Virus record (IMG/VR): IMGVR_UViG_3300029893_000001
Coordinates: 310,001 to 374,000 of that record
Length of the DNA: 64,000 bases
Origin: a virus
Strand: one strand, 5' to 3'
Numbering within the stretch: the stretch's first letter is position 1; every line of letters starts with the position of its first letter. Shown here in pieces: positions 1 to 64,000 of the stretch. A program made the translations under genes and the position numbers. The notes beneath the pieces are model-generated. The model was not told the origin of the DNA. It made no database searches and saw nothing but the letters and a program-made list of their open reading frames with translations.

Positions 1-316
1 GCCAAGCACACGGGATTCCATACTTGAGAGAACGGTAAAGGATCACAGGAATGTCGAATCGACGGCCTGACCAAGTCACAAGCATAGTGTCGTCGTCGAT
101 CTCAGCTCCAAACTTCTTCAGAGCCTCCGCTTCTGAGTGCTCGTTTAGCCCAAGAACACAAAGTTTTTGCAGGTCGAACGAGTTGCCGAGAACTGCGTAT
201 GAGATACACGCTACTCGGTGAAACACGGGAAGCGGAAATTCGAACCCCTTTTCATCTAGGCAAACCTTTTGGTCGGGGACTGTTTCTACGTCTACGATCA
301 CGCACTTCGTGGGCAT
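1..316 (-). CDS. 3'-5' exonuclease, PolB-exonuclease-like (partial, runs off the left edge)
   Basis: The N-terminal ~105 residues are visible; the C-terminus lies outside the window. It begins MPTKCVIVDVETVPD, with the first acidic pair of a DEDD exonuclease. It continues with FPLPVFHRVACISYAVL and later TWSGRRFDIPVI, the order typical of the stand-alone PolB-type exonuclease family (DNA_pol_B_exo2). It would remove nucleotides from 3' DNA ends, probably as a proofreading or processing partner in replication. The start codon overlaps the upstream stop as TAATG, with GGAGG 4 nt before it. It is the last visible gene of the replication operon. Confidence 0.75.
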   Translation of the reverse strand, partial: MPTKCVIVDVETVPDQKVCLDEKGFEFPLPVFHRVACISYAVLGNSFDLQKLCVLGLNEHSEAEALKKFGAEIDDDTMLVTWSGRRFDIPVILYRSLKYGIPCAW

Positions 317-939
317 TACCACCTCCAACGGAAATTCCGGATCCATTCAGCCCTTCCCTCGGCAGGTTGGGATAGGAATTCTTCTTCTGTCCTTCTCATG
401 TCGCTATAGAAGTCTTGCACCTGCTCATAGGACGCATCCGTAGGATCGTAAGTATGGGGCTGCCACGGGTACTTGCCGTTGACTTTTAGATTGTCCTCCG
501 CTTCGATGACATGGCTAATGACGGTGCAGAATGTCTCGTATGTGGGGCATGACCTGTCGTAGTTGCACTCTTTAAGGTGCTGTTTCACATACAATTTCAC
601 AGGAAGCGGGCTGTGTCCGAGCTTCATGTTGAGCAGCGCTCCTGCGAAAACAATGTTGCTTCCCCCGCTTCCCCCGCCATCATTTACTACAGCCACAAGA
701 TGCTCTCGGGTAACCTCCCAGGGAGAGTACTTGAAATGCATAGTGGAGAGGTATGTATGGACCCCGGAGTAGAAACAGACCATCTCTTCGTCTAGGTTGT
801 TTCTATGCATCGATGCAATGACATGACGCCTTCTCGTTTTGACGCAGGCGGGTAGGTCTTCCCAAAGGTACTCCTTCAGGACAGGATTGTTCTGATCGCC
901 GCCAAAATGGCGGACGCGGTAAATCATAGGCCACGCCAT
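316..939 (-). CDS. Conserved-looking hypothetical protein, 207 aa
   Basis: I do not recognise this protein. It is soluble, has no signal peptide or membrane segment, and carries a central Gly/Ser-rich stretch (GGGSGGSN around residue 88). It lies between the clamp-side gene and a 3'-5' exonuclease with no spacing, so it is co-transcribed with replication genes. A replication-accessory role is only a guess from position. Confidence 0.7.
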   Translation of the reverse strand: MAWPMIYRVRHFGGDQNNPVLKEYLWEDLPACVKTRRRHVIASMHRNNLDEEMVCFYSGVHTYLSTMHFKYSPWEVTREHLVAVVNDGGGSGGSNIVFAGALLNMKLGHSPLPVKLYVKQHLKECNYDRSCPTYETFCTVISHVIEAEDNLKVNGKYPWQPHTYDPTDASYEQVQDFYSDMRRTEEEFLSQPAEGRAEWIRNFRWRW

Positions 940-941
940 GA

Positions 942-1313
942 TCAGGCTCTGTTTCGAAACAAGAACCAGTAACTCGGGTTCTTGGTACTGTTGAACCGAT
1001 ACAGGTAGACCTTTTGGTCCTTGAACAGAATCTTCGGATCTTTGTGGGCTGGCACATCTGCAAGAAACGAGACGTATGAGTCCTGGGCAAAGACTTTCTG
1101 GATATCTCGCTTTAGTTGGAGGATGTACCCTAAGACGGAATTTCCCTCTCCCTCAACTGATGCTAGGGACACATAACTGTCCTCAAATCGTTTGAGGCGC
1201 TTAGGTCTGTTCACAACGACACCGGTTCGGACAACCCAAACAGTATCGGAGTGCGCAACGATCTTCCCCTCGGGGAAGGTATTCCACGGAATTACAGGTT
1301 CCTTGGAGGACAT
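942..1313 (-). CDS. Hypothetical protein, 123 aa
   Basis: Unrecognised small basic protein. The start overlaps the sliding clamp stop as TGATG, so translation is probably coupled to the clamp gene. No cysteine motif, membrane segment or catalytic signature is visible. The tight coupling suggests a partner or regulator of the clamp, but nothing in the residues proves it. Confidence 0.7.
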   Translation of the reverse strand: MSSKEPVIPWNTFPEGKIVAHSDTVWVVRTGVVVNRPKRLKRFEDSYVSLASVEGEGNSVLGYILQLKRDIQKVFAQDSYVSFLADVPAHKDPKILFKDQKVYLYRFNSTKNPSYWFLFRNRA

Positions 1314-2389
1314 CAGGCCGCCACAGTGGGAATGAGAGCCTTGAACTTACCAGAAACACCAGAAATCAGCAAGAATGAGTCCCAAAATCCAATTTCTACA
1401 TCGCCTGCCTTCGCTAGATTGAGCATTTCTAGGGCGTACCTGGACGATATTTTGGTCAAGAATTTGTCAGTATCCGCCGATACGAGCCCGAGGGAGGTTT
1501 GGGCCGATCCGTGATCGGCTGCACATCTAAAGTGTGCTCGGTTGCCCTTGATGAGAAGATCGATATACGTGTCGTATGCAACCGCCCCCATATGAATAGA
1601 GCTAACTTCTCGGATTGCCTTGGATAGGTCCTCGGCGGTTGTTTTGATGAGGCAGGCTCTCTTGTCGTAATCAATACCCTTTGAGATCCATTCATCGATA
1701 TCGTCTGGTGTAGATTGAATCGCTGGGTGATAGATGTCCAACACATCCGTCTTGAGCCTAAATGTACCCTTGAACACCCCCAATCGGGTTTCCAAGTCTT
1801 GGACGCGACTTAGCACAGTGTGTAAGAATGCGGGCTGAAGCAGGACGTCGAACTCGGTCTGCGGCACCGCAAGGTCCTCTTTGAAGAGGGTTGCACGGTA
1901 ACCATCCGTTGTGGAGATGACAAGTTGCTCCCCTGCTTGAATCCTGATGCCTGCTTGGGCTCCAGGTAGGGCAGACCCGAACGCAACACGCGAAACAGCC
2001 GCCTTGAAGACTTCAGTCGGAACGCACACCTTAGCCTTGAAGGGCTTCTCTGGTCGGGAACCTTCAATTTCTTCCCCATCCGAGCTTCCTGCCACCGTCC
2101 CTTTGAATCGACCAGACTTAAATGAGACGTGTTTCCCGTCGGCCACTAGTGTAACCTGGTCAGAGAACGAAAGCTGCGCAAAATGGGCGCAAGCCAGCAC
2201 GATCTGACCCGCTTCTTCTACATTCGCGTCTAAAGCCTGTTTGCAGTAGATTCCATTGCGGCCTGCCTCCAGGATGAGACGGCCGCTTGTCGGGTCAGAC
2301 GTAGCTAGGACTTCTGCTTCGGCGTTAAAGAGAACCGCTACGGTCTTCATCGCATCGCGAAATGCGGATCCTTCTAAGGTGACTTTCAT
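1313..2389 (-). CDS. dnaN: DNA polymerase sliding clamp (beta-clamp type)
   Basis: At 358 aa it has the usual three-domain length of bacterial beta clamps. It starts MKVTLEGSAF and contains a domain-II signature around residues 150-170 (RIQAGEQLVISTTDGYRATL), matching the 'TDGHRLA' region of DnaN proteins. It would form a ring that tethers the phage DNA polymerase to template. The start overlaps the upstream phosphatase stop as ATGA. Overall similarity to bacterial clamps is weak except in domain II, as is common for phage clamps. Confidence 0.85.
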   Translation of the reverse strand: MKVTLEGSAFRDAMKTVAVLFNAEAEVLATSDPTSGRLILEAGRNGIYCKQALDANVEEAGQIVLACAHFAQLSFSDQVTLVADGKHVSFKSGRFKGTVAGSSDGEEIEGSRPEKPFKAKVCVPTEVFKAAVSRVAFGSALPGAQAGIRIQAGEQLVISTTDGYRATLFKEDLAVPQTEFDVLLQPAFLHTVLSRVQDLETRLGVFKGTFRLKTDVLDIYHPAIQSTPDDIDEWISKGIDYDKRACLIKTTAEDLSKAIREVSSIHMGAVAYDTYIDLLIKGNRAHFRCAADHGSAQTSLGLVSADTDKFLTKISSRYALEMLNLAKAGDVEIGFWDSFLLISGVSGKFKALIPTVAA

Positions 2390-2853
2390 TTCAGACTCAA
2401 GAGGTATGAGGTGAACGTATTGTTCGTGAGTGCAAAGTCTCCTCGGCGTTCCTTGATTAGCTGAATAGCTTCAGCAGCAGGAAGGCCAAACCTTTTCATC
2501 AAGATCAGGGCGGTCAGGAGCCCACTACGATTGCGTCCCGCCATACAAGTGACGAGAATCCTTTTTCCTGCCTTGTGCTCTGCCGTCAACTCGTCGGCTG
2601 CCGCATGCAGAGCACGTACAACGCTGGGTATCAACGCTGTATTGCTGTCGTCGTAGGGGATACGAATTACCCGCTTCGAGCGGTCCTCATCTGGAAGGGT
2701 CACATGCGGCTGCCATTCCCCGGCACAGAGGACAAGGATATCAAACTCCTCGAAGGCGGCACTTGAATCCAGGAGCGCTCCGCCCATCGCCAAGTTTGGC
2801 TGGATGATGTTGTAGCTGTACTTGACGGGTAAGGCGAACGTCGGAGGCTTCAT
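2386..2853 (-). CDS. Dual-specificity protein phosphatase-like protein
   Basis: This 155-aa protein has the cysteine-phosphatase P-loop VTCMAGRNRSG near residue 104 (the HCX5R pattern with T in place of H before the Cys). An upstream Asp-rich segment could supply the general acid. The length fits a single catalytic domain. It would remove phosphate from Ser/Thr/Tyr residues or from small phosphorylated ligands. The window also encodes a protein kinase (29.2 kb), so a phosphorylation circuit is possible but unproven. Start overlaps the upstream stop as TGATG. Confidence 0.8.
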   Translation of the reverse strand: MKPPTFALPVKYSYNIIQPNLAMGGALLDSSAAFEEFDILVLCAGEWQPHVTLPDEDRSKRVIRIPYDDSNTALIPSVVRALHAAADELTAEHKAGKRILVTCMAGRNRSGLLTALILMKRFGLPAAEAIQLIKERRGDFALTNNTFTSYLLSLK

Positions 2854-3239
2854 CAGTAGCCCTCGTAAGGAACGTCTTCACGGTGGGAGGGTCCCATCCC
2901 TCGGATGTACCTAGAAACGGGACAGTGGTTTTCGCAATACGGCTCATCGTGAGGGCAAGGGTCGCCCACCCAGCGCTGACGAGCAGCGCATCGATTGTCG
3001 CATGTGAACTTTACAAGCTCTTCGACAGTCGTCTCGTTTGTGCCTCGCTCACCAAAAAGCTCGTAAACACAACACGAGCGTGGAGGCTGACGAATAATTG
3101 TCCTGAAGATGCAAAGATCGCGATACCAACAAGACGAACAAACCTCACTGACAGGTGTCGGCGAGGCTCGCACTACATCGTGTTTTCGCTCTTCGTACTT
3201 TTTTCGAAGAAGCTGAGACTTCGAAATGAAATTGGGCAT
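2853..3239 (-). CDS. Cysteine-rich hypothetical protein, 128 aa
   Basis: Contains many cysteines arranged as CSSCWYRDLC, CDNRCAARQRW and CENHCPVSRY, suggesting binding of zinc or an iron-sulfur cluster. I do not recognise the family. It overlaps its neighbours by one base on each side, so it is part of the replication operon. A small DNA-binding or redox role is possible. Confidence 0.7.
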   Translation of the reverse strand: MPNFISKSQLLRKKYEERKHDVVRASPTPVSEVCSSCWYRDLCIFRTIIRQPPRSCCVYELFGERGTNETTVEELVKFTCDNRCAARQRWVGDPCPHDEPYCENHCPVSRYIRGMGPSHREDVPYEGY

Positions 3240-3493
3240 TACGACCTAGGGGGCGGTACAGAGTCAGGCTGCGGAGCGCTCCCATTCTCTTTCGAACGCT
3301 GACGAGTAATTCGTTCTACTTTGCATGAAGGACATGCAGTACTAGAAAGTGGGTAGTGTAATGAGCAATTTGCGCATGCACTCGTTAGTGCTGGCTGAGT
3401 CAACGTGCTTCTCTTGCACCTAGGGCATTGAGCTGGAATTCGCCCTCCCCCGGCAAATAACCCACTGAACCCGCAGGAACACTGGACTTTCAT
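3239..3493 (-). CDS. Zinc-ribbon protein, 84 aa
   Basis: Start chosen at ATG 3493 (MKVQCSCGFSG), which overlaps the upstream stop as TGATG and has a GGAG ribosome site; longer in-frame starts would sit inside the neighbouring gene. Four paired cysteines (CSCG, CPRC, CANC, CPSC) form two probable zinc ribbons, followed by a charged, Pro-rich tail. Function unknown. Confidence 0.65.
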   Translation of the reverse strand: MKVQCSCGFSGLFAGGGRIPAQCPRCKRSTLTQPALTSACANCSLHYPLSSTACPSCKVERITRQRSKENGSAPQPDSVPPPRS

Positions 3494-3741
3494 CAGTTTA
3501 CTCCGCCTCGAACGTGGGGCCCATTCGCCGGGAGATCTCCAGTGAACTGAGGATCTGAAGTCATGCGGCAAGCTACGCAGTTCTTGACTCCTAGCGGCAC
3601 CTTACCCTTGCATTTTTCGCAAGCCCCAAATTCTTCGTACCTCAATAGCTTTGAGCATCGGGGGCACTTTTCCGGTTTTTCGTCCGAGAAAAGCTGAATT
3701 CTAGCGTGGCAAGAGTTACAGTGGGCGTAGGTGGGCCGCAT
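3493..3741 (-). CDS. Zinc-ribbon protein, 82 aa
   Basis: Has CNSC, CPRC, CEKC and CVAC pairs, i.e. two treble-clef or ribbon modules like its downstream neighbour; the two may be ancient duplicates. No catalytic residues are visible. It may be a nucleic-acid or protein adaptor. Confidence 0.65.
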   Translation of the reverse strand: MRPTYAHCNSCHARIQLFSDEKPEKCPRCSKLLRYEEFGACEKCKGKVPLGVKNCVACRMTSDPQFTGDLPANGPHVRGGVN

Positions 3742-3745
3742 TTGG

Positions 3746-3964
3746 TTACTTGTGGCGGAATGTGATTATTCCGTGTGTTAGGTCATAAGGGGACAACGCA
3801 ACATCAACGTCATCTCCAAGAATAACACGGATTCTGTTTTTCCGCATCTTTCCGCATAGCTTGGCAGTCACTTCGACGCCATTTGGCATGGTAACGCGGA
3901 ACTGGCCACCAGGATGAACATCGGTCACCTTGCCAGTGAGCTGTACATGCGAATCTTTAGGCAT
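3746..3964 (-). CDS. infA: Translation initiation factor IF-1 homologue
   Basis: The 72-aa length exactly matches bacterial IF-1. The OB-fold signature is clear: LTGKVTDVHPGGQFRVTMPNG near residue 9, GKMRKNRIRVILGD in the middle, and a closing SPYDLTHGIITFRHK. The usual 'LENGHEV' is replaced by 'MPNGVEV'. IF-1 occupies the ribosomal A site during initiation. A phage copy could bias initiation toward phage messages or replace lost host factor. It sits between the helicase and the zinc-ribbon genes, only a few bases from each. Confidence 0.92.
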   Translation of the reverse strand: MPKDSHVQLTGKVTDVHPGGQFRVTMPNGVEVTAKLCGKMRKNRIRVILGDDVDVALSPYDLTHGIITFRHK

Positions 3965-3968
3965 ACCT

Positions 3969-5300
3969 CTATCTAATTCCCTTCATAGAATCGACCTTGG
4001 TTTTGGTCGACAGGTCAACGTCTGGGTCACCTCCATGGTGATCCGAAATTGTCATTCTGGAGAAGTCCTCCAGGAGCTGGAACTTGAAAGGAGCCCATCC
4101 TCGGACAGCAGGCTGGTCAATCGTGATAATGTGAGTGCCCTGCTCTTCCTCTCCATATTTCCAAGTCCAGACGGTGTTGGCATGTTCGGCTAGACCTCGG
4201 GCGTATCTCAAAGAGCCGTCTTCGTTCATCTGTGTGGGTGCGATAATTAAAGCCCCGAGGTCCTTCGTCAGAAGCTTCAGATCACGCGCGAGATCATTTA
4301 GCTTCTGCCAGTCCTGCATCTTGTCCCCCTGGGGATGATCCAGAAGGTTGATGTAGTCGATGACGATAACCTTGTACTTGAACGGCTTTAGCTTAATCCG
4401 GAGTTGAGAGATGCTCACATGGCTGGCAGGCCACACAGTGAATCGGCAGTTGTTTTTTAGACCGTGTGCCTTGAACCTACGCCAAGCCTTCTGCATAGCA
4501 GTAAGCTCAAGGGAACCCATGGTTTTTGTTCGGATCTTAGTGTGCTCCACACCAGAAAGATGGGAGATCAAACGTTCAGCCGTTTCTTGCTTGTTCATCT
4601 CCAGAGGGATGTATACGACGTCCACGTCATTGAGCCTGTACATGTTGCTGGTCATGTTCAGGGTCAAAATGGACTTCCCTCCTTTCTTGTGGCTCGCAGG
4701 GATGAACAAGTCGGTTGTGCCGAATCCCCCGGTAACCTTGTCGAAGTTACCAAAGGTACTTGGAAGTAGTTTGACGGGCTCGTTAGAGAAGACCTCTTCC
4801 ATTAGTTCGTCGGCCTCGTCAGGCTCTGTTCCTTTTCCGACGTGATATAGCTTCTCTTCTCCGGCCTCTGAGCGCATGTCAGAAAGACATGTCTCCATGT
4901 CGCCCATCAACTTGTCTACGTCGACTTTTCTCTCCTGCTTGAGCATTCCTAGGCTGTCCTGCCCGAAGCGATAAAACCTACGAATTACTCGGTAGTGCTC
5001 CAGCGTTTCAAACAGCCTCTTTGCGTCGTCGACCCTTTGGACAGGACTGACAGTAGGGCTCTTTAGGAGGTCTGCCGTATCTTGTTCAAGCTCGGGGTGC
5101 TCCAGGAAGGTTTCCATGGAGGGAAGGTCTAGTGCCGACTTTACGAGCATCGATTCGATAACGCGGTACGCGCCGTGCATCGGACGATACCCAAAATGGT
5201 CCGGTGACAGACTCCCTAGCAGCTCAACTTTGACTTTGTTGGGGCTCTGCAAACAAGAAAGGATAGCTTTCGTCTCTGCTTTGGGTCTTACGATCTTCAT
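3969..5300 (-). CDS. Replicative DNA helicase, DnaB/RecA-fold type
   Basis: This 443-aa protein has an N-terminal helical domain and a C-terminal RecA-fold motor. The P-loop near residue 205 reads ASHKKGGKS. The Walker B/H2 region is KVIVIDYINLL, and a later arginine-containing segment (ARGLAEHANTVWTW) matches motif H4 of DnaB-type helicases. It would form a hexamer that unwinds DNA at the phage fork. The P-loop departs from the GxxxxGK[ST] consensus at the first Gly, as phage homologues sometimes do. No loader or primase was recognised nearby; the upstream 188-aa gene is a candidate. Confidence 0.85.
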   Translation of the reverse strand: MKIVRPKAETKAILSCLQSPNKVKVELLGSLSPDHFGYRPMHGAYRVIESMLVKSALDLPSMETFLEHPELEQDTADLLKSPTVSPVQRVDDAKRLFETLEHYRVIRRFYRFGQDSLGMLKQERKVDVDKLMGDMETCLSDMRSEAGEEKLYHVGKGTEPDEADELMEEVFSNEPVKLLPSTFGNFDKVTGGFGTTDLFIPASHKKGGKSILTLNMTSNMYRLNDVDVVYIPLEMNKQETAERLISHLSGVEHTKIRTKTMGSLELTAMQKAWRRFKAHGLKNNCRFTVWPASHVSISQLRIKLKPFKYKVIVIDYINLLDHPQGDKMQDWQKLNDLARDLKLLTKDLGALIIAPTQMNEDGSLRYARGLAEHANTVWTWKYGEEEQGTHIITIDQPAVRGWAPFKFQLLEDFSRMTISDHHGGDPDVDLSTKTKVDSMKGIR

Positions 5301-5309
5301 AGGCTCCGC

Positions 5310-5876
5310 TCAGGCAAAGGTCTTCTCACTTACTACGTTGGAATCTAGGTAGAAGACTGCGTTGAATTTGAGCTTGAGCCTACGGATCAAAACAGTAGGG
5401 TCTCCCGTTGCACACAGAAGCCTAAAGCAAGTCTTGTGACGATGGCACCAGTCCCTAACACTCTGGATCCTCTCGGGAGGGGCTTCGTCATAAATATTGG
5501 TCAGCATGAACACCGTCTCGTCATTGACCTCTTCCTCCCGAATTCTGGAGGATTCGGTAATTTGAACCCGGATCTCCTGCTCCAGTGCTCGTTTCATCAG
5601 GTCATAGCCCTGACTAATGGACATGTCGTCATCGACATCGGACGAGACTAAAATGAGATAGGGCTTTGAAAACATCTCCCCTGAACGCAGGCGAGCAAAC
5701 CACTCAGCCTGAATCTTTGGGGATATGTTGTCGTCGTCAAAAACGACTAGCTTGAATCTGGGCTCATCTATCAGGATTGGCCCCCAAGCCGTCGAGGGGA
5801 TTTCGGCCGCGTAGTACAGAGCGTCCTTAGTGGTCTTGATGAAGTGAAAGTCTTGCGTACGCTTTCCAGTTCTCAT
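5310..5876 (-). CDS. Hypothetical protein with ATPase-like core, 188 aa
   Basis: Unrecognised. The segment RFKLVVFDDDNISPK resembles a Walker B strand, and LILVSSDVDDD follows, but no Walker A is present, so it is not an obvious ATPase. Directly upstream of the helicase, it could be a clamp-loader- or helicase-loader-like adaptor that has lost nucleotide binding. Its start overlaps the exonuclease stop as ATGA. Confidence 0.65.
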   Translation of the reverse strand: MRTGKRTQDFHFIKTTKDALYYAAEIPSTAWGPILIDEPRFKLVVFDDDNISPKIQAEWFARLRSGEMFSKPYLILVSSDVDDDMSISQGYDLMKRALEQEIRVQITESSRIREEEVNDETVFMLTNIYDEAPPERIQSVRDWCHRHKTCFRLLCATGDPTVLIRRLKLKFNAVFYLDSNVVSEKTFA

Positions 5877-6676
5877 GCAGACTCCGTCTTTACACGGACC
5901 TCGCGTACGCCCCCTTTGTTGGTGAAACTTACGAAGACCTGCATTCCCACTTTAGGATCTTCTGGGCCTACGAACGAGGCCTTGGCAAACGGCAGAATTT
6001 CTGTTCCGATCTGGATGCGTCCTCGTCCGTCGTCGAATGAAAAGACGGTTCCAGGCTTGCCCCCACGGGAATTCCAAAAGTTGGCGCGCACCCGGGACAC
6101 TGCCTCACGTCCATAGAGGTTCTCTGCTCGCATCTTGAGGAACGTCAGCCCTTGCTCTATAGCATCATCGATTGCTTTATGGGTGTGGGGCAGGTCTCTA
6201 TCGAACCACCGAGACGGCCACGATCTCTTGCCAGAGTGGCGGTACGACTGCTTTCTTGAGGCGGAGACGTATGTCTTCATATCGATGCACGAGAAGCTGA
6301 ACGGGCTCTCACCTACGAAGTACATCATGTACACGTACATGAAGGTGAAATCGAAACCTGAAGGCATGCACACTGCCACGCGTTGGTCGCCAGGGATGGA
6401 CTTGACCCAGTCTACAAAGTCCTGCATCGCTCTCGCTGGGTCTACCGTGTTTGTGGTGCAGTAGTTCCAGGCCTCAGGTTCTTTTGCCCAAAACTCGGTC
6501 ATCGTTCTTTCATCTTGCACTGCTCCAGGTAAGGGAGTGAGGTTGCGCTCGAAGCTTCCCAGTACCGAACCCTCCTCAGAGAACGCAACGCAAGCGAACG
6601 AAAGCATCGAATTCTTGATGGGAATCGGACCATCAGTTTCGATGTCGATGCTGAAAAAGACTTCTGTCATACTCAC
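5873..6676 (-). CDS. DnaQ-like 3'-5' exonuclease fused to a cold-shock-like OB domain
   Basis: Residues 1-190 form a DEDD exonuclease: FSIDIETDGP at the N-terminus, a central PSGFDFTFMY, and HTHKAIDDAIEQG near residue 165 (DEDDh type). The C-terminal ~65 residues start GTVFSFDDGRGRIQIG and continue with PFAKASFVG...GMQVFVSF, the strand pattern of a cold-shock/OB fold. The fusion suggests an RNA- or ssDNA-tethered nuclease. The second 3'-5' nuclease of the window is at the left edge. Overlaps both neighbours by 4 nt. Confidence 0.82.
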   Translation of the reverse strand: MSMTEVFFSIDIETDGPIPIKNSMLSFACVAFSEEGSVLGSFERNLTPLPGAVQDERTMTEFWAKEPEAWNYCTTNTVDPARAMQDFVDWVKSIPGDQRVAVCMPSGFDFTFMYVYMMYFVGESPFSFSCIDMKTYVSASRKQSYRHSGKRSWPSRWFDRDLPHTHKAIDDAIEQGLTFLKMRAENLYGREAVSRVRANFWNSRGGKPGTVFSFDDGRGRIQIGTEILPFAKASFVGPEDPKVGMQVFVSFTNKGGVREVRVKTESA

Positions 6677-7146
6677 ATCCTAGGGCAAGACCACCGCTTG
6701 CAATCTTTCATGCCGGGAGGGCAGGAGCAATCGTCACTAGCCTTATCAAGGTCCTGTGCGTTCGTTAAGGGCGCGTGGTCCCGTGGATCGTTGAGGATCT
6801 CTACTCTCCAAGCTCCGGCAGAGACAGCGGCCGTTACAAATTCGAGTACGCGTTCTAGGCTGTCCGTTTTAGCGTATGAAGTCTGGACTCCGGGATTCGA
6901 GTCCGACTGCTGACGTACCGTGATTTTATACCTACGTCGTGTTGGAGGTTCATAGAAATAGTGGGTACCCATGTCTCCGCGCTCCATCACGATTTCCCCC
7001 GAGTCAGCCATTGTGTATAGGATCTTCGCGACTTTCGTAAAGGGAAAATCAGTCGTGACTTGCTCTACTTGGTAGAGGGCTACGCCTTCCTCAGAGCGGA
7101 TCACTTCTAGGATTTTTTCACGGATCTTTTCTTCATCCCGCGTCAT
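6673..7146 (-). CDS. Hypothetical protein with N-terminal winged-helix-like region, 157 aa
   Basis: Residues 1-60 (REKILEVIRSEEGVALYQVEQV...VAKILYTMADSGEIVMERG) have the pattern of a winged helix with a beta-hairpin wing. The C-terminus holds a Cys cluster (CSCPPGMKDCKRWSCP). It may bind DNA. It is coupled to the DEAD/H helicase upstream and the exonuclease downstream. Confidence 0.65.
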   Translation of the reverse strand: MTRDEEKIREKILEVIRSEEGVALYQVEQVTTDFPFTKVAKILYTMADSGEIVMERGDMGTHYFYEPPTRRRYKITVRQQSDSNPGVQTSYAKTDSLERVLEFVTAAVSAGAWRVEILNDPRDHAPLTNAQDLDKASDDCSCPPGMKDCKRWSCPRM

Positions 7147-8828
7147 TCGTCGTCCTTAAATGAATCAAGCCATTCTTTCATGGTCTTAGGTCGCCGTTCC
7201 TTGGGAAGGCTCTCTGTACTTTGGGCAAAATCGAAGCCCCACTTCTTGTACAGCTTGTCCCTGAATCCCACCGCCGAGCCAGCCATGCTGTGGCTTGAGT
7301 GCCAGGTATATATGTGAACTCTTGGTTGCGGCTTCTCCCACTGTATGTTGTGGGTCTTCAGAAACTCGATGTTGGCACCAGACAAGTAACGGCGTACACG
7401 ACCTACTCGCTGCTCTTCTCTTTCCTTACCGAAGTTAGGAAAAGGCTGATGGATTGAATCGAGCGGAGGGATGTTGACGTTCTCATTGATCACTTGGGTT
7501 CCGATGATCACGCTTATGCGGCCACTTAGCAGCTCTTCTGCGTACCAGTTTTGCTCTTTCAGCTCCTGACCGCCGATCATCAACTCGCACCCGAATCCTT
7601 GCAGCTTTAGCTTCTGCTGAAGTCTAAACGCGTGATTCCTGCGCTCCGTGACTACAAGGATCTTACGTCCCTCTTCGCACTCCTTCAGGACTTCTTCGTA
7701 CAACGCCTCCTGATAATGGGCATTCCTGGCAAGGAAATTGACTAGTACAGGGAGCATGTACCTGCCCTTGAAAACCCGGTCAGGCACGTGGATGTTTGTC
7801 GGATGATAGATGACGATTGGTGTCATCTGCTCCTTTCGACCCCGTGCAGTTACTGGCCCAAGCGTGTCAAATATCGCGACGTGGGTCTGGTCTTTCCTAG
7901 ACGGAGTCGCCGTCTGGCCGCCTCGGTAATATGAGTTGAAGGCCCTTGTCGCTTGGTGGAATGTGGGCGCAGATTCATGGTGGGCTTCTTCACACCACAC
8001 CACACCAAAGTAGTTGGATAGCTTCTTACGGAGCTTTTTGCCCCTCTTCGAAGCCAAAGCCTGGAAGGTAGCAAACGTGATAGGGTAGTACTTACCTGGC
8101 CGGCTGACGAACTTACGGACAGGATTCCCCTCCTTATCTGTGCCCCACTTCCAGTCCTTGTTGAGAATTCCCACCAAATGCTCGCCGTGCTGCTCTTCCA
8201 GCTCGGCTATGTTTGTGTGTTCATAGAGTCCTTCAAATCCGACCATCAAATGTCGGACTTCCTGCGCCAAAAGAAGAACGCGAAAGCCCATCTTCGCAAC
8301 CAGCCAAGCCCATACTACAGTCTTTCCCCAGCCGGTGGGGGCCTGGATGATTCCGTATCCCTTCTTGAGCCAAACATTAGCGACTTCTTGCTGTTCTGGG
8401 TAGAGCTTACGATGACACTTTAGCTTGAATCCTAATTTGGGGGCGACGCGCTGATCGTCGATCCCAAGGTGGCCGAACACACGGTTAATCTTGCCCATGT
8501 TTCCACGAGCAAACGTTGTCCAGCCATCTTCTCGCCTTGCGTAAGTACGGAGAACGATTTCCTTCGTTACAGGAAGCTTTTTGTGAGTGAAGTGCTTGCA
8601 AACGTCATCGAGTGTATACCCCTTTGACTCACAAGTGACTCGACCTGGGCGCCACTTCTTTCCCCAGAGATCACAATTCGCGCATTGGGTAGGGAGATCA
8701 ACCATCGGTTGGTACTCCACCTCTTCAAAGCGATATGTGAACTCTTCTTCAGCTTCCGGCTCTACGTATTCTGACGGAACCCAGAGTACGTTGTTCAGGA
8801 CGCAAAGAGCATCGTCCTCGTTCGACAT
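7143..8828 (-). CDS. Superfamily 2 DNA/RNA helicase (UvsW/SSL2-like)
   Basis: In this 561-aa protein motif I is APTGWGKT (near residue 170), motif II is CEEAHH (EEAH variant of DEAH), and motif III TAT is in GGQTATPSR. Motifs V/VI are around GTQVINENVNIP and EQRVGRVRRYL. An N-terminal cysteine module (CANCDLWGKKW...CESKGYTLDDVC) likely binds zinc. T4 UvsW-type helicases unwind branched DNA and drive recombination-dependent replication, which would fit this operon. The start overlaps the dUTPase stop as TAATG. Confidence 0.88.
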   Translation of the reverse strand: MSNEDDALCVLNNVLWVPSEYVEPEAEEEFTYRFEEVEYQPMVDLPTQCANCDLWGKKWRPGRVTCESKGYTLDDVCKHFTHKKLPVTKEIVLRTYARREDGWTTFARGNMGKINRVFGHLGIDDQRVAPKLGFKLKCHRKLYPEQQEVANVWLKKGYGIIQAPTGWGKTVVWAWLVAKMGFRVLLLAQEVRHLMVGFEGLYEHTNIAELEEQHGEHLVGILNKDWKWGTDKEGNPVRKFVSRPGKYYPITFATFQALASKRGKKLRKKLSNYFGVVWCEEAHHESAPTFHQATRAFNSYYRGGQTATPSRKDQTHVAIFDTLGPVTARGRKEQMTPIVIYHPTNIHVPDRVFKGRYMLPVLVNFLARNAHYQEALYEEVLKECEEGRKILVVTERRNHAFRLQQKLKLQGFGCELMIGGQELKEQNWYAEELLSGRISVIIGTQVINENVNIPPLDSIHQPFPNFGKEREEQRVGRVRRYLSGANIEFLKTHNIQWEKPQPRVHIYTWHSSHSMAGSAVGFRDKLYKKWGFDFAQSTESLPKERRPKTMKEWLDSFKDDE

Positions 8829-9292
8829 TACTTACCTGTACTGCCGAATCCACCGGATCCGCGCTCCGTCTCGGACAAGGACTCGCTGACCTGGAACTCA
8901 ACATCAGGTAACCTACAGATGACAAGCTGGGCAATCTTTTCCCCTGCCTTCACCTGGTAAGCAGGACCAGTGTTGTAGAGAATTACCTGCACTTCCCCTC
9001 GATAGTCAGCATCGATGGTACCAGGAGCGTTGAGAACTGTGATACCATGCTTGAGTGCTAGACCGCTTCGAGGGCGAACTTGACCCTCATAACCTGGAGG
9101 GATCTCCATCGCGACGCCAGTTCGAATCAGCGTCCGGCCCCCAGGTAGGATCTTGGCATCCTCGATAGCATACAGGTCAAATCCTGCAGAGTCCTTGGTG
9201 GCCCTTTCAGGAAGTACTGCATTCTCGTGAAGCTTTTGTAGCCCCACGACAACCTTCTGCTTAGGTGCCATCTTTGCTGTCTTTTTAGCCAT
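8828..9292 (-). CDS. dut: Deoxyuridine 5'-triphosphate nucleotidohydrolase (dUTPase)
   Basis: This 154-aa protein carries all motifs of trimeric dUTPases: SAGFDLYA (motif 1), RPRSGLA (motif 2), GTIDADYRGEV (motif 3) and the C-terminal RGSGGFGSTG arm (motif 5). It converts dUTP to dUMP, limits uracil incorporation and feeds thymidylate synthesis. Start ATG 9292; translation is coupled to the KH-domain gene. Confidence 0.95.
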   Translation of the reverse strand: MAKKTAKMAPKQKVVVGLQKLHENAVLPERATKDSAGFDLYAIEDAKILPGGRTLIRTGVAMEIPPGYEGQVRPRSGLALKHGITVLNAPGTIDADYRGEVQVILYNTGPAYQVKAGEKIAQLVICRLPDVEFQVSESLSETERGSGGFGSTGK

Positions 9293-9636
9293 TATTCATT
9301 CTCCTGACGGACGCCACGAAATGCCTCAGAGTCCAGGGTGAGTTCGCCAGGAGAACCCTGAAGCTGTCGACGCCGTTCGTCATTTATTACGTTTAGAAGT
9401 ATGCGGAACCCGTGCTTTGCAGCCACGGCGTTCACAATCACCTCAACGGCCGAGATCGTGGTTCGCTTCGAACCAATGATCTTAGCAATCTCGGTTGAAG
9501 GTCCTGTAATCTCGATTGCACCAGTGACGCCTACGTGCGCTCCATCTATCTGGAGTGTGTCGGAGTCGTCGACTAGTTCTTCACACATGTGTTCGACAAG
9601 TGCGAACACCTTCCCAAAGCCTTCGTCGTTTGCCAT
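9292..9636 (-). CDS. KH-domain RNA-binding protein, KhpA-like
   Basis: In this 114-aa protein residues 10-85 follow the KhpA (YlqC) pattern: LVEHMCEELVDDSDTLQI, then GPSTEIAKIIGSKRTTISAVEVIVNAVAAKHG. The KH GxxG loop is GSKR, so the second Gly is missing, which may change nucleic-acid binding. Bacterial KhpA binds RNA broadly with KhpB and affects cell division and translation. With IF-1 in the same operon this may be an RNA/translation-control gene. Length is slightly above the ~75-aa family norm because of a charged C-terminal tail. Confidence 0.75.
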   Translation of the reverse strand: MANDEGFGKVFALVEHMCEELVDDSDTLQIDGAHVGVTGAIEITGPSTEIAKIIGSKRTTISAVEVIVNAVAAKHGFRILLNVINDERRRQLQGSPGELTLDSEAFRGVRQENE

Positions 9637-9656
9637 GAGCCCCCTTTACAGGTTGC

Positions 9657-10526
9657 TCAGGCGCACATCAGCTTGATCATAGGCTGCAGAGACGAACACT
9701 CGAATTCGTTGATGAACTTCCGCAGCGCCCTCTCGTCTCCGGCTCTCTCGCGACGCTGAATCCTTACATCAGGTCGAAGCTGGACAACGCTGTACATCTT
9801 CCTGATGTGCTCCTCGTACTCGCGGAGCTTGTCTGCTGTCTTCTGAGGAACGGCGTCTAGCATCGCAAACAACTCGTCAGGGTCGGACGCTTGCTCCAAA
9901 ACCTCGCTGACGTGCTTTTTGAGCAAGCGAGGAACTCCAGGAAGTCCGTCGCTCTTATCGCCAAAGAGAGCTTTAGCTAACGTGATCGATTTTGGGGCCG
10001 CAACACCGTAGTGTTTGGCGCAGGATTTTTGGATATCCTGCTCAGAAAGCATTTCCTGGAATGAAACGATTTGGACGTTAGGGCCCCTAATCGTCCATAA
10101 ATCCTTGTCTGACGACAATACTAGGTGTAGCGCGTTCGGCTTCCTCTTCACGAACGCAGCAATAGCGTCATCTGCTTCTGCCTCAACGGGTCGTAGTTCT
10201 GTACAGCGGATGAGACTAAGCAGGCGTTTCACGTCCGGCGCAGGGTTGAATTCATGGTCTCGTTTTCTACCGGCTTTGTAGTCGGGAAACACCTCGTATC
10301 GCTGACGTTCCCCTCCTTCATAGCAGAAGACTAAGTGGCCCTGGAAGTCGCGCTTCCATTTGTAGATCGTACGGAAGAACCTAAAAACGTGTCCTGTAGG
10401 ATATCCGTCAGACCTACATAAATCAACCCCACCCTTTCCAGGCTTTGCCATCCACGACTTCCACAGAGTGTTTTGGAAGTCGACGACTACGTACCTCTCT
10501 TGGTGTTCAAGAATCCTTCTCAACAT
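9657..10526 (-). CDS. 5'-3' exonuclease / flap endonuclease (T4 RNase H, FEN family)
   Basis: This 289-aa protein has conserved acidic clusters: VVVDFQNTLW at the N-terminus, EAEADDAIAAF near residue 115 and LSSDKDLW near residue 140. They are followed by a helix-hairpin-helix-like DKSDGLPGVPRLL. This is the catalytic core of 5' nucleases that remove RNA primers and flaps. Its first codons overlap the 3' end of the upstream gene by 20 nt. No polymerase domain is fused to it. Confidence 0.88.
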   Translation of the reverse strand: MLRRILEHQERYVVVDFQNTLWKSWMAKPGKGGVDLCRSDGYPTGHVFRFFRTIYKWKRDFQGHLVFCYEGGERQRYEVFPDYKAGRKRDHEFNPAPDVKRLLSLIRCTELRPVEAEADDAIAAFVKRKPNALHLVLSSDKDLWTIRGPNVQIVSFQEMLSEQDIQKSCAKHYGVAAPKSITLAKALFGDKSDGLPGVPRLLKKHVSEVLEQASDPDELFAMLDAVPQKTADKLREYEEHIRKMYSVVQLRPDVRIQRRERAGDERALRKFINEFECSSLQPMIKLMCA

Positions 10527-10863
10527 CGTTAGCTAACTTTCGAATCACTCCGATGCTCTCGTTAACCTTTTCCCACGCAGTCTGAAGCCGTTCTTTGGTG
10601 TCCGGGTCAAGTTGTGTGCTGCATGTAGACAGAGTGTCAGAGAGAACGTCTCGGGCCATGTACAGAGTATTCTCTACATGAGAGCCATTCGGCCCTCTGG
10701 CATCATTGTACACAGCGGCCACTCGTAGCAAATCGTGGAGTGCATTCATTTCTGCCTTGTCGTACGAAGCAGCCTTTGGGCTAGAACTCCCCTCTTCAAT
10801 CCTGGTCCGAAGATGGGAAATTCTGCGCGAGAGCGCCTTCATTTTGGACTTGATATCGTGCAT
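10507..10863 (-). CDS. Hypothetical helical protein, 118 aa, first gene of the replication operon
   Basis: The start is placed at ATG 10863 (MHDIKSKM) because the promoter element lies at 10900-10918 and a GGAGG site follows it; longer ORF versions would begin inside the promoter. The product is highly charged and helical (KMKALSRRISHLRTRIEEG), possibly coiled coil. Unrecognised. As the operon's leading gene it would be expressed first. Confidence 0.65.
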   Translation of the reverse strand: MHDIKSKMKALSRRISHLRTRIEEGSSSPKAASYDKAEMNALHDLLRVAAVYNDARGPNGSHVENTLYMARDVLSDTLSTCSTQLDPDTKERLQTAWEKVNESIGVIRKLANDVEKDS

Positions 10864-10899
10864 TTTTGAGCCCTTTCTGCCTCCGTAGGAGGTCTTTTT

Positions 10900-10918
10900 C
10901 CTACTATTCATAGGGTTC
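10900..10918 (-). promoter_or_regulatory. Phage promoter element (replication operon)
   Basis: GAACCC-TATG-AATAGTA, one mismatch in the GATA box. It ends 36 nt before ATG 10863 and heads the ~10.9-kb replication operon, in which I see no other copy. Confidence 0.7.
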
Positions 10919-10997
10919 GTTAACGACAAAAATCGGCCTTTTGGGGCCGCAAAGAGTGCGAAAACCTTGCGTTTCGGTGCCCCTAACGACAGCGTGA
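10919..10997. other. Divergent intergenic region
   Basis: The space between the replication operon and the plus-strand gene at 10998. On the plus strand it holds CCCTAACGACAGCG at about 10980-10993, close to the CCCTAACGATAGTG form of the promoter element seen at 22.26 and 38.69 kb. It may be a weak plus-strand promoter. Confidence 0.4.
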
Positions 10998-12263
10998 ATG
11001 CTCACCCACAAGGTCATTTATAGGCGTGATCTAAGGGGTTATCTAGCCTCATTCCGACTATCCTTTTTACCGGGAAGTGCTGAGATGCGACAAGATCTGA
11101 AGCTGCGACTTCAGCAAGTAGCCACAAAATTAGCGCTCGTACACCGCCTTCGAAAGGTCGCTCTGGCTACGGAAGAGGCGCTGATCGATCGCATGTCAGA
11201 GCGGTCCAAGAAGATTCTCTTGGACGTGCGCAGCAAATTCTTCCGTGCAGCCAAATACATTGAGCCCGCATTAGATGAGGCGGGTAGGACGGCCCTAAAC
11301 AAGGCGGTTAAAGAAGTAGGCAGGGTGGTCACAAATGCCGGCATAGTTGACGTGTCTGTGATCGAGGAAACCCATAATAGCCTAGACGATATGTGGAAAG
11401 AACTCTCGCGTGCCACGAGTGGCAACATTTCCGTGATGTACTTCTTCAATTCGTTTGACAGGTTTATCAAAGTCGCAATGCTAGGAGGCCTGCTTCAGAA
11501 TCACCGATTTGTGGAGCGCGCTAAGTCCGACCCTAGAGTACGGGAAAAGATTTACTCCGTAATGGAGAGGCTTGCGGAGCTTATCCCACAAGTACAATCA
11601 ATTCTGCAGAAGGCGATGGATTCTGTCAAGGTTGAGGCGCCTCCATCACAGCCCTCAAAGGAGATGAAGGATACCTCAGCGGAAGAAGCTGTCACGAATC
11701 AGCTAAGTGAAGCTGAATCACAGATGAGAGGCGTCGTTGACCAGCTTACGAAGGTCATCGTAGACAAGGCAGAAGAGTTGTTTGGCGTGGGCTCCGAGAT
11801 GGCCGAGGCGCTTGATGAGAATATCTTTGCAATCTACAACAAGCGACGAGTAAACCCTCAACTAAACCGGAATAGGAATTTCTATCAAGATGCATTGCAT
11901 CTGGAACACAGTCCGACTCACATTGATCTCGGAGAATTCCTAGACACCAAGGAAAAGAAGGCGATCTACCTTTCTTATCGGTCGTTCGTCATGGCAGCAC
12001 GGGCACTAGGTGTTGTGCAACACGCTAAAGCGAAACCCGAGCTAGTGCTGAAAAACCCGAAGCTTCGCGAGCTAGTCATCAAGGCGCAGCAAATCCTGAT
12101 GAAGCGCAAGGACACGATCGTACGATACTTGAAAGCGCTAAAGAAATCGAAAGAGGAAAAGAAGGACAAGGAGATCGGAATCCCTAAGGGGACATTCTCC
12201 GACTTCTTCGAGTCTCAGCAAGACGGCGGTACGTCCAGAGAACTTCCACGTGGCCTCTTTTGA
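10998..12263 (+). CDS. Hypothetical helical protein, 421 aa (plus strand)
   Basis: Long, mostly alpha-helical and Lys/Glu-rich, with no membrane segment or catalytic motif visible; the C-terminal third is very basic (KKSKEEKKDKE). It is the first of two plus-strand genes lying against the dominant orientation. No good Shine-Dalgarno precedes ATG 10998; an internal start at ATG 11083 (MRQDLKLRLQQ) is an alternative. It could be structural or virion-associated, but that is inference only. Confidence 0.7.
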   Translation: MLTHKVIYRRDLRGYLASFRLSFLPGSAEMRQDLKLRLQQVATKLALVHRLRKVALATEEALIDRMSERSKKILLDVRSKFFRAAKYIEPALDEAGRTALNKAVKEVGRVVTNAGIVDVSVIEETHNSLDDMWKELSRATSGNISVMYFFNSFDRFIKVAMLGGLLQNHRFVERAKSDPRVREKIYSVMERLAELIPQVQSILQKAMDSVKVEAPPSQPSKEMKDTSAEEAVTNQLSEAESQMRGVVDQLTKVIVDKAEELFGVGSEMAEALDENIFAIYNKRRVNPQLNRNRNFYQDALHLEHSPTHIDLGEFLDTKEKKAIYLSYRSFVMAARALGVVQHAKAKPELVLKNPKLRELVIKAQQILMKRKDTIVRYLKALKKSKEEKKDKEIGIPKGTFSDFFESQQDGGTSRELPRGLF

Positions 12264-12457
12264 TGCGCTCCGCTTCTACGACGTTCCGAACGTGATAGCT
12301 CTGTAAACGGGGAGAAAGCGTACGTCGGGAACTACTCCCGACATCTCTTACGCTTAGACGGCCCTGTCCACAGGCTTATGTACTACAACAGCAGCAGCGG
12401 TTCAGAGCAGTCTGATTGTCTTGCCCCGCTTTTTGGGGCTTCTACTACGAGGATTGC
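12264..12457 (+). other. Intergenic region with two hairpins
   Basis: Holds GTCGGGA-ACTAC-TCCCGAC around 12327-12345, then GCCCC-GCTTTTT-GGGGC at about 12423-12439. The second ends shortly before GAGGATTGC-ATG of the next gene and could be a terminator followed by a leader or a translation-control hairpin. Confidence 0.45.
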
Positions 12458-13810
12458 ATGAGCAAGCCGCATCGAGGGACAACGAAGCATGTTTCTTGGA
12501 TGATCAAGAAAGTCATCGAAGTTGCAGAGAAGCTTGGTGTCCCGGTGAAGGACCTTCATCGAGACGTCTTCCTTAAGAATGCCGGGGATGACGTAACACG
12601 TACAGACATCGACGCGTGTATGGCCTGGTCTCATTTGAAGACTCTAGCCGACACGAAGAGCAAAGCGATCCATGGGCCTGTGGGAGCAGATGATCTCCCT
12701 CTCGACCCCGCTGTGCCGGATGGCTACTTTGTTAAGCAGATCTCGACTCAGCTAGACAAGGCCGGAGACATCGAACGTCAGTGGATCAAGACTCCCCTGA
12801 GTCAGGCTCCCGGCATGCTGACAGACCAAGTCCCCGAGGGACATATCATCTCGGGAGTATCGACTCTGGTTTCCGGAGATGGCAATACTCTTGCTCAGTG
12901 GGTAAAAACCAGGAAAGAATCAGAGAGTAGGGAAGAACTACTTCTTCGATTGATGCGCGAGCTTCCGACGCAGATTCCTGCGAGAGAAAGCAGCATTCCG
13001 AAGCCAACGGGCTCTCTTTCCGACGATTTGCTTGCGGTGTATCCTATGGGCGATCCCCATATCGGGATGCTGAGCTGGGCACCGGAGACGGGGGAGGACT
13101 TCGATCTAGGCAAAGCGCAGAAGGTGATGACTTCTGCGATGCAAGAATTGGTAACCAGGGGACCCCGAACCAAGCAAGCCTTGATCGTCAACCTCGGTGA
13201 TTTCTTCCACGCCGATAACGAGCAGAACAGAACATCCAGATCGGGCCATGCTCTCGACGTTGACGGCCGGTGGCCCAAGGTCCTCCAGGTTGGGATCGAA
13301 ATCATGGTATTCATGATCGATCAGGCCCTCAAGCATCATGAATCAGTTCGAGTCGTCAATGAAATTGGCAATCACGACGATCATTCTGCAATGTTCCTGA
13401 GTGTGGTTCTCAGTGCTTATTATCGAAACGAACCTCGCGTCGAAATCGATATGAGCCCCAGCCGCTTCCACTGGCATAGGTTTGGTAAGAACCTTATCGG
13501 AATCACACACGGCCACAATACAAAGCATGGTGACCTTGAGTCCATCATGGCTGCAGAGAGGGCCTCTGACTGGGGTGAAACGATTCATCGATTCTGGTAC
13601 TGCGGACACATCCACCATAGCGTCAAGAAGGAGATGCGGGGATGTGTCATCGAGTCATTCAGAACATTGGCACCAAGAGACGCCTGGGCAGCTAATGCTG
13701 GGTACCGCTCTGGCCGCGACATGAACCGCATCACTCTTCACCGTGAGTACGGCGAAGTCGGCAGAGAGATCGTGAACGCAGCCTACCTTCAGGCTCGTTA
13801 TCGAGATTGA
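12458..13810 (+). CDS. Calcineurin-like metallophosphoesterase
   Basis: Start chosen at ATG 12458, 5 nt after GAGGA; 450 aa. The C-terminal half has the full metal-ligand set of the family: GDPHIG, GDFFHAD, GNHDD, ITHGHN and CGHIHH. The N-terminal ~190 residues (MSKPHRGTTKH...) have helix-turn-helix-like character and may bind nucleic acid. Members act on phosphodiesters or phosphomonoesters, from nucleases of the Mre11/SbcD type to protein phosphatases. The absence of an adjacent SbcC-type ATPase argues against SbcD. Confidence 0.85.
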   Translation: MSKPHRGTTKHVSWMIKKVIEVAEKLGVPVKDLHRDVFLKNAGDDVTRTDIDACMAWSHLKTLADTKSKAIHGPVGADDLPLDPAVPDGYFVKQISTQLDKAGDIERQWIKTPLSQAPGMLTDQVPEGHIISGVSTLVSGDGNTLAQWVKTRKESESREELLLRLMRELPTQIPARESSIPKPTGSLSDDLLAVYPMGDPHIGMLSWAPETGEDFDLGKAQKVMTSAMQELVTRGPRTKQALIVNLGDFFHADNEQNRTSRSGHALDVDGRWPKVLQVGIEIMVFMIDQALKHHESVRVVNEIGNHDDHSAMFLSVVLSAYYRNEPRVEIDMSPSRFHWHRFGKNLIGITHGHNTKHGDLESIMAAERASDWGETIHRFWYCGHIHHSVKKEMRGCVIESFRTLAPRDAWAANAGYRSGRDMNRITLHREYGEVGREIVNAAYLQARYRD

Positions 13811-13812
13811 GG

Positions 13813-14439
13813 CTACCTGAGGAAGTCTTTTGCCTTCTTCAGGGCACGATTCTCTTCAAGAGTGAGAAGCTTGAACTCGGTAATCCAAACAGCCGGGTTT
13901 GCTTCCCATTTGTCCGATAATGCGCGGTACCTTGTGTTCCAGTATCGCGCAAATTGGTTCCGGATGTCGGCTTTGCCCCGCTTTCCCTTTAACGCAGAAG
14001 CAAAACCGTCGCGGTACACATCTAGCGGCCTCAGTTCCTGGATGTGCGGCTCGAAGCGATATCCGGTAATCTGAAGGCACAGTCGCGAGCATTCCTCTGG
14101 CATGCCTACGACTGGCAACCAGTCGGAATTAGGCGTCTCGCGGTTTGGGTCGATGTCTAGCCTGTACTCGGCTTGGCCGTCGTCACGGAGCCGGTACGAC
14201 TCCCGAACCCAGAGATAGTCGCCGATCTCTCCATAAGGAGCCGGGAGGCGCTTCCAGTCTTCGTCGGCTACGCTCCAGTAGCAAGGCCAGCCGTCGACCT
14301 CTTCTTGCCACTTGTTTGCTTCCTTCCGCGACAGTGCGCGAATGGTATGAGTCTTGTGGCCATTCAGCACGGCCACAATCATCTCGTCACTCAGCGCAAG
14401 CGGGGTCCCGTAAGAAAGGCCCTTATACCTCTTTCGCAT
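13813..14439 (-). CDS. ASCH-domain protein
   Basis: In this 208-aa protein the order ALSDEMIVAVLNGHKTHTIR, YGEIGDYLWVRESY and LCLQITGYRFEPHIQEL matches phage ASCH-like proteins found near many prophage replication genes. ASCH folds (PUA-related) bind RNA or act as amidohydrolases. A palindrome TACCTG-N8-CAGGTA (14439-14458) touches the start codon and could be an operator. It converges with the plus-strand metallophosphoesterase, 2 nt apart. Confidence 0.75.
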   Translation of the reverse strand: MRKRYKGLSYGTPLALSDEMIVAVLNGHKTHTIRALSRKEANKWQEEVDGWPCYWSVADEDWKRLPAPYGEIGDYLWVRESYRLRDDGQAEYRLDIDPNRETPNSDWLPVVGMPEECSRLCLQITGYRFEPHIQELRPLDVYRDGFASALKGKRGKADIRNQFARYWNTRYRALSDKWEANPAVWITEFKLLTLEENRALKKAKDFLR

Positions 14440-14458
14440 ACCTGTAATATATCAGGTA
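14439..14458. promoter_or_regulatory. Palindromic operator-like site before the ASCH gene
   Basis: Perfect 6-bp arms TACCTG / CAGGTA around an AT-only 8-bp spacer. The left arm overlaps the first base of the ASCH gene start codon. Its form suggests a dimeric repressor site, but no repressor for it is identified. Confidence 0.35.
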
Positions 14459-14494
14459 TTTGCGAAAGGTCTGAATTATTCCTCGGACTCGTAC

Positions 14495-14695
14495 TTATGG
14501 CTTATCCTCCGCCCGTTCCCTTGCATTCCTAGCACGCGATTTTGTGGTATCCCATCTTGGGTGGACGAATGGGGTGAAGCCCTTTTCTTGTTGGCCACGT
14601 CCGTGTGTTTCTACAAAGCATCCTGTAACGAGAGAAGTTCTGTGGAGCACCATAAAATCCTTTCCGAACCGTAGTTCGAAAAATGCCCATTCCAA
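14495..14695 (-). CDS. Small protein, 5' part unclear (possible frameshift with the upstream ORF)
   Basis: The reading frame (WAFFELRFGKDF, then CFVETHGRGQQEKGFTP) looks like genuine coding sequence, but its only start is TTG 14695 without a ribosome site. The neighbouring ORF 14611-14799 starts well but ends in unlikely sequence. A one-base indel between them would give one ~95-aa protein. Unrecognised family. Confidence 0.45.
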   Translation of the reverse strand: MEWAFFELRFGKDFMVLHRTSLVTGCFVETHGRGQQEKGFTPFVHPRWDTTKSRARNARERAEDKP

Positions 14696-14799
14696 AGGTC
14701 GGACTTATTCGGCTCATAACGCGCACGAGCGGAATCCGCATCGTGGATGACCTTTCCGCCCAAAGTGTAAACCGTTATGCCAATGGCAGTGTAGGTCAT
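14611..14799 (-). CDS. Small hypothetical protein, 62 aa (perhaps N-terminal part of a frameshifted gene)
   Basis: Starts MTYTAIGITVY in an ATGA overlap with the methionine aminopeptidase stop, a good translational-coupling context. The C-terminal half overlaps the ORF at 14495-14695 in another frame; see that entry. Confidence 0.5.
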   Translation of the reverse strand: MTYTAIGITVYTLGGKVIHDADSARARYEPNKSDLWNGHFSNYGSERILWCSTELLSLQDAL

Positions 14800-15593
14800 G
14801 TTCGATCTTCTGAATTTGCTGCTACATCACGACGAGCTGTAAGGATCTCACATCCGGTTTTCGTGACTAACACAGTGTGCTCAAATTGAGCAGACAGACT
14901 TCCGTCTACGATCACAACCGTCCACTCGTCTTCAAGCATCTTTGTATGCTTTGAGCCTGCATTAATCATTGGCTCAATGGTAAAGATCATTCCGGCTTTC
15001 ATCTTTTCGCCGGCGCCCCGGGTTCCATAATGACGGACCTGAGGAGGCATGTGGAACTTGGTTCCAACACCGTGACCGACGTAGTCTTCTACTACGCTGA
15101 ATCCACGAGCATGTGCCAATTCTTGGATAGCAGCACCGATGTTTCCCAGGCGGGCACCGTCCTTTACTTCAGCAATTCCTGCCGCCAAGCACTCCCTAGC
15201 TGTCTCGACGAGGCGCTTTGTATCTTCTGACGGCGTTCCGACGTAGAACGTCAAGCTGGTGTCTCCATGAAAACCGTCTAGGATTGGTGTAACGTCTACA
15301 TTGACGATGTCACCGTCGTTCAAAACTCTAGGTCCTGGGATTCCGTGACAGACCACTTCGTTGACGCTCGTGCAAACACTCTTGGGAAACGGAACAGGTG
15401 ATGCTCCTCGATACCCTAACGGAGCGGGGTAAGCACGGCGCTCTAGCGTCCAATTATGGACCATTGTATTAATGTCGTCAGTGGTTATGCCAGGTTTGAC
15501 TTGGGGGCCCACCATAAGTAGGCAATCTGCCGCCAGTTGACAGGCAGCTCTCATCTTTTCCAGATGGACTCCAGATAGCTTCTCAAGTTTCAT
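14796..15593 (-). CDS. map: Methionine aminopeptidase, type I
   Basis: This 265-aa protein has the metal-binding set of the pita-bread fold: VVCHGIPG (substrate His), NVDVTPILDGFHGDTS (two Asp), DYVGHGVG (His), FTIEPMI (Glu) and QFEHTVLV (Glu). It removes N-terminal methionine from nascent proteins at the ribosome exit. The length equals the bacterial enzyme. With IF-1 and the KH protein it adds to a group of phage-borne translation genes. Confidence 0.95.
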   Translation of the reverse strand: MKLEKLSGVHLEKMRAACQLAADCLLMVGPQVKPGITTDDINTMVHNWTLERRAYPAPLGYRGASPVPFPKSVCTSVNEVVCHGIPGPRVLNDGDIVNVDVTPILDGFHGDTSLTFYVGTPSEDTKRLVETARECLAAGIAEVKDGARLGNIGAAIQELAHARGFSVVEDYVGHGVGTKFHMPPQVRHYGTRGAGEKMKAGMIFTIEPMINAGSKHTKMLEDEWTVVIVDGSLSAQFEHTVLVTKTGCEILTARRDVAANSEDRT

Positions 15594-15915
15594 GAATCCT
15601 CGGCTTTCGAGCTAAAAGTCTCCAGCGAATTGCTCGGGTAGCACTATCTCCTAGTTTGTCTCCCAATTCCCTGACAAAGCCATTTCTTCTATGCAGGAGA
15701 ATTGCCGAAACAGGAGTGTGCGTTACTAGTGTGGTTCGCCTCAGCTGAACACATTTATCACCTATAATGTGCTCAGCAGCCCAGTTGCGATCGGTTTTTG
15801 GGTGAAAAGCGAACTTCAATCGGCCAGGAACGTGGACCCAGTATGTTTCGTTAGTTACTCGTCCGTCGACCGCTGTCAGCAGTATGTAATGATTCCTAGA
15901 CTTCAGCTTCGGCAT
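15583..15915 (-). CDS. Hypothetical protein, 110 aa
   Basis: Start set at ATG 15915 (MPKLKSRNHY), 8 nt after AAGGA and 20 nt inside the 3' end of the upstream gene. Basic, mostly beta-strand-like, ending RLLARKPRIHET. Unrecognised. Confidence 0.6.
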   Translation of the reverse strand: MPKLKSRNHYILLTAVDGRVTNETYWVHVPGRLKFAFHPKTDRNWAAEHIIGDKCVQLRRTTLVTHTPVSAILLHRRNGFVRELGDKLGDSATRAIRWRLLARKPRIHET

Positions 15916-16336
15916 ATACCGGAAATCCTTCCCACTCCCAGGGACCATCGTATTGTCCCTCTTCTTCTATGATAACGGCAATCGACGTAGCGGTAGCTCT
16001 TACATCTCGAATCCCAGCCCGACCAGCTAAACTCTCTCGCAGGGACTCAACTGCAGCAGTCTTAGCAAGTAGCTCATCGTCCGTAAGAGGAAGCTGCACA
16101 ATATGTTCACCGAACTGCTCGCTAACCTCGGATTCGTTCATTCTCGCAATGGAATCGAATGCCTCAATCGCCTCCCACAAGTTGTCAGCTTGGGCAACGA
16201 CACCACAGCCGGCGAGATCTCCTAAGAGAATCACCTGATCGAGTTCTTTGACGAAGAAAGCGATTCCGATGAGATTTTCGGGATTTTCAAGTAGACGATG
16301 ATACTCGTTGAGATCAGAGATCTTGCGCGTCCGCAT
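15896..16336 (-). CDS. Hypothetical acidic protein, 146 aa
   Basis: Acidic, with mixed helix and strand (FFVKELDQVILLGDLAGCG). No motif recognised. It overlaps the DNA methyltransferase 3' end by ~20 nt, so it is co-expressed with it. Confidence 0.65.
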   Translation of the reverse strand: MRTRKISDLNEYHRLLENPENLIGIAFFVKELDQVILLGDLAGCGVVAQADNLWEAIEAFDSIARMNESEVSEQFGEHIVQLPLTDDELLAKTAAVESLRESLAGRAGIRDVRATATSIAVIIEEEGQYDGPWEWEGFPVYAEAEV

Positions 16337-17120
16337 AAGCCCTCGTAAACGGTTTCATGACCTTGACTGAACGGGTGATACTGTCTTGTGAGATGTCACA
16401 GCCCCAGAAGTAGCGGGAGTTTTGAAGTGCCACTTTTCCTGTAACTCCGCTACCCATAAATGGGTCGATCACTAGGTCGCCTTCTTCTGAGGAATTGGTC
16501 AGCAGAATTTTGATCAGCTCTTCTGGCTTCTCTGTGGGATAGGCGTCGGGGTGCTTTATCCGCTTCACAGGAATGACATCAGGGATAGAGCGATTTGCTA
16601 ACTGACGCGTTCCGTGAAATACCTTCCCTGGCTCTGGCTTCCAGGGTGTTCGGCCTTTCTCGAAGAAGAGAATGAATTCGTACTTAGCCCGGTAATGATA
16701 CCCCATTCCCATTACCATCTTGTCCCATACAATCCTCTTCCAGCAGTAGAAGCCTGCCTGGACGCCAACGTGCTTCAACAAGTCGGAGGTAGGATCATCA
16801 CAAAAGATATAGCAGTGTGTACGGGGTCGTAGAACACGATACAGCTCACGGCAAAGGTCGTAGAGCTTCTCGTTAGGGATTACCCCAAACCACTCGTTAT
16901 TTGACGCCTTGCTCTTGGCGAGCCGAGTTGTCGTTCCTGTGGAGCGATGCTTCTCCAGCGACTCATAAGGCGGATCAGTAATCACGAGATCGACTGACTC
17001 ATCTGGGATCTTTTTGATCCAGTCGAAAGCATCGCCTTTCGCCAGCCAGACACCCTCTGAGGTTAAGGCCGTTTTAACGAGAGAATCCATGCTTGGCATT
17101 TTACAAGCATGGATTCTCAC
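16314..17120 (-). CDS. DNA adenine/cytosine-N4 methyltransferase
   Basis: About 260 aa. Catalytic motif IV is TDPPYES near residue 52 and the AdoMet motif I, DPFMGSGVTG, is near residue 225, i.e. the catalytic-motif-first order of beta-class amino-methyltransferases. It would methylate phage DNA for protection against host restriction; no partner endonuclease is present. The start is ambiguous (GTG 17120, ATG 17099 or ATG 17090), because all three sit in or beside a perfect 15-bp hairpin. Confidence 0.9.
   Translation of the reverse strand: MRIHACKMPSMDSLVKTALTSEGVWLAKGDAFDWIKKIPDESVDLVITDPPYESLEKHRSTGTTTRLAKSKASNNEWFGVIPNEKLYDLCRELYRVLRPRTHCYIFCDDPTSDLLKHVGVQAGFYCWKRIVWDKMVMGMGYHYRAKYEFILFFEKGRTPWKPEPGKVFHGTRQLANRSIPDVIPVKRIKHPDAYPTEKPEELIKILLTNSSEEGDLVIDPFMGSGVTGKVALQNSRYFWGCDISQDSITRSVKVMKPFTRAYADAQDL
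17081..17118. promoter_or_regulatory. Perfect 15-bp inverted repeat over the methyltransferase start
   Basis: Arms 17081-17095 and 17104-17118 are exact complements around an 8-nt loop. The candidate start ATG 17099 lies in the loop and ATG 17090 in one arm. It could block ribosome access in the mRNA or act as an operator for autoregulation by the methyltransferase. Confidence 0.6.
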
Positions 17121-17223
17121 CAGAAGGAACGGTATCAGAGAAGAGGCAAATGGCCTGTTATCGGATCGATTTCGTCAACCCAAGTGGGACCCACCGCCAC
17201 CACATCCATCGATTCGCCGTCTT

Positions 17224-17577
17224 TCAGTTCTTTTCCATGTTTCGGTGGGCCAATGCTCGTCCTATGTCATTTCGCCTAGTCTGCAGGCGAATCATCATGT
17301 CATAGTTCTCTGCGGACATCGACTCCAAGACGGCGTCATTCTCATCCAATGTGAGATTTGCTTCCCACTGTTCGTACTCATTGAGTAGTTCAACACACTG
17401 GTCAAGCAGCCATGTATCATACGTCTGAAGTGCTGACGTGGGGGCTAGGACAATGTCCCCATTGGGTTTCGAAACGTGGACCCCGTCCTTACCATTGACC
17501 TTCTTATGCGTTCCACGAACAGTGCAGCGTTCGCCTTCATAGAACACCATGTCACCGTCTTCAAAAATCGTCTTCAT
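17224..17577 (-). CDS. Hypothetical protein, 117 aa
   Basis: The N-terminal half resembles a small beta-barrel (DGDMVFYEGERCTVRGTHKK, like KOW/SH3-type modules); the C-terminal half is helical. Unrecognised. It is followed by ~100 bp without a gene before the methyltransferase. Confidence 0.6.
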   Translation of the reverse strand: MKTIFEDGDMVFYEGERCTVRGTHKKVNGKDGVHVSKPNGDIVLAPTSALQTYDTWLLDQCVELLNEYEQWEANLTLDENDAVLESMSAENYDMMIRLQTRRNDIGRALAHRNMEKN

Positions 17578-17583
17578 GACAGC

Positions 17584-18894
17584 TCAAACCTTGTCTGTTG
17601 TGTATCCGCGCGTGGTCTTCGACAAATCGAAATTTTCGTCGATGAATGCGATTACTCGCTCTGGGTCGACGTTCGAATTGAACAGAATGTTAGGCCCGTG
17701 ATTGTCAAGCATCACAGCGTAGATCATCCCGTCGTCAGAAACAGGCACGAGCCCGGCTGCCGTGTTGTAGCCGCACTCATTCGATCCACATTCAAAGTTC
17801 CTCTGAACTCTGGTGCTTAGAAAGCTGCCCCGCTTGAGTGGACAATGGAAATGAACAACGCAGTCCAGGTCTGGATTCTTGTTGAACATGATCCACTGAG
17901 ACCGACTACCCGCGCTGGGACGTGCACCGTACGCAATAGTTTCACGCTCGTTTAGGGTAATCATGCGTACCAGTTTGATACCATCGTTGTAATTAGAGCG
18001 CCTAATGCTGCACAGAACTGATCCATCTGGCTTCCTAACAGCAAAATGACCAACACATTTGCCGTTGAATGGCTGATACGCTCCCTTCTCGACACAGAAG
18101 GAAACTACCTTGCGCAAGGCCTCAGGGACCTCTTCAGAGCCGAACTCTACAAGTTCACCTTCCTCTATCTTGCATCGGGCGAAGGTTCCCTTTGACCTCA
18201 AGCCTGCCATCTCTACTAGGTCTGAGAGCACCCTCTCCCTATCAGTGGTGACGGAGTAACGAGCTTGCTCTGGCGTGATAATCATATTCACGCGAGTGTG
18301 AACATCGTTAGCAATCACTAGATTGCAATGGGCTTCTTTGCACAGCCTTAGTCCGGCGTCGAATTGATCATCTTCTGTAGCCCCGGCGGTGGTTTTGAAT
18401 CCTACTAGGAAGATGTCTTTGCGGGTCTCGCGAATCTTGCTGATGATCTTGGCAGCGGGGTATAGAGACATTAAGTAAGACGCACTCTTGCCGTCAGTTT
18501 GACGGGTTTGAAGTCTCGGCTGGTCCTTACCTGAGTCTGTGTTGGTATACACTATACCATCAAAGTCCATACGCGAACCGGAACTAGAGGTATCCTTGAT
18601 GAATCCTTCGAAATCGCACATCGCTACAGAGAAGAAAACCATCTTCGACTCAGGATCGGCTACAATCTTTTCGACGAGCTTCTCGACATCGGAGTTGGTT
18701 TCAATCTTAGAGTCAGGCGATCCCATCTTAGTAAGATGGAGACAAACCTCCATACCTTCGAAGAGAGGGTTTGGCCAATAGGTGATCATTCTGGCAATTG
18801 CTCTAGCTGTCTTGCCGCCGGCTGGAGCCGAAAGAGCAAGATGGGGGCGCACGTGGAATAGAGTACCGCCACCAAGTACGTGAATCTTCTTCAT
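17584..18894 (-). CDS. Fusion of a CoaB-like (phosphopantothenate-cysteine ligase) domain and a class-II-aldolase-like domain
   Basis: Start set at ATG 18894 (MKKIHVLGGGT), 8 nt after GGAG. Residues 1-235 follow the DNA/pantothenate-metabolism flavoprotein pattern, with an N-terminal GGGT nucleotide loop and FLVGFKTTAGATE then LVIANDVH, as in CoaB. Residues 270-436 resemble class II aldolase/adducin domains, with CVVHFHCPL supplying two metal-binding His. A link between coenzyme-A-type or nucleotide-sugar chemistry and aldol cleavage is possible; the substrate is unknown. It is co-transcribed with the ADP-ribosylglycohydrolase. Confidence 0.7.
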   Translation of the reverse strand: MKKIHVLGGGTLFHVRPHLALSAPAGGKTARAIARMITYWPNPLFEGMEVCLHLTKMGSPDSKIETNSDVEKLVEKIVADPESKMVFFSVAMCDFEGFIKDTSSSGSRMDFDGIVYTNTDSGKDQPRLQTRQTDGKSASYLMSLYPAAKIISKIRETRKDIFLVGFKTTAGATEDDQFDAGLRLCKEAHCNLVIANDVHTRVNMIITPEQARYSVTTDRERVLSDLVEMAGLRSKGTFARCKIEEGELVEFGSEEVPEALRKVVSFCVEKGAYQPFNGKCVGHFAVRKPDGSVLCSIRRSNYNDGIKLVRMITLNERETIAYGARPSAGSRSQWIMFNKNPDLDCVVHFHCPLKRGSFLSTRVQRNFECGSNECGYNTAAGLVPVSDDGMIYAVMLDNHGPNILFNSNVDPERVIAFIDENFDLSKTTRGYTTDKV

Positions 18895-18898
18895 TCGC

Positions 18899-19798
18899 TT
18901 AGCTCCAGACAAAATCAGTCGAAGACCGGGGGTTCCATCTTTTCACCGGAGTACACAACTGCCGGCTAATTTCCTGTAGATACGTCCTGCCGTATTTTCC
19001 GTCTTCTAAGGACTTTTCCAGATGGCGCGTGGAGTCATCTCGAAAGATTTCTCTCGACGCCATCCCGGCTCCGTAAGCGAGGGCAGCCACAGTGTCGGTG
19101 TCTCCGCAAAATCCAACACTCCTGACTAGGAGTGCCATCGGATCGTTAGAGGATCTTATCGCAGTTGCAGCGGCTTTGACGCAGGGAATTCCGTCAGAAG
19201 GACAGAATCCATTCCAATCGTTTCCCCACTCATACCCAGGCACGTAAGCGTCGAGGTATTCATGGAGATCTTTCTTTGGTCCTAAGCCATACCAGAAGTA
19301 GTGGTACATCAGGGCTGCGGCTGCAGCACTGTCCCTCCCCTCCTTGGTATTGTGTGTAACTGACGCCTGCAGATGCGAAAACCAAATCACCTTTTCTGGT
19401 GTGTCATAGACTCCTGCAGGCAACGCTCGCATCGCAGCCCCAGAACGACGGCTATCTGATTTGATTCTTGCGAGGAAATCCTGCGTGTCGGCGACTGTCT
19501 TCAAGAACTCGAAGAAGTGCTTAGCGTATGTTTCTCGCGGGTCTCTCTTGAAAATCCGAAGGAAGTTTTCCGCAATCTTCTCTTGTGAGAGACCGTATGG
19601 GCTGTGTCGATGCTGCAGTACAAGCTCCGCGATCGCGATCGACATCTGTGTGTCGTCCGTGTACTCACCAGGACCGTGGGGCCCCAATGCATGAGCGAAG
19701 AATGTTTCGCCCGTGTTGTTCTCTTCCACAAACATACGGGGCCGGAATTCAAATCCGGCCCCGTATGCGTCCCCTACTGCAATATCAACGAGAAGCAT
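18899..19798 (-). CDS. ADP-ribosylglycohydrolase (DraG/ARH family)
   Basis: This 299-aa protein has both metal-binding signatures: YTDDTQMS near residue 46 and GFCGDTDTVAALAYG near residue 221. Members remove ADP-ribose from proteins or other acceptors. In a phage this could reverse host ADP-ribosylation-based defence or reset a phage-made modification. No ADP-ribosyltransferase was recognised in the window. Confidence 0.9.
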   Translation of the reverse strand: MLLVDIAVGDAYGAGFEFRPRMFVEENNTGETFFAHALGPHGPGEYTDDTQMSIAIAELVLQHRHSPYGLSQEKIAENFLRIFKRDPRETYAKHFFEFLKTVADTQDFLARIKSDSRRSGAAMRALPAGVYDTPEKVIWFSHLQASVTHNTKEGRDSAAAAALMYHYFWYGLGPKKDLHEYLDAYVPGYEWGNDWNGFCPSDGIPCVKAAATAIRSSNDPMALLVRSVGFCGDTDTVAALAYGAGMASREIFRDDSTRHLEKSLEDGKYGRTYLQEISRQLCTPVKRWNPRSSTDFVWS

Positions 19799-20192
19799 CG
19801 TCGTTCTCCATGAACGGTAGCTGTGTCACTTTGCTGTCCGTAGCCCCAAGCGCACGAGCCACATCATCCGGAGAGACTCGCTTCGTTGTCGGCGGCGTTA
19901 GGCGTATACCGGGCGGCGTGACTTGGGTAGAGCGCTCGTCAAGGACTTCCCGAACAATCGCACGAATGCGGTCCCGCTCTTCCTCGGCCATCCCCTTCCT
20001 CATGAACAGGTATCCAACCAACAGAGCTACTGATGAAACGAGCAGATAGTGAAGAAACGGAGTGACAACCTCCATGTCCTCAGAAGCCATAACTGCTGCA
20101 GTCATGAAAACCACCCCTGGCGCAAGGGCTAAAATGGCCCCGAAACTACGGATCCAAAGCCATCTTGAACGAACAGAGATGGGCCGCTTCAT
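19785..20192 (-). CDS. Small membrane protein with cytoplasmic tail, 135 aa
   Basis: Start set at ATG 20192 after AGGTGAGT. Two hydrophobic helices follow a basic N-terminus (FGAILALAPGVVFMTAAVMA, then YLLVSSVALLVGYLFM), with a charged soluble tail. The shape resembles holins, but the tail is long and there is no lysis context. Function unknown. Confidence 0.65.
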   Translation of the reverse strand: MKRPISVRSRWLWIRSFGAILALAPGVVFMTAAVMASEDMEVVTPFLHYLLVSSVALLVGYLFMRKGMAEEERDRIRAIVREVLDERSTQVTPPGIRLTPPTTKRVSPDDVARALGATDSKVTQLPFMENDDASR

Positions 20193-20194
20193 AC

Positions 20195-20407
20195 TCACCT
20201 CGCTGGAGGAATGCTGCTTTGTCGTTGAGTAATTTTCTTCAACAGAGACAGCAGGAACGCAATGTCCCGAGACGGAATCCTTCGCACCGTTGATTTGGTT
20301 TGCTCCCATTCTCTAATCTCGTCTGGACTAGAGGACGGGCCGGGTCCCGTCCAATAGTATGAGATTTGTTGAACGGCCCGGCCCTCTTCAGGATTTAGTA
20401 TGGACAT
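20195..20407 (-). CDS. Hypothetical protein, 70 aa
   Basis: Starts MSILNPEEGRAV and lies snugly between the AAA+ ATPase and the membrane protein (4 nt and 2 nt gaps). Contains a Pro/Ser-rich patch and a basic C-terminus. Unrecognised. Confidence 0.6.
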   Translation of the reverse strand: MSILNPEEGRAVQQISYYWTGPGPSSSPDEIREWEQTKSTVRRIPSRDIAFLLSLLKKITQRQSSIPPAR

Positions 20408-20411
20408 TCGG

Positions 20412-21734
20412 TTATCGCAGGGGTCTGTTTGCGGTTTTGGGTGAAGCTTTTGTAGAACTGTGAGTTGCCGAATCTACTTTGTAGGGACGCGGACGCCGTG
20501 GTGTAATTCTAGTGGCGTCAGACTTGGGCTTCACGGTCTTTGGTTTCCAGCCGTACGACTTCGCAATCTTGAAAACGTCGGCTAGCAAAACCTTGTCGTG
20601 AAGTAGAGTCGTATCATTCGACATAAATCCAACGGATCCACGACGATTGAAGCCTGGGATCTTGGCAGGAGGCCACTTGTTCACCTTCAGTGTCGAGTCC
20701 TCAACAAGTCTGCAGAGGATTGAGTCTGCCTGTGCTCGCTCGACCGGCGGCACTTGTATGTATTGAGCCAAGCGGCCGTTCCGAAGTAGAGCTGGTTCGA
20801 TTTCGGTCTTCGGAGCGTTGGTGGTCGCGATCACTCGGATGTCAATGACATCTCCGAGAAGACCGCTAGTAAGGTTCAGCACTGATGAGATCGCTGGCAT
20901 ATTGTCTGCCGCTCTCGTAGTCAGTATGGAGTCTGCGTCCTCGCAGATGAGGACTGTCGGCCCTACATAAAGTGATTCATCTTCTGAGTGCATGCCTCCT
21001 TCTTCTTGAAGGCTGAGAAGCGCACTCACTAGTGATGGATCACCTAGATTTGGAACCATGGCGGGCGGGACGAAAATGAACTTGGCAGAGGGAATCTCGT
21101 GGACCAAAGAACGAATGAGGAATGTCTTGCCGCAGCCAGGCGGTCCCTCCAAGATGGTCAAACGACCATCAGGAAATGGGGTTTGAAGGTCAGAAACCGT
21201 CTTTGTAATTGCATCACGAATTGACGGGTCGTAGTTCTCAGTCTCTAGCGGTACTGCCGCGAATCCAAGGGGATTCGGCCGAATCCCTTGCTCCGTCTGA
21301 ACTAGAATGTAAACTCTGCCTCGATTTGTCTTAGCCTGACGAAGGATGTTTTCGTGAAGGAATTTGCGGAAGGTCTCAGCGAAATCATAGTCCGTTGTGA
21401 CTACGTTCACGCCAAGCTGAACGCTTTCATCCGCACTTGTGATGAAGGCCGCTCCAGTTTCCCATACGTATACTTCTTCGAAGTCATCATCCCAGACATA
21501 GAATGATTCTTCGACGCGAGCGGCTCCTTGGCTTTGGAGTAGTTCAGAAAGCTGCTGATACACTTTCTCGTGGGCTACGGGGCCTGCTGCTCCGACGCGG
21601 AGCGGAGCAGGCTCACCCTTTTCAATAGCCCGAAGAGCAAGAGCCTGTTGAGCCCACTGAAAAACCCATTCGTGGGTATCGCTTCGAACTGCAGCAGGGG
21701 TCTGGGCTCGATTCCACCAAGCTTCCTTCGACAT
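20412..21734 (-). CDS. AAA+ ATPase
   Basis: This 440-aa protein has Walker A GPPGCGKT near residue 197, Walker B VLICEDAD near residue 263, sensor 1 VIATTNAP near 310, and LLRNGRLAQYI supplying the arginine finger. The N-terminal ~185 residues are a separate domain and the basic C-terminus (RITPRRPRPYK) may touch nucleic acid. The core is closest to Cdc48/FtsH/BCS1-type remodelers rather than to clamp loaders. The substrate is unknown. Confidence 0.85.
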   Translation of the reverse strand: MSKEAWWNRAQTPAAVRSDTHEWVFQWAQQALALRAIEKGEPAPLRVGAAGPVAHEKVYQQLSELLQSQGAARVEESFYVWDDDFEEVYVWETGAAFITSADESVQLGVNVVTTDYDFAETFRKFLHENILRQAKTNRGRVYILVQTEQGIRPNPLGFAAVPLETENYDPSIRDAITKTVSDLQTPFPDGRLTILEGPPGCGKTFLIRSLVHEIPSAKFIFVPPAMVPNLGDPSLVSALLSLQEEGGMHSEDESLYVGPTVLICEDADSILTTRAADNMPAISSVLNLTSGLLGDVIDIRVIATTNAPKTEIEPALLRNGRLAQYIQVPPVERAQADSILCRLVEDSTLKVNKWPPAKIPGFNRRGSVGFMSNDTTLLHDKVLLADVFKIAKSYGWKPKTVKPKSDATRITPRRPRPYKVDSATHSSTKASPKTANRPLR

Positions 21735-21779
21735 TCGTTTTCCTTTAGACTAACTCAAGTGTTGTTGAGACTAGAGCCG

Positions 21780-22166
21780 CTACTGACTCAGTATGTACTG
21801 AGCCCAGTGATGGGTTGTCCTCAGCACAGACGCCATATCAACTGGCTTCTGCTCGTTGAAGGCGTCTAGAGCTGGGTCTGCCACTTGTTGGATCTCCCTC
21901 AGGGCAGTACGGGCCTCATCACGTTCCTTCACGAGCTTCTTTACAAGACTCATGAGGTTCTCAACAACTTCAGGCGCCTGCGCGAATGCCTTGGCCTCTA
22001 AGTCAGAGTCGAACCGGCCGATTGGAGTACTGAGGTCCTCACAGACGAAGACGCAAGGATTTCCGTCTCTGTCCGCCCCAACAACCCGCTTTCCAGGATG
22101 CACCTTCGACCAAGTTTCGTCAAGCTGTTTCAAGAGGTGCTCGATTTGTCTGCTATCGGTAGCCAT
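21780..22166 (-). CDS. Hypothetical protein, 128 aa, head of an operon
   Basis: Start set at ATG 22166 (MATDSRQIEHLL) after GAGGAATGGTTG; the longer ORF would run through the leader. Predicted helical with a coiled-coil-like stretch (ENLMSLVKKLVKERDEARTA). It is the first gene of the 22.2-13.8 kb operon. Confidence 0.65.
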   Translation of the reverse strand: MATDSRQIEHLLKQLDETWSKVHPGKRVVGADRDGNPCVFVCEDLSTPIGRFDSDLEAKAFAQAPEVVENLMSLVKKLVKERDEARTALREIQQVADPALDAFNEQKPVDMASVLRTTHHWAQYILSQ

Positions 22167-22253
22167 CAACCATTCCTCGGTTGCTGCCTTACTAAGGCAA
22201 AACGCACCTCGGATCACGAAAATCGTGGCCTGCTTAGCAGGACTTTCTCCAAT

Positions 22254-22272
22254 TCCACTATCGTTAGGGTTC
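22254..22272 (-). promoter_or_regulatory. Phage promoter element (13.8-22.2 kb operon)
   Basis: GAACCC-TAAC-GATAGTG. It ends 87 nt before ATG 22166. An 11-bp inverted repeat (22202-22212 and 22278-22288) brackets it, and the leader also has a CACGATTTTCGTG hairpin, so this copy may be regulated. Confidence 0.75.
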
Positions 22273-22288
22273 GGAGACCGAGGTGCGT

Positions 22289-22507
22289 CTAACTCTCATC
22301 AGATAACGTAGCGGTTTTCGAGACTCTATTGTTGCTAGTTATCTAGAAACATGCGTCAGCATATTACCCAACGAATTCTAGGAGTTGCAACTCATCTTGC
22401 GGACCTCGCCGCAGATCGCCGCCAGCTCTCGGATATCATTCGATAAATTCATCGTATAGCAGTATCATGTATCAGTCGTTAGAAGCCATCGCGCATCAGG
22501 AAAGAAT
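22289..22507. other. Intergenic region upstream of the beta-helix gene
   Basis: Contains one possible 31-codon ORF at 22351-22446 (MRQHITQR...) and AT-rich sequence with TATCAT near 22461 that could serve as a -10 box for the plus-strand gene. Nothing else is clear. Confidence 0.35.
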
Positions 22508-24214
22508 ATGCATATCATCATCACGAATAACACCCGCTCAGTAGTTAGCATCAACAGCACTCTGGGTGTTGTACAAGCTCTGAGCGTAAAGACTGCAGAC
22601 CTTTCGCTCAATGAGCTTGAAAAGATTGCGCCGCGGCTACATGAATTACAGCAAGCGGGCTTGATCAGCTTCAGCGTAACTCCGACAACGAGTTCTAATG
22701 ATGACTTTGCAGAAGGGGCTACGATTGCGTACTTGCAGAGCAACTTCTTTCCTACGTTTCCTGCAGTTACGCGATATGTATATGTAGCAGCCACAGGTGA
22801 TGACGACACCGGTGACGGCACGAGGGATAATCCCTGGGCGACTGTCGCTCGCGCGTTTCGTGACGCGCCGAAGATCATTCGTCAAGAATCAACTTCGGAC
22901 AGTATCAACTATGTAATCCGCATCGTGGCGCCGTATGACGGCCCACTCGGGAAGATGTCCTACATTGTGCAGGAATACACGCAGATCCCGGGTAACGGTC
23001 TATTGCCGCCGAATTTCTCTATCGTTGTGCAGTCCTGGACCAACTCTGCCGATCTCGGCGGAGTGGATGATCCGCGCTATACGCTCGTGGCAGGGCCCTT
23101 GACGCCAAGTGCGGCAGTAGTGTTCGCGGGTAACAGGGCGAAGTACACGATGCCTGGTGGGACGATCACTGTGAATGACCAGTGGTCTGGCAATTTCGTG
23201 CGAATCTATCAAGGTGGCGTTGAGGTTGCGCGCGGGATCATCCTTCGCACCGTTTTGTCCACGCAAGAATTGTTGGTCCATCCGACGCAGGATTACGTCC
23301 CGGCTGTAACAGACGAAATTCGTATCGTTCAACCGAGCGTGAATCTTGGTGGCATTCCCGGTGGTGCTACGCAGACCTCTTCACAAGTCCGTGCGCTAAC
23401 GGAGGGCACCTTTACCACCGTGCGTTTCGAGAACATCCGCATAATGGATAGCCTGACGGTTAGCGGTAATAGTTTCTGCATCTTCTCCGGTTGCCAACTC
23501 AATGCAAATGGAGGTGGTGGCGCGTGCAATACGTCCGATAACGGACACGCGTTCCTGTCGCCAAGTACGCTTTCCGGGGTATCGATCGACACGACGCTCC
23601 AACCAGGATCGGTACTAGTGCGAACTGGAGGTGGTTTCTGCTGTGCAGGCAGGATCTCGCTTTCGAATGGTTGTGTTCTACTCGGCGATTATTGGCCTGG
23701 AAACTTTCCTGCTACTGGACTATTTACCATCAACTCAACAGCGACCCTTCGTGGGAAGATTACTCTCACTGGCCGCATGGAAGGACGTGTGAACCTAAGC
23801 GGACCGAGCGTAGCGAAACCGACGCTACTCATCCATCGAAGTGCCGGTGCGATTCTTGATGCAGGTGTCGGCGCGCAGATAGTAACGCAAGGCGTAATCG
23901 CTGTCGATGCTGGAGCAGCTCTCGGTAACGTATTTACGATCAAAGACGCGCGAATGATGGCATTCAGTACAGCGACGCAGCTCGTGCCAGCTGATTCAGG
24001 CGTTCCTACGATGGCGTCTGGGATCCCTGTGGAAGTTCAGCGGGATGGATCTGCCCAGGTCAATACGACTTCAACGCTGGCAGGTGCTGGTGGTGTGGAT
24101 GTGAAGGCAGGAGATAATGCTGGTCTTACATGGGCAGCGCTAGCTGCTATCGTCGGACCTCCGGCCAAGCGGAGCACGGATAGCGGAAAGCAGGCTACTG
24201 TGTGGGCCCCTTGA
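22508..24214 (+). CDS. Right-handed beta-helix protein, probable virion/tail or surface protein
   Basis: In this 568-aa protein residues ~95-125 (YVYVAATGDDDTGDGTRDNP then TVARAF) match the entry segment of phage parallel-beta-helix proteins such as pectate-lyase-like fibres. The rest is rich in short Gly/Asn/Ser/Thr repeats typical of beta-solenoid coils. There is no signal peptide. AGGAAAG precedes the ATG by 5 nt. A receptor-binding or polysaccharide-degrading role is likely by family, but no active-site residues are identified. Confidence 0.75.
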   Translation: MHIIITNNTRSVVSINSTLGVVQALSVKTADLSLNELEKIAPRLHELQQAGLISFSVTPTTSSNDDFAEGATIAYLQSNFFPTFPAVTRYVYVAATGDDDTGDGTRDNPWATVARAFRDAPKIIRQESTSDSINYVIRIVAPYDGPLGKMSYIVQEYTQIPGNGLLPPNFSIVVQSWTNSADLGGVDDPRYTLVAGPLTPSAAVVFAGNRAKYTMPGGTITVNDQWSGNFVRIYQGGVEVARGIILRTVLSTQELLVHPTQDYVPAVTDEIRIVQPSVNLGGIPGGATQTSSQVRALTEGTFTTVRFENIRIMDSLTVSGNSFCIFSGCQLNANGGGGACNTSDNGHAFLSPSTLSGVSIDTTLQPGSVLVRTGGGFCCAGRISLSNGCVLLGDYWPGNFPATGLFTINSTATLRGKITLTGRMEGRVNLSGPSVAKPTLLIHRSAGAILDAGVGAQIVTQGVIAVDAGAALGNVFTIKDARMMAFSTATQLVPADSGVPTMASGIPVEVQRDGSAQVNTTSTLAGAGGVDVKAGDNAGLTWAALAAIVGPPAKRSTDSGKQATVWAP

Positions 24215-24228
24215 TCTCGTTAGCAGTA

Positions 24229-24488
24229 ATGATGTATCAATACTGGGCAGAGGTTACGAGAGAAGGTCAGGACATGAGGGGCCAGTTCACAGACTCGAAC
24301 AGGTCCAGAAGGACATACAATTCGCGTTGGAGACTTTTCGTATTCTAGACGCTCTATACCACACTGAAAAGCTTCGCTACGGACCCAGGTCACCGCAAGC
24401 GGGCCAAATGCAAACGGCCCTGGGACTGTCATCCCCTCAAGAGAGACCTTCCCCGGACCGTCCTACGCGATCGCTGTCTTGGAAATGA
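24229..24488 (+). pseudogene. Small plus-strand gene, probably frameshifted
   Basis: Frame A starts MMYQYWAEVTREGQDMRG at 24229 and stops early. The overlapping frame B, without a start codon, continues as LEQVQKDIQFALETFRILDA and then LSSPQERPSP to a TGA at 24488. Both halves look coding, so a single-base shift near 24285 would give one ~85-aa protein. It could be a real mutation, a sequencing error or programmed frameshifting. Confidence 0.4.
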
Positions 24489-24489
24489 T

Positions 24490-24711
24490 TTAGCGGTAAG
24501 CTCCGATGGCGTCGGGACGCTTGACCACGCTAGTGATTGATACCTGGTCTTCAGGGCCTGCTCGCCTACTCACCCACCAGTAGGCCACTTTCGCGATAAT
24601 CTTACTTCGGAAAAACCGGTGCCACAGAATCTCCCAACGAGGGGTACCTAGATTTCCGTCCGAAGACATGCCTTCATGAACTACTATCCAGTTATAGGAT
24701 GTAATGCTCAT
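24490..24711 (-). CDS. Hypothetical protein, 73 aa
   Basis: Starts MSITSYNWIVVHEG; Trp-rich and basic. ATGA overlap with the upstream gene. Unrecognised. Confidence 0.55.
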   Translation of the reverse strand: MSITSYNWIVVHEGMSSDGNLGTPRWEILWHRFFRSKIIAKVAYWWVSRRAGPEDQVSITSVVKRPDAIGAYR

Positions 24712-25076
24712 CCAAATACCGGACCCTTGTAGTCATCGTCTCTAGACGTACCTACTGTGAATTCCTCGCCTGGGCGTACGCGACCTCGACCTACATTCAC
24801 TATGTAATGGCACATAGAGACCCAGGCAATCTCTTCTTCGACCCTGAGACGCTCAGAGTTCTTGAGCTTCTTCTCAAGCTCCCTGTAGCGCTTCAGAATA
24901 GCCTTTCTGGCATCATCAATAGCGGCTTCGCGGCTATCCCCTTCTCCCTCAATTCCTGTCTCAATCCAAGTGGCTACCCAGTTAGACCCACCACCTGCCA
25001 ACTCAAGGGGAAGAGGCGAGTCAAGATGTAGCTCTGTATCTTCTAGGGTCTCCAAGTATTCACTCTGAGTCGTCAT
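24708..25076 (-). CDS. Hypothetical protein, 122 aa
   Basis: Acidic N-terminus, central helical segment (EAAIDDARKAILKRYRELEKK) and a C-terminal beta part. Overlaps the upstream gene by 17 nt. Unrecognised. Confidence 0.6.
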   Translation of the reverse strand: MTTQSEYLETLEDTELHLDSPLPLELAGGGSNWVATWIETGIEGEGDSREAAIDDARKAILKRYRELEKKLKNSERLRVEEEIAWVSMCHYIVNVGRGRVRPGEEFTVGTSRDDDYKGPVFG

Positions 25077-25287
25077 CGTGTCCTCTGCTCTTTCGTATTA
25101 GCTTGCAGATCTCGGCTTCTTGTTCCGGAGTAAGGTCTAAAGGGTCCCCATCGTATTCTGGCATTTCTGGGGGAATCCAGTCCTCGGCTTCAGCCTGCAG
25201 CTTTGCTAGTTCTGGGGTGAGGACGTCATGGAAGAAGAGCTTTTCTTCCTCCTCCACATTTTTCTTGGTCCTCTTCACTTTTGCCAT
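25060..25287 (-). CDS. Hypothetical acidic protein, 75 aa
   Basis: Basic first 10 residues followed by a strongly acidic body (EDWIPPEMPEYDGDPLDLTP). A degenerate promoter element with a 3-nt spacer (GACCC-GTA-GATAGT, about 25294-25308) lies just upstream, so this may head a three-gene unit. Confidence 0.6.
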   Translation of the reverse strand: MAKVKRTKKNVEEEEKLFFHDVLTPELAKLQAEAEDWIPPEMPEYDGDPLDLTPEQEAEICKLIRKSRGHDDDSE

Positions 25288-25293
25288 TTTACA

Positions 25294-25308
25294 GACTATC
25301 TACGGGTC
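25294..25308 (-). promoter_or_regulatory. Degenerate phage promoter element
   Basis: GACCC-GTA-GATAGT: the boxes are recognisable but the spacer is 3 rather than 4. It ends 6 nt from ATG 25287. Confidence 0.35.
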
Positions 25309-25320
25309 AGGGACGTAGAT

Positions 25321-25506
25321 ATGCAAGACCACCGTCTATTACAACTCGCTCGACGCCTTGAGAGGCTTGCCGCTCTTTCTATTCTCGCCCGGAAAAAGAA
25401 GAAGCGCAAGAAGAAAAAGAAGCGCAAGGACTATGCTGGCGCTCCTGCTGACGCTCTTGACGTGACATTTGGCGGGGACGGCGGTGGTGATGGAGGCGGC
25501 GGTTAG
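25321..25506 (+). CDS. Small basic/glycine-tailed protein, 61 aa (plus strand)
   Basis: Reads MQDHRLLQLARRLERLA, then a run of 17 residues that are almost all Lys/Arg, then ADALDVTFGGDGGGDGGGG. This tripartite make-up (helix, basic block, Gly tail) suggests nucleic-acid or virion packing. It lies divergent from 25287 and overlaps the end of the minus gene at 25503 by 4 nt. Confidence 0.5.
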   Translation: MQDHRLLQLARRLERLAALSILARKKKKRKKKKKRKDYAGAPADALDVTFGGDGGGDGGGG

Positions 25507-25691
25507 GGCCGCAGAGAAGCCTCTTCGAGTTTCTCTAATTCACTGCGTAGCCTCTGAAGGTAGCAGTCAACGCAGAACTCTTGTGGCGTTTCGACGAACG
25601 GCGGCTGCAACTGCCTGGATCGTACCAGAGGTACTGGGTTGTGGCAATCGTAGCAAGCTACGACCTTAGCCGCGGAGATTCGGTAGCCCAT
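25503..25691 (-). CDS. Zinc-ribbon protein, 62 aa
   Basis: CYDCHNP and CVDCYLQRLRSE give a single CxxC...CxxC zinc module with a helical tail, resembling DksA/TraR-type fingers in spacing. Overlaps the next gene by 26 nt. Confidence 0.55.
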   Translation of the reverse strand: MGYRISAAKVVACYDCHNPVPLVRSRQLQPPFVETPQEFCVDCYLQRLRSELEKLEEASLRP

Positions 25692-26313
25692 TGATCTGGT
25701 GTAAGCTGATTACATCTGAAGACAAGAATTGAATCTCCTTATCCCAGATCCAACGTACTTCCTTAATCTCGTCGTAGTTCATAAGGATGTCGGAAGCATA
25801 AGAGTGGACCACCGTGAGAATGCCATCTCCGATGAATCCAGGTATGTTCCATCCACGATCGGCTGCAGCCTCGATAGGATCCCACCCATAAGAGTCACAT
25901 GTGCTGGAGGACAGGTGGGACAAAACGTCTACAGACATGTACTTGCGGTCTTCGGGGTCCTCAGGGAATAGTCGACTATTGCGTTCTCTGGTAGACTCTC
26001 CGCATTCAGGACAAAAGCGTGCCTCGGACTTGACTGCTTTTTGGCAACATGGCGGAAGTATAGCTGCTTCGGAGTCAAGAGAAAATCCCTTGTGGTACTT
26101 CACAACCGCCAAATAGGCGGCTCTTAATGAAGCAAACGAGACTTCCCACGCCTCCCAAGGCGTTGGCGCATCCGGAAATTCTACGCGCATCCCATTGTCG
26201 TTGCGCAAACTCATAACGACAGGGCTTGTCGAATTGCTCTCGACATACCCATCGTAGAACATGAAGATGTTGTACTTTGCGGGATTCAACGGTAGGTCAT
26301 GAACTGATTCCAT
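25666..26313 (-). CDS. Hypothetical protein with zinc ribbon, 215 aa
   Basis: Central PCCQKAV...RFCPECGEST is a zinc ribbon near residue 105; the flanking regions are unrecognised. Overlaps the M23-like gene by 17 nt. Confidence 0.65.
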   Translation of the reverse strand: MESVHDLPLNPAKYNIFMFYDGYVESNSTSPVVMSLRNDNGMRVEFPDAPTPWEAWEVSFASLRAAYLAVVKYHKGFSLDSEAAILPPCCQKAVKSEARFCPECGESTRERNSRLFPEDPEDRKYMSVDVLSHLSSSTCDSYGWDPIEAAADRGWNIPGFIGDGILTVVHSYASDILMNYDEIKEVRWIWDKEIQFLSSDVISLHQINGLPNLRG

Positions 26314-26836
26314 GACGCAAACTCCTTTCGTTCCACGCTCGAACTAGAATCGGCGTGGGATCGAGCAATTCTTCCGGCTGCGGATTTCCCTTTTTCCACC
26401 AAACAGTACTGCGAGTACCTGGAATGTACAGTTCCAGGTGAAGCATGAATCGTGAGTGTCCCGGTATATCCGAACGCTCTTGGCCTGGCTTCAAAACAGG
26501 AACTACGTTTGCGATTTCCTGACCTACGCAAACCAAGTCTCCTGCGGATACCTTCGGAGTCACTTCTCCATAGGCGATGACACCGCTTGGCCCCTCGACA
26601 AGAATGACGTCAGTAGGAAGCCACCAAGGAGACTCAGGAGGTCCTGTGAATTGCTCAATGCACACTACCCTACCGGTTTCCATCGCTAGGACCGGTGCGT
26701 TCTCGCGCGTATAGATGTCCACTCCAGTGTGAACGTCGTGTTTCCTGACGGCCCCGAACTTCCCTTCTTTTGAAAGGAGTCTAGGGAACTCAGTCCACTC
26801 GTAAGGGAGAGGAAAACAAATCTCGGTCATTCGCAT
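26297..26836 (-). CDS. M23-like peptidase (LysM-less)
   Basis: 179 aa from ATG 26836 (MRMTEICFPLP). It has the HxGxD zinc motif as HTGVDIYT near residue 40 and a later FMLHLELYIPG that replaces the usual LHFE, preceded by a GDLVCVGQEIA turn typical of M23 beta-barrels. M23 enzymes cut peptidoglycan cross-links. Without a signal peptide it could be virion-borne or act at lysis. It overlaps the 3' end of the pyruvate-kinase-like gene by ~47 nt. Confidence 0.7.
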   Translation of the reverse strand: MRMTEICFPLPYEWTEFPRLLSKEGKFGAVRKHDVHTGVDIYTRENAPVLAMETGRVVCIEQFTGPPESPWWLPTDVILVEGPSGVIAYGEVTPKVSAGDLVCVGQEIANVVPVLKPGQERSDIPGHSRFMLHLELYIPGTRSTVWWKKGNPQPEELLDPTPILVRAWNERSLRHGISS

Positions 26837-28019
26837 ATGATTCTCGGAATGCATCGAACGCGGCTACAGCCGGGCCCAGGAATTCTTCCTTAAGGCACAA
26901 CTCATCACAGAGCATGATGTTCCGATACCCAATATCGTACAACCATGCCAGCTCAGAGAAATCGGAGCACGCAGGCACTGGAGACCTGACTATCGACAGC
27001 AGCAGCCTCGACGCCACACAGGCTTCTGGGTCGTGCGCCAGAATCATCTTCTGTGCTGTCAGGATTTCATGGGGTCTATCCAATTCAACGTACAAATCTC
27101 CGCGAGCGGTGACTAGAGTCAAGTTGTCTCTCTTCTTGAATTCTCTGGATACGTATTCGAGTCCCTTCTTAGACTCGATCTTCAGCATCACCTCAGCATC
27201 GCGTCCGACCAGCTCAAGAAATTCGTCTACGTCGCGCTGCGATTCGACATAAGACAGGAACCACTTCGTGAATCCAGCCTTCTTCACGCGAGCGATCTTC
27301 TCAAGCTCCGAAGGAACAAATTGGTCTCCGCCAACTACGAGGCTTGGGTGGCGGATGTGAATCGATTCGCCCTCTCTCACCATGTACTTGGGACCGCCCC
27401 TAAAGACCAGCCGGTATCCGTCATCAACGACACGCTCTAGCAGGGCAGTGTCGGCTCCCGCCTTAAACAAGACAGGAGTAGGGGTGGTCACCGAAATGGG
27501 GTGGTTGAGACGAATCTCCAAGTGGGATGTCTCTGGAAGAACCTCTACAATTCGTAGCTGTCGGCCCTTGATGTCGTAGAAGAGCGGAACGGTTCCTTCG
27601 TGGCGTTCGGCCTCTACAATTTTCAGCTCCTTATCCAACTCTGGCAGTGCCATCATGGCACTATTGAGCCGAATGCCAGAAAGCCTGGGGTCGTTTAGGA
27701 AGGGGCGGAAGTGGGGGAAGCTGGGCCAGAGAGTGACCAGAAGCTTGAGATCAGTGTCCATCGATTTGGCTTCTGCCCGAATTGCAAGGGAAGCTTCCTT
27801 GGAGATTCGGTGCAGACGCACCCGAAGAAACCATAGAGTCGCAACGTAAGCGATTCCTGCCAAGACCAGAGCTAGACTCCCCGCTCCCACGGCTCGCATC
27901 CATGCCTCTGGACCGGCAAAGATGATAATGAGACACGCGGTAAGAAGAATCAGGGGTACAATGATCTGACCAGCCCTGACATACCAAGGCATGTGGAAGG
28001 TCACTTGAGAAGTTTTCAT
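26790..28019 (-). CDS. Membrane-anchored pyruvate-kinase-like protein
   Basis: In this 409-aa protein two hydrophobic helices lie at residues ~15-68 (IIVPLILLTACLIIIFAG and ALVLAGIAYVATLWF). The remaining ~330 residues follow pyruvate kinase in order: KLLVTLWPSFPHF, IRLNSAMM, VPLFYDIKGRQLRI (cf. DLKGPKIR), AEVMLKIESKKGLEYV, VTARGDLYVEL, SRLLLSIVRSPVPACSDFSEL (cf. ATQMLESM..P.PTRAE) and NIMLCDELCL. Several substrate residues are altered, including the DxKGP and Thr of the active site, so catalysis is doubtful. It may be a sensor or scaffold at the membrane; its neighbours are a VWA protein and a kinase. Confidence 0.7.
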   Translation of the reverse strand: MKTSQVTFHMPWYVRAGQIIVPLILLTACLIIIFAGPEAWMRAVGAGSLALVLAGIAYVATLWFLRVRLHRISKEASLAIRAEAKSMDTDLKLLVTLWPSFPHFRPFLNDPRLSGIRLNSAMMALPELDKELKIVEAERHEGTVPLFYDIKGRQLRIVEVLPETSHLEIRLNHPISVTTPTPVLFKAGADTALLERVVDDGYRLVFRGGPKYMVREGESIHIRHPSLVVGGDQFVPSELEKIARVKKAGFTKWFLSYVESQRDVDEFLELVGRDAEVMLKIESKKGLEYVSREFKKRDNLTLVTARGDLYVELDRPHEILTAQKMILAHDPEACVASRLLLSIVRSPVPACSDFSELAWLYDIGYRNIMLCDELCLKEEFLGPAVAAFDAFRESYANDRDLFSSPLRVD

Positions 28020-28990
28020 GCTAGAGGCTTCGTCTTCGTTCCGGTGCCAGGTCGATGCAAGGTGCTGGCGCCTTTGGCGAGAGCCTTGGTGGGCGGTGCT
28101 GCAGCATGGACTGTCTCAAGAGACTTCATCACCGTAGCTACCTGCGCAGGCGTCTGCCGGTCATTCAACTCCTTCTTGAAGTAGTCGATCTTGCCGGTCT
28201 CTCTCGCGAAAATGCCAAAGATCACGTCTACGACGCGACCAGCTTCAGGGAGGAAGACGACACGATCTTCGCCTACCAAGCTTGCCCAAACTCGATGTTG
28301 ATGGCTGTTGGTCGGGTCCGACTCTCCACCTCCCTGGTAAGGCTTGCGGATATAGTACACAGAGTATTTCTCAGCCAACTCCGTGAAGACATCCTTTGTC
28401 GTGGCCATCTTCGGTGCAGCGGTGTGGGCATACCGCTCCGAGACGTCAGGAGAAATGGTGTCGTACGGCAACTCGTCTCCAATCATGATGAAGATTGGCT
28501 TACGAACCGCCATAGGCATCTCGACGTTTCGAGCGAAGTAAAGGGCCGCCAGTTCGTAGCTCTCCCTCCCTCCGCCTCCGCCGCCTCCTTCAATTACGAG
28601 GCTAGTTAGCCTAGCCTTCATGTCCTCACCGTTGGCGAATTCTCCGGCCTGCATCGGATACTTGTCTGAAAACGCATCTCCGACAGCAGCGAAGCAGACT
28701 TCAGCCCCATCTCCGAAGTACTCCTTCCTCATCTCATGATCGAGGTAAGGGAGCTTCGAGAAAATAGTCGCAGGCCATTCACCCATGGACCCAGTGACAT
28801 CACAGACGATCACAATGGGCGCTGGGCTACTCGTCTTGATCGACCTTGGAAGCATGTCGATCGACGTCTTCCCTGCAGACGTGGCGGTCGCATAGCTTCG
28901 TCCGGCATAGGCGTCGTACGCCGCACGAGCGGACGCAAAGCTGTCGCCGCTAGACCATGTTGCCGGAGTGTAGTCATCACCTTCAGCCAT
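28016..28990 (-). CDS. von Willebrand factor A-domain protein
   Basis: 324 aa from ATG 28990 (SD GGAG, 8 nt). The MIDAS motif is VIVCDVTGSMGEW (DxTGS in place of DxSxS), with a later acidic cluster (MIGDELPYD). VWA proteins bind partners through a metal ion. Upstream kinase and downstream membrane protein genes overlap it, resembling the VWA + kinase pairs of bacterial stress systems (for example TerY-type), although no PP2C gene is present. Confidence 0.82.
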   Translation of the reverse strand: MAEGDDYTPATWSSGDSFASARAAYDAYAGRSYATATSAGKTSIDMLPRSIKTSSPAPIVIVCDVTGSMGEWPATIFSKLPYLDHEMRKEYFGDGAEVCFAAVGDAFSDKYPMQAGEFANGEDMKARLTSLVIEGGGGGGGRESYELAALYFARNVEMPMAVRKPIFIMIGDELPYDTISPDVSERYAHTAAPKMATTKDVFTELAEKYSVYYIRKPYQGGGESDPTNSHQHRVWASLVGEDRVVFLPEAGRVVDVIFGIFARETGKIDYFKKELNDRQTPAQVATVMKSLETVHAAAPPTKALAKGASTLHRPGTGTKTKPLA

Positions 28991-29225
28991 TTTGCTTCTC
29001 CTTGGTGGTCTTCTTGGTCCACTCAAAAATGAGATTGACTCCCCTACTGAGGTATACCGCCTCTCCCTCGTCAAACCCCGGAGGGATCACTACGTAGGCT
29101 CGTAGTTCTGATTCCTTTGGAATCGAGACTCCACGTTCCGAGAGAAGTTGAGCAATCTGCTCGGTTGATAGCGACACCTTACCCTTTTCGGTTTCGGTAG
29201 TCTCGATTTGGACGCTCAGTTTCAT
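28983..29225 (-). CDS. Hypothetical small protein between kinase and VWA genes, 80 aa
   Basis: Starts MKLSVQIETTETEKG in an ATGA overlap with the kinase stop. A beta-strand/helix alternation ending YLSRGVNLIFEWT is compatible with a small beta-grasp-like fold, but I cannot assign it. The conserved-looking position suggests it is a partner of the kinase or VWA protein. Confidence 0.55.
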   Translation of the reverse strand: MKLSVQIETTETEKGKVSLSTEQIAQLLSERGVSIPKESELRAYVVIPPGFDEGEAVYLSRGVNLIFEWTKKTTKEKQNG

Positions 29226-30250
29226 GCCGTGAAACCCGGAATTGGCTTGAGGTTTGATTGATGACGGCCGAACGAATCGACCCTCATTTGATGAAACGTC
29301 TCGATCAGATTCTCTTTCGACCAGTTTGGTCGAGAGAGGGGGTCTCTTACAATCAAACGCTTCACGAACTTGCACATGGGATCTGGAGTCGACGCTGGAA
29401 CCTTGAGAGCTGACACCCCGTCGTAACTACCGGTGAGACAATACAACATGGTCTTACCCAGGCTGTACAAGTCTGTCTCCGGAATTGGAGGCTTCCCGTC
29501 CACCATCTCCGGGGCCGAAAATAATTCGGTGTATCCCTTGGCTGCCGTCTTCCCGGTAGGACGAATGGCTGCCAGTCCGAAATCGACCAACACGGCGAGA
29601 TGCTTGTGTGGCTGCACGATGACGTTCTTCGGCTTCAAATCTCCGTGCACGACGCCGTGTTGGTGAAGGTATAACAGTCCGTTCAAGAGACGCTGGGTGA
29701 TCCATGCCACATTCTCTGGGTCCAAGCGTCCAGCCTTGTCAACGACCTCCTCCAGCGTTGGACCCTCAACATAGGACATGACGAGGATGATGCTCCCATC
29801 ATCATGGCGAATGACATCCCTCATGGCAGGCAGTGCGTAGTGCCTCATGTCCCAAAGCGCACGAGCCTCGTCCATGAGGATAGCCTCTGATTCTGGGCCT
29901 GTCATGAAGCCCTGCTTAAGGCAGGCCGGATGCTTGAGGATGAGGTGCTCAGCTTTGTATGTAGCGCCAAAGCCGCCCTCTGCGATCTTCTCGACAACAC
30001 GATAGTTGCCAATAATCGTGCCTTTCTTCGCGAGCTTCTCGAAGCGGGCGCGCTTTTGGGCGCTTACAAGGATACTGTGAGCCTCATTGATTTCCTTGGC
30101 CATGGTGTCGTCACCCCCTGACCGATCAGGATGGTACTTCACCAGCAAGGCCTTCTTGGCAGCGTCAAGAACTTCTCGCGACGCATTCACGGAGACCTGA
30201 AGGATGTCGGCCAACTCACGGAGAGTCTCCGCCTTTTCAACCAAACCCAT
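29222..30250 (-). CDS. Ser/Thr protein kinase with N-terminal J-domain
   Basis: In this 342-aa protein residues 1-75 form a J-domain with the diagnostic HPD (LVKYHPDRSGGDD). The kinase domain follows: glycine loop IAEGGFGATYKAE near 88, catalytic loop VHGDLKPKNVIV near 205 (HGD replaces HRD), DFGLA near 225, APEM activation-segment end near 247. All catalytic Lys/Asp positions appear present, so it is probably active. The J-domain could recruit host DnaK or target chaperone-bound substrates. It leads a unit with the VWA and membrane pyruvate-kinase-like proteins. Confidence 0.88.
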   Translation of the reverse strand: MGLVEKAETLRELADILQVSVNASREVLDAAKKALLVKYHPDRSGGDDTMAKEINEAHSILVSAQKRARFEKLAKKGTIIGNYRVVEKIAEGGFGATYKAEHLILKHPACLKQGFMTGPESEAILMDEARALWDMRHYALPAMRDVIRHDDGSIILVMSYVEGPTLEEVVDKAGRLDPENVAWITQRLLNGLLYLHQHGVVHGDLKPKNVIVQPHKHLAVLVDFGLAAIRPTGKTAAKGYTELFSAPEMVDGKPPIPETDLYSLGKTMLYCLTGSYDGVSALKVPASTPDPMCKFVKRLIVRDPLSRPNWSKENLIETFHQMRVDSFGRHQSNLKPIPGFTA

Positions 30251-30257
30251 GGGTCAC

Positions 30258-30332
30258 CTAGTTCTTCTGCGGGCTGGATGCGGGCTTTTCGGCGGGAAGC
30301 CCATACAGCTCTGCGATTCGATTGTGCGCCAT
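30258..30332 (-). CDS. 24-residue small protein upstream of the kinase
   Basis: Reads MAHNRIAELYGLPAEKPASS and ends PQKN, with GGAGGG 6 nt before the ATG. Too short for ordinary gene finders, but the ribosome site is strong and the frame ends 7 nt before the kinase start. It could be a leader peptide. Confidence 0.5.
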   Translation of the reverse strand: MAHNRIAELYGLPAEKPASSPQKN

Positions 30333-30347
30333 CTAGTACCCTCCAAC

Positions 30348-30388
30348 GAGAATCGCCAGATGGTCACTCTTACCATCTGGCGATTCTC
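30348..30388. promoter_or_regulatory. Perfect 17-bp inverted repeat in the kinase leader
   Basis: Arms 30348-30364 and 30372-30388, loop 7 nt. It lies 2 nt after the upstream stop region and just before the 24-aa ORF, with no T-run after it on either strand. More like an RNA processing site or attenuator than a simple terminator. Confidence 0.55.
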
Positions 30389-30389
30389 T

Positions 30390-30932
30390 TCATGACGATT
30401 CCCTCTCTACGAGAAGGGGGCCAATGAGCCCGGTTTGTGTGTCCCAATACCTTTTTCGCTCCAAGAATCTCGAAATTGCGGGAGCAAAAGAGGAGTCCAC
30501 GGGCAAGTATTCCTGTCTCATCTGAGACACCAGCCTTTGTAGGTGCGCCACCTGCTGAGCAGCGTAGGCTTTCCTAGCCCGCAGTGTCTCTGTCGTAAGC
30601 GAGTCCAAGAACACGCGCAAGTCTCTCCTTAGGGACTTAGGTGTCTTCAGAGGCGGAGCAGAAACTACAACAGGAGCAGGCGCCGTGGGGGTTTTCTCGG
30701 AAATGAGAATCTTCGTAATACGCTCTGCGCTTTTTCGCTTCTTTTCAGATAGATCCGGCGGTCTGTGGAGAGACTCGGCTTCAATGCCAACAATCTCCTG
30801 GAATTCAGCGAGGTCTGTGGCCAGTGTCCGAAGACGAGTTCCGTTCCTGGCATTCCATTTTGACCGCTTCCTGTGGTTTTGAGTTTTCTTGGACCCGAAT
30901 TTTCTCCTAAGACCTCGGTAGGTCCGACCCAT
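30390..30932 (-). CDS. Hypothetical basic protein, 180 aa
   Basis: Very basic N-terminus (GRTYRGLRRKFGSKKTQNHR), Pro/Ala linker around residue 92, helical C-terminus. Possibly binds nucleic acid. It is the first gene after the promoter at 30950. Confidence 0.65.
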   Translation of the reverse strand: MGRTYRGLRRKFGSKKTQNHRKRSKWNARNGTRLRTLATDLAEFQEIVGIEAESLHRPPDLSEKKRKSAERITKILISEKTPTAPAPVVVSAPPLKTPKSLRRDLRVFLDSLTTETLRARKAYAAQQVAHLQRLVSQMRQEYLPVDSSFAPAISRFLERKRYWDTQTGLIGPLLVERESS

Positions 30933-30949
30933 GCTTGACCTCCTCGCTA

Positions 30950-30968
30950 CTTACTATCGGCAGGGTTC
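30950..30968 (-). promoter_or_regulatory. Phage promoter element (kinase/VWA operon)
   Basis: GAACCC-TGCC-GATAGTA, a full consensus match. It ends 17 nt before ATG 30932, with GAGGAGG between. Confidence 0.8.
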
Positions 30969-30973
30969 AAGGT

Positions 30974-31168
30974 TCATGAGTCTGCTCCTTCAACCCACCA
31001 TGTGTAGTTGCAAGCCAAGCAGACGTACTTGTAGTCTTCATATCCACCACATGACGATTCCCACATTCGACAAATGGCTTCCCTCTGCTCGCACTTTCGG
31101 CAGCAGTATTTCTCCTCTTCCGGAGGAGAAAAGGTTCCGCTTAATTCTGACATGGGTTTGTTGTGCAT
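30974..31168 (-). CDS. Zinc-ribbon protein, 64 aa
   Basis: CCRKCEQREAIC and CLACNYTWW form a zinc ribbon like those of transcription elongation factors (C-x2-C...C-x2-C with aromatic end). TAATG-type overlap with the upstream gene. Function unknown. Confidence 0.6.
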   Translation of the reverse strand: MHNKPMSELSGTFSPPEEEKYCCRKCEQREAICRMWESSCGGYEDYKYVCLACNYTWWVEGADS

Positions 31169-31593
31169 CAGGCACCTACCACAACAATAGGCTTATACTC
31201 AAACACCGTTAGGAAATGGTAGGCTTTCGAGTCACCAACCTGGCCTTCGTAGATCTTTTCCTCTGGCTTTAGGTCTCGACCGAAAAAGGTGCCACGAACC
31301 CTACTAATATCCGCAGCATTGGGCTTCTTGACTTTGTTCCCGTCGCGACGGTAAGCGATCACGTGATAGCTGACTTTCTTCACGTCCGAGTCTTGGATGT
31401 GAAGAGGAGACACACAGGCCAACACGTGTAGGTTTTGCCCCCGCATGTGAAATTGGTTTGTGAGTCTTCCCTCGTACTCAGTCTCCTCGCCCTGGATCCA
31501 CACACGCGAATCCAGTTCATCGGGTAGAACTCCGGCCAGTGCTTCTCCGACCCATTCGCCATCCTGTTCAGTCGCAGCGATTGATACAGTCAT
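31168..31593 (-). CDS. Hypothetical protein, 141 aa
   Basis: Start set at ATG 31593 (MTVSIAATEQDG), 5 nt after AGGTGG. Beta-rich, acidic, with no recognised domain. Confidence 0.6.
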   Translation of the reverse strand: MTVSIAATEQDGEWVGEALAGVLPDELDSRVWIQGEETEYEGRLTNQFHMRGQNLHVLACVSPLHIQDSDVKKVSYHVIAYRRDGNKVKKPNAADISRVRGTFFGRDLKPEEKIYEGQVGDSKAYHFLTVFEYKPIVVVGA

Positions 31594-31603
31594 TTTATTC
31601 CAC

Positions 31604-32233
31604 CTACTTTCTAGGTCCCGTGCGTTCGTCATGAATTACGACAGAGCGCTCTGGCACCAAAGTTAAGATCTCGTCTGAGACGTTACGTCGGGCCTGCTGC
31701 TCGTACTTGTCTCGAAAATGTTGAGACAGGTAAATCTGATCTCGTGCAAGAAGACCAAGAAGAATACGACGCCTCCCTTCACGGAAGGTATTTTCGTCTA
31801 GAAAAGCGTACTCTCTTCGAATCTTCTGTGTGTAATCTAGGTATTCCGCCTCAGAACGTCCTAGGATCGCTAGATCGATGTCGAGGAAGTAGGAGAACAG
31901 ATGAGTATGTTCCCACGTATAATCAGGAATTTGATGATCGGATGTCGACATGATCATGTCGTACACAAGGTGAATGGGGACACTCTCTACGCCACCAGGA
32001 TAAAGAAGATCCGCGCTATTACACTCGTTGACACCCGGAGGGGCTTGTGGGTCATAGACCGCGTCGTGGAACCAAATCGCAGCCTCCAACACGGAGGCCT
32101 CATCGTCAGAGACGAAAGGACGCACATCATGCAGCTCTCGAAGACAGTGCATGATATGGTCAAGATTGTGGTAATGACGATGGGGCTCGGTGTAGAGCGT
32201 TACCAGGTGGGCTCGTTGCGCAAGCGTAAGCAT
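31604..32233 (-). CDS. HD-domain metal-dependent phosphohydrolase
   Basis: About 209 aa from ATG 32233. Signature YTEPHRHYHNLDHI and AAIWFHDAVYDP supply the H...HD metal ligands, as in the COG4339-type HD family, with a later Asp (DIDLAILG). HD hydrolases act on nucleotides or phosphodiesters; the substrate is unknown. A phage version may tune nucleotide pools or signalling nucleotides. Confidence 0.82.
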   Translation of the reverse strand: MLTLAQRAHLVTLYTEPHRHYHNLDHIMHCLRELHDVRPFVSDDEASVLEAAIWFHDAVYDPQAPPGVNECNSADLLYPGGVESVPIHLVYDMIMSTSDHQIPDYTWEHTHLFSYFLDIDLAILGRSEAEYLDYTQKIRREYAFLDENTFREGRRRILLGLLARDQIYLSQHFRDKYEQQARRNVSDEILTLVPERSVVIHDERTGPRK

Positions 32234-32243
32234 CCTATGCTGT

Positions 32244-32450
32244 TTACACAGCGTGCTCACGCTTCATGCAATGCGGACATTTTAGACGGACCGTCTTAGG
32301 ACGTTCGGTGAATGTTCCATCAACACCCCAGCCCCCATTTTGCAGAGCATCTAGGATATCTTGTCCTGTTTCTTGCGGGGATTCCATCGAGAAGGGCTGG
32401 ACACTGTGACAGCGCGGCTCGTCGCAACGAGCATGCATCGTGATAGACAT
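32244..32450 (-). CDS. Small cysteine-containing protein, 68 aa
   Basis: Starts MSITMHARCDEPRC and ends LKCPHCMKREH: a probable zinc site formed by the two ends. GGAGGTGAATA directly precedes the ATG. Confidence 0.6.
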   Translation of the reverse strand: MSITMHARCDEPRCHSVQPFSMESPQETGQDILDALQNGGWGVDGTFTERPKTVRLKCPHCMKREHAV

Positions 32451-32508
32451 TATTCACCTCCGTCAGTTCATTATTCACCATCCAGAATAGCGCAGAGATC
32501 ACCCCCAA

Positions 32509-32733
32509 TCACTGGAGGCGTCCGACCTCTTTGCCGTCAACTGGAATTAAGATACCTTTTGGGAGGACAGGAACATCCGAGAAGGCGTTGTCTACCTCCC
32601 CTCCTTGTCCAAATCGCTCATCAATTACTGATTCAAGCTGCTTCGGGCTGAAGCGAATGCATAAAGGATTAGGGCATTCAGCGGTAGAGAACCCTACGTA
32701 TGCATCGTTCGCACCACAGGTGGGACACTTCAT
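32509..32733 (-). CDS. Zinc-ribbon protein, 74 aa
   Basis: Start set at ATG 32733 (MKCPTCGAND). CPTC...CPNPLC module near the N-terminus; the second half is unrecognised. It resembles the N-terminal part of the next upstream gene (32739-33224), suggesting duplication. Confidence 0.55.
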   Translation of the reverse strand: MKCPTCGANDAYVGFSTAECPNPLCIRFSPKQLESVIDERFGQGGEVDNAFSDVPVLPKGILIPVDGKEVGRLQ

Positions 32734-32738
32734 CTTGC

Positions 32739-33224
32739 TCACCCAGAACAAAGAAATTCAAAGGTTTCGTTCTCTTCGTCGAAGAGAATAGCGGTAGTAT
32801 AGAGCAATTCATAGGATGAGCCATGTAACTCAACCTGGACCTGGTAGGTGGTCTCGTTGGACGACGTTAACGTAGCCGTGAACGGCTTGCCAGATACTGT
32901 AGCGAAGGCCCTATCACCTTTGGGCACCTCGAATCTAGTAAGGGTGATGGACTCACCTTCAACAGAGTGGCATAGCTCAACATAGAGAGGATTCGTTGTA
33001 GTCTTGATGGTTATCATCTCGACAATTTCAGGATTCTCTATGACGATTATACGGGCCTTCAATTCTTCGACATAGCGAAGGCCGGGTACTGTCTTCCCTA
33101 GACATGCGTCTTTGTGCCTCTGCGAGAAATAGAGACAAGCGGCGTTGACGCACTCAATCGTGAAGCCTGAATTGTAGACTTCTTCCGCACTGCAAAAGGG
33201 ACACTGTGCCACACTACTCTCCAC
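32739..33224 (-). CDS. Zinc-ribbon hypothetical protein, 161 aa
   Basis: Begins with CPFCSAEEVYNSGFTIECVNAAC, a zinc ribbon like that of the downstream 74-aa protein, followed by a beta-rich domain. Unrecognised. Confidence 0.65.
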   Translation of the reverse strand: MESSVAQCPFCSAEEVYNSGFTIECVNAACLYFSQRHKDACLGKTVPGLRYVEELKARIIVIENPEIVEMITIKTTTNPLYVELCHSVEGESITLTRFEVPKGDRAFATVSGKPFTATLTSSNETTYQVQVELHGSSYELLYTTAILFDEENETFEFLCSG

Positions 33225-33380
33225 TACCTAAGCGGTAGAATTGACCACGTTTGATCATTCGCGCCAAACGTTGGCGGTATGACTCTTCAGATTCGCTGTC
33301 TCTACGAGGAATGACTTCGCTTGCCAGATCAACTGCCAGGCACCAAATTGAATTGGTGCAATGCGTAATTGGAGTACCTA
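33214..33380 (-). pseudogene. 3' part of a gene that has lost its start at a GC-rich segment
   Basis: The open frame ends CLAVDLASEVIPRRDSES, then RMIKRGQFYRLGSGE, and looks coding, but no usable start exists before it runs into the GC-rich block at ~33395-33540. It appears 5'-truncated by foreign or rearranged sequence. Confidence 0.5.
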
Positions 33381-33394
33381 CAGTCCTAGCGTCG

Positions 33395-33545
33395 CGTCCT
33401 TCTCCCACCGTGCACGGTCGGCTCGATCTCGCTCTTAGCCGGCGGCCGAGGGCGGGCTGGGAGCCAAGAACGCCGTCAGGCGATCCGTGCCCGCGGTCAC
33501 GGCCTCGTGGGCTCCGGCGCGGGCTCGTCGAGTGCCAACTTTGCC
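33395..33545. other. GC-rich island interrupting the operon
   Basis: Base composition changes abruptly to strings of GC-rich codons unlike the flanks. One minus frame reads like a high-GC protein end (GAHEAVTAGTDRLTAFLAP then stop). It may be a foreign remnant, paired with the AbiEi fragment ~430 bp away. Confidence 0.5.
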
Positions 33546-33676
33546 ACCTCAAACAGCCGCGCCCATAAGGTCGCTTCGTCGCCCTTTTCCGGGCGGGGCT
33601 TCCTGACTTCCGTGCAGAATACGCAACAACACTCTAATTCTGCAGTTGTCCAGACTAAGTCGTCGTACTTAGGCAT
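33497..33676 (-). CDS. Small protein, 59 aa, ending inside the GC-rich island
   Basis: Starts MPKYDDLVWTTAELECCC in overlap with the upstream stop (TATGCCTAA). The last ~12 residues (DEPAPEPTRP) are encoded by the GC-rich island, so the natural C-terminus may have been replaced. Confidence 0.5.
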   Translation of the reverse strand: MPKYDDLVWTTAELECCCVFCTEVRKPRPEKGDEATLWARLFEVAKLALDEPAPEPTRP

Positions 33677-33955
33677 ATCCGTCCTCGATATCCCATTTAC
33701 ATCGGGTGCAGTACGAGTTACATCGGGTGCAGTACGAGTCTTCGGTGTGAAAAAGACCTATTCCACATTTGGTACAGTTGCGAGTAGCTTTTGCTCTGGT
33801 TGAGCATGCGATACACTGCCAATCAAAAGGCTTTGGCTCTCCCGCGTCGATTGCTGCAGCTCGAACTCGTGAACACGTACATCCGTTCGGGTCTGAAAAA
33901 CATATCCGTTCCCGCCGCTTAAAAATGAGATTCGTGCGCCGCGGGATTGCACGAA
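33669..33955 (-). pseudogene. Zinc-ribbon gene without a start codon (5'-truncated)
   Basis: Open frame ...NLIFKRRERICFSDPNGC, then WQCIACSTRAKATRNCTKCG and two copies of SYCTRC. It has clear zinc ribbons but no start codon before an in-frame stop at ~33958, where the GC-rich AbiEi fragment begins. Insertion has probably removed its 5' end. A 21-bp tandem duplication (33697-33717, 33718-33738) repeats SYCTRCN. Confidence 0.55.
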
Positions 33956-33981
33956 ACTAAAGCGTGGCTTAATGTCCATGC

Positions 33982-34173
33982 GTGCGCGGGGCGACCGCCA
34001 GCTCGCCCGACTGGGACCGCCTCTTCGAGATCGCGGCCGCCCAGGATGGGCTCTTCACGACGCGGCAGGCGGCCGAGGCCGGCTATTCGCCGCAGCTGCT
34101 CGCGCACCATCTGGGCGCCGGACGCGTGATCGAGGAACCCTCCCGCGCGCCAGCGGTGAGCATTGGGGAGTGA
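33982..34173 (+). pseudogene. Fragment of an AbiEi-type antitoxin gene (N-terminal domain)
   Basis: From GTG 33982 the frame reads ASSPDWDRLFEIAAAQDG, LFTTRQAAEAGYSPQLLAHH and LGAGRVIEEPS, then diverges and stops at 63 aa. This is the helix-turn-helix N-terminal domain of type IV AbiEi antitoxins, normally ~200-300 aa. It runs on the plus strand inside a minus operon with very high GC. I read it as a captured, broken bacterial gene piece. Confidence 0.7.
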
Positions 34174-34281
34174 CCCCGACGAAAAATGAAGTAGATGGAC
34201 TAGGCGGGAGTTGAACGCCGCACGACGCCCAGGGTTGCCCGGAAGCATTGCCCCGAACGCCATCCCTCTAGCCCTGAACCC
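34174..34281. other. Short region after the AbiEi fragment
   Basis: Contains GC-rich sequence with a faint tRNA-like 3' half on the minus strand that does not fold properly; no gene supported. Confidence 0.3.
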
Positions 34282-34479
34282 TTATCTGTTCTTGCGCTGG
34301 GACTTTCGGGCCATCTTCCGGCGCTTCCGGTTCTGAGCCTTCCGCTTCTGCATTTGCCTCATACGGGACGCTGTGGTTACCCCAGTTTCGTACGCCTGAA
34401 CGTCAGTTGTGGTATCCTGCGCCTCTTCCGCTAGGCTGTCCTGAAGATTTGCGTTCGTGATGTTGTCGGGAACATGCAT
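34282..34479 (-). CDS. Small protein with basic tail, 65 aa
   Basis: Acidic N-terminal half and a C-terminus in which most residues are Lys/Arg (RKRRKMARKSQRKNR). Possibly nucleic-acid binding. Confidence 0.55.
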   Translation of the reverse strand: MHVPDNITNANLQDSLAEEAQDTTTDVQAYETGVTTASRMRQMQKRKAQNRKRRKMARKSQRKNR

Positions 34480-34483
34480 TTCA

Positions 34484-35029
34484 CTAACCTATTCGTCTAA
34501 GAGAGGGTTCGCCTAAGAGGTGAATGGCTCTTTCCACGTTTTTTCTCGTAATTCCCACCCGGGAATCGGTCTGCACGAGGAACTGCTCTCGTGGGATACG
34601 AGTGCAGCGAACGAGCCGATCCCAATCATGCTCCTGGTCATCCAGGACCACAAACTTCTCTACCTGGTCGACAAAAGCCCACATGAAGAGGAAGTCGTAA
34701 ATCTCGTCCGCACGAGTTGTTTCCTCGTACACGCTCCCATCTTCATTCGTCGTCCACTGCAGGAGAGGCGTTGCTGCCAACACGGGGCGCAGCCCGGCCC
34801 GAGCCAGTACGACGCTCATTCTGGGGTCGGACCGGGTACTACTCGACAGTATGATATCCGCTCCCGTCTGGTCTACGATTTCGTTGACCAGCAGGACTTT
34901 GGACGGGTCGATCCACCGGACGAGATCATCAATCGTGGACTTGAGGTCCGGGACCAAATTGTTTCTTCGCCCCCAATCGACATCGTTGAGGACGCCGTCT
35001 ACATCAAGGAAGAGAAACTTGAGACTCAT
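34484..35029 (-). CDS. HAD-superfamily phosphatase-like protein
   Basis: This 181-aa protein has the N-terminal nucleophile motif FLDVDGVLN and, after ILSSSTR (motif II Ser), a late VVLDDQEHD acidic motif. This is the HAD_18-like arrangement. It would remove phosphate from an unknown, perhaps polynucleotide, substrate. ATGA overlap with the upstream gene. Confidence 0.82.
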   Translation of the reverse strand: MSLKFLFLDVDGVLNDVDWGRRNNLVPDLKSTIDDLVRWIDPSKVLLVNEIVDQTGADIILSSSTRSDPRMSVVLARAGLRPVLAATPLLQWTTNEDGSVYEETTRADEIYDFLFMWAFVDQVEKFVVLDDQEHDWDRLVRCTRIPREQFLVQTDSRVGITRKNVERAIHLLGEPSLRRIG

Positions 35030-35349
35030 GCACGTTTCCAGTCGTCCGTGCGGACCAACTCAACGATACGATATTCCGCGTCCGTTCCTGCGCGCTTCCA
35101 GCCATCCTGGGTCTTGACATACCACACGGTGCCTCTGCCTCGGTACGTTCTGACGCTAGCATGGTTTCCGATGGAAACCTCGATGCTCAGTTCCTGTTCA
35201 CCGGTGCCCAGAAACCGTCGGCTCAGAAGCTGCCAATGCGCGGCCTCTGCCAACACCGCTCCACCTGCGCGGAGGATAAACCGCACCGCGAACACAGCGA
35301 GGAGAGCCACGCCGCAGACAAGCAAAATGGCGGCGATCGTGTCAGCCAC
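35026..35349 (-). CDS. Membrane-anchored hypothetical protein, 107 aa
   Basis: One N-terminal membrane helix (IAAILLVCGVALLAVFAV) followed by a soluble beta-rich domain. Unrecognised. Confidence 0.6.
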   Translation of the reverse strand: MADTIAAILLVCGVALLAVFAVRFILRAGGAVLAEAAHWQLLSRRFLGTGEQELSIEVSIGNHASVRTYRGRGTVWYVKTQDGWKRAGTDAEYRIVELVRTDDWKRA

Positions 35350-35707
35350 AGGAATCTGTCTCTATGTAATAGAAATTAGGGTCTGTGACGCGATGCATCT
35401 CCGGCAGAAAATCCACCAAAATTCGAGTCTGGCCGATTTGAGCCCAGTCAAAGGGTCGGTCCCGTTCGTCCACGTCCTCCACCATTTCCATGACAATGGG
35501 GTCGTAGATCAACTCCTCCCACGCTTCGAACGACATCACGACACGCTTGACGCCATCGATGCTCCCGATGAACTCGAAAGTGTCAGTGAATTCCACGGCG
35601 CGACCGGTCGCCTTGATCTGCCGTAGCTCTTCACTCCGTGCTGGCCACAAGTCCAGATCCAGCGGGCCCACCAGACTCTGGAGTTTTTGTAAGAGACTCA
35701 GATTCAT
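35342..35707 (-). CDS. Hypothetical acidic protein, 121 aa
   Basis: Start set at ATG 35707 (MNLSLLQKLQSL), in overlap with the upstream stop. No motif recognised. Confidence 0.6.
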   Translation of the reverse strand: MNLSLLQKLQSLVGPLDLDLWPARSEELRQIKATGRAVEFTDTFEFIGSIDGVKRVVMSFEAWEELIYDPIVMEMVEDVDERDRPFDWAQIGQTRILVDFLPEMHRVTDPNFYYIETDSCG

Positions 35708-36006
35708 CGTACGTACTTTTGGTTCAGGGCGGTAAGAAAAGAGTCTTCGAGATAAGCGTCGCGATCGGCGCAGAACTCCTCGTACTCTGGAGTTCCTTTT
35801 GCCGGCCACGGAATTTGGTCTTCGGGTATCGGTTCTTGTGGAGTGAACGCCGGCTCCCCGGTTTTGGCGAGAACCACGTCAGTACGAAGGCAGTCACTGC
35901 ACGTCAGGAACATGCCGAACGGCAGCTTCTTCTTGCAAAAGCGGAAGCACCAGGGGCACCGAGTGAAGTACCCGTTCTCCGCCGCGCGTGTTTTCCACTG
36001 ATCCAT
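35704..36006 (-). CDS. Zinc-binding hypothetical protein, 100 aa
   Basis: CPWCFRFCKKK and CSDCLRTD suggest a zinc module. Start at ATG 36006, overlapping the upstream stop as TGATG. Confidence 0.6.
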   Translation of the reverse strand: MDQWKTRAAENGYFTRCPWCFRFCKKKLPFGMFLTCSDCLRTDVVLAKTGEPAFTPQEPIPEDQIPWPAKGTPEYEEFCADRDAYLEDSFLTALNQKYVR

Positions 36007-36302
36007 CACGGAAAGCTCTCAATCAATTCTGCTTTTCCTGCTTTGATAGGATTTCGCCTACGTGCAGCTCGGGCGCTTATCTTGCGGGACCCTGTTCGGG
36101 TACTCGTTGCGAGTACTGTTCGGCGTGCCCAGACCCAGTCTTTACCAAACTTGAACCCGATCTCAGCCCCCGTGTGCATCCGGAAGGTGGATCGCTTTGA
36201 CGCCGCTTTCCCCCGGACCAGTCCGAGAGTTGACGGGTTCTTTCCGCCCACGATGACTCCGACTGAGCCGTCGTGATGATGGTACGCACGAACTACTTTC
36301 AT
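36006..36302 (-). CDS. Basic hypothetical protein, 98 aa
   Basis: Starts MKVVRAYHHHDGSVGVIVGG after GGGGTGT; Lys/Arg-rich. Unrecognised. Confidence 0.55.
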   Translation of the reverse strand: MKVVRAYHHHDGSVGVIVGGKNPSTLGLVRGKAASKRSTFRMHTGAEIGFKFGKDWVWARRTVLATSTRTGSRKISARAARRRNPIKAGKAELIESFP

Positions 36303-36365
36303 GATACACCCCAGACACACGCAGCCGCTGTTGGTGCGCTCATCTCGTCTTTACTGTGCAAGTGC

Positions 36366-36497
36366 TTACTTGAGGCTACGGTCGTCTTTTGCCGAGAAGT
36401 AAGCAGAACCGAGCATGTACAACACCACAAACCCGATTATAGCAAGTGGTGTGGTAACGGCGACGTAGATTAGGGCCAGCGCGTGAATCCAGTCCAT
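36366..36497 (-). CDS. Small membrane protein, 43 aa
   Basis: Reads MDWIHALALIYVAVTTPLA then IIGFVVLYMLGSAYFSAKDD: one long hydrophobic helix and a charged tail, with GGGGAGGACCC before the ATG. Could be a holin-like or membrane-modulating peptide. Confidence 0.6.
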   Translation of the reverse strand: MDWIHALALIYVAVTTPLAIIGFVVLYMLGSAYFSAKDDRSLK

Positions 36498-36530
36498 GGG
36501 TCCTCCCCACTTAAATAGGGGAGTTAGGAC

Positions 36531-37256
36531 TCAGTCCTCATCTTCGTAGCTTTCTTCCTCGGGAAACTTTCCGTAGACTTTCTTGTAAACAGCGCGGGCA
36601 CGCGATTCGTTCTTGGCAGGACGGAATTCCTCATACGTATTTACAGTAGAACTGTATACGCCCTCGCCCGCGAAGGCGTCACCCTCATCGTACGTAGCGA
36701 TCGTAAATGTGAGGGTAGGGTACATGAGGAGGAGCTTTTCGAAGATCGGCGCCGGGAAACTCCAAGCTGTCTGAAATTCGAACAGGAATTGGCCACCAGG
36801 GACATCATGCAAATGTACCTTGACCTCGTACGAACTCCACTTCGTTCCCCAGTGTGCCTTGTTCCACTCATACCAGTCTGTGAAACCTGTCGCGTCGTAT
36901 GCCTGGGCGCTTTTCTCTCCGGCTAGAACGGCCTGTGGCTTCTCTTTCTTGAGCCACTCAAGGAACTCTTCGCGACTGTTTATGAAGGCAGGGGCGGCAC
37001 GAGGATACTCTGCCCTGAATTGCTCCCACGAGATAGGCGATGGCTTTCTGGCCAAAAATCCAGCGTAGAGCCCCCGAAGAGCATACAAGCCCATCTGGGC
37101 GTGCGTACTCGATTCAGTTCCTTCAATCTCCGGTGGTGTTGGGATGATCTTGTTGAAGTCAAAGGGCTCATCCCCTTCGAAAAGGTCAGCCCTGAACTTG
37201 GCTACGTCTTCACTCGGTCCCGAGACGGCACATTGCGTCGTAACGTGATTCGGCAT
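36531..37256 (-). CDS. Api92/DUF1281-like (ferredoxin-like) phage protein
   Basis: In this 241-aa protein the start MPNHVTTQCAVSG, FDFNKIIPTPPEI, DWYEWNKAHWGTKW and FQTAWSFPAPIFEKL follow the Api92-like family common in phages and plasmids. Biochemical function unknown. Confidence 0.75.
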   Translation of the reverse strand: MPNHVTTQCAVSGPSEDVAKFRADLFEGDEPFDFNKIIPTPPEIEGTESSTHAQMGLYALRGLYAGFLARKPSPISWEQFRAEYPRAAPAFINSREEFLEWLKKEKPQAVLAGEKSAQAYDATGFTDWYEWNKAHWGTKWSSYEVKVHLHDVPGGQFLFEFQTAWSFPAPIFEKLLLMYPTLTFTIATYDEGDAFAGEGVYSSTVNTYEEFRPAKNESRARAVYKKVYGKFPEEESYEDED

Positions 37257-37266
37257 TTCAGTTCTC

Positions 37267-37851
37267 CTAAACGCGGCTGCGCAGGTACGCCCAGCGCTCT
37301 TCGAACATGGATTGGAAGGCTGTTTCTAGTGGTCGGGGCTCTGTCATCACGACCTCGTAAATCTTACGGGCGGCGAGGAAGTCGTAGATTCGGCCCGACT
37401 CTACAATTTGGATCGCAAAGTCCAACACCCGGAAAGCGTGGTAGACTCTCTCAGGATCATTGATTCGAATGCCCTTGGAGTAATCCGCTTGTGCCTTTTC
37501 TAGCGCAGAAAAGACCACCCGCTCTCGATGGGCATCATCTTTGACCTTGAAGGTCTCGAATTCCACCAGACGCTTGAGTATGTGGGACGAAGGAGCAAAT
37601 ACGCACTCCAGCGAGAAGATGTTCCCGTTCCGGAGGCTGTCTTGGAACGAGGAGATTCCTCGAACGATGACATCAATTCCAGTGCCACGAGCTAAGTCGT
37701 CTCGGGTGCAGTCAGCCAAGACCACCACGTAATCACGGTCCGATTCCGGCGTAGCCGTTCCGTACACCTGGCTCCCAACGCGAAACGCCGCGAGGACTTC
37801 CTTATCCTCACGGCGTGCAACATGAAGCACCTGTTGGTATTCAGGTTCCAT
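37267..37851 (-). CDS. Nucleotidyltransferase of the polymerase-beta fold (RlaP/YcgL-like)
   Basis: 194 aa from ATG 37851 (MEPEYQQVLHVARRE). The motif FRVGSQVYGTATPESDRDYVV carries GSxxYGT...SDxD metal ligands, with a third acidic residue in IDVIVRG. Helical C-terminal half. It would transfer a nucleotide to an unknown acceptor, possibly RNA. Confidence 0.75.
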   Translation of the reverse strand: MEPEYQQVLHVARREDKEVLAAFRVGSQVYGTATPESDRDYVVVLADCTRDDLARGTGIDVIVRGISSFQDSLRNGNIFSLECVFAPSSHILKRLVEFETFKVKDDAHRERVVFSALEKAQADYSKGIRINDPERVYHAFRVLDFAIQIVESGRIYDFLAARKIYEVVMTEPRPLETAFQSMFEERWAYLRSRV

Positions 37852-38077
37852 TGTTCCACTCAGCCCTGCCGCCAGTGTCCTGCCAGCGCAATTGGGTCTC
37901 GAAATGGTCGTCTCCATCCCACCGAGGAGCAAATGCTGCAAACACACCTACCCGACGACCTGTTGTCTTCTGCACGTAAGGAAACAGCTCACCTCGACGG
38001 TAAGCCCAAACCCCTCCGTGAATACGCCTGAGGTGTTCGATGATTCGCCCGCCTAACCACCTACGTCTCGTCAGCAC
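37841..38077 (-). CDS. Hypothetical basic protein, 78 aa
   Basis: Basic and Trp-rich, ends RWQDTGGRAEWNNGT; overlaps the nucleotidyltransferase start by 11 nt. Unrecognised. Confidence 0.55.
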   Translation of the reverse strand: MLTRRRWLGGRIIEHLRRIHGGVWAYRRGELFPYVQKTTGRRVGVFAAFAPRWDGDDHFETQLRWQDTGGRAEWNNGT

Positions 38078-38081
38078 GGCG

Positions 38082-38231
38082 TCACCAAAAGACGAAGAAT
38101 TCGAGCCAGAAGAATGATAGCCCTACCGAGAAATTTCCTTTGTCAACCCGCACCCAATGCGACCTACGCTGAGTCCACCAACGCGGGCACCACTGAACTA
38201 CGAATTCACACCCAAGAAGAGCAAGTCGCAT
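38082..38231 (-). CDS. Small Trp-rich protein, 49 aa
   Basis: Starts MRLALLGCEFVVQWCPRWW and ends FFWLEFFVFW. Hydrophobic and aromatic; it may be membrane-associated. The ribosome site is weak, but it fills the only gap in the operon here. Confidence 0.45.
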   Translation of the reverse strand: MRLALLGCEFVVQWCPRWWTQRRSHWVRVDKGNFSVGLSFFWLEFFVFW

Positions 38232-38237
38232 ATCAAT

Positions 38238-38627
38238 TCAACGGAGGTCTCTGTATAGTTCGAGAATCGCGTTGTCGTTCATAGTGATATACTGGTCGAA
38301 GGGAAACCAGTGGATGCCACGTACGTACTCTGGCATGAATCCAACTTGCTGGTTGTAACAGTCGACCACGACAATGGGATGTTCGTTGTCCTGAAGCTCT
38401 GAGGAAATTCCGAAGCCGGTTTCCTCTTCTTCGGAGCCGCGAGTCATGGCATTGAACACCATTCGAGCAAGGTAGGCAGGGTCATCCCACCTAGCCTTTC
38501 GCTGAAGCACGTTCTGCACGATGACTGGAAGCTCGGACCCTAACCAGTGGGTGTAGAGGAATACACCGTTCTTGGACTCGGGTATGGAACCTCGCTTCGG
38601 GAAAAACACATTTGCACGGTCGCCCAT
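38238..38627 (-). CDS. Hypothetical protein, 129 aa
   Basis: Starts MGDRANVFFPKRGSI with AAGGAGG ahead; the 'GDRANV' start and YTHWLGSELP are shared by a family of phage proteins of unknown function that I recall but cannot name. First gene after the promoter at 38680. Confidence 0.65.
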   Translation of the reverse strand: MGDRANVFFPKRGSIPESKNGVFLYTHWLGSELPVIVQNVLQRKARWDDPAYLARMVFNAMTRGSEEEETGFGISSELQDNEHPIVVVDCYNQQVGFMPEYVRGIHWFPFDQYITMNDNAILELYRDLR

Positions 38628-38670
38628 GATGAACCTCCTTACAGAGATTTAGTCGCAGCCCGGCTGGAGA

Positions 38671-39060
38671 CTACTCTTCTGTACTATCGTTAGGGTTCGA
38701 CCGGCCACGGGCCTCCAGATCGTCAGCGAGAGCTGCGTAGAGGTTCTCCTCGTCGTCGGTGACCGCCCGGTTTCCAGGCCACGCATTCAGGCTCTCGGAC
38801 GAGCGAGCCTGCTCTGCAGGACAGGGGTACATCCCTCGTTGTGGGGGCTCACCCGTGAACGAGATCCTCTTATCGATTCGATCTTGCTGCAACTCCGGAT
38901 GCATATCGCAATACTTGCATTTGCCTGGTGCGTGAAGGATTCGATTGTCACAGTGCGGAAATTGGGCCATCATCCTCACCTCCGTGAGACTAAGATTGGG
39001 CTGGTCTGAACTGAGTCTGCCCGTTCGAACGCCGTTTCTGTAGACCTCTCGGTTACTCAT
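38671..39060 (-). CDS. Zinc-binding hypothetical protein, 129 aa
   Basis: CDNRILHAPGKCKYCDMH forms a probable zinc site. Its last codons contain the promoter element for the next gene (38680-38698), so promoter and coding sequence overlap. Confidence 0.65.
   Translation of the reverse strand: MSNREVYRNGVRTGRLSSDQPNLSLTEVRMMAQFPHCDNRILHAPGKCKYCDMHPELQQDRIDKRISFTGEPPQRGMYPCPAEQARSSESLNAWPGNRAVTDDEENLYAALADDLEARGRSNPNDSTEE
38680..38698 (-). promoter_or_regulatory. Phage promoter element (38.6-31 kb operon)
   Basis: GAACCC-TAAC-GATAGTA. It lies inside the end of the upstream ORF and ends 52 nt before ATG 38627. It would serve ~20 genes down to 30974. Confidence 0.75.
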
Positions 39061-39066
39061 AATCTC

Positions 39067-39492
39067 TCACACTCCCATGAAGTAGCGGGCCGGCTCGCGG
39101 CCGACGATCGGCGTTACCTTGTTCCAGAATTCAAGCGACGCGTCGTTCCATGCAGTTCCGCGCAGGACGGCAGACGGGTAATACGATCGGGCTGCCTCTA
39201 CCAGGCTTCTACCTATGCTCCGTCGTCGGCTCTTTCGGTCCACATACACGCCGATGCGTGTGACGCCCCCACGAATTTGAGGCCTGCGCGCAAGAAGAAT
39301 GCCATGGACGCCGCCTCGTGGTCCCTCGACGTAAAACATCCGAATGCTCTTCTTGTCTCCGGTCTGTTTTACATGGGCTTCATGACCTGAGAAGTCACCA
39401 TTTTTCAGTCGCAGACGTTGGATCGCCTTTGCTAGGCGTTCATCCTGAAGGGCGTCAGCGAGCCATAAAGACTTCACAGAAACGGCGCTCAT
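39067..39492 (-). CDS. GNAT-family N-acetyltransferase
   Basis: In this 141-aa protein the acetyl-CoA loop is RKSRRRSIGRSLVEAA (R/Q-x-x-G-x-G/A type), preceded by strand RIGVYVD and followed by AWNDASLEFWNKV typical of the GNAT end. Target unknown; phage GNATs may modify host proteins or toxins. Confidence 0.8.
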   Translation of the reverse strand: MSAVSVKSLWLADALQDERLAKAIQRLRLKNGDFSGHEAHVKQTGDKKSIRMFYVEGPRGGVHGILLARRPQIRGGVTRIGVYVDRKSRRRSIGRSLVEAARSYYPSAVLRGTAWNDASLEFWNKVTPIVGREPARYFMGV

Positions 39493-39796
39493 CGCTGAAT
39501 CCTCTCTGCGAACAGAAACTTGAACCCCTCCATGGGGACGAGGTTGAACTCAGATCCACAATGGTCGCACTTCACGTTGACCGCCATGCCGCCGCGGGGC
39601 CCCACCATCAACTCTCCGGTCTCACAATCGGGACAGTGGCCCCTGCTCTTCTCAATGAAGTGCTTTTACCACTGTGTGAGCGTGCCTGATGTAGAACGCT
39701 TTTCTCTGGGGCTGTCGAGCCGACTAATAATGTAGAACGCTTCTTTTCCGGGGCTTTCGAGCCGAACAGAGAACGAAACCACGAAACTACGTGCAT
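39489..39796 (-). CDS. Zinc-ribbon protein, apparently joined by a -1 frameshift
   Basis: From ATG 39796 (SD GGAG) frame 0 reads MHVVSWFRSLFGSKAPEKK and continues to 39608. The conserved-looking zinc part (RGHCPDCETGELMVGPRGGM, then CDHCGSEFNL) is in the -1 frame to 39489 and has no start of its own. A -1 slip at GGT-AAA-AGC (about 39670) would fuse them into ~102 aa. The N-terminal part carries a degenerate internal duplication (GSKAPEK / GSTAPEK). Confidence 0.5.
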
Positions 39797-39815
39797 ACTG
39801 CTTCTCCAGACAAGT

Positions 39816-39986
39816 TCAGTACCAGTACGAGAATTGAATGGCACGCTTAAAGACGTGCAGGGTGATCCGGTGCAGGGTGATCCGGAAGCACCGGTCACCC
39901 TGCCAATCCTCTGCGGGAGCTACTTGAAAGTAGAAAAGCCGATTACTCGACCAAGTACGGAACCCATTCTCTTGCCATGATTTCAT
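39816..39986 (-). CDS. Hypothetical protein, 56 aa
   Basis: Starts MKSWQENGFRTWSSN and ends HVFKRAIQFSYWY. A 15-bp in-frame tandem duplication (39855-39869, 39870-39884) doubles RITLH. The ATG begins 4 nt after the promoter element, with no room for a ribosome site. Confidence 0.6.
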   Translation of the reverse strand: MKSWQENGFRTWSSNRLFYFQVAPAEDWQGDRCFRITLHRITLHVFKRAIQFSYWY

Positions 39987-39990
39987 GGCT

Positions 39991-40009
39991 GCCACTATCG
40001 GCAGGGTTC
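39991..40009 (-). promoter_or_regulatory. Phage promoter element
   Basis: GAACCC-TGCC-GATAGTG, ending only 4 nt before ATG 39986. The transcript would be leaderless or nearly so. Confidence 0.75.
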
Positions 40010-40015
40010 GTCACT

Positions 40016-40492
40016 CTAAAAGTCGACCTGGCTCTGCTTGAAGCTCCAAGTGAGCCAAGCGTGCATTTCATCATGGTCCCAGATCGTCTCGTCTCGGATG
40101 AAAGCCTGCCATTCTTCAGCCGTAGCCGGGCGTATAGCCCCCTTCAACTTCTCGTCGTAGTCGTCCCCCTCAAGGTTTCGAATCCATCCTCCACTGACAC
40201 TGCCACTCCAGACGTAAGTGCCGTCGAGGGGATGCTCTCCTACCATCTCTTCGGCTACATCTCTGGCAATCATGCCTTCGAGGTAATAGCTAATCGCTGT
40301 TCCCTGATAGTAGAGAATGTGCGGTACTCCGAACTGGACGATCACGAGCGCTTTGCTCGGAACAAACGGCTCCTTGTTCGTGTCTTCGTTCGTGGAAGGT
40401 GCGTTATCGAGGGAGGCGAGAAGAGTTGTCCTCTTCTCCTCACGGATTTCTTCTGCGGCCCGGTCCAAATCGAATTCAAATACACCACTCAT
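40016..40492 (-). CDS. Hypothetical protein, 158 aa
   Basis: Start set at ATG 40492 (MSGVFEFDLDRAAEEI). Acidic, helical N-terminus; central beta part (FVPSKALVIVQFGVPH). I see no promoter element of the common type upstream. Unrecognised. Confidence 0.6.
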   Translation of the reverse strand: MSGVFEFDLDRAAEEIREEKRTTLLASLDNAPSTNEDTNKEPFVPSKALVIVQFGVPHILYYQGTAISYYLEGMIARDVAEEMVGEHPLDGTYVWSGSVSGGWIRNLEGDDYDEKLKGAIRPATAEEWQAFIRDETIWDHDEMHAWLTWSFKQSQVDF

Positions 40493-40618
40493 GTTGTGCT
40501 CGACACTCCTTTCCGAACGAACAACCTCCCACGTACCCCCGTTCAAGGAGTCCTAGGGAAAGGAACTTGAAAACGGCCTCGGCCTGCGGTCTAGTACCCG
40601 CCGTGGAGGGAGCCGTCC

Positions 40619-40921
40619 ATGATCAAGGCATTGAGTCTAAACGTCGTGCGAATCGAGCTGCAAGACCGAGAGGCAGACTCCGCAATCGTCTTTACAAAGG
40701 AAGGACCTGAGGCCACGTGGCGGATGATCGGGTATCAACAGTGGTCCGACCTATCTCGGAGACAACGCACCCTCATCATGACAGACATGATGACGAGCAG
40801 TGTCTTGGCCGTGATCGGCAAGTTCGTCGACACACGCCAAGAACGCCTCACTGTGGCTGAGACGTCACTCTCTGGCGTCGCGGAGCCAGTGACAAGTCCG
40901 CAGACGGTAGCAAGAAAATGA
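40619..40921 (+). CDS. Hypothetical protein, 100 aa (plus strand)
   Basis: Starts MIKALSLNVVRIELQDRE with GGAGGGAGCCGTCC before the ATG. It stands alone against the operon orientation. Unrecognised. Confidence 0.6.
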   Translation: MIKALSLNVVRIELQDREADSAIVFTKEGPEATWRMIGYQQWSDLSRRQRTLIMTDMMTSSVLAVIGKFVDTRQERLTVAETSLSGVAEPVTSPQTVARK

Positions 40922-40958
40922 GGTACCACTGCGGCGGACGTCTACACTAGGAGATAAC

Positions 40959-41351
40959 TCACAGCACCTTCGAGTTGCCGACCGTCGAGTGGAAGCAGTC
41001 GGCGCCGTCAGGTGGACGGGTGAGTCGGTAGCTCGGAGGCAGCCCTAGCTCCAGTCGAATCTCCGTGAGGCGGTCCGAATAGCAGTTGAACCACCAGTAC
41101 ACATCATTGTGGTGGAGAAAAGTTTCGTAGGAAAACTCCACCATCGTACCCTGATATTTGCCCCATGCCTCTGTTTTAGGCTTTTCTCCGCGAACGACGG
41201 TGATGTGGGGCGGGTACTTTTGGGGTCGGCAGACATAATAGGGAGGCACCAAAGACCGCAGAAAACGGTGCAGCTCTGGGTCGACAAGAACCACCAAGCG
41301 GTAGTAGTCGTCTTTCACACAATAGTCGAGGGCCCCCAAACTAAGATGCAT
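40959..41351 (-). CDS. 2H phosphoesterase-like protein (2'-5' RNA ligase / cyclic phosphodiesterase fold)
   Basis: In this 130-aa protein two HxTx motifs are present: PPHITVVRG near residue 46 and CFHSTVGN near residue 120. These are the catalytic histidines of 2H enzymes. Phage members can degrade 2'-5' or cyclic oligonucleotide signals or process RNA ends. An anti-CBASS/anti-signal role is possible but only inference. Confidence 0.75.
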   Translation of the reverse strand: MHLSLGALDYCVKDDYYRLVVLVDPELHRFLRSLVPPYYVCRPQKYPPHITVVRGEKPKTEAWGKYQGTMVEFSYETFLHHNDVYWWFNCYSDRLTEIRLELGLPPSYRLTRPPDGADCFHSTVGNSKVL

Positions 41352-41567
41352 TTACTGATCATGCTCGCCAACCAGGGCGAGCAATTCCCTTGCAAGCGTA
41401 CGAGTCGCTTCACGAGAAAGCTCCGAGATTCTTCGCACCACTCCAGGCTTTCCACTAGGCTGTGTGAACATTACCTTGCCCGTGTCTTTTACGACATGGA
41501 CACCGAACACTCGTTGGCGGTCGTCCTCAATCCACAGGACGTCCCCTTCTCTACGTACCTTACACAT
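41352..41567 (-). CDS. Hypothetical protein, 71 aa
   Basis: Small beta-rich N-terminus (CKVRREGDVLWIEDD) and helical end. 8-nt overlap with the upstream gene. Unrecognised. Confidence 0.55.
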   Translation of the reverse strand: MCKVRREGDVLWIEDDRQRVFGVHVVKDTGKVMFTQPSGKPGVVRRISELSREATRTLARELLALVGEHDQ

Positions 41568-41964
41568 TCAAGGCCAGCCTATGTTCTACGAATTCCCAAG
41601 GAACCAGCTCGCCTGACCAGTTTAACTTTACGACGGTCTCGGGCCAACGTCTTGTTATAGCGTCGCGAGTTGGTGCCCAGCCGCGCATAAGGCAAGCCCG
41701 TACCTCTTGAAGAGATGCATCTGCGAAGATCTGCTTTTCGTAGCTCGTGCTACGAGCGGGTAAAATAAGACGGGCCACCTGACCACCCAGGTCAACGTAG
41801 CAGGCATTTTCTTCGTCGTACCCCCAGCCGTCACCGCTGCAAGGAACAACGACAGCATTCAATCTCAGAAGCTTTTCACGACGAACGGCTTGATGATGCG
41901 CCTTTCGTGCAAGTTTATTGAGGAGTTTGCGCCTTCGTTTTGCTGCACGTTTGGTGACCTTCAT
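41560..41964 (-). CDS. Hypothetical basic protein, 134 aa
   Basis: N-terminal 35 residues are strongly basic (KRAAKRRRKLLNKLARKAHH), suggesting RNA or DNA contact. ATGA overlap with the upstream gene. Unrecognised. Confidence 0.6.
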   Translation of the reverse strand: MKVTKRAAKRRRKLLNKLARKAHHQAVRREKLLRLNAVVVPCSGDGWGYDEENACYVDLGGQVARLILPARSTSYEKQIFADASLQEVRACLMRGWAPTRDAITRRWPETVVKLNWSGELVPWEFVEHRLALNV

Positions 41965-42233
41965 GACTCAGTCTCTTCCGTGACAATCTTCTCGTGAAGA
42001 TGATCGAGAGAGTCTCTGTGGAAGGCCGAGTAGGAGTCAGGAGCATCGTGCTCACTATCCCAAATCTGCACCCAATCTCGGCGCCAACCAAATTCACTTC
42101 CTTCCCCACTAAGAAGACGATAAGCCACTTGAAACGCTTCTAGGCGGGTAGCGTGAGAAGAGTGGAAGTCCTCCATTCCTCCGCATGGATAATAGTTGTC
42201 TCCAGAGAAGACAAAGTATCTCTTTTCAGCCAT
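41961..42233 (-). CDS. Hypothetical protein, 90 aa
   Basis: Starts MAEKRYFVFSGDNYYPCGGM; the body resembles small phage proteins with a single alpha/beta fold. Unrecognised. Confidence 0.6.
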   Translation of the reverse strand: MAEKRYFVFSGDNYYPCGGMEDFHSSHATRLEAFQVAYRLLSGEGSEFGWRRDWVQIWDSEHDAPDSYSAFHRDSLDHLHEKIVTEETES

Positions 42234-42549
42234 TCAGCAGCGCCTTCTTGGCGTTCCTACGGTCCGGGATACGACTGCTTTCGATGTAGGCCACAGTCAG
42301 CATACCACGAAGGAAATTGACAACGTCATTTCTGTCGGGGGAAGCAAATGTGACGCAGCCATCACTCACATCGAGACCAGGCTTGGCCACTCCAAGTTCG
42401 CCGCTCCTATCCCACCAACCTTCGGCCTCTTCGGACCATTTCACCCTGACAGGACGTGTGCCCCACAGTCCTCCGAGGTTATACCGAGTGGCATACATGA
42501 TTTTGTGCTCTGGGGTACGAACTTCTTCTTCCTCTCGGGATAGTCTCAT
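42226..42549 (-). CDS. Hypothetical protein, 107 aa
   Basis: Charged N-terminus (MRLSREEEEVRTPEHK), Trp-rich centre. Overlaps its downstream neighbour by 8 nt. Unrecognised. Confidence 0.6.
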   Translation of the reverse strand: MRLSREEEEVRTPEHKIMYATRYNLGGLWGTRPVRVKWSEEAEGWWDRSGELGVAKPGLDVSDGCVTFASPDRNDVVNFLRGMLTVAYIESSRIPDRRNAKKALLNG

Positions 42550-42558
42550 GATGCTCTC

Positions 42559-42825
42559 CTACCAAACCTTGAACATTAAGCCGGGTCTGTTGTTACAATT
42601 CCGGCACACATACAGTGGATCACTGGCCGGCGCTCGACAAACCATTTGTGACTTCCACGGCCGACATCGTCTCTGGCATGATCCGCATATGGTCCAGCGA
42701 CGCATCGGAGTAAGCAGCAGTATCAGTATTAGGCGACGTCTAACGCATTGAAAGAGCCGTTGAACTCGCAGTTGCCTCCGCTGCGGCTTATCCAGCAATA
42801 GAACACTGCTTCTGTATGGACTCAT
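42559..42825 (-). CDS. Small protein with zinc-ribbon end, up to 88 aa
   Basis: The C-terminal half has CGSCQRRC and CRNCNNRPG. The longest form starts at ATG 42825 in ATGA overlap with the upstream stop, but its Arg/Leu-rich first 40 residues are atypical. A start at ATG 42705 (MRRWTICGSCQ) would give 48 aa. Confidence 0.5.
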   Translation of the reverse strand: MSPYRSSVLLLDKPQRRQLRVQRLFQCVRRRLILILLLTPMRRWTICGSCQRRCRPWKSQMVCRAPASDPLYVCRNCNNRPGLMFKVW

Positions 42826-43250
42826 TTCAGATGACTCTTATTGACGCATAGTTCGTTAGCAGCACGCAGATGAGCAATAGTATGCCCCGCGTCCTCTGTT
42901 CCATCTGCTTCTACGAGGACTGGTTCCAATGCGTCTATCAGACGTTTTCTGGATGGAAGGCGGTCGGAAACCGCCGATGTGCCCAACAAAACTGCGATAG
43001 CCGTGTCTATTTCATCGGTGCGTATCGATCCGGCCCACACATCCAACATGGAATCTACTTCAAGGAACTTTCCATTATGGAGCAGCCGATCAATATGCTC
43101 CAGGTAGTCCAATATCGATCTACCTTTCAGGCTTTCACCCACCGACGGAACAAAACGGACCGTGGCGTTCTCCTTGCTTTGCTCCGCAGCAATGACACGG
43201 CGTAGGCTGCCACCTAAAGTGGTGGTCTTGTACTTCTGCGATGTCCGCAT
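42822..43250 (-). CDS. Hypothetical protein, 142 aa
   Basis: Helical protein (RSILDYLEHIDRLLHNGKFLEVD). Its 5' 116 nt overlap the 3' end of the previous gene in another frame. Both look coding, or one start is misplaced. Confidence 0.55.
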   Translation of the reverse strand: MRTSQKYKTTTLGGSLRRVIAAEQSKENATVRFVPSVGESLKGRSILDYLEHIDRLLHNGKFLEVDSMLDVWAGSIRTDEIDTAIAVLLGTSAVSDRLPSRKRLIDALEPVLVEADGTEDAGHTIAHLRAANELCVNKSHLK

Positions 43251-43350
43251 CGAAACATTCCTCTTGGCACAATTCTTGATGAGGACACCCGGATGTCCAT
43301 GCCTTGCAAATGACGCCGGTTACGTCGTTCTCGTCTGAATCCTGGGTCAT
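43135..43350 (-). CDS. Cysteine-rich small protein, 71 aa
   Basis: Starts MTQDSDENDVTGVIC in ATGA overlap; CPHQELCQEEC and CHCCGAKQGERHGPFC suggest metal binding. The unusually long overlap with the downstream ORF leaves its 3' end somewhat uncertain. Confidence 0.5.
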   Translation of the reverse strand: MTQDSDENDVTGVICKAWTSGCPHQELCQEECFDADIAEVQDHHFRWQPTPCHCCGAKQGERHGPFCSVGG

Positions 43351-43637
43351 TTTCTTCTTTTGGGTGGCTTTGACCGACGATGCCATTCTCGAACGCCTAG
43401 TGTATCTTCGAAAATGAGGCGCATCTTTTGGCCCTCAACAACGGGACCACGAATGTTCAGCTCGGTCCACGTGTGGATGTAATCAGGCTCATCCTCTCCA
43501 TCGGGATGGAACTGGGCACAGCCGATGAGGTGGTACCGGCCCTCCCAATCTCTCCAATATGAATCTGTCCAATAAGTCAACCACCCCATACGCTCTGTGA
43601 GTGGACAGAAGGCACGAACGCGCGTTTTGGTTGCCAT
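43347..43637 (-). CDS. Hypothetical protein, 96 aa
   Basis: Starts MATKTRVRAFCPL; Trp-rich beta protein with basic end (RRSKPPKRRK). The ATG lies 6 nt after a promoter element without a ribosome site. Confidence 0.6.
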   Translation of the reverse strand: MATKTRVRAFCPLTERMGWLTYWTDSYWRDWEGRYHLIGCAQFHPDGEDEPDYIHTWTELNIRGPVVEGQKMRLIFEDTLGVREWHRRSKPPKRRK

Positions 43638-43643
43638 GGGTCA

Positions 43644-43662
43644 ATTACTATCGCGAGGGTTC
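43644..43662 (-). promoter_or_regulatory. Phage promoter element (43.6-41 kb operon)
   Basis: GAACCC-TCGC-GATAGTA, ending 6 nt before ATG 43637, so the mRNA would have almost no leader. Confidence 0.78.
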
Positions 43663-43690
43663 GCTGCCATGCGGTGACGCTGTGGCAGGG

Positions 43691-43801
43691 CTATGCTCGC
43701 CGCGAGCCGACGACCCAGCAAAAGCCGATGCTGAGGTCGCTAGTTGCCATTGCAACTCGAATCGCGAAACGCTCGAATTCCTCGTCTTCTGCTGTGGTCA
43801 T
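43691..43801 (-). CDS. 36-residue small protein
   Basis: Reads MTTAEDEEFERFAIRVAMA then FCWVVGSRRA; the start overlaps the upstream stop as ATGA. Confidence 0.5.
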   Translation of the reverse strand: MTTAEDEEFERFAIRVAMATSDLSIGFCWVVGSRRA

Positions 43802-44133
43802 ACGGCCACCAGCGAGATAGACTTGATTTCAGGGGAAAACATTTTGCCGTCTTTCCTCACCAAAATGCACTTGTAGCTCCCTGATTCATCGCCGGCTCTC
43901 AACAAGGCCTCGTCGAGAGCCCTGATGGTCGCCTTCAGCGTCTTGCGATGTGTCTCCGGCTCAAACCAAAATCCGGGATCCCAACTGGCGCCCGGATACC
44001 AAGAGGAAAACAGGATGTATTCTGCCCGTCCCCAGTTTGCATGTATGGGGCATTGTTCTGAGGCCATGACCCGTTGTTGATCGCTGATGAGCCCACAGGA
44101 GTGGAGCAGTGCTATTGCCTGTTCTTTGGTCAT
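43798..44133 (-). CDS. Hypothetical protein, 111 aa
   Basis: Starts MTKEQAIALLHSCGLI; soluble alpha/beta, no motif. ATGA-type coupling on both sides. Confidence 0.6.
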   Translation of the reverse strand: MTKEQAIALLHSCGLISDQQRVMASEQCPIHANWGRAEYILFSSWYPGASWDPGFWFEPETHRKTLKATIRALDEALLRAGDESGSYKCILVRKDGKMFSPEIKSISLVAV

Positions 44134-44435
44134 TCGCCGAGTCCTAGTTTAATGCCCAGGTGCTGCTCAACCGCCCCAAAGTAGTTAATTGGAGCGATAG
44201 TGAAATCCTCGACAGTAAGGCGACGACCGAGTCTGCTTTCCAGACACAGGAAATGAAGGTACCCTTCGCGCTCAGGACCTCGGGTGACGGATTCCCAGAG
44301 CGAGTCGAAGACCATGTACATTTCCTCGCACTCTAACCCGCAGTGAAGACAAAGCCTCAAGTACCAACGAGGCCTTCCCTGCTCGTCCTCACCCACGCCG
44401 AGCATCCAAGGCTTCACTACACGAATCTTTTGCAC
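44130..44435 (-). CDS. Hypothetical zinc-binding protein, 101 aa
   Basis: GTG start at 44435 preferred because AGGTGAAC precedes it by 5 nt. CLHCGLECEEMY is a likely metal site. Unrecognised. Confidence 0.55.
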   Translation of the reverse strand: MQKIRVVKPWMLGVGEDEQGRPRWYLRLCLHCGLECEEMYMVFDSLWESVTRGPEREGYLHFLCLESRLGRRLTVEDFTIAPINYFGAVEQHLGIKLGLGE

Positions 44436-44437
44436 GT

Positions 44438-44662
44438 TCAGTTCACCTGCTCTGGAATGCACCAGTCAGCGTGGTAGTCACACCCGGAGCAAGTCACCTT
44501 GTGCCAGTCGCCTTCGACGGAAGTTACGCCACCTTGATACGCGTCGAGCTTCTTGATGAGAGCGCCGCCACAGTCGGGGCATTCTCCGCGGATAACCTTG
44601 CGACGCTCTTCATATAGACTAGCGAGGATTTCTTCTCGCGTCATGCCGTCATTGTTGCTCAT
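44438..44662 (-). CDS. Zinc-ribbon protein, 74 aa
   Basis: GECPDCGGALIKK and KVTCSGCDYHADWC form a classic two-CxxC ribbon behind a helical N-terminus. Confidence 0.6.
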   Translation of the reverse strand: MSNNDGMTREEILASLYEERRKVIRGECPDCGGALIKKLDAYQGGVTSVEGDWHKVTCSGCDYHADWCIPEQVN

Positions 44663-45132
44663 AAGAAAACGAATTCTCCACTCACAAGTGTGCCGGTGTG
44701 AGTCTCTCCGTTCAGGACCCGAACCAAGCGCCCTTGGGCATCAACGTGGTACCGCGGGATATCAGGCGAGAGGTCCAACGTGACACCGGATTTTGCTAGC
44801 GCAGGCGCCGCACGCTTCAGCGCTTCATGGCTATCGCGAAAGCTCTTCTCTGTTTGGGAAGAGGTTACCTCTTCAACCAATTGGATCGAAATCAAACGGG
44901 GTTCGAAATACAAGCCCAAGTTTCCCCAATCAAAATCGTCCCACCAAGGAAAATCGTCGTCTCCCTTGGTATAGATGGCTGCCTTGTTGGGATCGCGAGT
45001 TGGAGATCCGCTAGGCGTGACCATGTCTCCGAGCTTGTACGTTCTGGAGCCAAGGCCTACCGTGCTGCCTTTTACTCGGGTGCGACACACCACAACGTAG
45101 CGTTGGCCACGTTTTAGTTTCTTGATGTGCAT
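44659..45132 (-). CDS. Hypothetical protein, 157 aa
   Basis: Start set at ATG 45132 (MHIKKLKRGQRYVVV), which overlaps the upstream stop. Begins with a small beta-barrel-like segment. Unrecognised. Confidence 0.6.
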   Translation of the reverse strand: MHIKKLKRGQRYVVVCRTRVKGSTVGLGSRTYKLGDMVTPSGSPTRDPNKAAIYTKGDDDFPWWDDFDWGNLGLYFEPRLISIQLVEEVTSSQTEKSFRDSHEALKRAAPALAKSGVTLDLSPDIPRYHVDAQGRLVRVLNGETHTGTLVSGEFVFL

Positions 45133-45269
45133 TAGGTTGTTACCTGGACAACGAGCCATATGATTCCAGCCGATACTCCAATCATGGCAGCTGAAATGGT
45201 GAGATAGACAGCCAGGTGCCACACGTTGCGGCTTCCTGTTTTGTCCAGCAACCAATCGTAGAGGCTCAT
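45132..45269 (-). CDS. Small membrane protein, 45 aa
   Basis: Reads MSLYDWLLDKTGSRNVWH then LAVYLTISAAMIGVSAGIIW: amphipathic start and one membrane helix. ATGA overlap with the upstream stop. Confidence 0.6.
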   Translation of the reverse strand: MSLYDWLLDKTGSRNVWHLAVYLTISAAMIGVSAGIIWLVVQVTT

Positions 45270-46210
45270 CGTCGCTTCTCCTGGATGTTGAGCTTGAACT
45301 TGATTGTCACGGGAATGTAGTCCCGAAATACCTTTTCAAGTTGATCGACAATCCTGGCCTCGTCCCTGAGGTCCGAAAAGTAACTCGTGTGAACGATGAC
45401 TGAGATTTCATCGTGCATGTCATTACAAATGGACACTCCCCTGACACCAGGAACTGACAATGCCAAACTCTCAATGTCACGCACAGAGTTACTGAACGGA
45501 ATCTTGTTCTGAAGTTGCGACACCAAACGCGGCAAGCTGACCGCGAAGCGGGCGGCGCAATCAGGTGCCTCGACAGGCTCAATCGTCCCGCCGATACGCT
45601 CGACAACATTGAGACGGGCTGCAGTCTCGCTGTTGAGGAGAAGGTCAAGGTCCGACTTCTGCTTATTGAAGTACCCTAACGCGTCTTCTTCAATTTCTCG
45701 AAGACTTGGGCCTCTCCAGCTCCTAGTGTCTCTCAGACGCTCGTTTCTTACGTACACGAGCCATTCAGAGTCGTCTCGACACTCGTAGCAGGTTATAGTC
45801 CAGTTTCCTAGCTTACCTTTGAAATGGGAAGAAGCTCCGGAGGCCGAGGTAGAGTGCCTCTGACACTCTACCCCAAGGAATGTAATACTGGACTCTGTCT
45901 TCCTCACGCTGGAACGTACCCCTGCGACCGAATACGGTCTGCTGTACGTAGGTCCGTTCACACAGCCCTCGATAGTACCATTCCGCTTGAGTCTAAGCCT
46001 TAGCTCAATGCTATTGGTAATAGGCTCTCGCGTAATAGTGGCAAAGTCATGACCATCTAAGAATCTACCAAACAGGGTAATCCTACCATCCCACGGGCTG
46101 GCAGCTATTCCTACGATACAAAATTGTGCCCACTTGCCGTTCCAGCCGGGACGTTCTGCAAAGTCGCGGACCTCTGCCCGAATCGAACCCGAGGCGCACA
46201 CATTGCGCAT
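45266..46210 (-). CDS. Hypothetical protein, ~314 aa
   Basis: The frame is open from before ATG 46210 (MRNVCASG). Beta-rich middle (WDGRITLFGRFLDGHDFATI) and helical C-terminus. The first ~128 nt overlap the previous ORF in another frame, so a frameshift joining the two is possible. Unrecognised. Confidence 0.6.
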   Translation of the reverse strand: MRNVCASGSIRAEVRDFAERPGWNGKWAQFCIVGIAASPWDGRITLFGRFLDGHDFATITREPITNSIELRLRLKRNGTIEGCVNGPTYSRPYSVAGVRSSVRKTESSITFLGVECQRHSTSASGASSHFKGKLGNWTITCYECRDDSEWLVYVRNERLRDTRSWRGPSLREIEEDALGYFNKQKSDLDLLLNSETAARLNVVERIGGTIEPVEAPDCAARFAVSLPRLVSQLQNKIPFSNSVRDIESLALSVPGVRGVSICNDMHDEISVIVHTSYFSDLRDEARIVDQLEKVFRDYIPVTIKFKLNIQEKRR

Positions 46211-46397
46211 CTTGGGGCTCACACCCACAAGACTCCACTACTTTCTTGCAGGTAGCGCATTCCGCGTAATTGTACTCTGGATGGCGCTTGAGCTGCTCAG
46301 CGTAGCGACAGTTGGGGTTCGAGCAGTCGGCACTCTCCATCAATCCTGTGTACCCGCACGGACTTCCACAGGCGACGCACGTGTTCTTGTATTCCAT
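46083..46397 (-). CDS. Zinc-ribbon protein, up to 104 aa
   Basis: Starts MEYKNTCVACGSPCGYTG; more pairs at CSNPNC, CATCKKVVESCGC. The last ~40 residues (after ~46210) are likely spurious or overlap the next gene. Confidence 0.55.
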   Translation of the reverse strand: MEYKNTCVACGSPCGYTGLMESADCSNPNCRYAEQLKRHPEYNYAECATCKKVVESCGCEPQDAQCVRLGFDSGRGPRLCRTSRLERQVGTILYRRNSCQPVGW

Positions 46398-46480
46398 CGC
46401 TACCTCTCTAATCCATTTGAGAAACCTTCTCAATGATCTCTACGGTTCCAAGGCCCACGAAGTCGGTGCCTGCTTCATGG

Positions 46481-46789
46481 TCACTCCATACCCATGTCGT
46501 TCCCAAGCCAACGAATGAAGCCAAGCAGGTCCTCGAACCCGTAGCCGGCCTTTAGCGCTTCCTCACCAAGAAAGTGGCGATTGATGTACCGAGCCATCAG
46601 GGCGCTGAAGCGATCGCTGAAAATCTGTCCGGGCTTGATCTGGTGTAGCCGAATGCTCTTCAGTTCTTCTTTAACGCGAGCGCGCAAAAGCTCGTCGTGA
46701 ATCCCGGAACCCACAATCCCGGAACCCACGCACCCCTCGTAGTAGGCGTGCAAGCCAGACATTGCATCAAACAGTTCTTCTTCGGTCAA
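46481..46789 (-). CDS. Hypothetical protein, 102 aa
   Basis: TTG start at 46789 preferred (AGGA 8 nt upstream), since the longer ORF begins inside the promoter element. A 15-bp tandem duplication (46700-46714, 46715-46729) repeats VGSGI. Helical; unrecognised. Confidence 0.55.
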   Translation of the reverse strand: MTEEELFDAMSGLHAYYEGCVGSGIVGSGIHDELLRARVKEELKSIRLHQIKPGQIFSDRFSALMARYINRHFLGEEALKAGYGFEDLLGFIRWLGNDMGME

Positions 46790-46825
46790 GTTGCTTATCC
46801 TATTGGAGTGGCGTTCCCCAATCCC

Positions 46826-46844
46826 AACATTATCGCTAGGGTTC
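46826..46844 (-). promoter_or_regulatory. Phage promoter element (46.8-43.7 kb operon)
   Basis: GAACCC-TAGC-GATAATG, ending 36 nt before the proposed TTG start at 46789. Confidence 0.75.
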
Positions 46845-46863
46845 ACCAGCTACGGGTACCTCT

Positions 46864-46909
46864 TAAAACACCCATACCCCTATTTGGGGGCTAAAATGGG
46901 AAAGGGAAA
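46864..46909 (-). repeat. Intergenic repeat, copy 1 (CCCTTTCCCATTTT ... GGGTATGGGT)
   Basis: Read on the minus strand: TTTCCCTTTCCCATTTT, then CCCCCAAATAGGGG (hairpin), then TATGGGT. Related copies lie at ~48190-48240, ~48452-48475 (second half only) and ~49320-49385. Position between genes suggests a terminator or start-region element. Confidence 0.5.
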
Positions 46910-47197
46910 TTACGGCTTGGGCCGACGCCGGTGTGCGATCTGCTCGAACTCGGCGAGCCCGACGTTTTGCACCAGATGAACCAGCTCCTGGAGAGGAACG
47001 ATGCGAGCCCGCCGAGCCCGGTCATGAGTCTCCCATAGCTCCACGTAAGGAACAACGGTCCCGTCCACCGTGTAGGTCACGACACGCATGTAGTGCGCAC
47101 CGTCGCGTGACTTCGACAGTACCTTATGCACCCGACCGGTGAACCCAGCACGTCGCATCCTTCGGCGTTCGAGGATGATGGAGTGAGGCGTAGCCAT
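46910..47197 (-). CDS. Hypothetical basic protein, 95 aa
   Basis: Starts MATPHSIILERRRMRR; Arg-rich with a beta-strand core (MRVVTYTVDGTVVPYVEL). Unrecognised. Confidence 0.6.
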   Translation of the reverse strand: MATPHSIILERRRMRRAGFTGRVHKVLSKSRDGAHYMRVVTYTVDGTVVPYVELWETHDRARRARIVPLQELVHLVQNVGLAEFEQIAHRRRPKP

Positions 47198-47226
47198 GAC
47201 CCGACTGTTACAGAACCCTGAGGGAT

Positions 47227-47490
47227 TTACTCCGTCGCCACTGAACTCCTATACAAGTCGATCTTGTCCTGCAGAAACAACCAGAATTCCGGCGTGGTCC
47301 CGAGTGCCTTCGACAGCCGTAGCGCGGTCAGCGGTGTGATCGACTGATGGCCGTTGACAATTCGATTCACGGTCTCTGTCGTCATACCGATATGTTTCGC
47401 CAGCTTCCTCTGCGAAATGCCTGCAGGCTCCAAGAATTCCTTTCGCAGGACTTCACCAGGTAAAGTAGGCATTCTGTTTTTAGGAGTCAT
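47227..47490 (-). CDS. HigA-like helix-turn-helix protein
   Basis: In this 87-aa protein the signature PGEVLRKEFLEPAGISQRKL, MTTETVNRIVNGHQSIT and LSKALGTTPEFWLFLQ matches XRE/HigA antitoxins (VapI type). No HigB toxin gene is adjacent. It may be an orphan antitoxin that blocks host toxins, or a transcription repressor. Confidence 0.85.
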   Translation of the reverse strand: MTPKNRMPTLPGEVLRKEFLEPAGISQRKLAKHIGMTTETVNRIVNGHQSITPLTALRLSKALGTTPEFWLFLQDKIDLYRSSVATE

Positions 47491-47527
47491 GTTGCTTTTC
47501 TCACAAGGGATGGCGCAGTTGGGATTA

Positions 47528-47794
47528 CTACAGCTCTGTTGTATCAGTTGATTGTCTTTCTGCCCGGAGCAGTTGTAGTTCGGCTAAGTCGAGTCCTGTC
47601 ATTTTTGCGATGACTTCGTCACTCGGATCCACAGAGTCGGCGAGAATTCCAACCGCACGTCGCAGTCTCTCGTTATTCGAGAGCAGCATCCTAATGAGCG
47701 CGGTGAGCGTTCTGATATCCTTATGAACGTCTGGGTTGGTCTTTTCCCACCGCAATTCGATCGTCTGAATTGTGTTTCGTACGATATCGCTCAT
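47528..47794 (-). CDS. Hypothetical helical protein, 88 aa
   Basis: Leu-rich helices, with a C-terminal segment (SDEVIAKMTGLDLAELQLL) that resembles a helix-turn-helix. 1-nt overlap with the upstream gene. Confidence 0.6.
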   Translation of the reverse strand: MSDIVRNTIQTIELRWEKTNPDVHKDIRTLTALIRMLLSNNERLRRAVGILADSVDPSDEVIAKMTGLDLAELQLLRAERQSTDTTEL

Positions 47795-48135
47795 TAGCTC
47801 CTACCCAAAGTGTCTTGTGCATCCTCCACGTCTTCCTCGCTCCAACCCCACACAGGGCCGAGAGCGTCGAGAAGACGATCCACCAAGGCATCGTATGTTT
47901 TGGGAGTTCCTCGGGCCTTGCTTGCCCTCCACACGTAGGAGAGCACTATCACCATGGTGTCCCCGTGAACACGTTGCGGGTCGAGGTGGCGCAAAACGTC
48001 TTCGACGAAAGCTACGTCTCCCCGAGCGAACGCACTGTCGAGGGCTTTCGTCAAATTGATCCCTGCGCGCATGGGAGCCTTAATGCTCTCTTCGGCACAG
48101 TCTGCGACAATTTGTGATGCTTCTTTGGTGTCCAT
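47794..48135 (-). CDS. Hypothetical helical protein, 113 aa
   Basis: Starts MDTKEASQIVADCAEESIK; all-helical, acidic. Unrecognised. Confidence 0.6.
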   Translation of the reverse strand: MDTKEASQIVADCAEESIKAPMRAGINLTKALDSAFARGDVAFVEDVLRHLDPQRVHGDTMVIVLSYVWRASKARGTPKTYDALVDRLLDALGPVWGWSEEDVEDAQDTLGRS

Positions 48136-48138
48136 GGG

Positions 48139-48198
48139 TTATTCCGCGAAGAAGGCGAGGGGTGCGTTCGGGTGCTTGTTGCGTTGCTTCGTACCCAT
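48139..48198 (-). CDS. Possible 19-residue small ORF
   Basis: MGTKQRNKHPNAPLAFFAE, starting at the ATG embedded in the GGGTATGGGT repeat. Very short and could be chance. Confidence 0.25.
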   Translation of the reverse strand: MGTKQRNKHPNAPLAFFAE

Positions 48199-48240
48199 AC
48201 CCTTATCCCGACAGAAAATGGAAAGGGTATTTCCGGGATC
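48190..48240 (-). repeat. Intergenic repeat, copy 2
   Basis: Minus strand: CCCGGAAATACCCTTTCC, ATTTTCTG, then GGGATAAGGGTATGGGT. Same order of blocks as the copy at 46864-46909. Confidence 0.5.
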
Positions 48241-48247
48241 TACTAAA

Positions 48248-48430
48248 TCATTCTGAGTGGTCTTTGAATTCATAGGCGTCTTCATAAGGGTTTTCACAGA
48301 AGTGAAAATAGATGCCCAAGCACTCGTGACAGAGATCTTCCTTGCGGCAGGTTTCACAGACATTGATTTGATCCGCTGGAACAGCGTCCCCGCAGTTGCC
48401 GCAAACAACTTTTGTGTCTGTTTCAGACAT
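48248..48430 (-). CDS. Zinc-ribbon protein, 60 aa
   Basis: VCGNCGDAVPADQ, CETCRKEDLCHECL: a double zinc module resembling LIM/RING-like small fingers. Confidence 0.6.
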   Translation of the reverse strand: MSETDTKVVCGNCGDAVPADQINVCETCRKEDLCHECLGIYFHFCENPYEDAYEFKDHSE

Positions 48431-48462
48431 ACTAGTACCTCGTTTTAACCCATACCCATATT

Positions 48463-49296
48463 TCAGGTTGATTCTGGTTTTCGCCGTTGTGCAGTCCTGA
48501 CACGGTGGCAGCAGGCACAGACCAGTTCACACTTTTGGAGTTCAGCCTTGAGAGCCTTGAGCCGACCTTGGCTAGCTAGGTCAGAAATCGAATACTGCTT
48601 CTCATACTCGGGTAGGTGATCGAAGTCCATGGCCTCCGGCGGGAACTCCCACCCACAATCGGTGCATGGATTCGCCTTGAGCTTATCCAGAAGCCTCCTG
48701 CACTTTCGAACTTTACGTTGGCGTCGAACCTTCGAGCACTCCTTGCAGGTACGGATTTGATCGAGTCGAATCGTAAGTGTGAATTCCCTTGTGGGCTTTA
48801 CTTCACCACAGTATTGACACTCACGAAGTTCTTCAGGGTCAAATCCTTTCTCCCATTCTTCAAGCTGAGATTTCCTCTGACAGAGCTTACAGTGAACAAC
48901 TGCGTCCTCAAGTAGTTTCCGAAAGCTACGAACCGAACGTTCTAATTTTGCTGTGAGTGGCACGTCCTCTAGCTTGGCTACTAGCTTCTCTTTCGCACCA
49001 CAAGAGCCGCATCTCATTTTCTTGAGCGCTGCTTTCAGAAGTTGCTTATTGCGTTCTGCGTACTTGGCGTAATAAGCGGCCCGTTCTTCTGGTGCCTTCG
49101 GTACGTACGTTGACTTCTCTTCACGTGCCGCCAACAGTCGCCGACGTTCATTGACACGCTCACGATTTTCTTTGGCCCACTTCCGCGCTTTCGCCTTGCA
49201 GCATTCCTTGCAATAGCTTTGAGGCCTCTCGTTATACACGTAGAAATCGTTGAGAGGTAAGACAGCCTCACACGCGCGGCATTGCTTTGTAGACAC
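48463..49296 (-). CDS. HNH-type zinc endonuclease-like protein, 277 aa
   Basis: GTG start 49296 (GGAAG 8 nt upstream). The N-terminal CRACEAVLPLNDFYVYN...YCKECCKAK is the zinc module often fused to phage HNH proteins. Internal ribbons CGSCGA and CQYCGEVKP follow. The C-terminus CTDCGWEFPPEAMDFDHLP...CELVCACCHRVRT is the HNH core of the small-nuclease family. It could be a free-standing (homing-like) endonuclease. Confidence 0.75.
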   Translation of the reverse strand: MSTKQCRACEAVLPLNDFYVYNERPQSYCKECCKAKARKWAKENRERVNERRRLLAAREEKSTYVPKAPEERAAYYAKYAERNKQLLKAALKKMRCGSCGAKEKLVAKLEDVPLTAKLERSVRSFRKLLEDAVVHCKLCQRKSQLEEWEKGFDPEELRECQYCGEVKPTREFTLTIRLDQIRTCKECSKVRRQRKVRKCRRLLDKLKANPCTDCGWEFPPEAMDFDHLPEYEKQYSISDLASQGRLKALKAELQKCELVCACCHRVRTAQRRKPEST

Positions 49297-49319
49297 TAGT
49301 TTCTTCCGAGAAAGACCCT

Positions 49320-49385
49320 AGTACCTATTTACAGACCCTAGCCGTCTTTTTTTTTTCTAAACTGGGAAAGGGTTTTCCGGGACCT
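49320..49385 (-). repeat. Intergenic repeat, copy 3, with A-tract
   Basis: Minus strand: GGTCCCGGAAAACCCTTTCC, CAGTTTAG, then a run of ten A, GGCTAGGGTC and AAATAGGTACTAGGGTC. Diverged but recognisable relative of the 46.87 and 48.2 kb copies. Confidence 0.4.
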
Positions 49386-49422
49386 GGGATTTCAACTTCG
49401 CTTGTCCCAGACGAAGCGATGC

Positions 49423-49626
49423 TCAGTCGTCTTCCACAAGCTTCCACAAGGACTCGATCGGTTTACGTTCTCCCAACGTGCAGCGATATCTCTCACCTCC
49501 CGTGCACGTGAATTCTACGTACGGTGTGTACGAGCCCCACTGCCCCACGGTCCAGCCAACCGAGTGAATCGTTTCGACCGTCACCTCTAGCTCGCCCACC
49601 TTGTACGTCTCGCCTACCTCAAGCAT
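49423..49626 (-). CDS. Hypothetical protein, 67 aa
   Basis: Starts MLEVGETYKVGELEVTVE; all-beta, acidic. Last gene before the hairpin wall. Unrecognised. Confidence 0.6.
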   Translation of the reverse strand: MLEVGETYKVGELEVTVETIHSVGWTVGQWGSYTPYVEFTCTGGERYRCTLGERKPIESLWKLVEDD

Positions 49627-49729
49627 GCGTCAGTCTCCTACTCTCCCCGCCCCGAGCGTCGCACGAACCCACTCCCGAACTCAAGCAGTTTCTAGGAACT
49701 CAGTCCCCTACTACCCAGTTTACCGGGTG

Positions 49730-49948
49730 CCCCAAAATCCATTTTGGATTTTGGGGCGTGAAAAACCCCCGGAGGGTTTTTCACTGGTTTTTGCAAAGCA
49801 AAAACCAACGCATTTTGCCGGGTAGGCAAAATGCGAGGCCCATTTTGCTCCGGGCAAAATGGGCGGGAGGCCGTTCGCTGGATTTTCCCCGGAGGAAAAT
49901 CCAGCCCTTAACGGCCGACTGGCCCGGGGCTTTTGCCCCGGGCCGGTC
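49730..49948. repeat. Array of seven contiguous perfect hairpins
   Basis: H1 730-756, H2 758-784, H3 785-807, H4 809-835, H5 838-864, H6 878-904 (inside an outer 7-bp stem 869-875/910-916) and H7 917-948 (positions +49000). Arms are 10-11 bp and fully complementary, most with an AAAA or TTTT core flanked by GC pairs; loops are 3-5 nt (CCGGA occurs twice). Spacers are 0-2 nt except around H6. No coding frame is plausible. The array stands exactly at the border between the operonic region and the single-gene cassettes, so a bidirectional terminator/insulator is the simplest idea. Confidence 0.85.
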
Positions 49949-50204
49949 AGTGGCAGGACACCCAGAATCCGGGCCGGACCATGACGGCCCGATTGACCCG
50001 GCGGGTGACGTGCGCCCCGTACCGATTGCACGCGGCCTGCGTTTCGGCGAGGAGCGCATCCCCGCTCGACGCTTCCGAGCGGGGCGTCGAGGAATACTCG
50101 ACGCGGGCCGGCGTCGTCGCGCCGCAGCCCGAGGCGAGCAGCACGATGCAGACGAGCAGGAGCGAGAAGAGGCCAGCGCCGAGAGCCTTGATTTCGTCCA
50201 TCAT
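49947..50204 (-). CDS. Small lipoprotein (spanin/Rz1-like size)
   Basis: In this 85-aa protein a signal peptide LFSLLLVCIVLLASGC ends in a lipobox with Cys near residue 27. The mature part is short and Arg/Ala-rich. GGGAGGACC precedes ATG 50204. It would be lipid-anchored in the cell envelope, where outer-membrane spanins act in lysis; no inner-membrane partner is adjacent. Confidence 0.75.
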   Translation of the reverse strand: MMDEIKALGAGLFSLLLVCIVLLASGCGATTPARVEYSSTPRSEASSGDALLAETQAACNRYGAHVTRRVNRAVMVRPGFWVSCH

Positions 50205-50226
50205 TATTCGGTCCTCCCTTGTGCCG

Positions 50227-50245
50227 ACTAGTATCGGGTGGGTTC
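50227..50245 (-). promoter_or_regulatory. Phage promoter element (lipoprotein)
   Basis: GAACCC-ACCC-GATACTA, ending 22 nt before ATG 50204. Confidence 0.78.
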
Positions 50246-50251
50246 GCTCCT

Positions 50252-50288
50252 CTTAAATGGAGAAGCCCCCGGGCATCCGCCCGGGGGC
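50252..50288 (-). terminator. Terminator of the zinc-knuckle gene
   Basis: GCCCCCGGGC-N4-GCCCGGGGGC followed by TTCTCCATTTAA on the minus strand. A second hairpin (50296-50324, TTGTTGCCCGG arms) overlaps the stop codon. Confidence 0.75.
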
Positions 50289-50309
50289 TATTCCCTTGTT
50301 GCCCGGAAA

Positions 50310-50780
50310 TCAGCCGGGCAACAAATCGTTCAGCTCGTCGAGGAAATCGTCGACCTCCCCGTCCGAAGCCTCCGCGGGATCCGGGGTCGGCTCGGGAGCC
50401 GGAGCGGGGGCCGGCGCCGCCTTCGGAGTCGCCTTCGGTGCGGCCGGAGGCGCCACCGGAGCCGCTCCGCCGAGGCTCGACAGATCCAGATCGTCGATCC
50501 CCAGGGACAGCGCCGGAGCGCTGGCCGGCGGAGGGGTGGGCGCAGCCTTCGGAGCCTCGGGAGCCTTCGCGGCGCCCTTGCCCTTGCCCTTCGGACAGCC
50601 CCGGGCGTTGTGCCCCTGCTCGCCGCAGGTGCCGCAGGTGTAGGTCGGGGCCGGAGCCGCCATCACCGCCGCCGTGGCCAGCGTCGAGATGGGAACGACC
50701 GCGAAGCCCATCGCGCTCAGCGCCCGCACCACCTTGCCGAACTGCTCGTCGGTCATCTTGTCGGTCATCTTCTTGCTCAT
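50310..50780 (-). CDS. CCHC zinc-knuckle protein with Ala/Pro-rich tail, 156 aa
   Basis: Start set at ATG 50780 (MSKKMTDKMTDEQ), 9 nt after AAAGGA; ATG 50786 is also possible. Residues ~49-62 are CGTCGEQGHNARGC, an exact C-x2-C-x4-H-x4-C retroviral-type zinc knuckle, which usually binds single-stranded nucleic acid. A long Ala/Pro/Lys linker and an acidic C-terminus (DDFLDELNDLL) follow, the layout seen in ssDNA-binding proteins. A 12-bp repeat doubles KMTD. Leader 50780-50820 has a GC hairpin. Confidence 0.7.
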   Translation of the reverse strand: MSKKMTDKMTDEQFGKVVRALSAMGFAVVPISTLATAAVMAAPAPTYTCGTCGEQGHNARGCPKGKGKGAAKAPEAPKAAPTPPPASAPALSLGIDDLDLSSLGGAAPVAPPAAPKATPKAAPAPAPAPEPTPDPAEASDGEVDDFLDELNDLLPG

Positions 50781-50821
50781 GATCATGATTCCTTTCCGGC
50801 GAGGCGTCCCTCGCCTCATTT

Positions 50822-50840
50822 CCTAGTATCGAATGGGTTC
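50822..50840 (-). promoter_or_regulatory. Phage promoter element (zinc-knuckle gene)
   Basis: GAACCC-ATTC-GATACTA, ending 41 nt before ATG 50780. Confidence 0.78.
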
Positions 50841-50850
50841 GTTTGGCCGA

Positions 50851-50943
50851 CTAGCGCCGCTGACGCTCCGCGTGACGCCGCGCCAACTCGGCGCGGGCCT
50901 CCTCGATCGCTAGAATCTCGTCCACGTCCAAACCGTCGTACAT
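50851..50943 (-). CDS. 30-residue small protein
   Basis: Reads MYDGLDVDEILAIEEARAE then LARRHAERQRR: one charged helix. GGAGG precedes the ATG by 10 nt and it has its own promoter. Confidence 0.65.
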   Translation of the reverse strand: MYDGLDVDEILAIEEARAELARRHAERQRR

Positions 50944-50966
50944 GGGGCAAAAACCTCCGTTCGCCG

Positions 50967-50985
50967 TCTAATATCGGCCGGGTTC
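50967..50985 (-). promoter_or_regulatory. Phage promoter element (30-aa protein)
   Basis: GAACCC-GGCC-GATATTA, ending 23 nt before ATG 50943. Confidence 0.78.
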
Positions 50986-51010
50986 GCCCAATTGACATTT
51001 CGAGAGTAGC

Positions 51011-51043
51011 TTAAACGGGCTTTGGCCCGGGTTTCCCCGGGCC
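51011..51043 (-). terminator. Terminator of the 138-aa gene
   Basis: GGCCCGGGG/CCCGGGCC hairpin, then AAAGCCCGTTTAA on the minus strand. Confidence 0.65.
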
Positions 51044-51050
51044 GCCCGCC

Positions 51051-51467
51051 TCACGCCGCCTTCGTACGGGCGGCCAGCTTGGCGGCGACCGCCTTGCTGT
51101 ACGCCGCCGCCTTCTCGTAGACCGCCGCCGCCAGGTGCAGATCGAGCCGGCCGATGCTCGACCCGAGGCACACGTGGCCCTCGGAGGGCACCCCGAGCAC
51201 CAGCTTGTTCCCCTGGCCGCAGATCCACCGCTGGAGACGCTGCCGGTTGCCGCTCGACGCCTTGGCCACGAAGACGTCGTGGACCGCGATGCGCGCCGGG
51301 CCCGGCGTCCCGTCCTCGCCGTGCATCGAGCGGAGCACGATGCCGAAGGACTTCACGCCCTCCCCGGCGGAGCCGACCTGCGCGCCGGTCGCGGCGTCCA
51401 GGTGGAAGACCAGGGCGGGGGCCAGCGGGAGATCGCGGGTGACGTCGTACGTGTTCTTCTTCGCCAT
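51051..51467 (-). CDS. Hypothetical protein, 138 aa
   Basis: Starts MAKKNTYDVTRDLPLAP; beta-rich centre and an Ala/Lys helix at the end (YSKAVAAKLAARTKAA). Higher GC than the 1-49 kb genes. Unrecognised. Confidence 0.65.
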   Translation of the reverse strand: MAKKNTYDVTRDLPLAPALVFHLDAATGAQVGSAGEGVKSFGIVLRSMHGEDGTPGPARIAVHDVFVAKASSGNRQRLQRWICGQGNKLVLGVPSEGHVCLGSSIGRLDLHLAAAVYEKAAAYSKAVAAKLAARTKAA

Positions 51468-51511
51468 GATTCACCATTCTTTCTGGGGCGCCGTGCCCCG
51501 TCGTTGTACCG

Positions 51512-51530
51512 ACTAGTATTGTCAGGGTTC
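51512..51530 (-). promoter_or_regulatory. Phage promoter element
   Basis: GAACCC-TGAC-AATACTA, ending 44 nt before ATG 51467. Confidence 0.72.
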
Positions 51531-51546
51531 GGAAAACTTGGCGGAG

Positions 51547-51662
51547 TCACATCGATGCATGGGTGGAGCCCGTGTCTCTGTGCAAGTGACTCGCTCCCGA
51601 CGAGTATGTCCCTACGTGCAGCTTGCCGGTAACGTAGAGGGAGACCGCCGGGCGGCTATCAT
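51547..51662 (-). pseudogene. Small ORF, probably frameshifted
   Basis: ATG 51662 with GGAGG gives only 16 codons. The neighbouring frame (PAVSLYVTGKLHVGTYSSG to a TGA at 51547) looks coding but has no start. A one-base shift would give one ~38-aa protein. Confidence 0.4.
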
Positions 51663-51675
51663 TCCTCCGCCATTC

Positions 51676-51694
51676 ACTACTATCAGCCGGGTTC
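51676..51694 (-). promoter_or_regulatory. Phage promoter element
   Basis: GAACCC-GGCT-GATAGTA, ending 13 nt before ATG 51662. Confidence 0.78.
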
Positions 51695-51703
51695 AAATCC
51701 CTC

Positions 51704-51741
51704 TTAAACGCGAGAAGGCCCGGGGCTTTTGCCCCGGGCCC
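51704..51741 (-). terminator. Terminator of the 65-aa gene
   Basis: GGGCCCGGGGC-AAAA-GCCCCGGGCC then TTCTCGCGTTTAA (minus strand), the model 3' module of the cassette region. Confidence 0.82.
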
Positions 51742-51743
51742 CA

Positions 51744-51941
51744 TCACCCGACCTTCCGAATCGGGGCGACGATGACTCGACTACGCAGCTCGCGCCGCTC
51801 TCGGAGCTTGCGGATCTGCAAATCGAGAAGCGCAATCGTGGCATCGAGCATTTCCCTTTCCTCGGGATCTTGCTCCCTCACACGCTTGCGCAGCGCCTCC
51901 GCTTTCTCACAGAGGAGTGCACGAATGACATGATCGTTCAT
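51744..51941 (-). CDS. Hypothetical helical protein, 65 aa
   Basis: Starts MNDHVIRALLCEKAEALRK; charged helices. GGGAGGTGAATA before ATG. Confidence 0.65.
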   Translation of the reverse strand: MNDHVIRALLCEKAEALRKRVREQDPEEREMLDATIALLDLQIRKLRERRELRSRVIVAPIRKVG

Positions 51942-51957
51942 TATTCACCTCCCACCA

Positions 51958-51976
51958 ACTACTATCGAGCGGGTTC
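51958..51976 (-). promoter_or_regulatory. Phage promoter element
   Basis: GAACCC-GCTC-GATAGTA, ending 16 nt before ATG 51941; the gap is filled by the ribosome site. Confidence 0.8.
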
Positions 51977-51989
51977 AATTGCTATTCGG

Positions 51990-52186
51990 GAGTAGGGTCA
52001 CGCGGAAATAGGAAAATGCCGACCAATTAATTTTGACCCATAAGTGGTAAAGTATGTAACCGCTCGTTCACACATTCTCACGCTTAAGTACGTATACGCT
52101 CGCAGCCATTGCGAGCTTGCTTGTACCCACTGCGAAATAGCCTAATAAGGCATGTACGCTCGCAGCCATTGCGAGCGGGGCGGGGC
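51990..52186. repeat. Gene-free stretch with repeated CTCGCA/TGCGAG hairpins
   Basis: No ORF is supported. Identical CTCGCAGCCATTGCGAG hairpins (CTCGCA-N5-TGCGAG) at 52099-52115 and 52159-52175, each preceded by TACG. Variants recur at 52223, 52738, 53188, 53816, 54231, 54939, 55193, 56430 and 57333, mostly next to promoters or gene ends. Confidence 0.6.
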
Positions 52187-52216
52187 GTTAAAAGGCTACG
52201 GGCCCCAGAGGGGCCC
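52187..52216 (-). terminator. Terminator of the 76-aa gene
   Basis: GGGCCCC-TCT-GGGGCCC with TAGCCTTTTAA on its 3' side (minus strand). A CTCGCAACGGCTGCGAG hairpin (52223-52239) precedes it. Confidence 0.7.
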
Positions 52217-52247
52217 TATCTCCTCGCAGCCGTTGCGAGAAATGGTC

Positions 52248-52478
52248 CTAGTAGTCCATCCGTCCGCTCGGAATGGGACCCGAGCCGAGCAGGTAGGCCA
52301 GCGCCTCGACCCACGCCGCTCGTCCAGCGGCCAAGTGAGACCTCAGGACGAAAATGCTTCCCAACGCTCCGACTTGCAGATCGAGAGCAAGTCGAGCCTG
52401 GTGCTCGTGGTAGCGTGCCGAGCCGACCGCTAGAGCAGCACGAGCACACTGATCACCGAAATCTTTCTCCGTGGCCAT
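52248..52478 (-). CDS. Hypothetical protein, 76 aa
   Basis: Starts MATEKDFGDQCARAALAVG; Ala-rich helices. GAGGAGGC before ATG. Unrecognised. Confidence 0.65.
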   Translation of the reverse strand: MATEKDFGDQCARAALAVGSARYHEHQARLALDLQVGALGSIFVLRSHLAAGRAAWVEALAYLLGSGPIPSGRMDY

Positions 52479-52494
52479 CGTTGCCTCCTCGCCG

Positions 52495-52513
52495 ATTATT
52501 ATCAGCTGGGTTC
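52495..52513 (-). promoter_or_regulatory. Phage promoter element
   Basis: GAACCC-AGCT-GATAATA, ending 16 nt before ATG 52478. Confidence 0.8.
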
Positions 52514-52529
52514 AATTCGTGCGCGGTTA

Positions 52530-52730
52530 AATGCGTAACGGCTGCGAGGAATCTCGCAGCCGCTGCAAACTCCCAAAGGGAAACTGGAATCCGTACTCAA
52601 TCACTTGTCCGACTTCGTTGTCGGGGTGTCTTTCGGGACCACACGATTCCCGCTTCTACGCCGAAGCTCCACGAAAGATCGTATGTTTCCAGCGTCCCTT
52701 TGGGAGCCCGATTTTTCGGTGAATCGGGCG
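52530..52730 (-). ncRNA. Candidate structured RNA (closing stem 52570-52589 / 52687-52706)
   Basis: No ORF. An 18-bp interrupted stem (12 + 6 bp with a 2x2 internal loop) closes ~97 nt containing three hairpins: GCTTC-GGCGTA-GAAGC, CGGGA...TCCCG and CCGAC-AACGAA-GTCGG, a cloverleaf-like plan. CCCGATT/AATCGGG (52709-52730) lies 5' and a strong terminator hairpin (52537-52567) lies 3' on the minus strand. It probably shares the promoter at 53130 with the upstream gene. Confidence 0.5.
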
Positions 52731-52756
52731 AACCGTTCTCGCAGCCGTTGCGAGAA

Positions 52757-53095
52757 TCAGGCGGCCGTGCCGAGCACCTTGCCCATCGACAGGAACCGGC
52801 CCTTCTCCCCGCGGAGCCTCAGGCGCAGATCCCCGCTCTCGTGGGCGTCCCGGATCTTGTCGCCGAGGCTCACCCGCACCCCCGCCTGCTTGCCCTGCTT
52901 CCTCAGGAACTCGCGGGCCTCCTCCGCCTCCTGCTGCTGCGCCTGCTGCCGCTCCTTGAACTGGCGGCGGGACTTGGCCTCGCGCTCCTTCGCCTTGCGC
53001 TCCTCGGAATCCTGCCAGAAGCGGCGCTTCACCTCCGCCGGGTCGAGGCGGCGGGTTCCGGGGACGAGCGTGGTGCGGGTCGCGTTCGTGGTCAT
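52757..53095 (-). CDS. Coiled-coil hypothetical protein, 112 aa
   Basis: Residues 25-75 are a Glu/Lys/Arg/Gln heptad-like helix (EERKAKEREAKSRRQFKERQ); the end is basic/Gly-rich. May be a nucleoid- or scaffold-like protein. Confidence 0.65.
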   Translation of the reverse strand: MTTNATRTTLVPGTRRLDPAEVKRRFWQDSEERKAKEREAKSRRQFKERQQAQQQEAEEAREFLRKQGKQAGVRVSLGDKIRDAHESGDLRLRLRGEKGRFLSMGKVLGTAA

Positions 53096-53129
53096 GATTA
53101 TTCCTCCTGGGCCGGAGCCCGTTGCCCCG

Positions 53130-53148
53130 ACTAGTATCGGCCGGGTTC
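53130..53148 (-). promoter_or_regulatory. Phage promoter element
   Basis: GAACCC-GGCC-GATACTA, ending 34 nt before ATG 53095. Confidence 0.8.
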
Positions 53149-53161
53149 GGCCGACTAGGGA

Positions 53162-53202
53162 ATTAAACGCGCAACGGCTGCGAGATTTCTCGCAGCCGTT
53201 GC
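53162..53202 (-). terminator. Terminator of the 60-aa gene
   Basis: Perfect ~15-bp hairpin built from the CTCGCAGCCGTTGC repeat and its complement, followed by GCGTTTAA on the minus strand. Confidence 0.75.
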
Positions 53203-53220
53203 TTGTGTAGAGTCAGTGGG

Positions 53221-53403
53221 TCAGGGGATGCTGACCTTCGCCTCGACCGTCGCGGAGTCGAGATCGATGGCCTCGCGGCACGAATCCACGTCCACGATGT
53301 CATCGTTACCCACGAGCACATCCCACACGAGAGATTCCGCCTGCTGGGGACTCTCGGCCGTGACTTTCACCGTCACGGTCACAGTGAACTCCTGATCTTC
53401 CAT
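53221..53403 (-). CDS. Hypothetical acidic protein, 60 aa
   Basis: Starts MEDQEFTVTVTVKVTAESP; ferredoxin-like beta-alpha-beta pattern (AESPQQAESLVWDVL). Unrecognised. Confidence 0.65.
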   Translation of the reverse strand: MEDQEFTVTVTVKVTAESPQQAESLVWDVLVGNDDIVDVDSCREAIDLDSATVEAKVSIP

Positions 53404-53421
53404 TTTGCATTTCCCTCGCTA

Positions 53422-53440
53422 ACTATTATCCGCAGGGTTG
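53422..53440 (-). promoter_or_regulatory. Phage promoter element
   Basis: CAACCC-TGCG-GATAATA, ending 18 nt before ATG 53403. Confidence 0.75.
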
Positions 53441-53451
53441 CTTGTGTAGAG

Positions 53452-53730
53452 TCAGCCCAGGTCGAAGGGGTACTCCGAAGTGACGTCGCCCCACAGACGA
53501 TCGTCGTCGCCGTAGTAGTGGTGCGTGGCCGTCTCCGGGATCACCGGATTCTCCCGGTCGTCGTTCCTGTAGACACAGAAGCGCTCCCCCGGGCAGCAGT
53601 CGCCCAGGAAAAGCATTCCCGCTCCCATCAGGACGATCGTCTCGGCCGGCGTTCCCTGCGGGGCCACGAAATGCACCACGGTGACGTCGCGGTCGCTTTC
53701 GTAGCGCACGGAGTAGTCGTTGACGTTCAT
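53452..53730 (-). CDS. Hypothetical acidic protein, 92 aa
   Basis: Starts MNVNDYSVRYESDRDVTVV; contains GDCCPGERFC. Acidic C-terminus. Unrecognised. Confidence 0.65.
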   Translation of the reverse strand: MNVNDYSVRYESDRDVTVVHFVAPQGTPAETIVLMGAGMLFLGDCCPGERFCVYRNDDRENPVIPETATHHYYGDDDRLWGDVTSEYPFDLG

Positions 53731-53749
53731 TCGGCTTTCCTCCTCAGCG

Positions 53750-53768
53750 ACTATTATCGTCGGGGTTC
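53750..53768 (-). promoter_or_regulatory. Phage promoter element
   Basis: GAACCC-CGAC-GATAATA, ending 19 nt before ATG 53730. Confidence 0.8.
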
Positions 53769-53789
53769 ACGTCCGACACGAAAAGCGCG

Positions 53790-53829
53790 TTAAATGAAAC
53801 AACGGCTGCGAGAAATCTCGCAGCCGTTG
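53790..53829 (-). terminator. Terminator of the three-helix membrane gene
   Basis: CAACGGCTGCGAGA / TCTCGCAGCCGTTG perfect hairpin with TTTCATTTAA after it on the minus strand. Confidence 0.75.
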
Positions 53830-53850
53830 CGTGCCTTGGGAACTTTGGAA

Positions 53851-54195
53851 CTACAGGACCACCCATCCCCAGAAGACGGCCCAGGCGATGAAGCGGATCG
53901 GCCAGCGGGTCCAGGAGTCATTCTGCCAGAGGCAGAGCAAAATCCAAGTGACCCCGAACGCCGGCCAGAGCGTATTGAACCACGGGATCACCTGGACGAT
54001 TCCGCACCAGATCCAGTACGTCAGCAGGAAGCACGTGGAAATGTTGCAGAAGAACTCCACCCAATCCGAGATTTCCATCTCGTTGTGCGGGGTGTAGATC
54101 GTCCGGCCCGTCTCGTGGTCCCTGTAGACCTTGTACGTGGCGCGGAGCGGGCGGATGCTCGGCTGGAGCCGGCGGATATTCTTCGGGTTGGGCAT
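53851..54195 (-). CDS. Membrane protein with about three helices, 114 aa
   Basis: Basic soluble start (MPNPKNIRRLQPSIRPLR), then hydrophobic Trp-rich segments (FLLTYWIWCGIVQVIPWF, AFGVTWILLCLW, FIAWAVFWGWVVL). Possible holin or envelope modifier; no proof. Confidence 0.7.
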   Translation of the reverse strand: MPNPKNIRRLQPSIRPLRATYKVYRDHETGRTIYTPHNEMEISDWVEFFCNISTCFLLTYWIWCGIVQVIPWFNTLWPAFGVTWILLCLWQNDSWTRWPIRFIAWAVFWGWVVL

Positions 54196-54212
54196 GGGTC
54201 GTCTCCTCGCTG

Positions 54213-54231
54213 ACTATTATCAACAGGGTTC
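54213..54231 (-). promoter_or_regulatory. Phage promoter element
   Basis: GAACCC-TGTT-GATAATA, ending 17 nt before ATG 54195; the CTCGCAGCC-type hairpin abuts its upstream side. Confidence 0.8.
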
Positions 54232-54249
54232 TCGCAGCCGTTGCGAGAA

Positions 54250-54284
54250 ATTAAAGTAAGATGGCCCCGGGTTTCCCCGAGGCC
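54250..54284 (-). terminator. Terminator of the 128-aa gene
   Basis: GGCCTCGGG-GAAA-CCCGGGGCC then ATCTTACTTTAA (minus strand). Confidence 0.72.
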
Positions 54285-54290
54285 CTCTTT

Positions 54291-54677
54291 TCATCCGAGC
54301 GGCTGACTGAGAGCCACCGCACGGCGTCGAGCGTGGATCGGATTGCTCTTCCAGAAGCGAGCCCAGAAATCGCGCTCCGCTTGCTTCGCCTCGTGCTCAT
54401 TCCTGTACTGCAATTGAACGAGCAGATCGGCGTATTCCCCATCCCACTTGGGGTCGTACTCCAGCGACTCACGAACGAGCTGGAATCCCTCCGTTTCGAC
54501 GACCGCCTCGGCCCGGAGCGCCCGGAGTCGGTACGGGACGAATCGGAGGAGCGCCTCCCGATAGTCAGCGTCGTTTGTGATGAATCGGCTCGCCTGTCGG
54601 AGCCAGTCGGCAGCCGACTGTTGCTCTTTCATGACTCGCCGATACAGCACCTCGGAGAACGGGATGATTTCTGCCAT
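54291..54677 (-). CDS. Hypothetical helical protein, 128 aa
   Basis: Starts MAEIIPFSEVLYRRVMKEQ; Arg/Glu-rich helices, no motif. Confidence 0.65.
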   Translation of the reverse strand: MAEIIPFSEVLYRRVMKEQQSAADWLRQASRFITNDADYREALLRFVPYRLRALRAEAVVETEGFQLVRESLEYDPKWDGEYADLLVQLQYRNEHEAKQAERDFWARFWKSNPIHARRRAVALSQPLG

Positions 54678-54694
54678 TCAACCTCCCTTCGCCG

Positions 54695-54713
54695 ATTATT
54701 ATCAGCAGGGTTC
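54695..54713 (-). promoter_or_regulatory. Phage promoter element
   Basis: GAACCC-TGCT-GATAATA, ending 17 nt before ATG 54677. Confidence 0.8.
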
Positions 54714-54732
54714 TGTGCGGCCGTGAATGTCC

Positions 54733-54914
54733 TTAAAGCACGAAAAGGCCCTTGCTAGGGCCCTTTCGCGGGTCATTTCGGCAAAAGCTGACCAGGCTCG
54801 GAATACCAAGGCACGTGGTCGTGTACCTTGGTTAGCCTTGCCCCTTTTCGAGTCCATTATTGGTGGCTCGCCTTACGGGTGGGAGGGTGCAGCCCGGATG
54901 GAAACGGAACGAGA
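54733..54914 (-). ncRNA. Candidate small RNA with its own promoter and terminator
   Basis: The promoter at 54921 and the hairpin terminator GGGCCC-N6-GGGCCC (54741-54767) bound ~180 nt that hold no ORF with a ribosome site; the only ATG frame is 29 codons and lacks one. Internal stem CCAAGGTAC / GTGCCTTGG (one G-T pair). A stand-alone small RNA is the simplest reading. Confidence 0.55.
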
Positions 54915-54920
54915 ACACCA

Positions 54921-54939
54921 TTTAGTATCGCCAGGGTTC
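54921..54939 (-). promoter_or_regulatory. Phage promoter element (small RNA candidate)
   Basis: GAACCC-TGGC-GATACTA; no gene starts in the 180 nt downstream. Confidence 0.78.
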
Positions 54940-54958
54940 TCGCAGCGGCTGCGAATCC

Positions 54959-55159
54959 CTAAATCCCGATCCAGTAGTTGTCCAGGTCGCTCAGCTTCAC
55001 GCTGGTGATCTCGGGATTGTGGTCCGGCAGACGTTGCTTGGCGAGTCGACGGACGTGAACATCGAACTCCTTTTTGTCCCTCGTTCGCGTCAGGACCGTG
55101 AATCTGTCCACCGCCGACTTCCCGTCGACTTCGTAGCACAGTTCGATGAGATACTTCAT
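54959..55159 (-). CDS. Hypothetical protein, 66 aa
   Basis: Starts MKYLIELCYEVDGKSAVDR; small alpha/beta protein. Unrecognised. Confidence 0.65.
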   Translation of the reverse strand: MKYLIELCYEVDGKSAVDRFTVLTRTRDKKEFDVHVRRLAKQRLPDHNPEITSVKLSDLDNYWIGI

Positions 55160-55176
55160 TTTCCGCCTCCTCGCCG

Positions 55177-55195
55177 AATATTATTGGCAGGGTTC
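55177..55195 (-). promoter_or_regulatory. Phage promoter element
   Basis: GAACCC-TGCC-AATAATA, ending 17 nt before ATG 55159. Confidence 0.75.
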
Positions 55196-55212
55196 TCGCA
55201 GTGACGGCGAGA

Positions 55213-55244
55213 ATTTAAATTGAGAAAGGCCCCTCGCGGGGCCC
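55213..55244 (-). terminator. Terminator of the 72-aa gene
   Basis: GGCCCC-GCGA-GGGGCC then TTTCTCAATTTAAA on the minus strand. Confidence 0.75.
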
Positions 55245-55247
55245 GTC

Positions 55248-55466
55248 TCAGTCGTCGCGGAGGCACGGGGTCGGTCCCCCGCAGAATCCGCAGCGCCCCG
55301 GATTGTGGTACGCTGAGAGCACGTGATTGTTGGCCACGTGCTCCGGCTCGAAATAGTCTTCGGTTTCCCGAACTTCCATTCCTTCCGGGGCTTGCTCGTC
55401 GTCGAGGAGACGCACGGCTCGTGCCGTGGTCTTGCCGGGGTTGGCAATGTAGTAGCGGATGGTCAT
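55248..55466 (-). CDS. Hypothetical protein, 72 aa
   Basis: Starts MTIRYYIANPGKTTARAVR; ends with CGFCGGPTPC (possible metal site). The ATG lies 4 nt after the promoter element and lacks a ribosome site. Confidence 0.65.
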   Translation of the reverse strand: MTIRYYIANPGKTTARAVRLLDDEQAPEGMEVRETEDYFEPEHVANNHVLSAYHNPGRCGFCGGPTPCLRDD

Positions 55467-55470
55467 GCCG

Positions 55471-55489
55471 AATATTATCGGCAGGGTTG
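55471..55489 (-). promoter_or_regulatory. Phage promoter element
   Basis: CAACCC-TGCC-GATAATA, ending 4 nt before ATG 55466 and directly following the tRNA gene. Confidence 0.75.
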
Positions 55490-55491
55490 AA

Positions 55492-55564
55492 TCGGACCGG
55501 TGGGATTCGAACCCACAACGTCCCGGTTATGAGCCGGGGGCTCTAACCATTGAGCTACGGTCCG
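55492..55564 (-). tRNA. tRNA-Met or tRNA-Ile2 (anticodon CAT)
   Basis: 73 nt, full cloverleaf: acceptor CGGACCG/CGGTCCG, D-arm GCTC...GAGC, anticodon stem CCCGG/CCGGG with loop CTCATAA, T-arm GTGGG-TTCGAAT-CCCAC, discriminator A. The anticodon stem lacks the three G-C pairs of initiators and C1-G72 is paired, so it is elongator Met or lysidine-type Ile. CCA is not encoded. Confidence 0.92.
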
Positions 55565-55609
55565 ATGGTTTTCACTAGGTTACGTTTCGCGTTACTTTGT
55601 GCGAACGAT

Positions 55610-55792
55610 TCAGGCCCAGATCCCAGGCGCCGAATCCGGTTGCTCCGGGATCGGGATGTATTGGTTTCCCACGAATCCCGCCGCCGCGTCCAAGGCGACC
55701 ACACGGGGGAATGTCACCGCAGGGTGCGGCTCATCCTCCCAATAGGCTTCCCACGCAGCCAGAGCGAGATACTGCAAGAGCAGTTTTTCCAT
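55610..55792 (-). CDS. Hypothetical acidic protein, 60 aa
   Basis: Starts MEKLLLQYLALAAWEAYWE. Its only upstream element is a degenerate AGCCC-GTATG-GATACGG. It precedes the tRNA, which may be co-transcribed. Confidence 0.6.
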   Translation of the reverse strand: MEKLLLQYLALAAWEAYWEDEPHPAVTFPRVVALDAAAGFVGNQYIPIPEQPDSAPGIWA

Positions 55793-55872
55793 TATTCACC
55801 TCCTCGCCGTATCCATACGGGCTTGCACCACTTTTCTCAATGACACGAGGCCTTGGGTCGCTGTCTTCCCAC

Positions 55873-55899
55873 AAACGTATGGGTGCAACCCATACGTTT
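55873..55899 (-). terminator. Terminator of the 152-aa gene
   Basis: Perfect 12-bp hairpin AAACGTATGGGT / ACCCATACGTTT with TGTGGG after it; less GC-rich than the other terminators. Confidence 0.6.
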
Positions 55900-55921
55900 T
55901 CGCCTTTGGTGTACACGAGAA

Positions 55922-56380
55922 TCAACCTTGGACAAATTGATCGGGTGTTCCGCAGTTCCACACCCTCAAGGGTGTGCCCCAACGGGTCGGCTCCTCGGTC
56001 CAGTCGAAGTGGATCCGGCGGGAGTTCCCCTTCCGAATCCAGAACTTCCCCCTCGCATCCTGAGGCCGACTCCACACGTCGGCCGAGACGTTCATCGAGT
56101 CCAGGAGATCGTTGACGATTCCGTGGAAATCCACCCAATCCTGCCACTCCAGAAAGCGAGCCTTCGGCTTCTTGCGGGGCGGGAAAGTGACGACGCACTC
56201 TCCGGGGTGATTCCCGCAGTATTCCTTCGCGGTCACGAGGCGGACGCGCTTCAGAAGGATCGTCTGGCCATCGACGCACGATTCCACGTTGAAGCGACCG
56301 TCGGCCCGCACCTTCTTTTGAAGGGCTACGTGGATTCGCTCGACGTCGCTGCCGTCGAGCACCTTGATTGAGTACGGCAT
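55922..56380 (-). CDS. Hypothetical protein, 152 aa
   Basis: Starts MPYSIKVLDGSDVERIHVA; basic middle (TFPPRKKPKARFLEW). Unrecognised. Confidence 0.65.
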   Translation of the reverse strand: MPYSIKVLDGSDVERIHVALQKKVRADGRFNVESCVDGQTILLKRVRLVTAKEYCGNHPGECVVTFPPRKKPKARFLEWQDWVDFHGIVNDLLDSMNVSADVWSRPQDARGKFWIRKGNSRRIHFDWTEEPTRWGTPLRVWNCGTPDQFVQG

Positions 56381-56411
56381 GATTATTCCTCCGTGGGTTG
56401 GTCCAGCGAGC

Positions 56412-56430
56412 TTTAGTATCGGGAGGGTTC
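56412..56430 (-). promoter_or_regulatory. Phage promoter element
   Basis: GAACCC-TCCC-GATACTA, ending 31 nt before ATG 56380; a CTCGCAGCCACGGCGAG hairpin abuts its upstream side. Confidence 0.8.
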
Positions 56431-56448
56431 TCGCCGTGGCTGCGAGAA

Positions 56449-56490
56449 TTAAACTGGAAACGGGCCCCGGGAAAACCCCGGAGCCCGTTT
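56449..56490 (-). terminator. Terminator of the two-gene leader-RNA operon
   Basis: ACGGGCTCCGGGG-TTTT-CCCGGGGCCCGT then TTCCAGTTTAA (minus strand). Confidence 0.75.
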
Positions 56491-56491
56491 T

Positions 56492-56854
56492 CTAGAACTC
56501 GCCCTCGTCGTCGTCCACCGCGTCGAGTGCGTCTGGACGTCCGAGGCCGCCGTCGGGCCCATGAGGGTGGTACCTCTTTTCCTTGTGGATGTCCAGAAAG
56601 AAGAGCGCCTCTTGCAGCGAACGCACCCTCTTTGGATTCTTCGTCCGCACCATTTTTGGGTTCGTCAGGGAATCCTTCGAGACCCACTCCTCGACGAGAA
56701 AGAAAACCTCCGGGCACCCATCGAGAGGAGCCGAGGGCCCGGTAATATTCTCGATGACGGTCGAGATTCGGCCTCGCTCGTCCGAGAAAATCACCGTGGT
56801 CGGCTCGAAATCGGTGAGCTTTTCGATGATTTCACTGTAGGTGAACTTTCGCAT
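56492..56854 (-). CDS. Hypothetical acidic protein, 120 aa
   Basis: Starts MRKFTYSEIIEKLTDFEPT, ends in an acidic run (DAVDDDEGEF). Second gene behind the large leader element. Unrecognised. Confidence 0.65.
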   Translation of the reverse strand: MRKFTYSEIIEKLTDFEPTTVIFSDERGRISTVIENITGPSAPLDGCPEVFFLVEEWVSKDSLTNPKMVRTKNPKRVRSLQEALFFLDIHKEKRYHPHGPDGGLGRPDALDAVDDDEGEF

Positions 56855-56864
56855 TTGTTCCCTT

Positions 56865-57014
56865 CTACCGACGGTATCGGTACTCCTCGTCCACCTCTTG
56901 CTGCGTGGGCTCCCTTCCGAGCCTCTTGCGCAGATCGTCGCGGGCCGCGTTCCACTTGCGCTCGTCCTCCGCCCTTTCGAGAGCGCAGGCCGAGCATCCC
57001 ATCATCATGCACAT
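56865..57014 (-). CDS. Small Cys/Met-rich protein, 49 aa
   Basis: Reads MCMMMGCSACALERAEDER then DDLRKRLGREPTQQEVDEE. GGGAGGCGACC precedes ATG 57014 and begins only 5 nt after the 24-bp stem of the leader. First gene of the unit. Confidence 0.65.
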   Translation of the reverse strand: MCMMMGCSACALERAEDERKWNAARDDLRKRLGREPTQQEVDEEYRYRR

Positions 57015-57030
57015 GGTCGCCTCCCTCTGA

Positions 57031-57245
57031 GAGCGAGGCTCGGAGCCGGAATCCGAGATTAGTCTGTTTTCGCCTCTTGGCCTAGCTCCGCCTCCGTGCC
57101 TAAACCTACACGGCCAGCCTCTACACTAGGTTGCAGACGAATCCAGGGTCTAGCCGCTTTTGCCTTGGATGACTAGTCCTCGGCGCTTGCACCCACGGGG
57201 GCGTCACCCCTTGGGGTATCTGGATTCCGGCTCCGAGCCTCGCTC
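57031..57245 (-). ncRNA. Large leader RNA closed by a perfect 24-bp stem (riboswitch- or MITE-like)
   Basis: 57031-57054 and 57222-57245 are exact inverted copies. Between them 167 nt fold into several helices: ACCCC-AA-GGGGT, CCGTG-N10-CACGG, ATCCA...TGGAT, plus GACTAGTC palindromes. The element begins ~13 nt after the promoter at 57259 and ends 16 nt before ATG 57014, so it forms the 5' leader of a two-gene unit. A small inverted-repeat transposon remnant is the main alternative; no target-site duplication is obvious. Confidence 0.6.
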
Positions 57246-57258
57246 CTCGCCGTCGTGG

Positions 57259-57277
57259 TCTACTATCAGGAGGGTTC
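57259..57277 (-). promoter_or_regulatory. Phage promoter element (leader RNA operon)
   Basis: GAACCC-TCCT-GATAGTA; 244 nt upstream of the first ATG, far more than any other copy. Confidence 0.78.
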
Positions 57278-57288
57278 AACTCCTCTAA

Positions 57289-57320
57289 TTAAACAGAGAA
57301 AGGGGCCTGTGGCCCTTCTC
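57289..57320 (-). terminator. Terminator of the 212-aa gene
   Basis: AGAAGGGCC-ACA-GGCCCCTTTCT followed by CTGTTTAATT. Confidence 0.7.
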
Positions 57321-57351
57321 CCTGTTTTGGAATCTCGCAGTGGCGGCGAGT

Positions 57352-57990
57352 CTAGTAGGCCCGGCTCACCACCGGAAGCCCACGCAGTTCCTCGACTATT
57401 CCCTTGAAGGCGACCTCGACCTCGCCGGTGTCGGGCAGCTCGACCGTGCGATCGATTCCGTAGAGATCCTCCAGGAACTCCCGGAATCCAGGCGTGTCGC
57501 CGCGGAACGGCTTGTTGAGAAGCCACTCCGCGAACTCTTCTCGGCGATTCCAATCCAGATCCTTGGCGACCTGCGTACCGATTGCCACCCCGAGGATACA
57601 ATATCCTCGGACATCCCAACGATCGATGAACGACCTCGCGCTGCTGTCGCTCGAAAAGACTCGACACGAGTAGTGCACGTGCCAGTAGCCCCACTTCGCC
57701 GCCGGCTCGCTCTCCCTCACGTCGTCCATGGAGGCGTAGGAACCCATTTCCGGGCCCCACCCATCCGACGACGGCATCGCCCTGACGAACGTATGGGCAC
57801 TGTCGTAGCGATTTCGGATGAAGCTGCCGTCCGGCATCTTGAAGGCGTTGATCTGGTGGCAGTGCGGGTGCTTGAGATCCTCCTCCAGCGACTGCTTTGC
57901 GCTCTCGACGCTGCGCTCGCAAAAGAACCTCCACGAGAGCACCGCGCTGATGAGCCGCTGCCAGACCTTGTGAGAAATCTTGTTGTTCAT
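57352..57990 (-). CDS. Hypothetical protein, 212 aa
   Basis: Starts MNNKISHKVWQRLISAVLS; mixed fold with GYCILGVAIGTQ. Unrecognised; largest protein between 52 and 61 kb. Confidence 0.65.
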   Translation of the reverse strand: MNNKISHKVWQRLISAVLSWRFFCERSVESAKQSLEEDLKHPHCHQINAFKMPDGSFIRNRYDSAHTFVRAMPSSDGWGPEMGSYASMDDVRESEPAAKWGYWHVHYSCRVFSSDSSARSFIDRWDVRGYCILGVAIGTQVAKDLDWNRREEFAEWLLNKPFRGDTPGFREFLEDLYGIDRTVELPDTGEVEVAFKGIVEELRGLPVVSRAY

Positions 57991-58011
57991 TGTTCTGCCC
58001 TCCTCGCTCTA

Positions 58012-58030
58012 ACTATTATCGTCGTCGACT
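58012..58030 (-). promoter_or_regulatory. Degenerate phage promoter element
   Basis: GTCGAC-GAC-GATAATAGT: the GATAATA half is perfect, but the GAACCC half is lost because it overlaps the end of the upstream gene. Ends 21 nt before ATG 57990. Confidence 0.5.
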
Positions 58031-58181
58031 ACGATCCGATGCTCCCCATTCGCGGCGCATGCTGAATCACGTAGGAGACGCCGGTCAAAACCCAGCCAGC
58101 GGGAGTGTGGCCGTAGATGTTCACGCAGAACGTGAACACCAACACGGCGACGATGACGTACCACCTCTTGAGGGTTTCCAC
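58029..58181 (-). CDS. Small membrane protein, 50 aa
   Basis: GTG start 58181, 8 nt after GAGGAGG; earlier starts lie in the promoter. One or two membrane spans (WYVIVAVLVFTFCVNIYG, GWVLTGVSYVI). Confidence 0.65.
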   Translation of the reverse strand: METLKRWYVIVAVLVFTFCVNIYGHTPAGWVLTGVSYVIQHAPRMGSIGS

Positions 58182-58205
58182 GATTGATTGACCTCCTCTC
58201 GCCGA

Positions 58206-58224
58206 ACTATTATCGACGGGGTTC
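58206..58224 (-). promoter_or_regulatory. Phage promoter element
   Basis: GAACCC-CGTC-GATAATA, ending 24 nt before GTG 58181. Confidence 0.8.
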
Positions 58225-58243
58225 GCCGTCATATCGAGAACGA

Positions 58244-58279
58244 CGAAATGCCCTCCGGGACTTACCGGAGGGCATTTCG
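58244..58279 (-). terminator. Terminator of the 123/91-aa gene pair
   Basis: Perfect 15-bp hairpin CGAAATGCCCTCCGG / CCGGAGGGCATTTCG; lacks the usual TTTAA tail. Confidence 0.7.
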
Positions 58280-58555
58280 TCAGGATTCCACGATCTTGCC
58301 GGCGTCGAGATCCACGAAACCGATGTGGACGTACTTCCAGCCCGTGCTTCCAATGAGCGTGGGCGAATCCGGGAGACGCTCCGGAGCCTCGGCGAACGTG
58401 CAGCCCTCTCCGACGAGCAGGAACGCCAAGTGGCCGAATCCAGAGGAATCCACCGCCGCGTTTTGGTAGGCTGCCCAGCGAGTTCGCTCGCGCTGTCGAG
58501 CGCGCATTTGGCTCAGGACTTCCTCGTCGATTTGGAGATCATTGGTCGTCATCAT
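58280..58555 (-). CDS. Hypothetical protein, 91 aa
   Basis: Starts MMTTNDLQIDEEVLSQMRA; helical then beta. Co-transcribed with the gene at 58561. Confidence 0.65.
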   Translation of the reverse strand: MMTTNDLQIDEEVLSQMRARQRERTRWAAYQNAAVDSSGFGHLAFLLVGEGCTFAEAPERLPDSPTLIGSTGWKYVHIGFVDLDAGKIVES

Positions 58556-58560
58556 GTCCC

Positions 58561-58932
58561 TCAGTACAGGTTCACGTAGACGCTATCGCCCACGATTTCC
58601 ATCGCGTCCCGGACCTTTTGGGCCGCGTTCATTTCCTCGACTTCGCAGCGATCCCACGTCGCTCTCTGGTCGAGCACGTCGCGGAGAGCAGCCGGCGTGA
58701 CGAGCACCACTTCGGTGTCGCCCCAGGTGAACGCGTTGGTGATGAGTTCCGAGACGATCTCGTATTCCTCTTCGGAGAGGAACTCCGAGAGCGTGATGAA
58801 CTGGCACTCGAAAAGCGTCGGTCGCTTCATGGCCTCCTTTCGGTCGCAGTCTTCGCAGTTGCCTGGACCGCGAAACTCGAAGACAGTCGGACTGATTTCC
58901 TGGCCACACGTCTTGCAATGATATTCGGCCAT
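58561..58932 (-). CDS. Zinc-ribbon hypothetical protein, 123 aa
   Basis: Start ATG 58932. CKTCGQEI and CEDCDRKEA form a zinc ribbon; the rest is helical (SEFLSEEEYEIVSELI). Unrecognised. Confidence 0.65.
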   Translation of the reverse strand: MAEYHCKTCGQEISPTVFEFRGPGNCEDCDRKEAMKRPTLFECQFITLSEFLSEEEYEIVSELITNAFTWGDTEVVLVTPAALRDVLDQRATWDRCEVEEMNAAQKVRDAMEIVGDSVYVNLY

Positions 58933-58948
58933 GTTTTTCTCCTCGCCT

Positions 58949-58967
58949 ATTATTATCGACGGGGTTC
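58949..58967 (-). promoter_or_regulatory. Phage promoter element
   Basis: GAACCC-CGTC-GATAATA, ending 16 nt before ATG 58932. Confidence 0.8.
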
Positions 58968-58985
58968 GTGGTAACGACAAACGCA

Positions 58986-59014
58986 GAATAGGCCCCGAGT
59001 TTCCCCGGAGCCTA
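58986..59014 (-). terminator. Terminator of the 124-aa gene
   Basis: ATAGGCTCCGGGG / CGGGGCCTAT hairpin followed by TCTGCGTTTG. Confidence 0.68.
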
Positions 59015-59020
59015 TCTCTC

Positions 59021-59395
59021 TCACTTGTTCCTGAAGTACGTCTCGTACCCGATGTCCTTGGTGGACATCAGATTGTGCTTGAGATTCATGGACTCGCCGC
59101 TGAGCATGCGGCGCATTTCCTTCTCGCTGACGAAATCCACCCACTTCTCGTCGTGTTCGGGCCGAATCATGTGGTAGTTCTCGGGGTGAGAGCCCGTCGA
59201 ATCGTAGTCGGTCCACTTCATGATCTGTTGCGTGGTCCATCCGACCGCCGGCATTCCGGTCATGTCGTAGCACCCGCGATTGACCAATTCGGTGGCCACC
59301 ACTTCGTGCCCTTCGATGACCAGCTTGACGATCGGCCAGTCCTCGGGATCGAGAACGTTGTCGCTGAGTCGGGCGTAGAGAATCGGCTTTCGCAT
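59021..59395 (-). CDS. Hypothetical protein, 124 aa
   Basis: Starts MRKPILYARLSDNVLDPED; GAGGAGGTAAG before the ATG. There is no promoter element of its own, so it is read through the terminator at 59408. Unrecognised. Confidence 0.65.
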   Translation of the reverse strand: MRKPILYARLSDNVLDPEDWPIVKLVIEGHEVVATELVNRGCYDMTGMPAVGWTTQQIMKWTDYDSTGSHPENYHMIRPEHDEKWVDFVSEKEMRRMLSGESMNLKHNLMSTKDIGYETYFRNK

Positions 59396-59407
59396 CTTAC
59401 CTCCTCG

Positions 59408-59437
59408 TTAAACGCGAAAAGGCCCCTTTCGGGGCCT
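59408..59437 (-). terminator. Terminator of the tRNA-Glu/130-aa unit
   Basis: GGCCCC-GAAA-GGGGCC then TTTTCGCGTTTAA (minus strand). Confidence 0.78.
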
Positions 59438-59440
59438 CTG

Positions 59441-59833
59441 CTATTCCTCGGGAGCAAGTAGCAGCATGGTTTCGGCGGCGTGAGTCAGCGCACCCCACTG
59501 GAGTGCTTCCTCCTCGCACACCGCCTTGTACGCGCGTTGAAGTACACGCAGAAGCACACGCTGCTCGAATTGAATCCGAGCCTCGCCGATCATTTCGTCG
59601 AGGGGCGGGCCCTCGTCGTTGTAGTAGGCGATGCACGCCGGCTTCATCTGCGGGAACGTCTCGCAGTACAGCCAGTCGAGCACGCTCTTGTATTCGTCTT
59701 CCCTCGGAGGGGCGATCTTTCGCAGCGCCTTGGCGTGTTTGCTCGTGCGGAGCCACGCCTCGACCTCCGGGAAGAGGCTCGACGTGAGAGGCCCTCGAAC
59801 GACGCAAACGCACACCATCTGGAGAGCACTCAT
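59441..59833 (-). CDS. Hypothetical protein, 130 aa
   Basis: Starts MSALQMVCVCVVRGPLTSS; helical C-terminal half. It lies directly after tRNA-Glu in the same unit. Confidence 0.65.
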   Translation of the reverse strand: MSALQMVCVCVVRGPLTSSLFPEVEAWLRTSKHAKALRKIAPPREDEYKSVLDWLYCETFPQMKPACIAYYNDEGPPLDEMIGEARIQFEQRVLLRVLQRAYKAVCEEEALQWGALTHAAETMLLLAPEE

Positions 59834-59859
59834 TATTCACCTCCTCGCCATTATTGAAT

Positions 59860-59932
59860 TGACCCCAACGGGATTTGAACCCGTGTTCTCGCCGTGAAAG
59901 GGCGGCGTCCTAGGCCACTAGACGATGGGGCC
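59860..59932 (-). tRNA. tRNA-Glu (anticodon TTC)
   Basis: 73 nt. Acceptor GGCCCCA/TGGGGTC, D-arm and loop TCGTCTAGTGG as in bacterial tRNA-Glu, anticodon loop CTTTCAC, T-arm ACGGG-TTTGAAT-CCCGT, discriminator A. One mismatch at 27-43. The 5' end is 12 nt from the promoter. Confidence 0.92.
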
Positions 59933-59944
59933 GTGTCCTCGCCG

Positions 59945-59963
59945 ATTACTATCGGCGGGGTTC
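59945..59963 (-). promoter_or_regulatory. Phage promoter element (tRNA-Glu)
   Basis: GAACCC-CGCC-GATAGTA, ending 12 nt before the mature 5' end of tRNA-Glu. Confidence 0.8.
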
Positions 59964-60159
59964 ACTTCTTTCCGTGGGTGGACTCCCACCATTTCAGATA
60001 CTCGTAATCCTTTCGGTCGAGCATCCGATAATAGGACTCGGGGTCCGCGTCGAGTTGGTATTCATTCTCAGCGGCGTTTTGGTCGACGCCAGGAAATGTC
60101 TCCTCGTACCTGACTCGTCGATTTTTCTTACGCTGTTTCTGCTGTCGTCGCCGTCGCAT
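59962..60159 (-). CDS. Small basic/acidic protein, 65 aa
   Basis: Starts with RRRRQQKQRKKNRRVR and ends acidic/aromatic (YEYLKWWESTHGKK). The ATG is 2 nt from a promoter element without ribosome site. Confidence 0.62.
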   Translation of the reverse strand: MRRRRQQKQRKKNRRVRYEETFPGVDQNAAENEYQLDADPESYYRMLDRKDYEYLKWWESTHGKK

Positions 60160-60161
60160 GG

Positions 60162-60180
60162 GATATTATTCCTCGGGTTA
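60162..60180 (-). promoter_or_regulatory. Phage promoter element
   Basis: TAACCC-GAGG-AATAATA, two mismatches, ending 2 nt before ATG 60159. It overlaps the tail of the terminator at 60183-60210. Confidence 0.6.
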
Positions 60181-60182
60181 AC

Positions 60183-60210
60183 GCCGAATAGGCCCCGAAA
60201 GGCCATCGGC
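60183..60210 (-). terminator. Terminator after the tRNA-like element
   Basis: GCCGATGGCC-TTTCGG-GGCCTATTCGGC-type hairpin, then GTTAACC. Confidence 0.65.
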
Positions 60211-60211
60211 A

Positions 60212-60407
60212 GAAGCGAATCGCAGTGGGGAGGCCTACAGAGGCGGATAAAGGCAAACCAATACCCGGAACCCTCGGTTCCGACGGGATTCGAACCCGCA
60301 TCACCGCCGCACCTGGTGCCACAGGACGCCCACTAGACAGCTCCGCGTTGGCACTCACGGAACGTTCATCGTAGGTCCCTGTAAGCCGCCCCACTGCGAT
60401 TCGCTTC
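60212..60407 (-). repeat. Long inverted repeat enclosing the tRNA-like gene
   Basis: Arms 60212-60240 and 60379-60407: 19 bp perfect (GAAGCGAATCGCAGTGGGG) and then mostly paired to TACAG. A transcript would place the tRNA-like gene on a long hairpin. Confidence 0.7.
60275..60364 (-). tRNA. tRNA-like gene, anticodon not assignable
   Basis: 90 nt, the length of class II tRNAs. Acceptor pairs GTTCCG/CGGAAC with a C-C mismatch at 1-72; T-arm GCGGG-TTCGAAT-CCCGT is canonical. A GCAC-CAG-GTGC hairpin could be the variable arm. I could not fold a normal D-arm and anticodon loop, so it may be degenerate or a structural mimic. Confidence 0.45.
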
Positions 60408-61150
60408 TTGGTTATTGTTTCCGCAGATTCAGTTTCCTCCGCCCTGCGCTGCGGCTCAATCTGAGTGACCATGAGAAGGGAGTGCAGTATTCGTTAGCCT
60501 CGTTGGAGATAGTGTGCCCTTTGACTGCCGAGGGTGCAATAGCAATCTGCACCTAAACATAGGCCCGGCAATCTACAGACGATAGTCCAGCGAAGCACCG
60601 AACAATGCGTGTAACCTACGCGATGGTCAAACAATCGAGATGAGTACGAAAGGGAGTTAATTGGCGAGTCAAGGCGTCCTCCTAACGAGACTCTTTTGGG
60701 CCAGCTTTCGCTTTTAAGTGGCGTGGAGGTACGACACAATCTGCAACGTCCAGTAGCAGAAGCCCTGCCCTTGTACTCAGAACATTATCCAGCATATGCT
60801 GGAAGCGAATGGCTATGTTCCTTCGCCACCCGTTCCCCTTGAGCCGCCTTTAGCGGACGCTCATTGGTCCTATCGGAAGCCTAGGCACATCTTGCCCAAG
60901 ATTCCAATAGTATCAATTCAATCTCCGAGCGGTCCAGCCAGGGGGACCGATCCCTGCCACGAACTTAGCGGCGGCGCGTCATTCGTGGCTATATAGTCTC
61001 GAAGTGGTTACGACTCTTGCCCGACAAGTGTCGCAGCAATCAACTGGTCCAGGGGAAGGATTCAGTTGAGTAGGTATGCTTAGTTGCTTCTTGGCGGGTT
61101 TCCTACTAAACCCAGCCAGTCATAAGCTGTAGAACAGGAGAATCATTTCC
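60408..61150 (-). ncRNA. Candidate large structured non-coding RNA
   Basis: More than 700 nt without a credible gene in a genome that otherwise has almost no gaps. It contains many independent perfect hairpins: GCCACGAA/TTCGTGGC, GGGTTT-N6-AAACCC, CAACTG/CAGTTG, CGGTCC/GGACCG, ATCTT-GGGC-AAGAT, CCGC-TAAAG-GCGG, GAGTC/GACTC, TCTGC/GCAGA, an AGC-GAAA-GCT tetraloop, and a 14-nt palindrome CCAGCATATGCTGG (~60793-60806). Placement next to tRNA genes in a phage recalls the GOLLD and ROOL giant RNAs. No promoter element of the common type is seen at its 5' side. Strand inferred from neighbours. Confidence 0.6.
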
Positions 61151-61171
61151 AGTCCTCCGGCTGTGGGATTC

Positions 61172-61206
61172 ATTAAACGCGAAGAGGGGCCCGAAGGCCC
61201 CTCTTC
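61172..61206 (-). terminator. Terminator of the DUF3228 gene
   Basis: GAAGAGGGGCC-TTCG-GGCCCCTCTTC then GCGTTTAA; overlaps the stop codon region. Confidence 0.82.
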
Positions 61207-61760
61207 TATGCGTCCACCATCGCCCGACGGCTCCAGTAGAGGATTGCCTTGGCGAAATCCTCCGCCGAATAGGTGGCCGGCGTTCCTCCGGGGAGACCCA
61301 GGAAGTTGCGGGCCATCGCCATCGGAGTCTGGGGCTCCGGCTCCTCGGTGGGGCGGGCGTTGATCGAGACGATCTCCCACTCGCATTCCGTCGAGGCGTC
61401 GTTGCCGAGAACGTCGTGCCTGTAGAGCACGATCTCGACGACCTTCGCGGGAGCCTTCTCGCCCTTCGCACGCACCTCGATGTAGGGCTCCTCGCCCTCT
61501 CGCCGCGCCGAGAACGTCGCCCGGAGCGTCGTCTTCGGAGTGACCTCGATGACGCCACACTTGAAGTAGTGCGCCTGACTCTCGGTCATCGGGATGAGCA
61601 GAACGCCGTCGCGGTAGCCCGGCTTCGCCTCGGAGAACTGCTGCTCGACGAAAGCGATGAGCACATCCCACTTCGCATCGTGGGTGGCGATGAAGTGTGA
61701 GAAGGGGCTCTCCGGCGTCTGGCGACGCACGAAGTCATTGATTCCGATGAGGTTACCCAT
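61206..61760 (-). CDS. DUF3228-family protein
   Basis: 184 aa from ATG 61760 (GGGAGG upstream). LLIPMTESQAHYF, EPYIEVRAKGEKAPAKVVEI, VLYRHDVL, CEWEIVSINA and MARNFLGLPGGTPATYSAEDF follow the DUF3228 family closely. The biochemical role of the family is not known to me. Confidence 0.82.
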   Translation of the reverse strand: MGNLIGINDFVRRQTPESPFSHFIATHDAKWDVLIAFVEQQFSEAKPGYRDGVLLIPMTESQAHYFKCGVIEVTPKTTLRATFSARREGEEPYIEVRAKGEKAPAKVVEIVLYRHDVLGNDASTECEWEIVSINARPTEEPEPQTPMAMARNFLGLPGGTPATYSAEDFAKAILYWSRRAMVDA

Positions 61761-61790
61761 GATTGATTCGGCCTCCCTTTGCCTCGCCAA

Positions 61791-61809
61791 ACTACTATCG
61801 ATTGGGTTC
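61791..61809 (-). promoter_or_regulatory. Phage promoter element (DUF3228 gene)
   Basis: GAACCC-AATC-GATAGTA, ending 30 nt before ATG 61760; it overlaps the last codons of the upstream gene. Confidence 0.78.
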
Positions 61810-62020
61810 AGTCCCTCTCGATCGCGGAGAAGTCTCCCAGGTTCCACGTGGTGTGAGTGGGCTGCATGATGCCGAGAACCTGAGTTCCGTAGTTCTTCTC
61901 GTAATCCCAGGTGTTGAAGTCGCCCCGCGACTGAGCGTAGGCAGCGATGACAGCCTCTCGTGGAGAGCACGAAAACGTCTGCTCGTGGCAGGTGGCGAGG
62001 TTGAGGACAGTGGTGAACAT
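61808..62020 (-). CDS. Hypothetical protein, 70 aa
   Basis: Starts MFTTVLNLATCHEQTFSCS with GAGAGGAGG upstream. No own promoter element is seen; it is probably reached by read-through. Unrecognised. Confidence 0.62.
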   Translation of the reverse strand: MFTTVLNLATCHEQTFSCSPREAVIAAYAQSRGDFNTWDYEKNYGTQVLGIMQPTHTTWNLGDFSAIERD

Positions 62021-62039
62021 GATTGATTTCCTCCTCTCA

Positions 62040-62068
62040 TTAAACGCGAGAAGGGGCCCGAAGGCCCC
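62040..62068 (-). terminator. Terminator of the frameshifted gene at 62073
   Basis: GGGGCC-TTCG-GGCCCC then TTCTCGCGTTTAA (minus strand). Confidence 0.82.
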
Positions 62069-62072
62069 GTTC

Positions 62073-62490
62073 TTAGTGACTCCAGGAGCGACGCACACCC
62101 TTCGAGAGGCGGCGAATCATTCGCTCCTCCTGAGCGATGACCTTCCTGGCGACCGGATTGAAATCGCGCAGGTCATCGCGCGTTGGGTAGATCCGGTCGA
62201 TGTCCAGTCCGAATCCCCTACCGCTGTGATGGCTGAAGAGACTTACATGACCAGGAAAAGCCATCGTCTCGATGTAGTGTCCAATCACGACTGTCGAGAT
62301 CGTGACGTGCCGGGTCTTGCACCACGTGCGGTACTCCGGACGAAAGAGATCCCAGGACTTCGGGATGCGCCGTCCGTACCACCGGATGATCGGCTGCTTG
62401 AAGACGACCTTCGTGACCCTCTGGACCTGACCGTCCTTGTGGGTGATGATCTCGGTGGAGCGCCGGAGAGCGCCGGAGAATGTTGCTCAT
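62073..62490 (-). pseudogene. Gene disrupted by a 10-bp tandem duplication
   Basis: From ATG 62490 the frame starts MSNILRRS. An exact AGCGCCGGAG duplication (62459-62468, 62469-62478, plus strand) shifts it into a poor frame that stops at 62218. With one copy removed the frame would be MSNILRRSTEIITHKDGQ..., running through VVFKQPIIRWYGRRIPKSW and FNPVARKVIAQEERMI to 62073 (~135 aa). The ribosome site is also duplicated (17 bp, 62490-62506 and 62507-62523). Family unrecognised. Confidence 0.65.
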
Positions 62491-62528
62491 GATTGATTGC
62501 CTCCTCTGATTGATTGCCTCCTCGCTCA

Positions 62529-62547
62529 ACTATTATCGGCGGGGTTC
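62529..62547 (-). promoter_or_regulatory. Phage promoter element
   Basis: GAACCC-CGCC-GATAATA, ending 38 nt before ATG 62490; the extra distance is the duplicated ribosome site. Confidence 0.8.
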
Positions 62548-62556
62548 AGCGTTCTC

Positions 62557-62586
62557 TTAAACGCGAGAAGGGGCCCGAAGGCCCCT
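62557..62586 (-). terminator. Terminator of the L7/L12-like gene
   Basis: GGGGCC-TTCG-GGCCCC then TTCTCGCGTTTAAGA. Confidence 0.8.
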
Positions 62587-62608
62587 CGTACGCAGCTCAC
62601 TTAGTGAG

Positions 62609-63233
62609 CTAGTTGGTCTCCGAAGGAGGCGGCAGGACAGCCGATGGCCTTCGGGGAGACGCCCACTTTTCCGCGGCCTGTTCGATGTTGCCATCCGTCA
62701 GGGTGCCGACTTCCATCCTGATGAAGTGCATCGCCTCATTTCGGTAACGATCTGCTTCGAGCGAATCGCAGAAGACCTCGACGAGATTCTTCGCGTCGGC
62801 CAGACCGAGGCCGTGCATCTCGCGGGCCTTCTTGATGGCGGGGATCTTCCTGCCAGTGTTGTTCGGACCTCCGACCACCGCCATGAACTTCGCGGCGGGA
62901 TCGAGATCCTTGACGGGGAAGGGGCACTGCTTTCCGATGTTGCCTCGGATGCGATCGTTGTCGTACTTGAGGCGACCGTTCTCCTGTCGGAGCGTCGCGA
63001 TCTCTTCGCGCTGAAGAGCCACGGTCTTGTTCATGTGAGACCACTCACAGACCATCGCCGACGCATCGGCGTGGATCGACTCCAAGAGCGACGAGGCGCC
63101 GAGCACCATCGCATAGATGGGCACCAACACCAGGTTGAAGGGCTCGTCCTCGACCTGTTCCTTGAGACGGTCCGCGGCGTCTCGGACCATCGTCGTCAGG
63201 ATCTCCAGGTTCTTCACGAACGTGTCGTACATT
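62609..63233 (-). CDS. Protein with ribosomal L7/L12 C-terminal-like domain
   Basis: 207 aa from ATG 63233 (GGAGGAATTGGTA upstream). Residues 1-110 are helical with a coiled coil (ALQREEIATLRQENGRLK). Residues ~120-165 read VGGPNNTGRKIPAIKKAREM then GLGLADAKNLVE, matching the factor-binding domain of L7/L12 (KIxVIKxxRExxGLGLxEAKxLVE). That domain recruits translation GTPases, so the phage protein could touch EF-Tu/EF-G or mimic the stalk. Confidence 0.75.
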
Positions 63234-63261
63234 ACCAATTCCTCCGGGCCAGAAGTTGGCA

Positions 63262-63280
63262 CTTAGTATCGCCAGGGTCC
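63262..63280 (-). promoter_or_regulatory. Phage promoter element
   Basis: GGACCC-TGGC-GATACTA, ending 28 nt before ATG 63233. Confidence 0.72.
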
Positions 63281-63285
63281 AACCC

Positions 63286-63320
63286 CTTAAGCAAGAAAAG
63301 GGCGGCCCCGAAGGACCGCC
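63286..63320 (-). terminator. Terminator of the last two-gene unit
   Basis: GGCGGTCC-TTCG-GGGCCGCC hairpin then CTTTTCTTGCTTAAGG. Confidence 0.72.
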
Positions 63321-63323
63321 AAT

Positions 63324-63629
63324 TCATCGGTACATGTTGGCTTCCTGATGGGAAGCCCAATCGTCGTTGACGATCTCGGCGAGTTTGCGAGCAACCTGCT
63401 CACCGTACTTCGAGATCCACTCTTGGAGTTGTTCCCCCGAGAGCGGCTTGATCTCGTATCCGACCATCGGGTCGGAAGCCGGAAGAGCAGGGAAAACCTG
63501 CGGCGGGTCCGAGAAGGCAAACTTGGTGGGTTGCATCGTCTCGACGACGGTGGCGATCACGAGATATTCCACTCCATCCAGAGTGAACTCGTGCTCCCTT
63601 TCGGGATAGGTGAAGCTCTTGTGATTCAC
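63324..63629 (-). CDS. Hypothetical protein, 101 aa
   Basis: GTG start 63629 in GTGA overlap with the upstream stop (GGAGGGCGA upstream). Starts with NHKSFTYPEREHEFTLDG. Unrecognised. Confidence 0.6.
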   Translation of the reverse strand: MNHKSFTYPEREHEFTLDGVEYLVIATVVETMQPTKFAFSDPPQVFPALPASDPMVGYEIKPLSGEQLQEWISKYGEQVARKLAEIVNDDWASHQEANMYR

Positions 63630-64000
63630 TCGCCCTCCTTCTGGTTGAGCCGACTGAGACACGTCTCGCAGATGATGACTTCGCCACGCGTCATCATGCG
63701 ACCACCGCAGTCTCCCCGCGGATTGTTGTTCCAATTCACGCAGTCATCCAGAGCGTACAGGCCGGTGACTTCGACAACCTCCGGAGAGGCGTCGCGGTGG
63801 TCGTAGATGCCCAGCTCCCACCGACCGTCGGCCATCTTCTGACCGGTGGTGTTGGACCAGTTTTCTCCGACGCACCACGGCTCCGGGAGAAGTTCCTCGA
63901 CCTTCGTCGGATCGTTCGGACAGATGATGAGGCGCTCGTCGAGATTGATCTCCGTTCGATTCGCCACGTCCAGCATGGACTTGAGCCACTCCCGAGTCTG
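63626..64000 (-). CDS. Hypothetical zinc-site protein (partial, start beyond the right edge)
   Basis: The frame is open to the window edge (TREWLKSMLDVANRTEIN), so the real start may lie outside; ATG 63976 is an alternative. C-terminal DCGGRMMTRGEVIICETC is a likely zinc site. Unrecognised. Confidence 0.6.
   Translation of the reverse strand, partial: QTREWLKSMLDVANRTEINLDERLIICPNDPTKVEELLPEPWCVGENWSNTTGQKMADGRWELGIYDHRDASPEVVEVTGLYALDDCVNWNNNPRGDCGGRMMTRGEVIICETCLSRLNQKEGE

Follow-up and report, generated by a model that had tools for sequence, protein, structure and literature searches.

A Probable Stem-Caged, Y-RNA-like tRNA Mimic beside a Long Gene-Free Stretch of a Large Tailed Phage

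On the minus strand of a large tailed phage, the locus described here is on balance best read as a non-coding unit whose last ~200 nt form a YrlA-type, circularly permuted tRNA mimic on a near-perfect 31-bp stem. These last ~200 nt are the best-supported part of the unit. An earlier note had placed a structured non-coding RNA, perhaps GOLLD/ROOL-like, at 60408-61150. The analysis supports a non-coding region whose 3' domain resembles an RNA, but not GOLLD or ROOL, and the noted coordinates missed the strongest structure, which adjoins the low edge of the region.

The Phage and the Locus

The window, that is, the whole 64-kb stretch of DNA that was analysed, covers bases 310001-374000 of a 392,328-base IMG/VR virus record. 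The large tailed phage encodes a DnaB-type helicase, helicases, and exonucleases. Its DnaB is ~30% identical to those of isolated phages, with Pseudomonas jumbo phages, such as Lu11, as the best matches. Closer relatives by DnaB (70-80%) are three IMG/VR contigs, and by position none of the three reaches the locus. The genome contains ~43 tRNA matches and one tmRNA (L121:3641-4041, minus strand). A CCA-adding enzyme with a PolyA_pol domain is encoded at L096:12257-13519 (minus strand). The PF09414 RNA ligase family gives two clear matches and one weak match (G000:C1 139647-140105, 147098-147700, and 99832-100326, minus strand); RtcB was not found alongside them.

The region was earlier described as lying beside tRNA genes. 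That setting comprises one tRNA gene, a tRNA-Glu at 59860-59932, which is the single tRNA gene near the region at a distance of ~480 nt, and the permuted tRNA-mimic module of the Y-RNA type described below. The bulk of the tRNA matches is found at ~89-147 kb of the record, more than 220 kb away.

The non-coding unit extends from ~61180 to 60183 (about 1 kb) and is flanked by two intergenic hairpins whose type recurs. At its 5' edge, the GC-rich hairpin GAAGAGGGGCC-TTCG-GGCCCCTCTTC (61181-61206, minus strand) ends the upstream gene. Hairpins like this one, followed by TTCGCGTTTAA, separate genes elsewhere in the window. At the opposite edge, the closing GC hairpin GCCGAUGGCCUUUCGGGGCCUAUUCGGC (60183-60210, minus strand) is followed by GTTAA and a ribosome-binding site. 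On either side, the genes with coding-like codon composition lie on the minus strand. The upstream gene (61206-61763, 185 aa) and the next downstream candidate gene (59962-60159, 65 aa) belong to no known family. A mini ORF, MILLFYSL (61120-61146, minus strand), is preceded by a good Shine-Dalgarno sequence, GGAGGA, and stands at the very start of the unit; it could be a chance occurrence or a leader peptide.

Transcription of the region, if it occurs at all, would proceed from the minus strand. A promoter-like motif, AACCC-N(4-6)-GATAnTA, recurs at more than 20 sites in the part of the window from ~30 to 64 kb, all on the minus strand. The sites are mostly located just 5' of genes, for example at 59962, 61808, and 62546, and one precedes the tRNA-Glu gene. 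The motif is also found in one of the relatives (G001). No copy lies directly upstream of the non-coding unit. Since the nearest one upstream is that at 61808, ahead of the preceding 185-aa gene, the unit would be transcribed either by read-through from this motif or from an unrecognised promoter.

Anatomy of the tRNA Mimic

The tRNA-like element is enclosed by a 30-nt inverted repeat of 93% complementarity (60211-60240 and 60379-60408). The repeat is part of a near-perfect stem of 31 bp (60211-60242 and 60377-60408), in which 20 and 11 pairs are separated by one mismatch. Stem and mimic together (60190-60420) fold on the minus strand with a z-score of -7.4.

Along the minus strand, the 5' arm of the stem (60377-60408) is followed by an insert of ~68 nt (60309-60376), which has a hairpin of its own, GUUCCGUG/CGCGGAGC. 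The spacer at this position is far shorter in the Y RNAs found elsewhere in the phage. Next comes the 3' strand of the mimic, the anticodon-stem-like GGCGG (60304-60308), which can pair with CCGCC at 60242-60246, and then the T-arm GCGGG-UUCGAAU-CCCGU (60283-60299). The acceptor 3' strand CGGAACC follows the T-arm in tRNA register and opens the acceptor hairpin CGGAACC-GAG-GGUUCCG (60266-60282). In this hairpin the 3' strand, a 3-nt linker, and the 5' strand stand in permuted order, with 7/7 pairs. The D-arm-like hairpin GGUA-UUGGUUUGCCUU-UAUC (60246-60265) carries the GG of a D-loop, and its last base overlaps the anticodon-stem-like 5' strand of the mimic, CCGCC. The 3' arm of the stem (60211-60242) completes the element. 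The T-arm, the acceptor hairpin, the D-arm-like hairpin, and the GGCGG/CCGCC pair are a tRNA in circularly permuted order.

ARAGORN does not call the element as an ordinary tRNA gene. When the element is rejoined to ordinary order, the program accepts 33 forms, and when its downstream half is shuffled, acceptance is lost in all trials (0/20). A scan for permuted tRNAs was run over 478 kb, comprising the phage and the contigs of its three relatives. The scan required a T-arm, an in-register acceptor 3' strand, a short linker, a matching 5' strand, and acceptance by ARAGORN after rejoining. Eight elements were recovered, the window one included, and all lie on the minus strand of the phage; the three relatives' contigs and a reversed control each yielded none. 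The T-arm, the acceptor hairpin, and the D-like hairpin are formed in the lowest-energy fold of the window element. The GGCGG/CCGCC anticodon-like stem is absent from this fold, in which the two strands have other partners, and enforcing it costs ~8 kcal/mol.

Ro60 and Y RNAs in the Same Genome

At least eight Y RNA elements are located near 97-127 kb of the phage genome, all on the minus strand (L119:8220-8349, 8577-8716, and 8880-9012; L120:1482-1612, 9312-9457, 12201-12335, 12344-12475, and 18728-18876). The eight carry different tRNA mimics, several of which resemble particular tRNAs (for example, Leu-, Glu-, and Trp-like halves). Matches to the YrlA model, RF02553, reach 61.7 bits (E 6e-14), under the Rfam gathering score of 69. 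The flanking strands of the elements pair with each other; one conserved strand reads GAAUGC...GACUACA and the opposite one ACnUCCUGUC. When six elements are aligned, 19 of the 28 consensus pairs are changed on both sides with pairing kept. The model R1, built from these six, recovers two full copies from outside its own alignment (74.5 and 57.9 bits), as well as three stem-only forms and one mimic-only form. The stem-only mini forms, in which the Y RNA stem motif is kept and the tRNA mimic is missing, are found at L120:18367-18430, L119:8497-8568, and L120:8371-8406 (minus strand). The last of these lies directly 5' of a tRNA-Glu. Another permuted tRNA mimic, at L121:1568-1639 (G000 ~128.6 kb, minus strand), resembles the window element in that it does not have the shared stem motif.

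The Ro60/Rsr protein of the phage has 558 aa and is encoded on the minus strand at G000:C1 ~95509-97185 (L145:811-2487). It contains the vWA_Ro60 (3.7e-14) and TROVE (2.8e-6) domains, and residues 29-542 match the structure of D. radiodurans Rsr, 2nvo, with an E value of 2.9e-21. Two of the Y RNAs (97220-97349 and 97577-97716) lie directly 5' of its gene. On sequence grounds, this jumbo phage has an rsr-Y RNA cluster at the 97-kb locus. Earlier literature mentions YrlA in phages and a Ro60-like protein in a jumbo phage (PMC7765460, citing Sim and Wolin 2018). The permuted elements had first been read as permuted tRNA genes, a reading that the YrlA match and the Ro60 gene replaced. By analogy with the general architecture of Y RNAs, the GAAUGC...GACUACA/ACnUCCUGUC motif is presumed to be the Ro-binding site.

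Relation of the Window Element to Known RNAs

As in YrlA, a long stem bears a T-arm, an acceptor hairpin, and a D-arm in permuted order, and Ro60 and several Y RNAs are encoded elsewhere in the phage genome. The window copy differs from YrlA in several respects. It scores 16.3 bits with RF02553 and 17.7 with R1, in both cases over the T-arm and acceptor hairpin only, and pairs of adjacent ordinary tRNAs do no worse with R1 (17-21 bits). A score of at least 69 bits with RF02553 is reached neither by the window element nor by the best copy of the phage. The stem motif common to the other copies is absent, the stem here being a duplex. This near-perfect helix of 31 bp stands in place of two short stems around an internal loop. 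The window copy also has the 68-nt insert, follows a 750-nt non-coding body, and is located far from the Ro60 gene. Because of the absent motif, the long duplex, the insert, and matches that cover only the T-arm and acceptor, the element is not filed as a Y RNA. It is described here as a Y-RNA-like tRNA mimic.

Two other systems share parts of this anatomy. Circularly permuted tRNA genes of algae and Thermofilum have the same order of 3' half, linker, and 5' half, and in these genes the tRNA-splicing endonuclease cuts a bulge-helix-bulge motif to give real tRNAs (PMC3978253, PMC3218864). In the window element, by contrast, a Y-RNA-like stem is formed by the flanks, and an anticodon loop is not apparent. 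In MALAT1/mascRNA, too, a long non-coding RNA has a tRNA-like element on its 3' side. However, mascRNA is a minihelix in ordinary order, and the score here is only 16.3 bits.

The Gene-Free Body

The gene-free body (60409-61165, 757 nt) is an orphan stretch of non-coding DNA with modest structure on its minus strand. No hidden conserved protein frame was found in the region: with stops masked, Pfam gave no match above cut-off in six-frame translations and PHROG gave none in the three minus-strand frames. The claim that the region is non-coding is upheld in this respect. Whether it is also the longest gene-free stretch of the window, as had been claimed, depends on the ORF threshold. It is so at thresholds of at least 83 or at least 90 aa (60473-61105, 633 nt). 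At 100 aa, however, a gap of 923 nt at 46847-47769 is longer, and at 60 aa the region does not stand out.

A blastn search for the body in phage records (E<=10) gave nothing beyond chance matches of 20 nt, and no homologue was detected within the phage genome or in IMG/VR records of the relatives identified. Protein-guided scans with neighbouring or nearby genes and the CCA-adding enzyme, one query of which was probably in the wrong reading frame, also found none; these searches for relatives used peptide patterns from single proteins, by which diverged relatives can be missed. Two further candidates for the region were rejected. For a replication origin, neither a repeat array nor a GC-skew switch was found; for a mobile element, no second copy of the inverted repeat was found in the genome.

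The evidence for structure in the body consists of single-sequence folding statistics. The folding energy of the body on the minus strand is -274.9 kcal/mol, compared with -246.1 for shuffles (z -3.5; 0/100 shuffles), and the plus strand gives a z-score of -1.7. With the stem included, the minus-strand value becomes -6.2. For 375-nt blocks of the surrounding 20 kb, the mean minus-strand z-score is -2.15 (sd 2.07). Against this background, the 5' half of the body stands out slightly on the minus strand (z -4.5 to -5.2), whereas the 3' half (z -1.4 to -1.8) does not stand out. The known ROOL region of L. salivarius pMP118, used for calibration, gives -5.8 on the RNA strand and -3.0 on the other strand, and its halves give -6.3 and -1.1. 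Because its z-score is modest relative to both the 20-kb background and this calibration, the body is described as compatible with a large RNA, of which a folding statistic is no proof.

The smaller features reported for the body fared differently. It had been called full of independent perfect hairpins, but its richness in hairpins is ordinary. Four hairpins of at least 6 bp are present, compared with a mean of 1.5 in shuffles (12/200 reach 4), and other 757-nt blocks of the window average 3.1, with 29 of the 79 reaching 4. The self-complementary palindrome exists and is longer than the 14 nt first given. It is a perfect 16-mer, TCCAGCATATGCTGGA (60788-60803), and one of three palindromes of at least 16 nt in the 64 kb. 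The GNRA tetraloop was also found, in the hairpin AGC-GAAA-GCU at 60712-60703 on the minus strand. Elsewhere in the window, the strongest folding signal of the scanned part comes from 49625-50000 (z -12 on the minus and -10 on the plus strand), which sits in a GC-rich island with large GC hairpins. A perfect 24-nt inverted repeat with a 167-nt spacer is located at 57031-57054 and 57222-57245.

These observations leave room for a reading that is possible, though clearly less probable than the preferred one, in which the body is non-functional or decayed intergenic DNA and the functional RNA is the small stem-caged tRNA mimic (60183-60410) alone. The background-like folding of the 3' half, the ordinary hairpin count, and the missing homologues would all agree with decay, as would the other gaps of 0.7-1.4 kb without 85-aa ORFs that occur in the phage genome. 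The minus-strand signal of the 5' half (z -3.7 to -5.2), however, is stronger than that of the plus strand. The body has an almost balanced base composition (197 G, 199 C, 177 A, and 184 T), unlike neighbouring coding DNA, and a long non-coding stretch amid closely packed genes would tend towards loss.

Comparison with GOLLD and ROOL

The proposed search with the Rfam models for GOLLD (RF02032) and ROOL (RF03087) was carried out with cmscan on the region and on the whole 392-kb genome. Neither model matched at the gathering score or at E<=10. The same scan recovered the known ROOL of L. salivarius pMP118, taken from the locus given in PMC5643018, at 130.4 bits. ROOL identity is rejected with this working positive control; GOLLD identity is not supported by the search, whose control covered ROOL. 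What the locus shares with GOLLD is the size class, the phage origin, and the fact that a tRNA can sit inside the RNA, since the GOLLD linker holds tRNAs in some cases (PMC12286853); no match to it in sequence or structure was obtained at E<=10 in the region or the genome. With ROOL it shares the size class and the occurrence in phages, frequently near tRNAs, again without a match.

It is unlikely that the locus encodes a novel giant ornate RNA of ~990 nt with a mode of action like that of GOLLD or ROOL, for instance a multimeric cage in which the tRNA-like piece serves as cargo or linker. The size, the phage origin, and the tRNA-like insert would suit it, as would the minus-strand folding of the body alone and with the stem, the self-complementary 16-mer, and the lopsided halves, which real ROOL also shows. 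However, Rfam shows no similarity at E<=10 to a large RNA of any family, GOLLD and ROOL included, although a real ROOL is detectable, and the fold signal is below that of ROOL and comes without homologues.

Other Readings of the Locus

It is slightly more doubtful still that the element is an ordinary but degenerate tRNA gene and that the stem and body are unrelated intergenic DNA. In ordinary order, cmscan with RF00005 does give 19.2 bits (cut-off 29), with a 6-bp acceptor, GUUCCG/CGGAAC, but the D and anticodon arms then misfit. The permuted reading, on the other hand, yields the complete 7/7 acceptor, the D-arm-like hairpin, and a 5-bp anticodon-like stem in the architecture of the phage's other elements, and a 31-bp stem is unexpected around a tRNA pseudogene.

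A hidden or decayed protein gene, such as an inverted homing endonuclease, is close to refuted: nt 389-723 of the RNA, in the body (60458-60792 of the window), weakly match the antisense strand of a homing endonuclease gene that is intact in a relative (G001:C1:21010-21339; nhmmer E 0.0017, compared with 0.012 for the best of 600 shuffles), but protein-level support is absent from a frameshift-tolerant alignment, from a nine-member endonuclease profile over six frames, and from Pfam, which has no match above cut-off in any frame.

Proposed Working and Meaning

Under the preferred reading, a non-coding unit that ends in the permuted mimic, we infer that the window element is a mimic of the Y-RNA type that has diverged and that shows a tRNA-shaped surface to tRNA-handling enzymes or nucleases. 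The long helix would hold out a tRNA-shaped knob that tRNA-binding enzymes could recognise, and the mimic may act as a decoy or tether for tRNA-handling enzymes or nucleases. Tethering to Ro60 would not be expected, because the element is without the motif presumed to bind Ro. The transcript may include the body as a long 5' segment that is released or degraded.

A more far-reaching version, which we regard as rather unlikely, would make the whole unit one RNA of ~990 nt and of a new class. It would consist of an orphan folded body and a Y-RNA-type mimic on the 31-bp stem, in a phage with its own Ro60/Y RNA system, and the mimic would dock tRNA-handling enzymes onto this large RNA.

Work on bacterial Y RNAs and Ro60 has so far covered few organisms. 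This phage offers a natural series within one genome: besides the Ro60 gene, it has at least eight Y RNAs whose mimics differ, three forms with the stem only, and, in the window, a form with the mimic but not the shared stem motif. With such a series, the contribution of the stem could be tested independently of that of the tRNA mimic. Should the 750-nt body and the mimic turn out to belong to a single RNA, the locus would represent a new class of large phage RNA.
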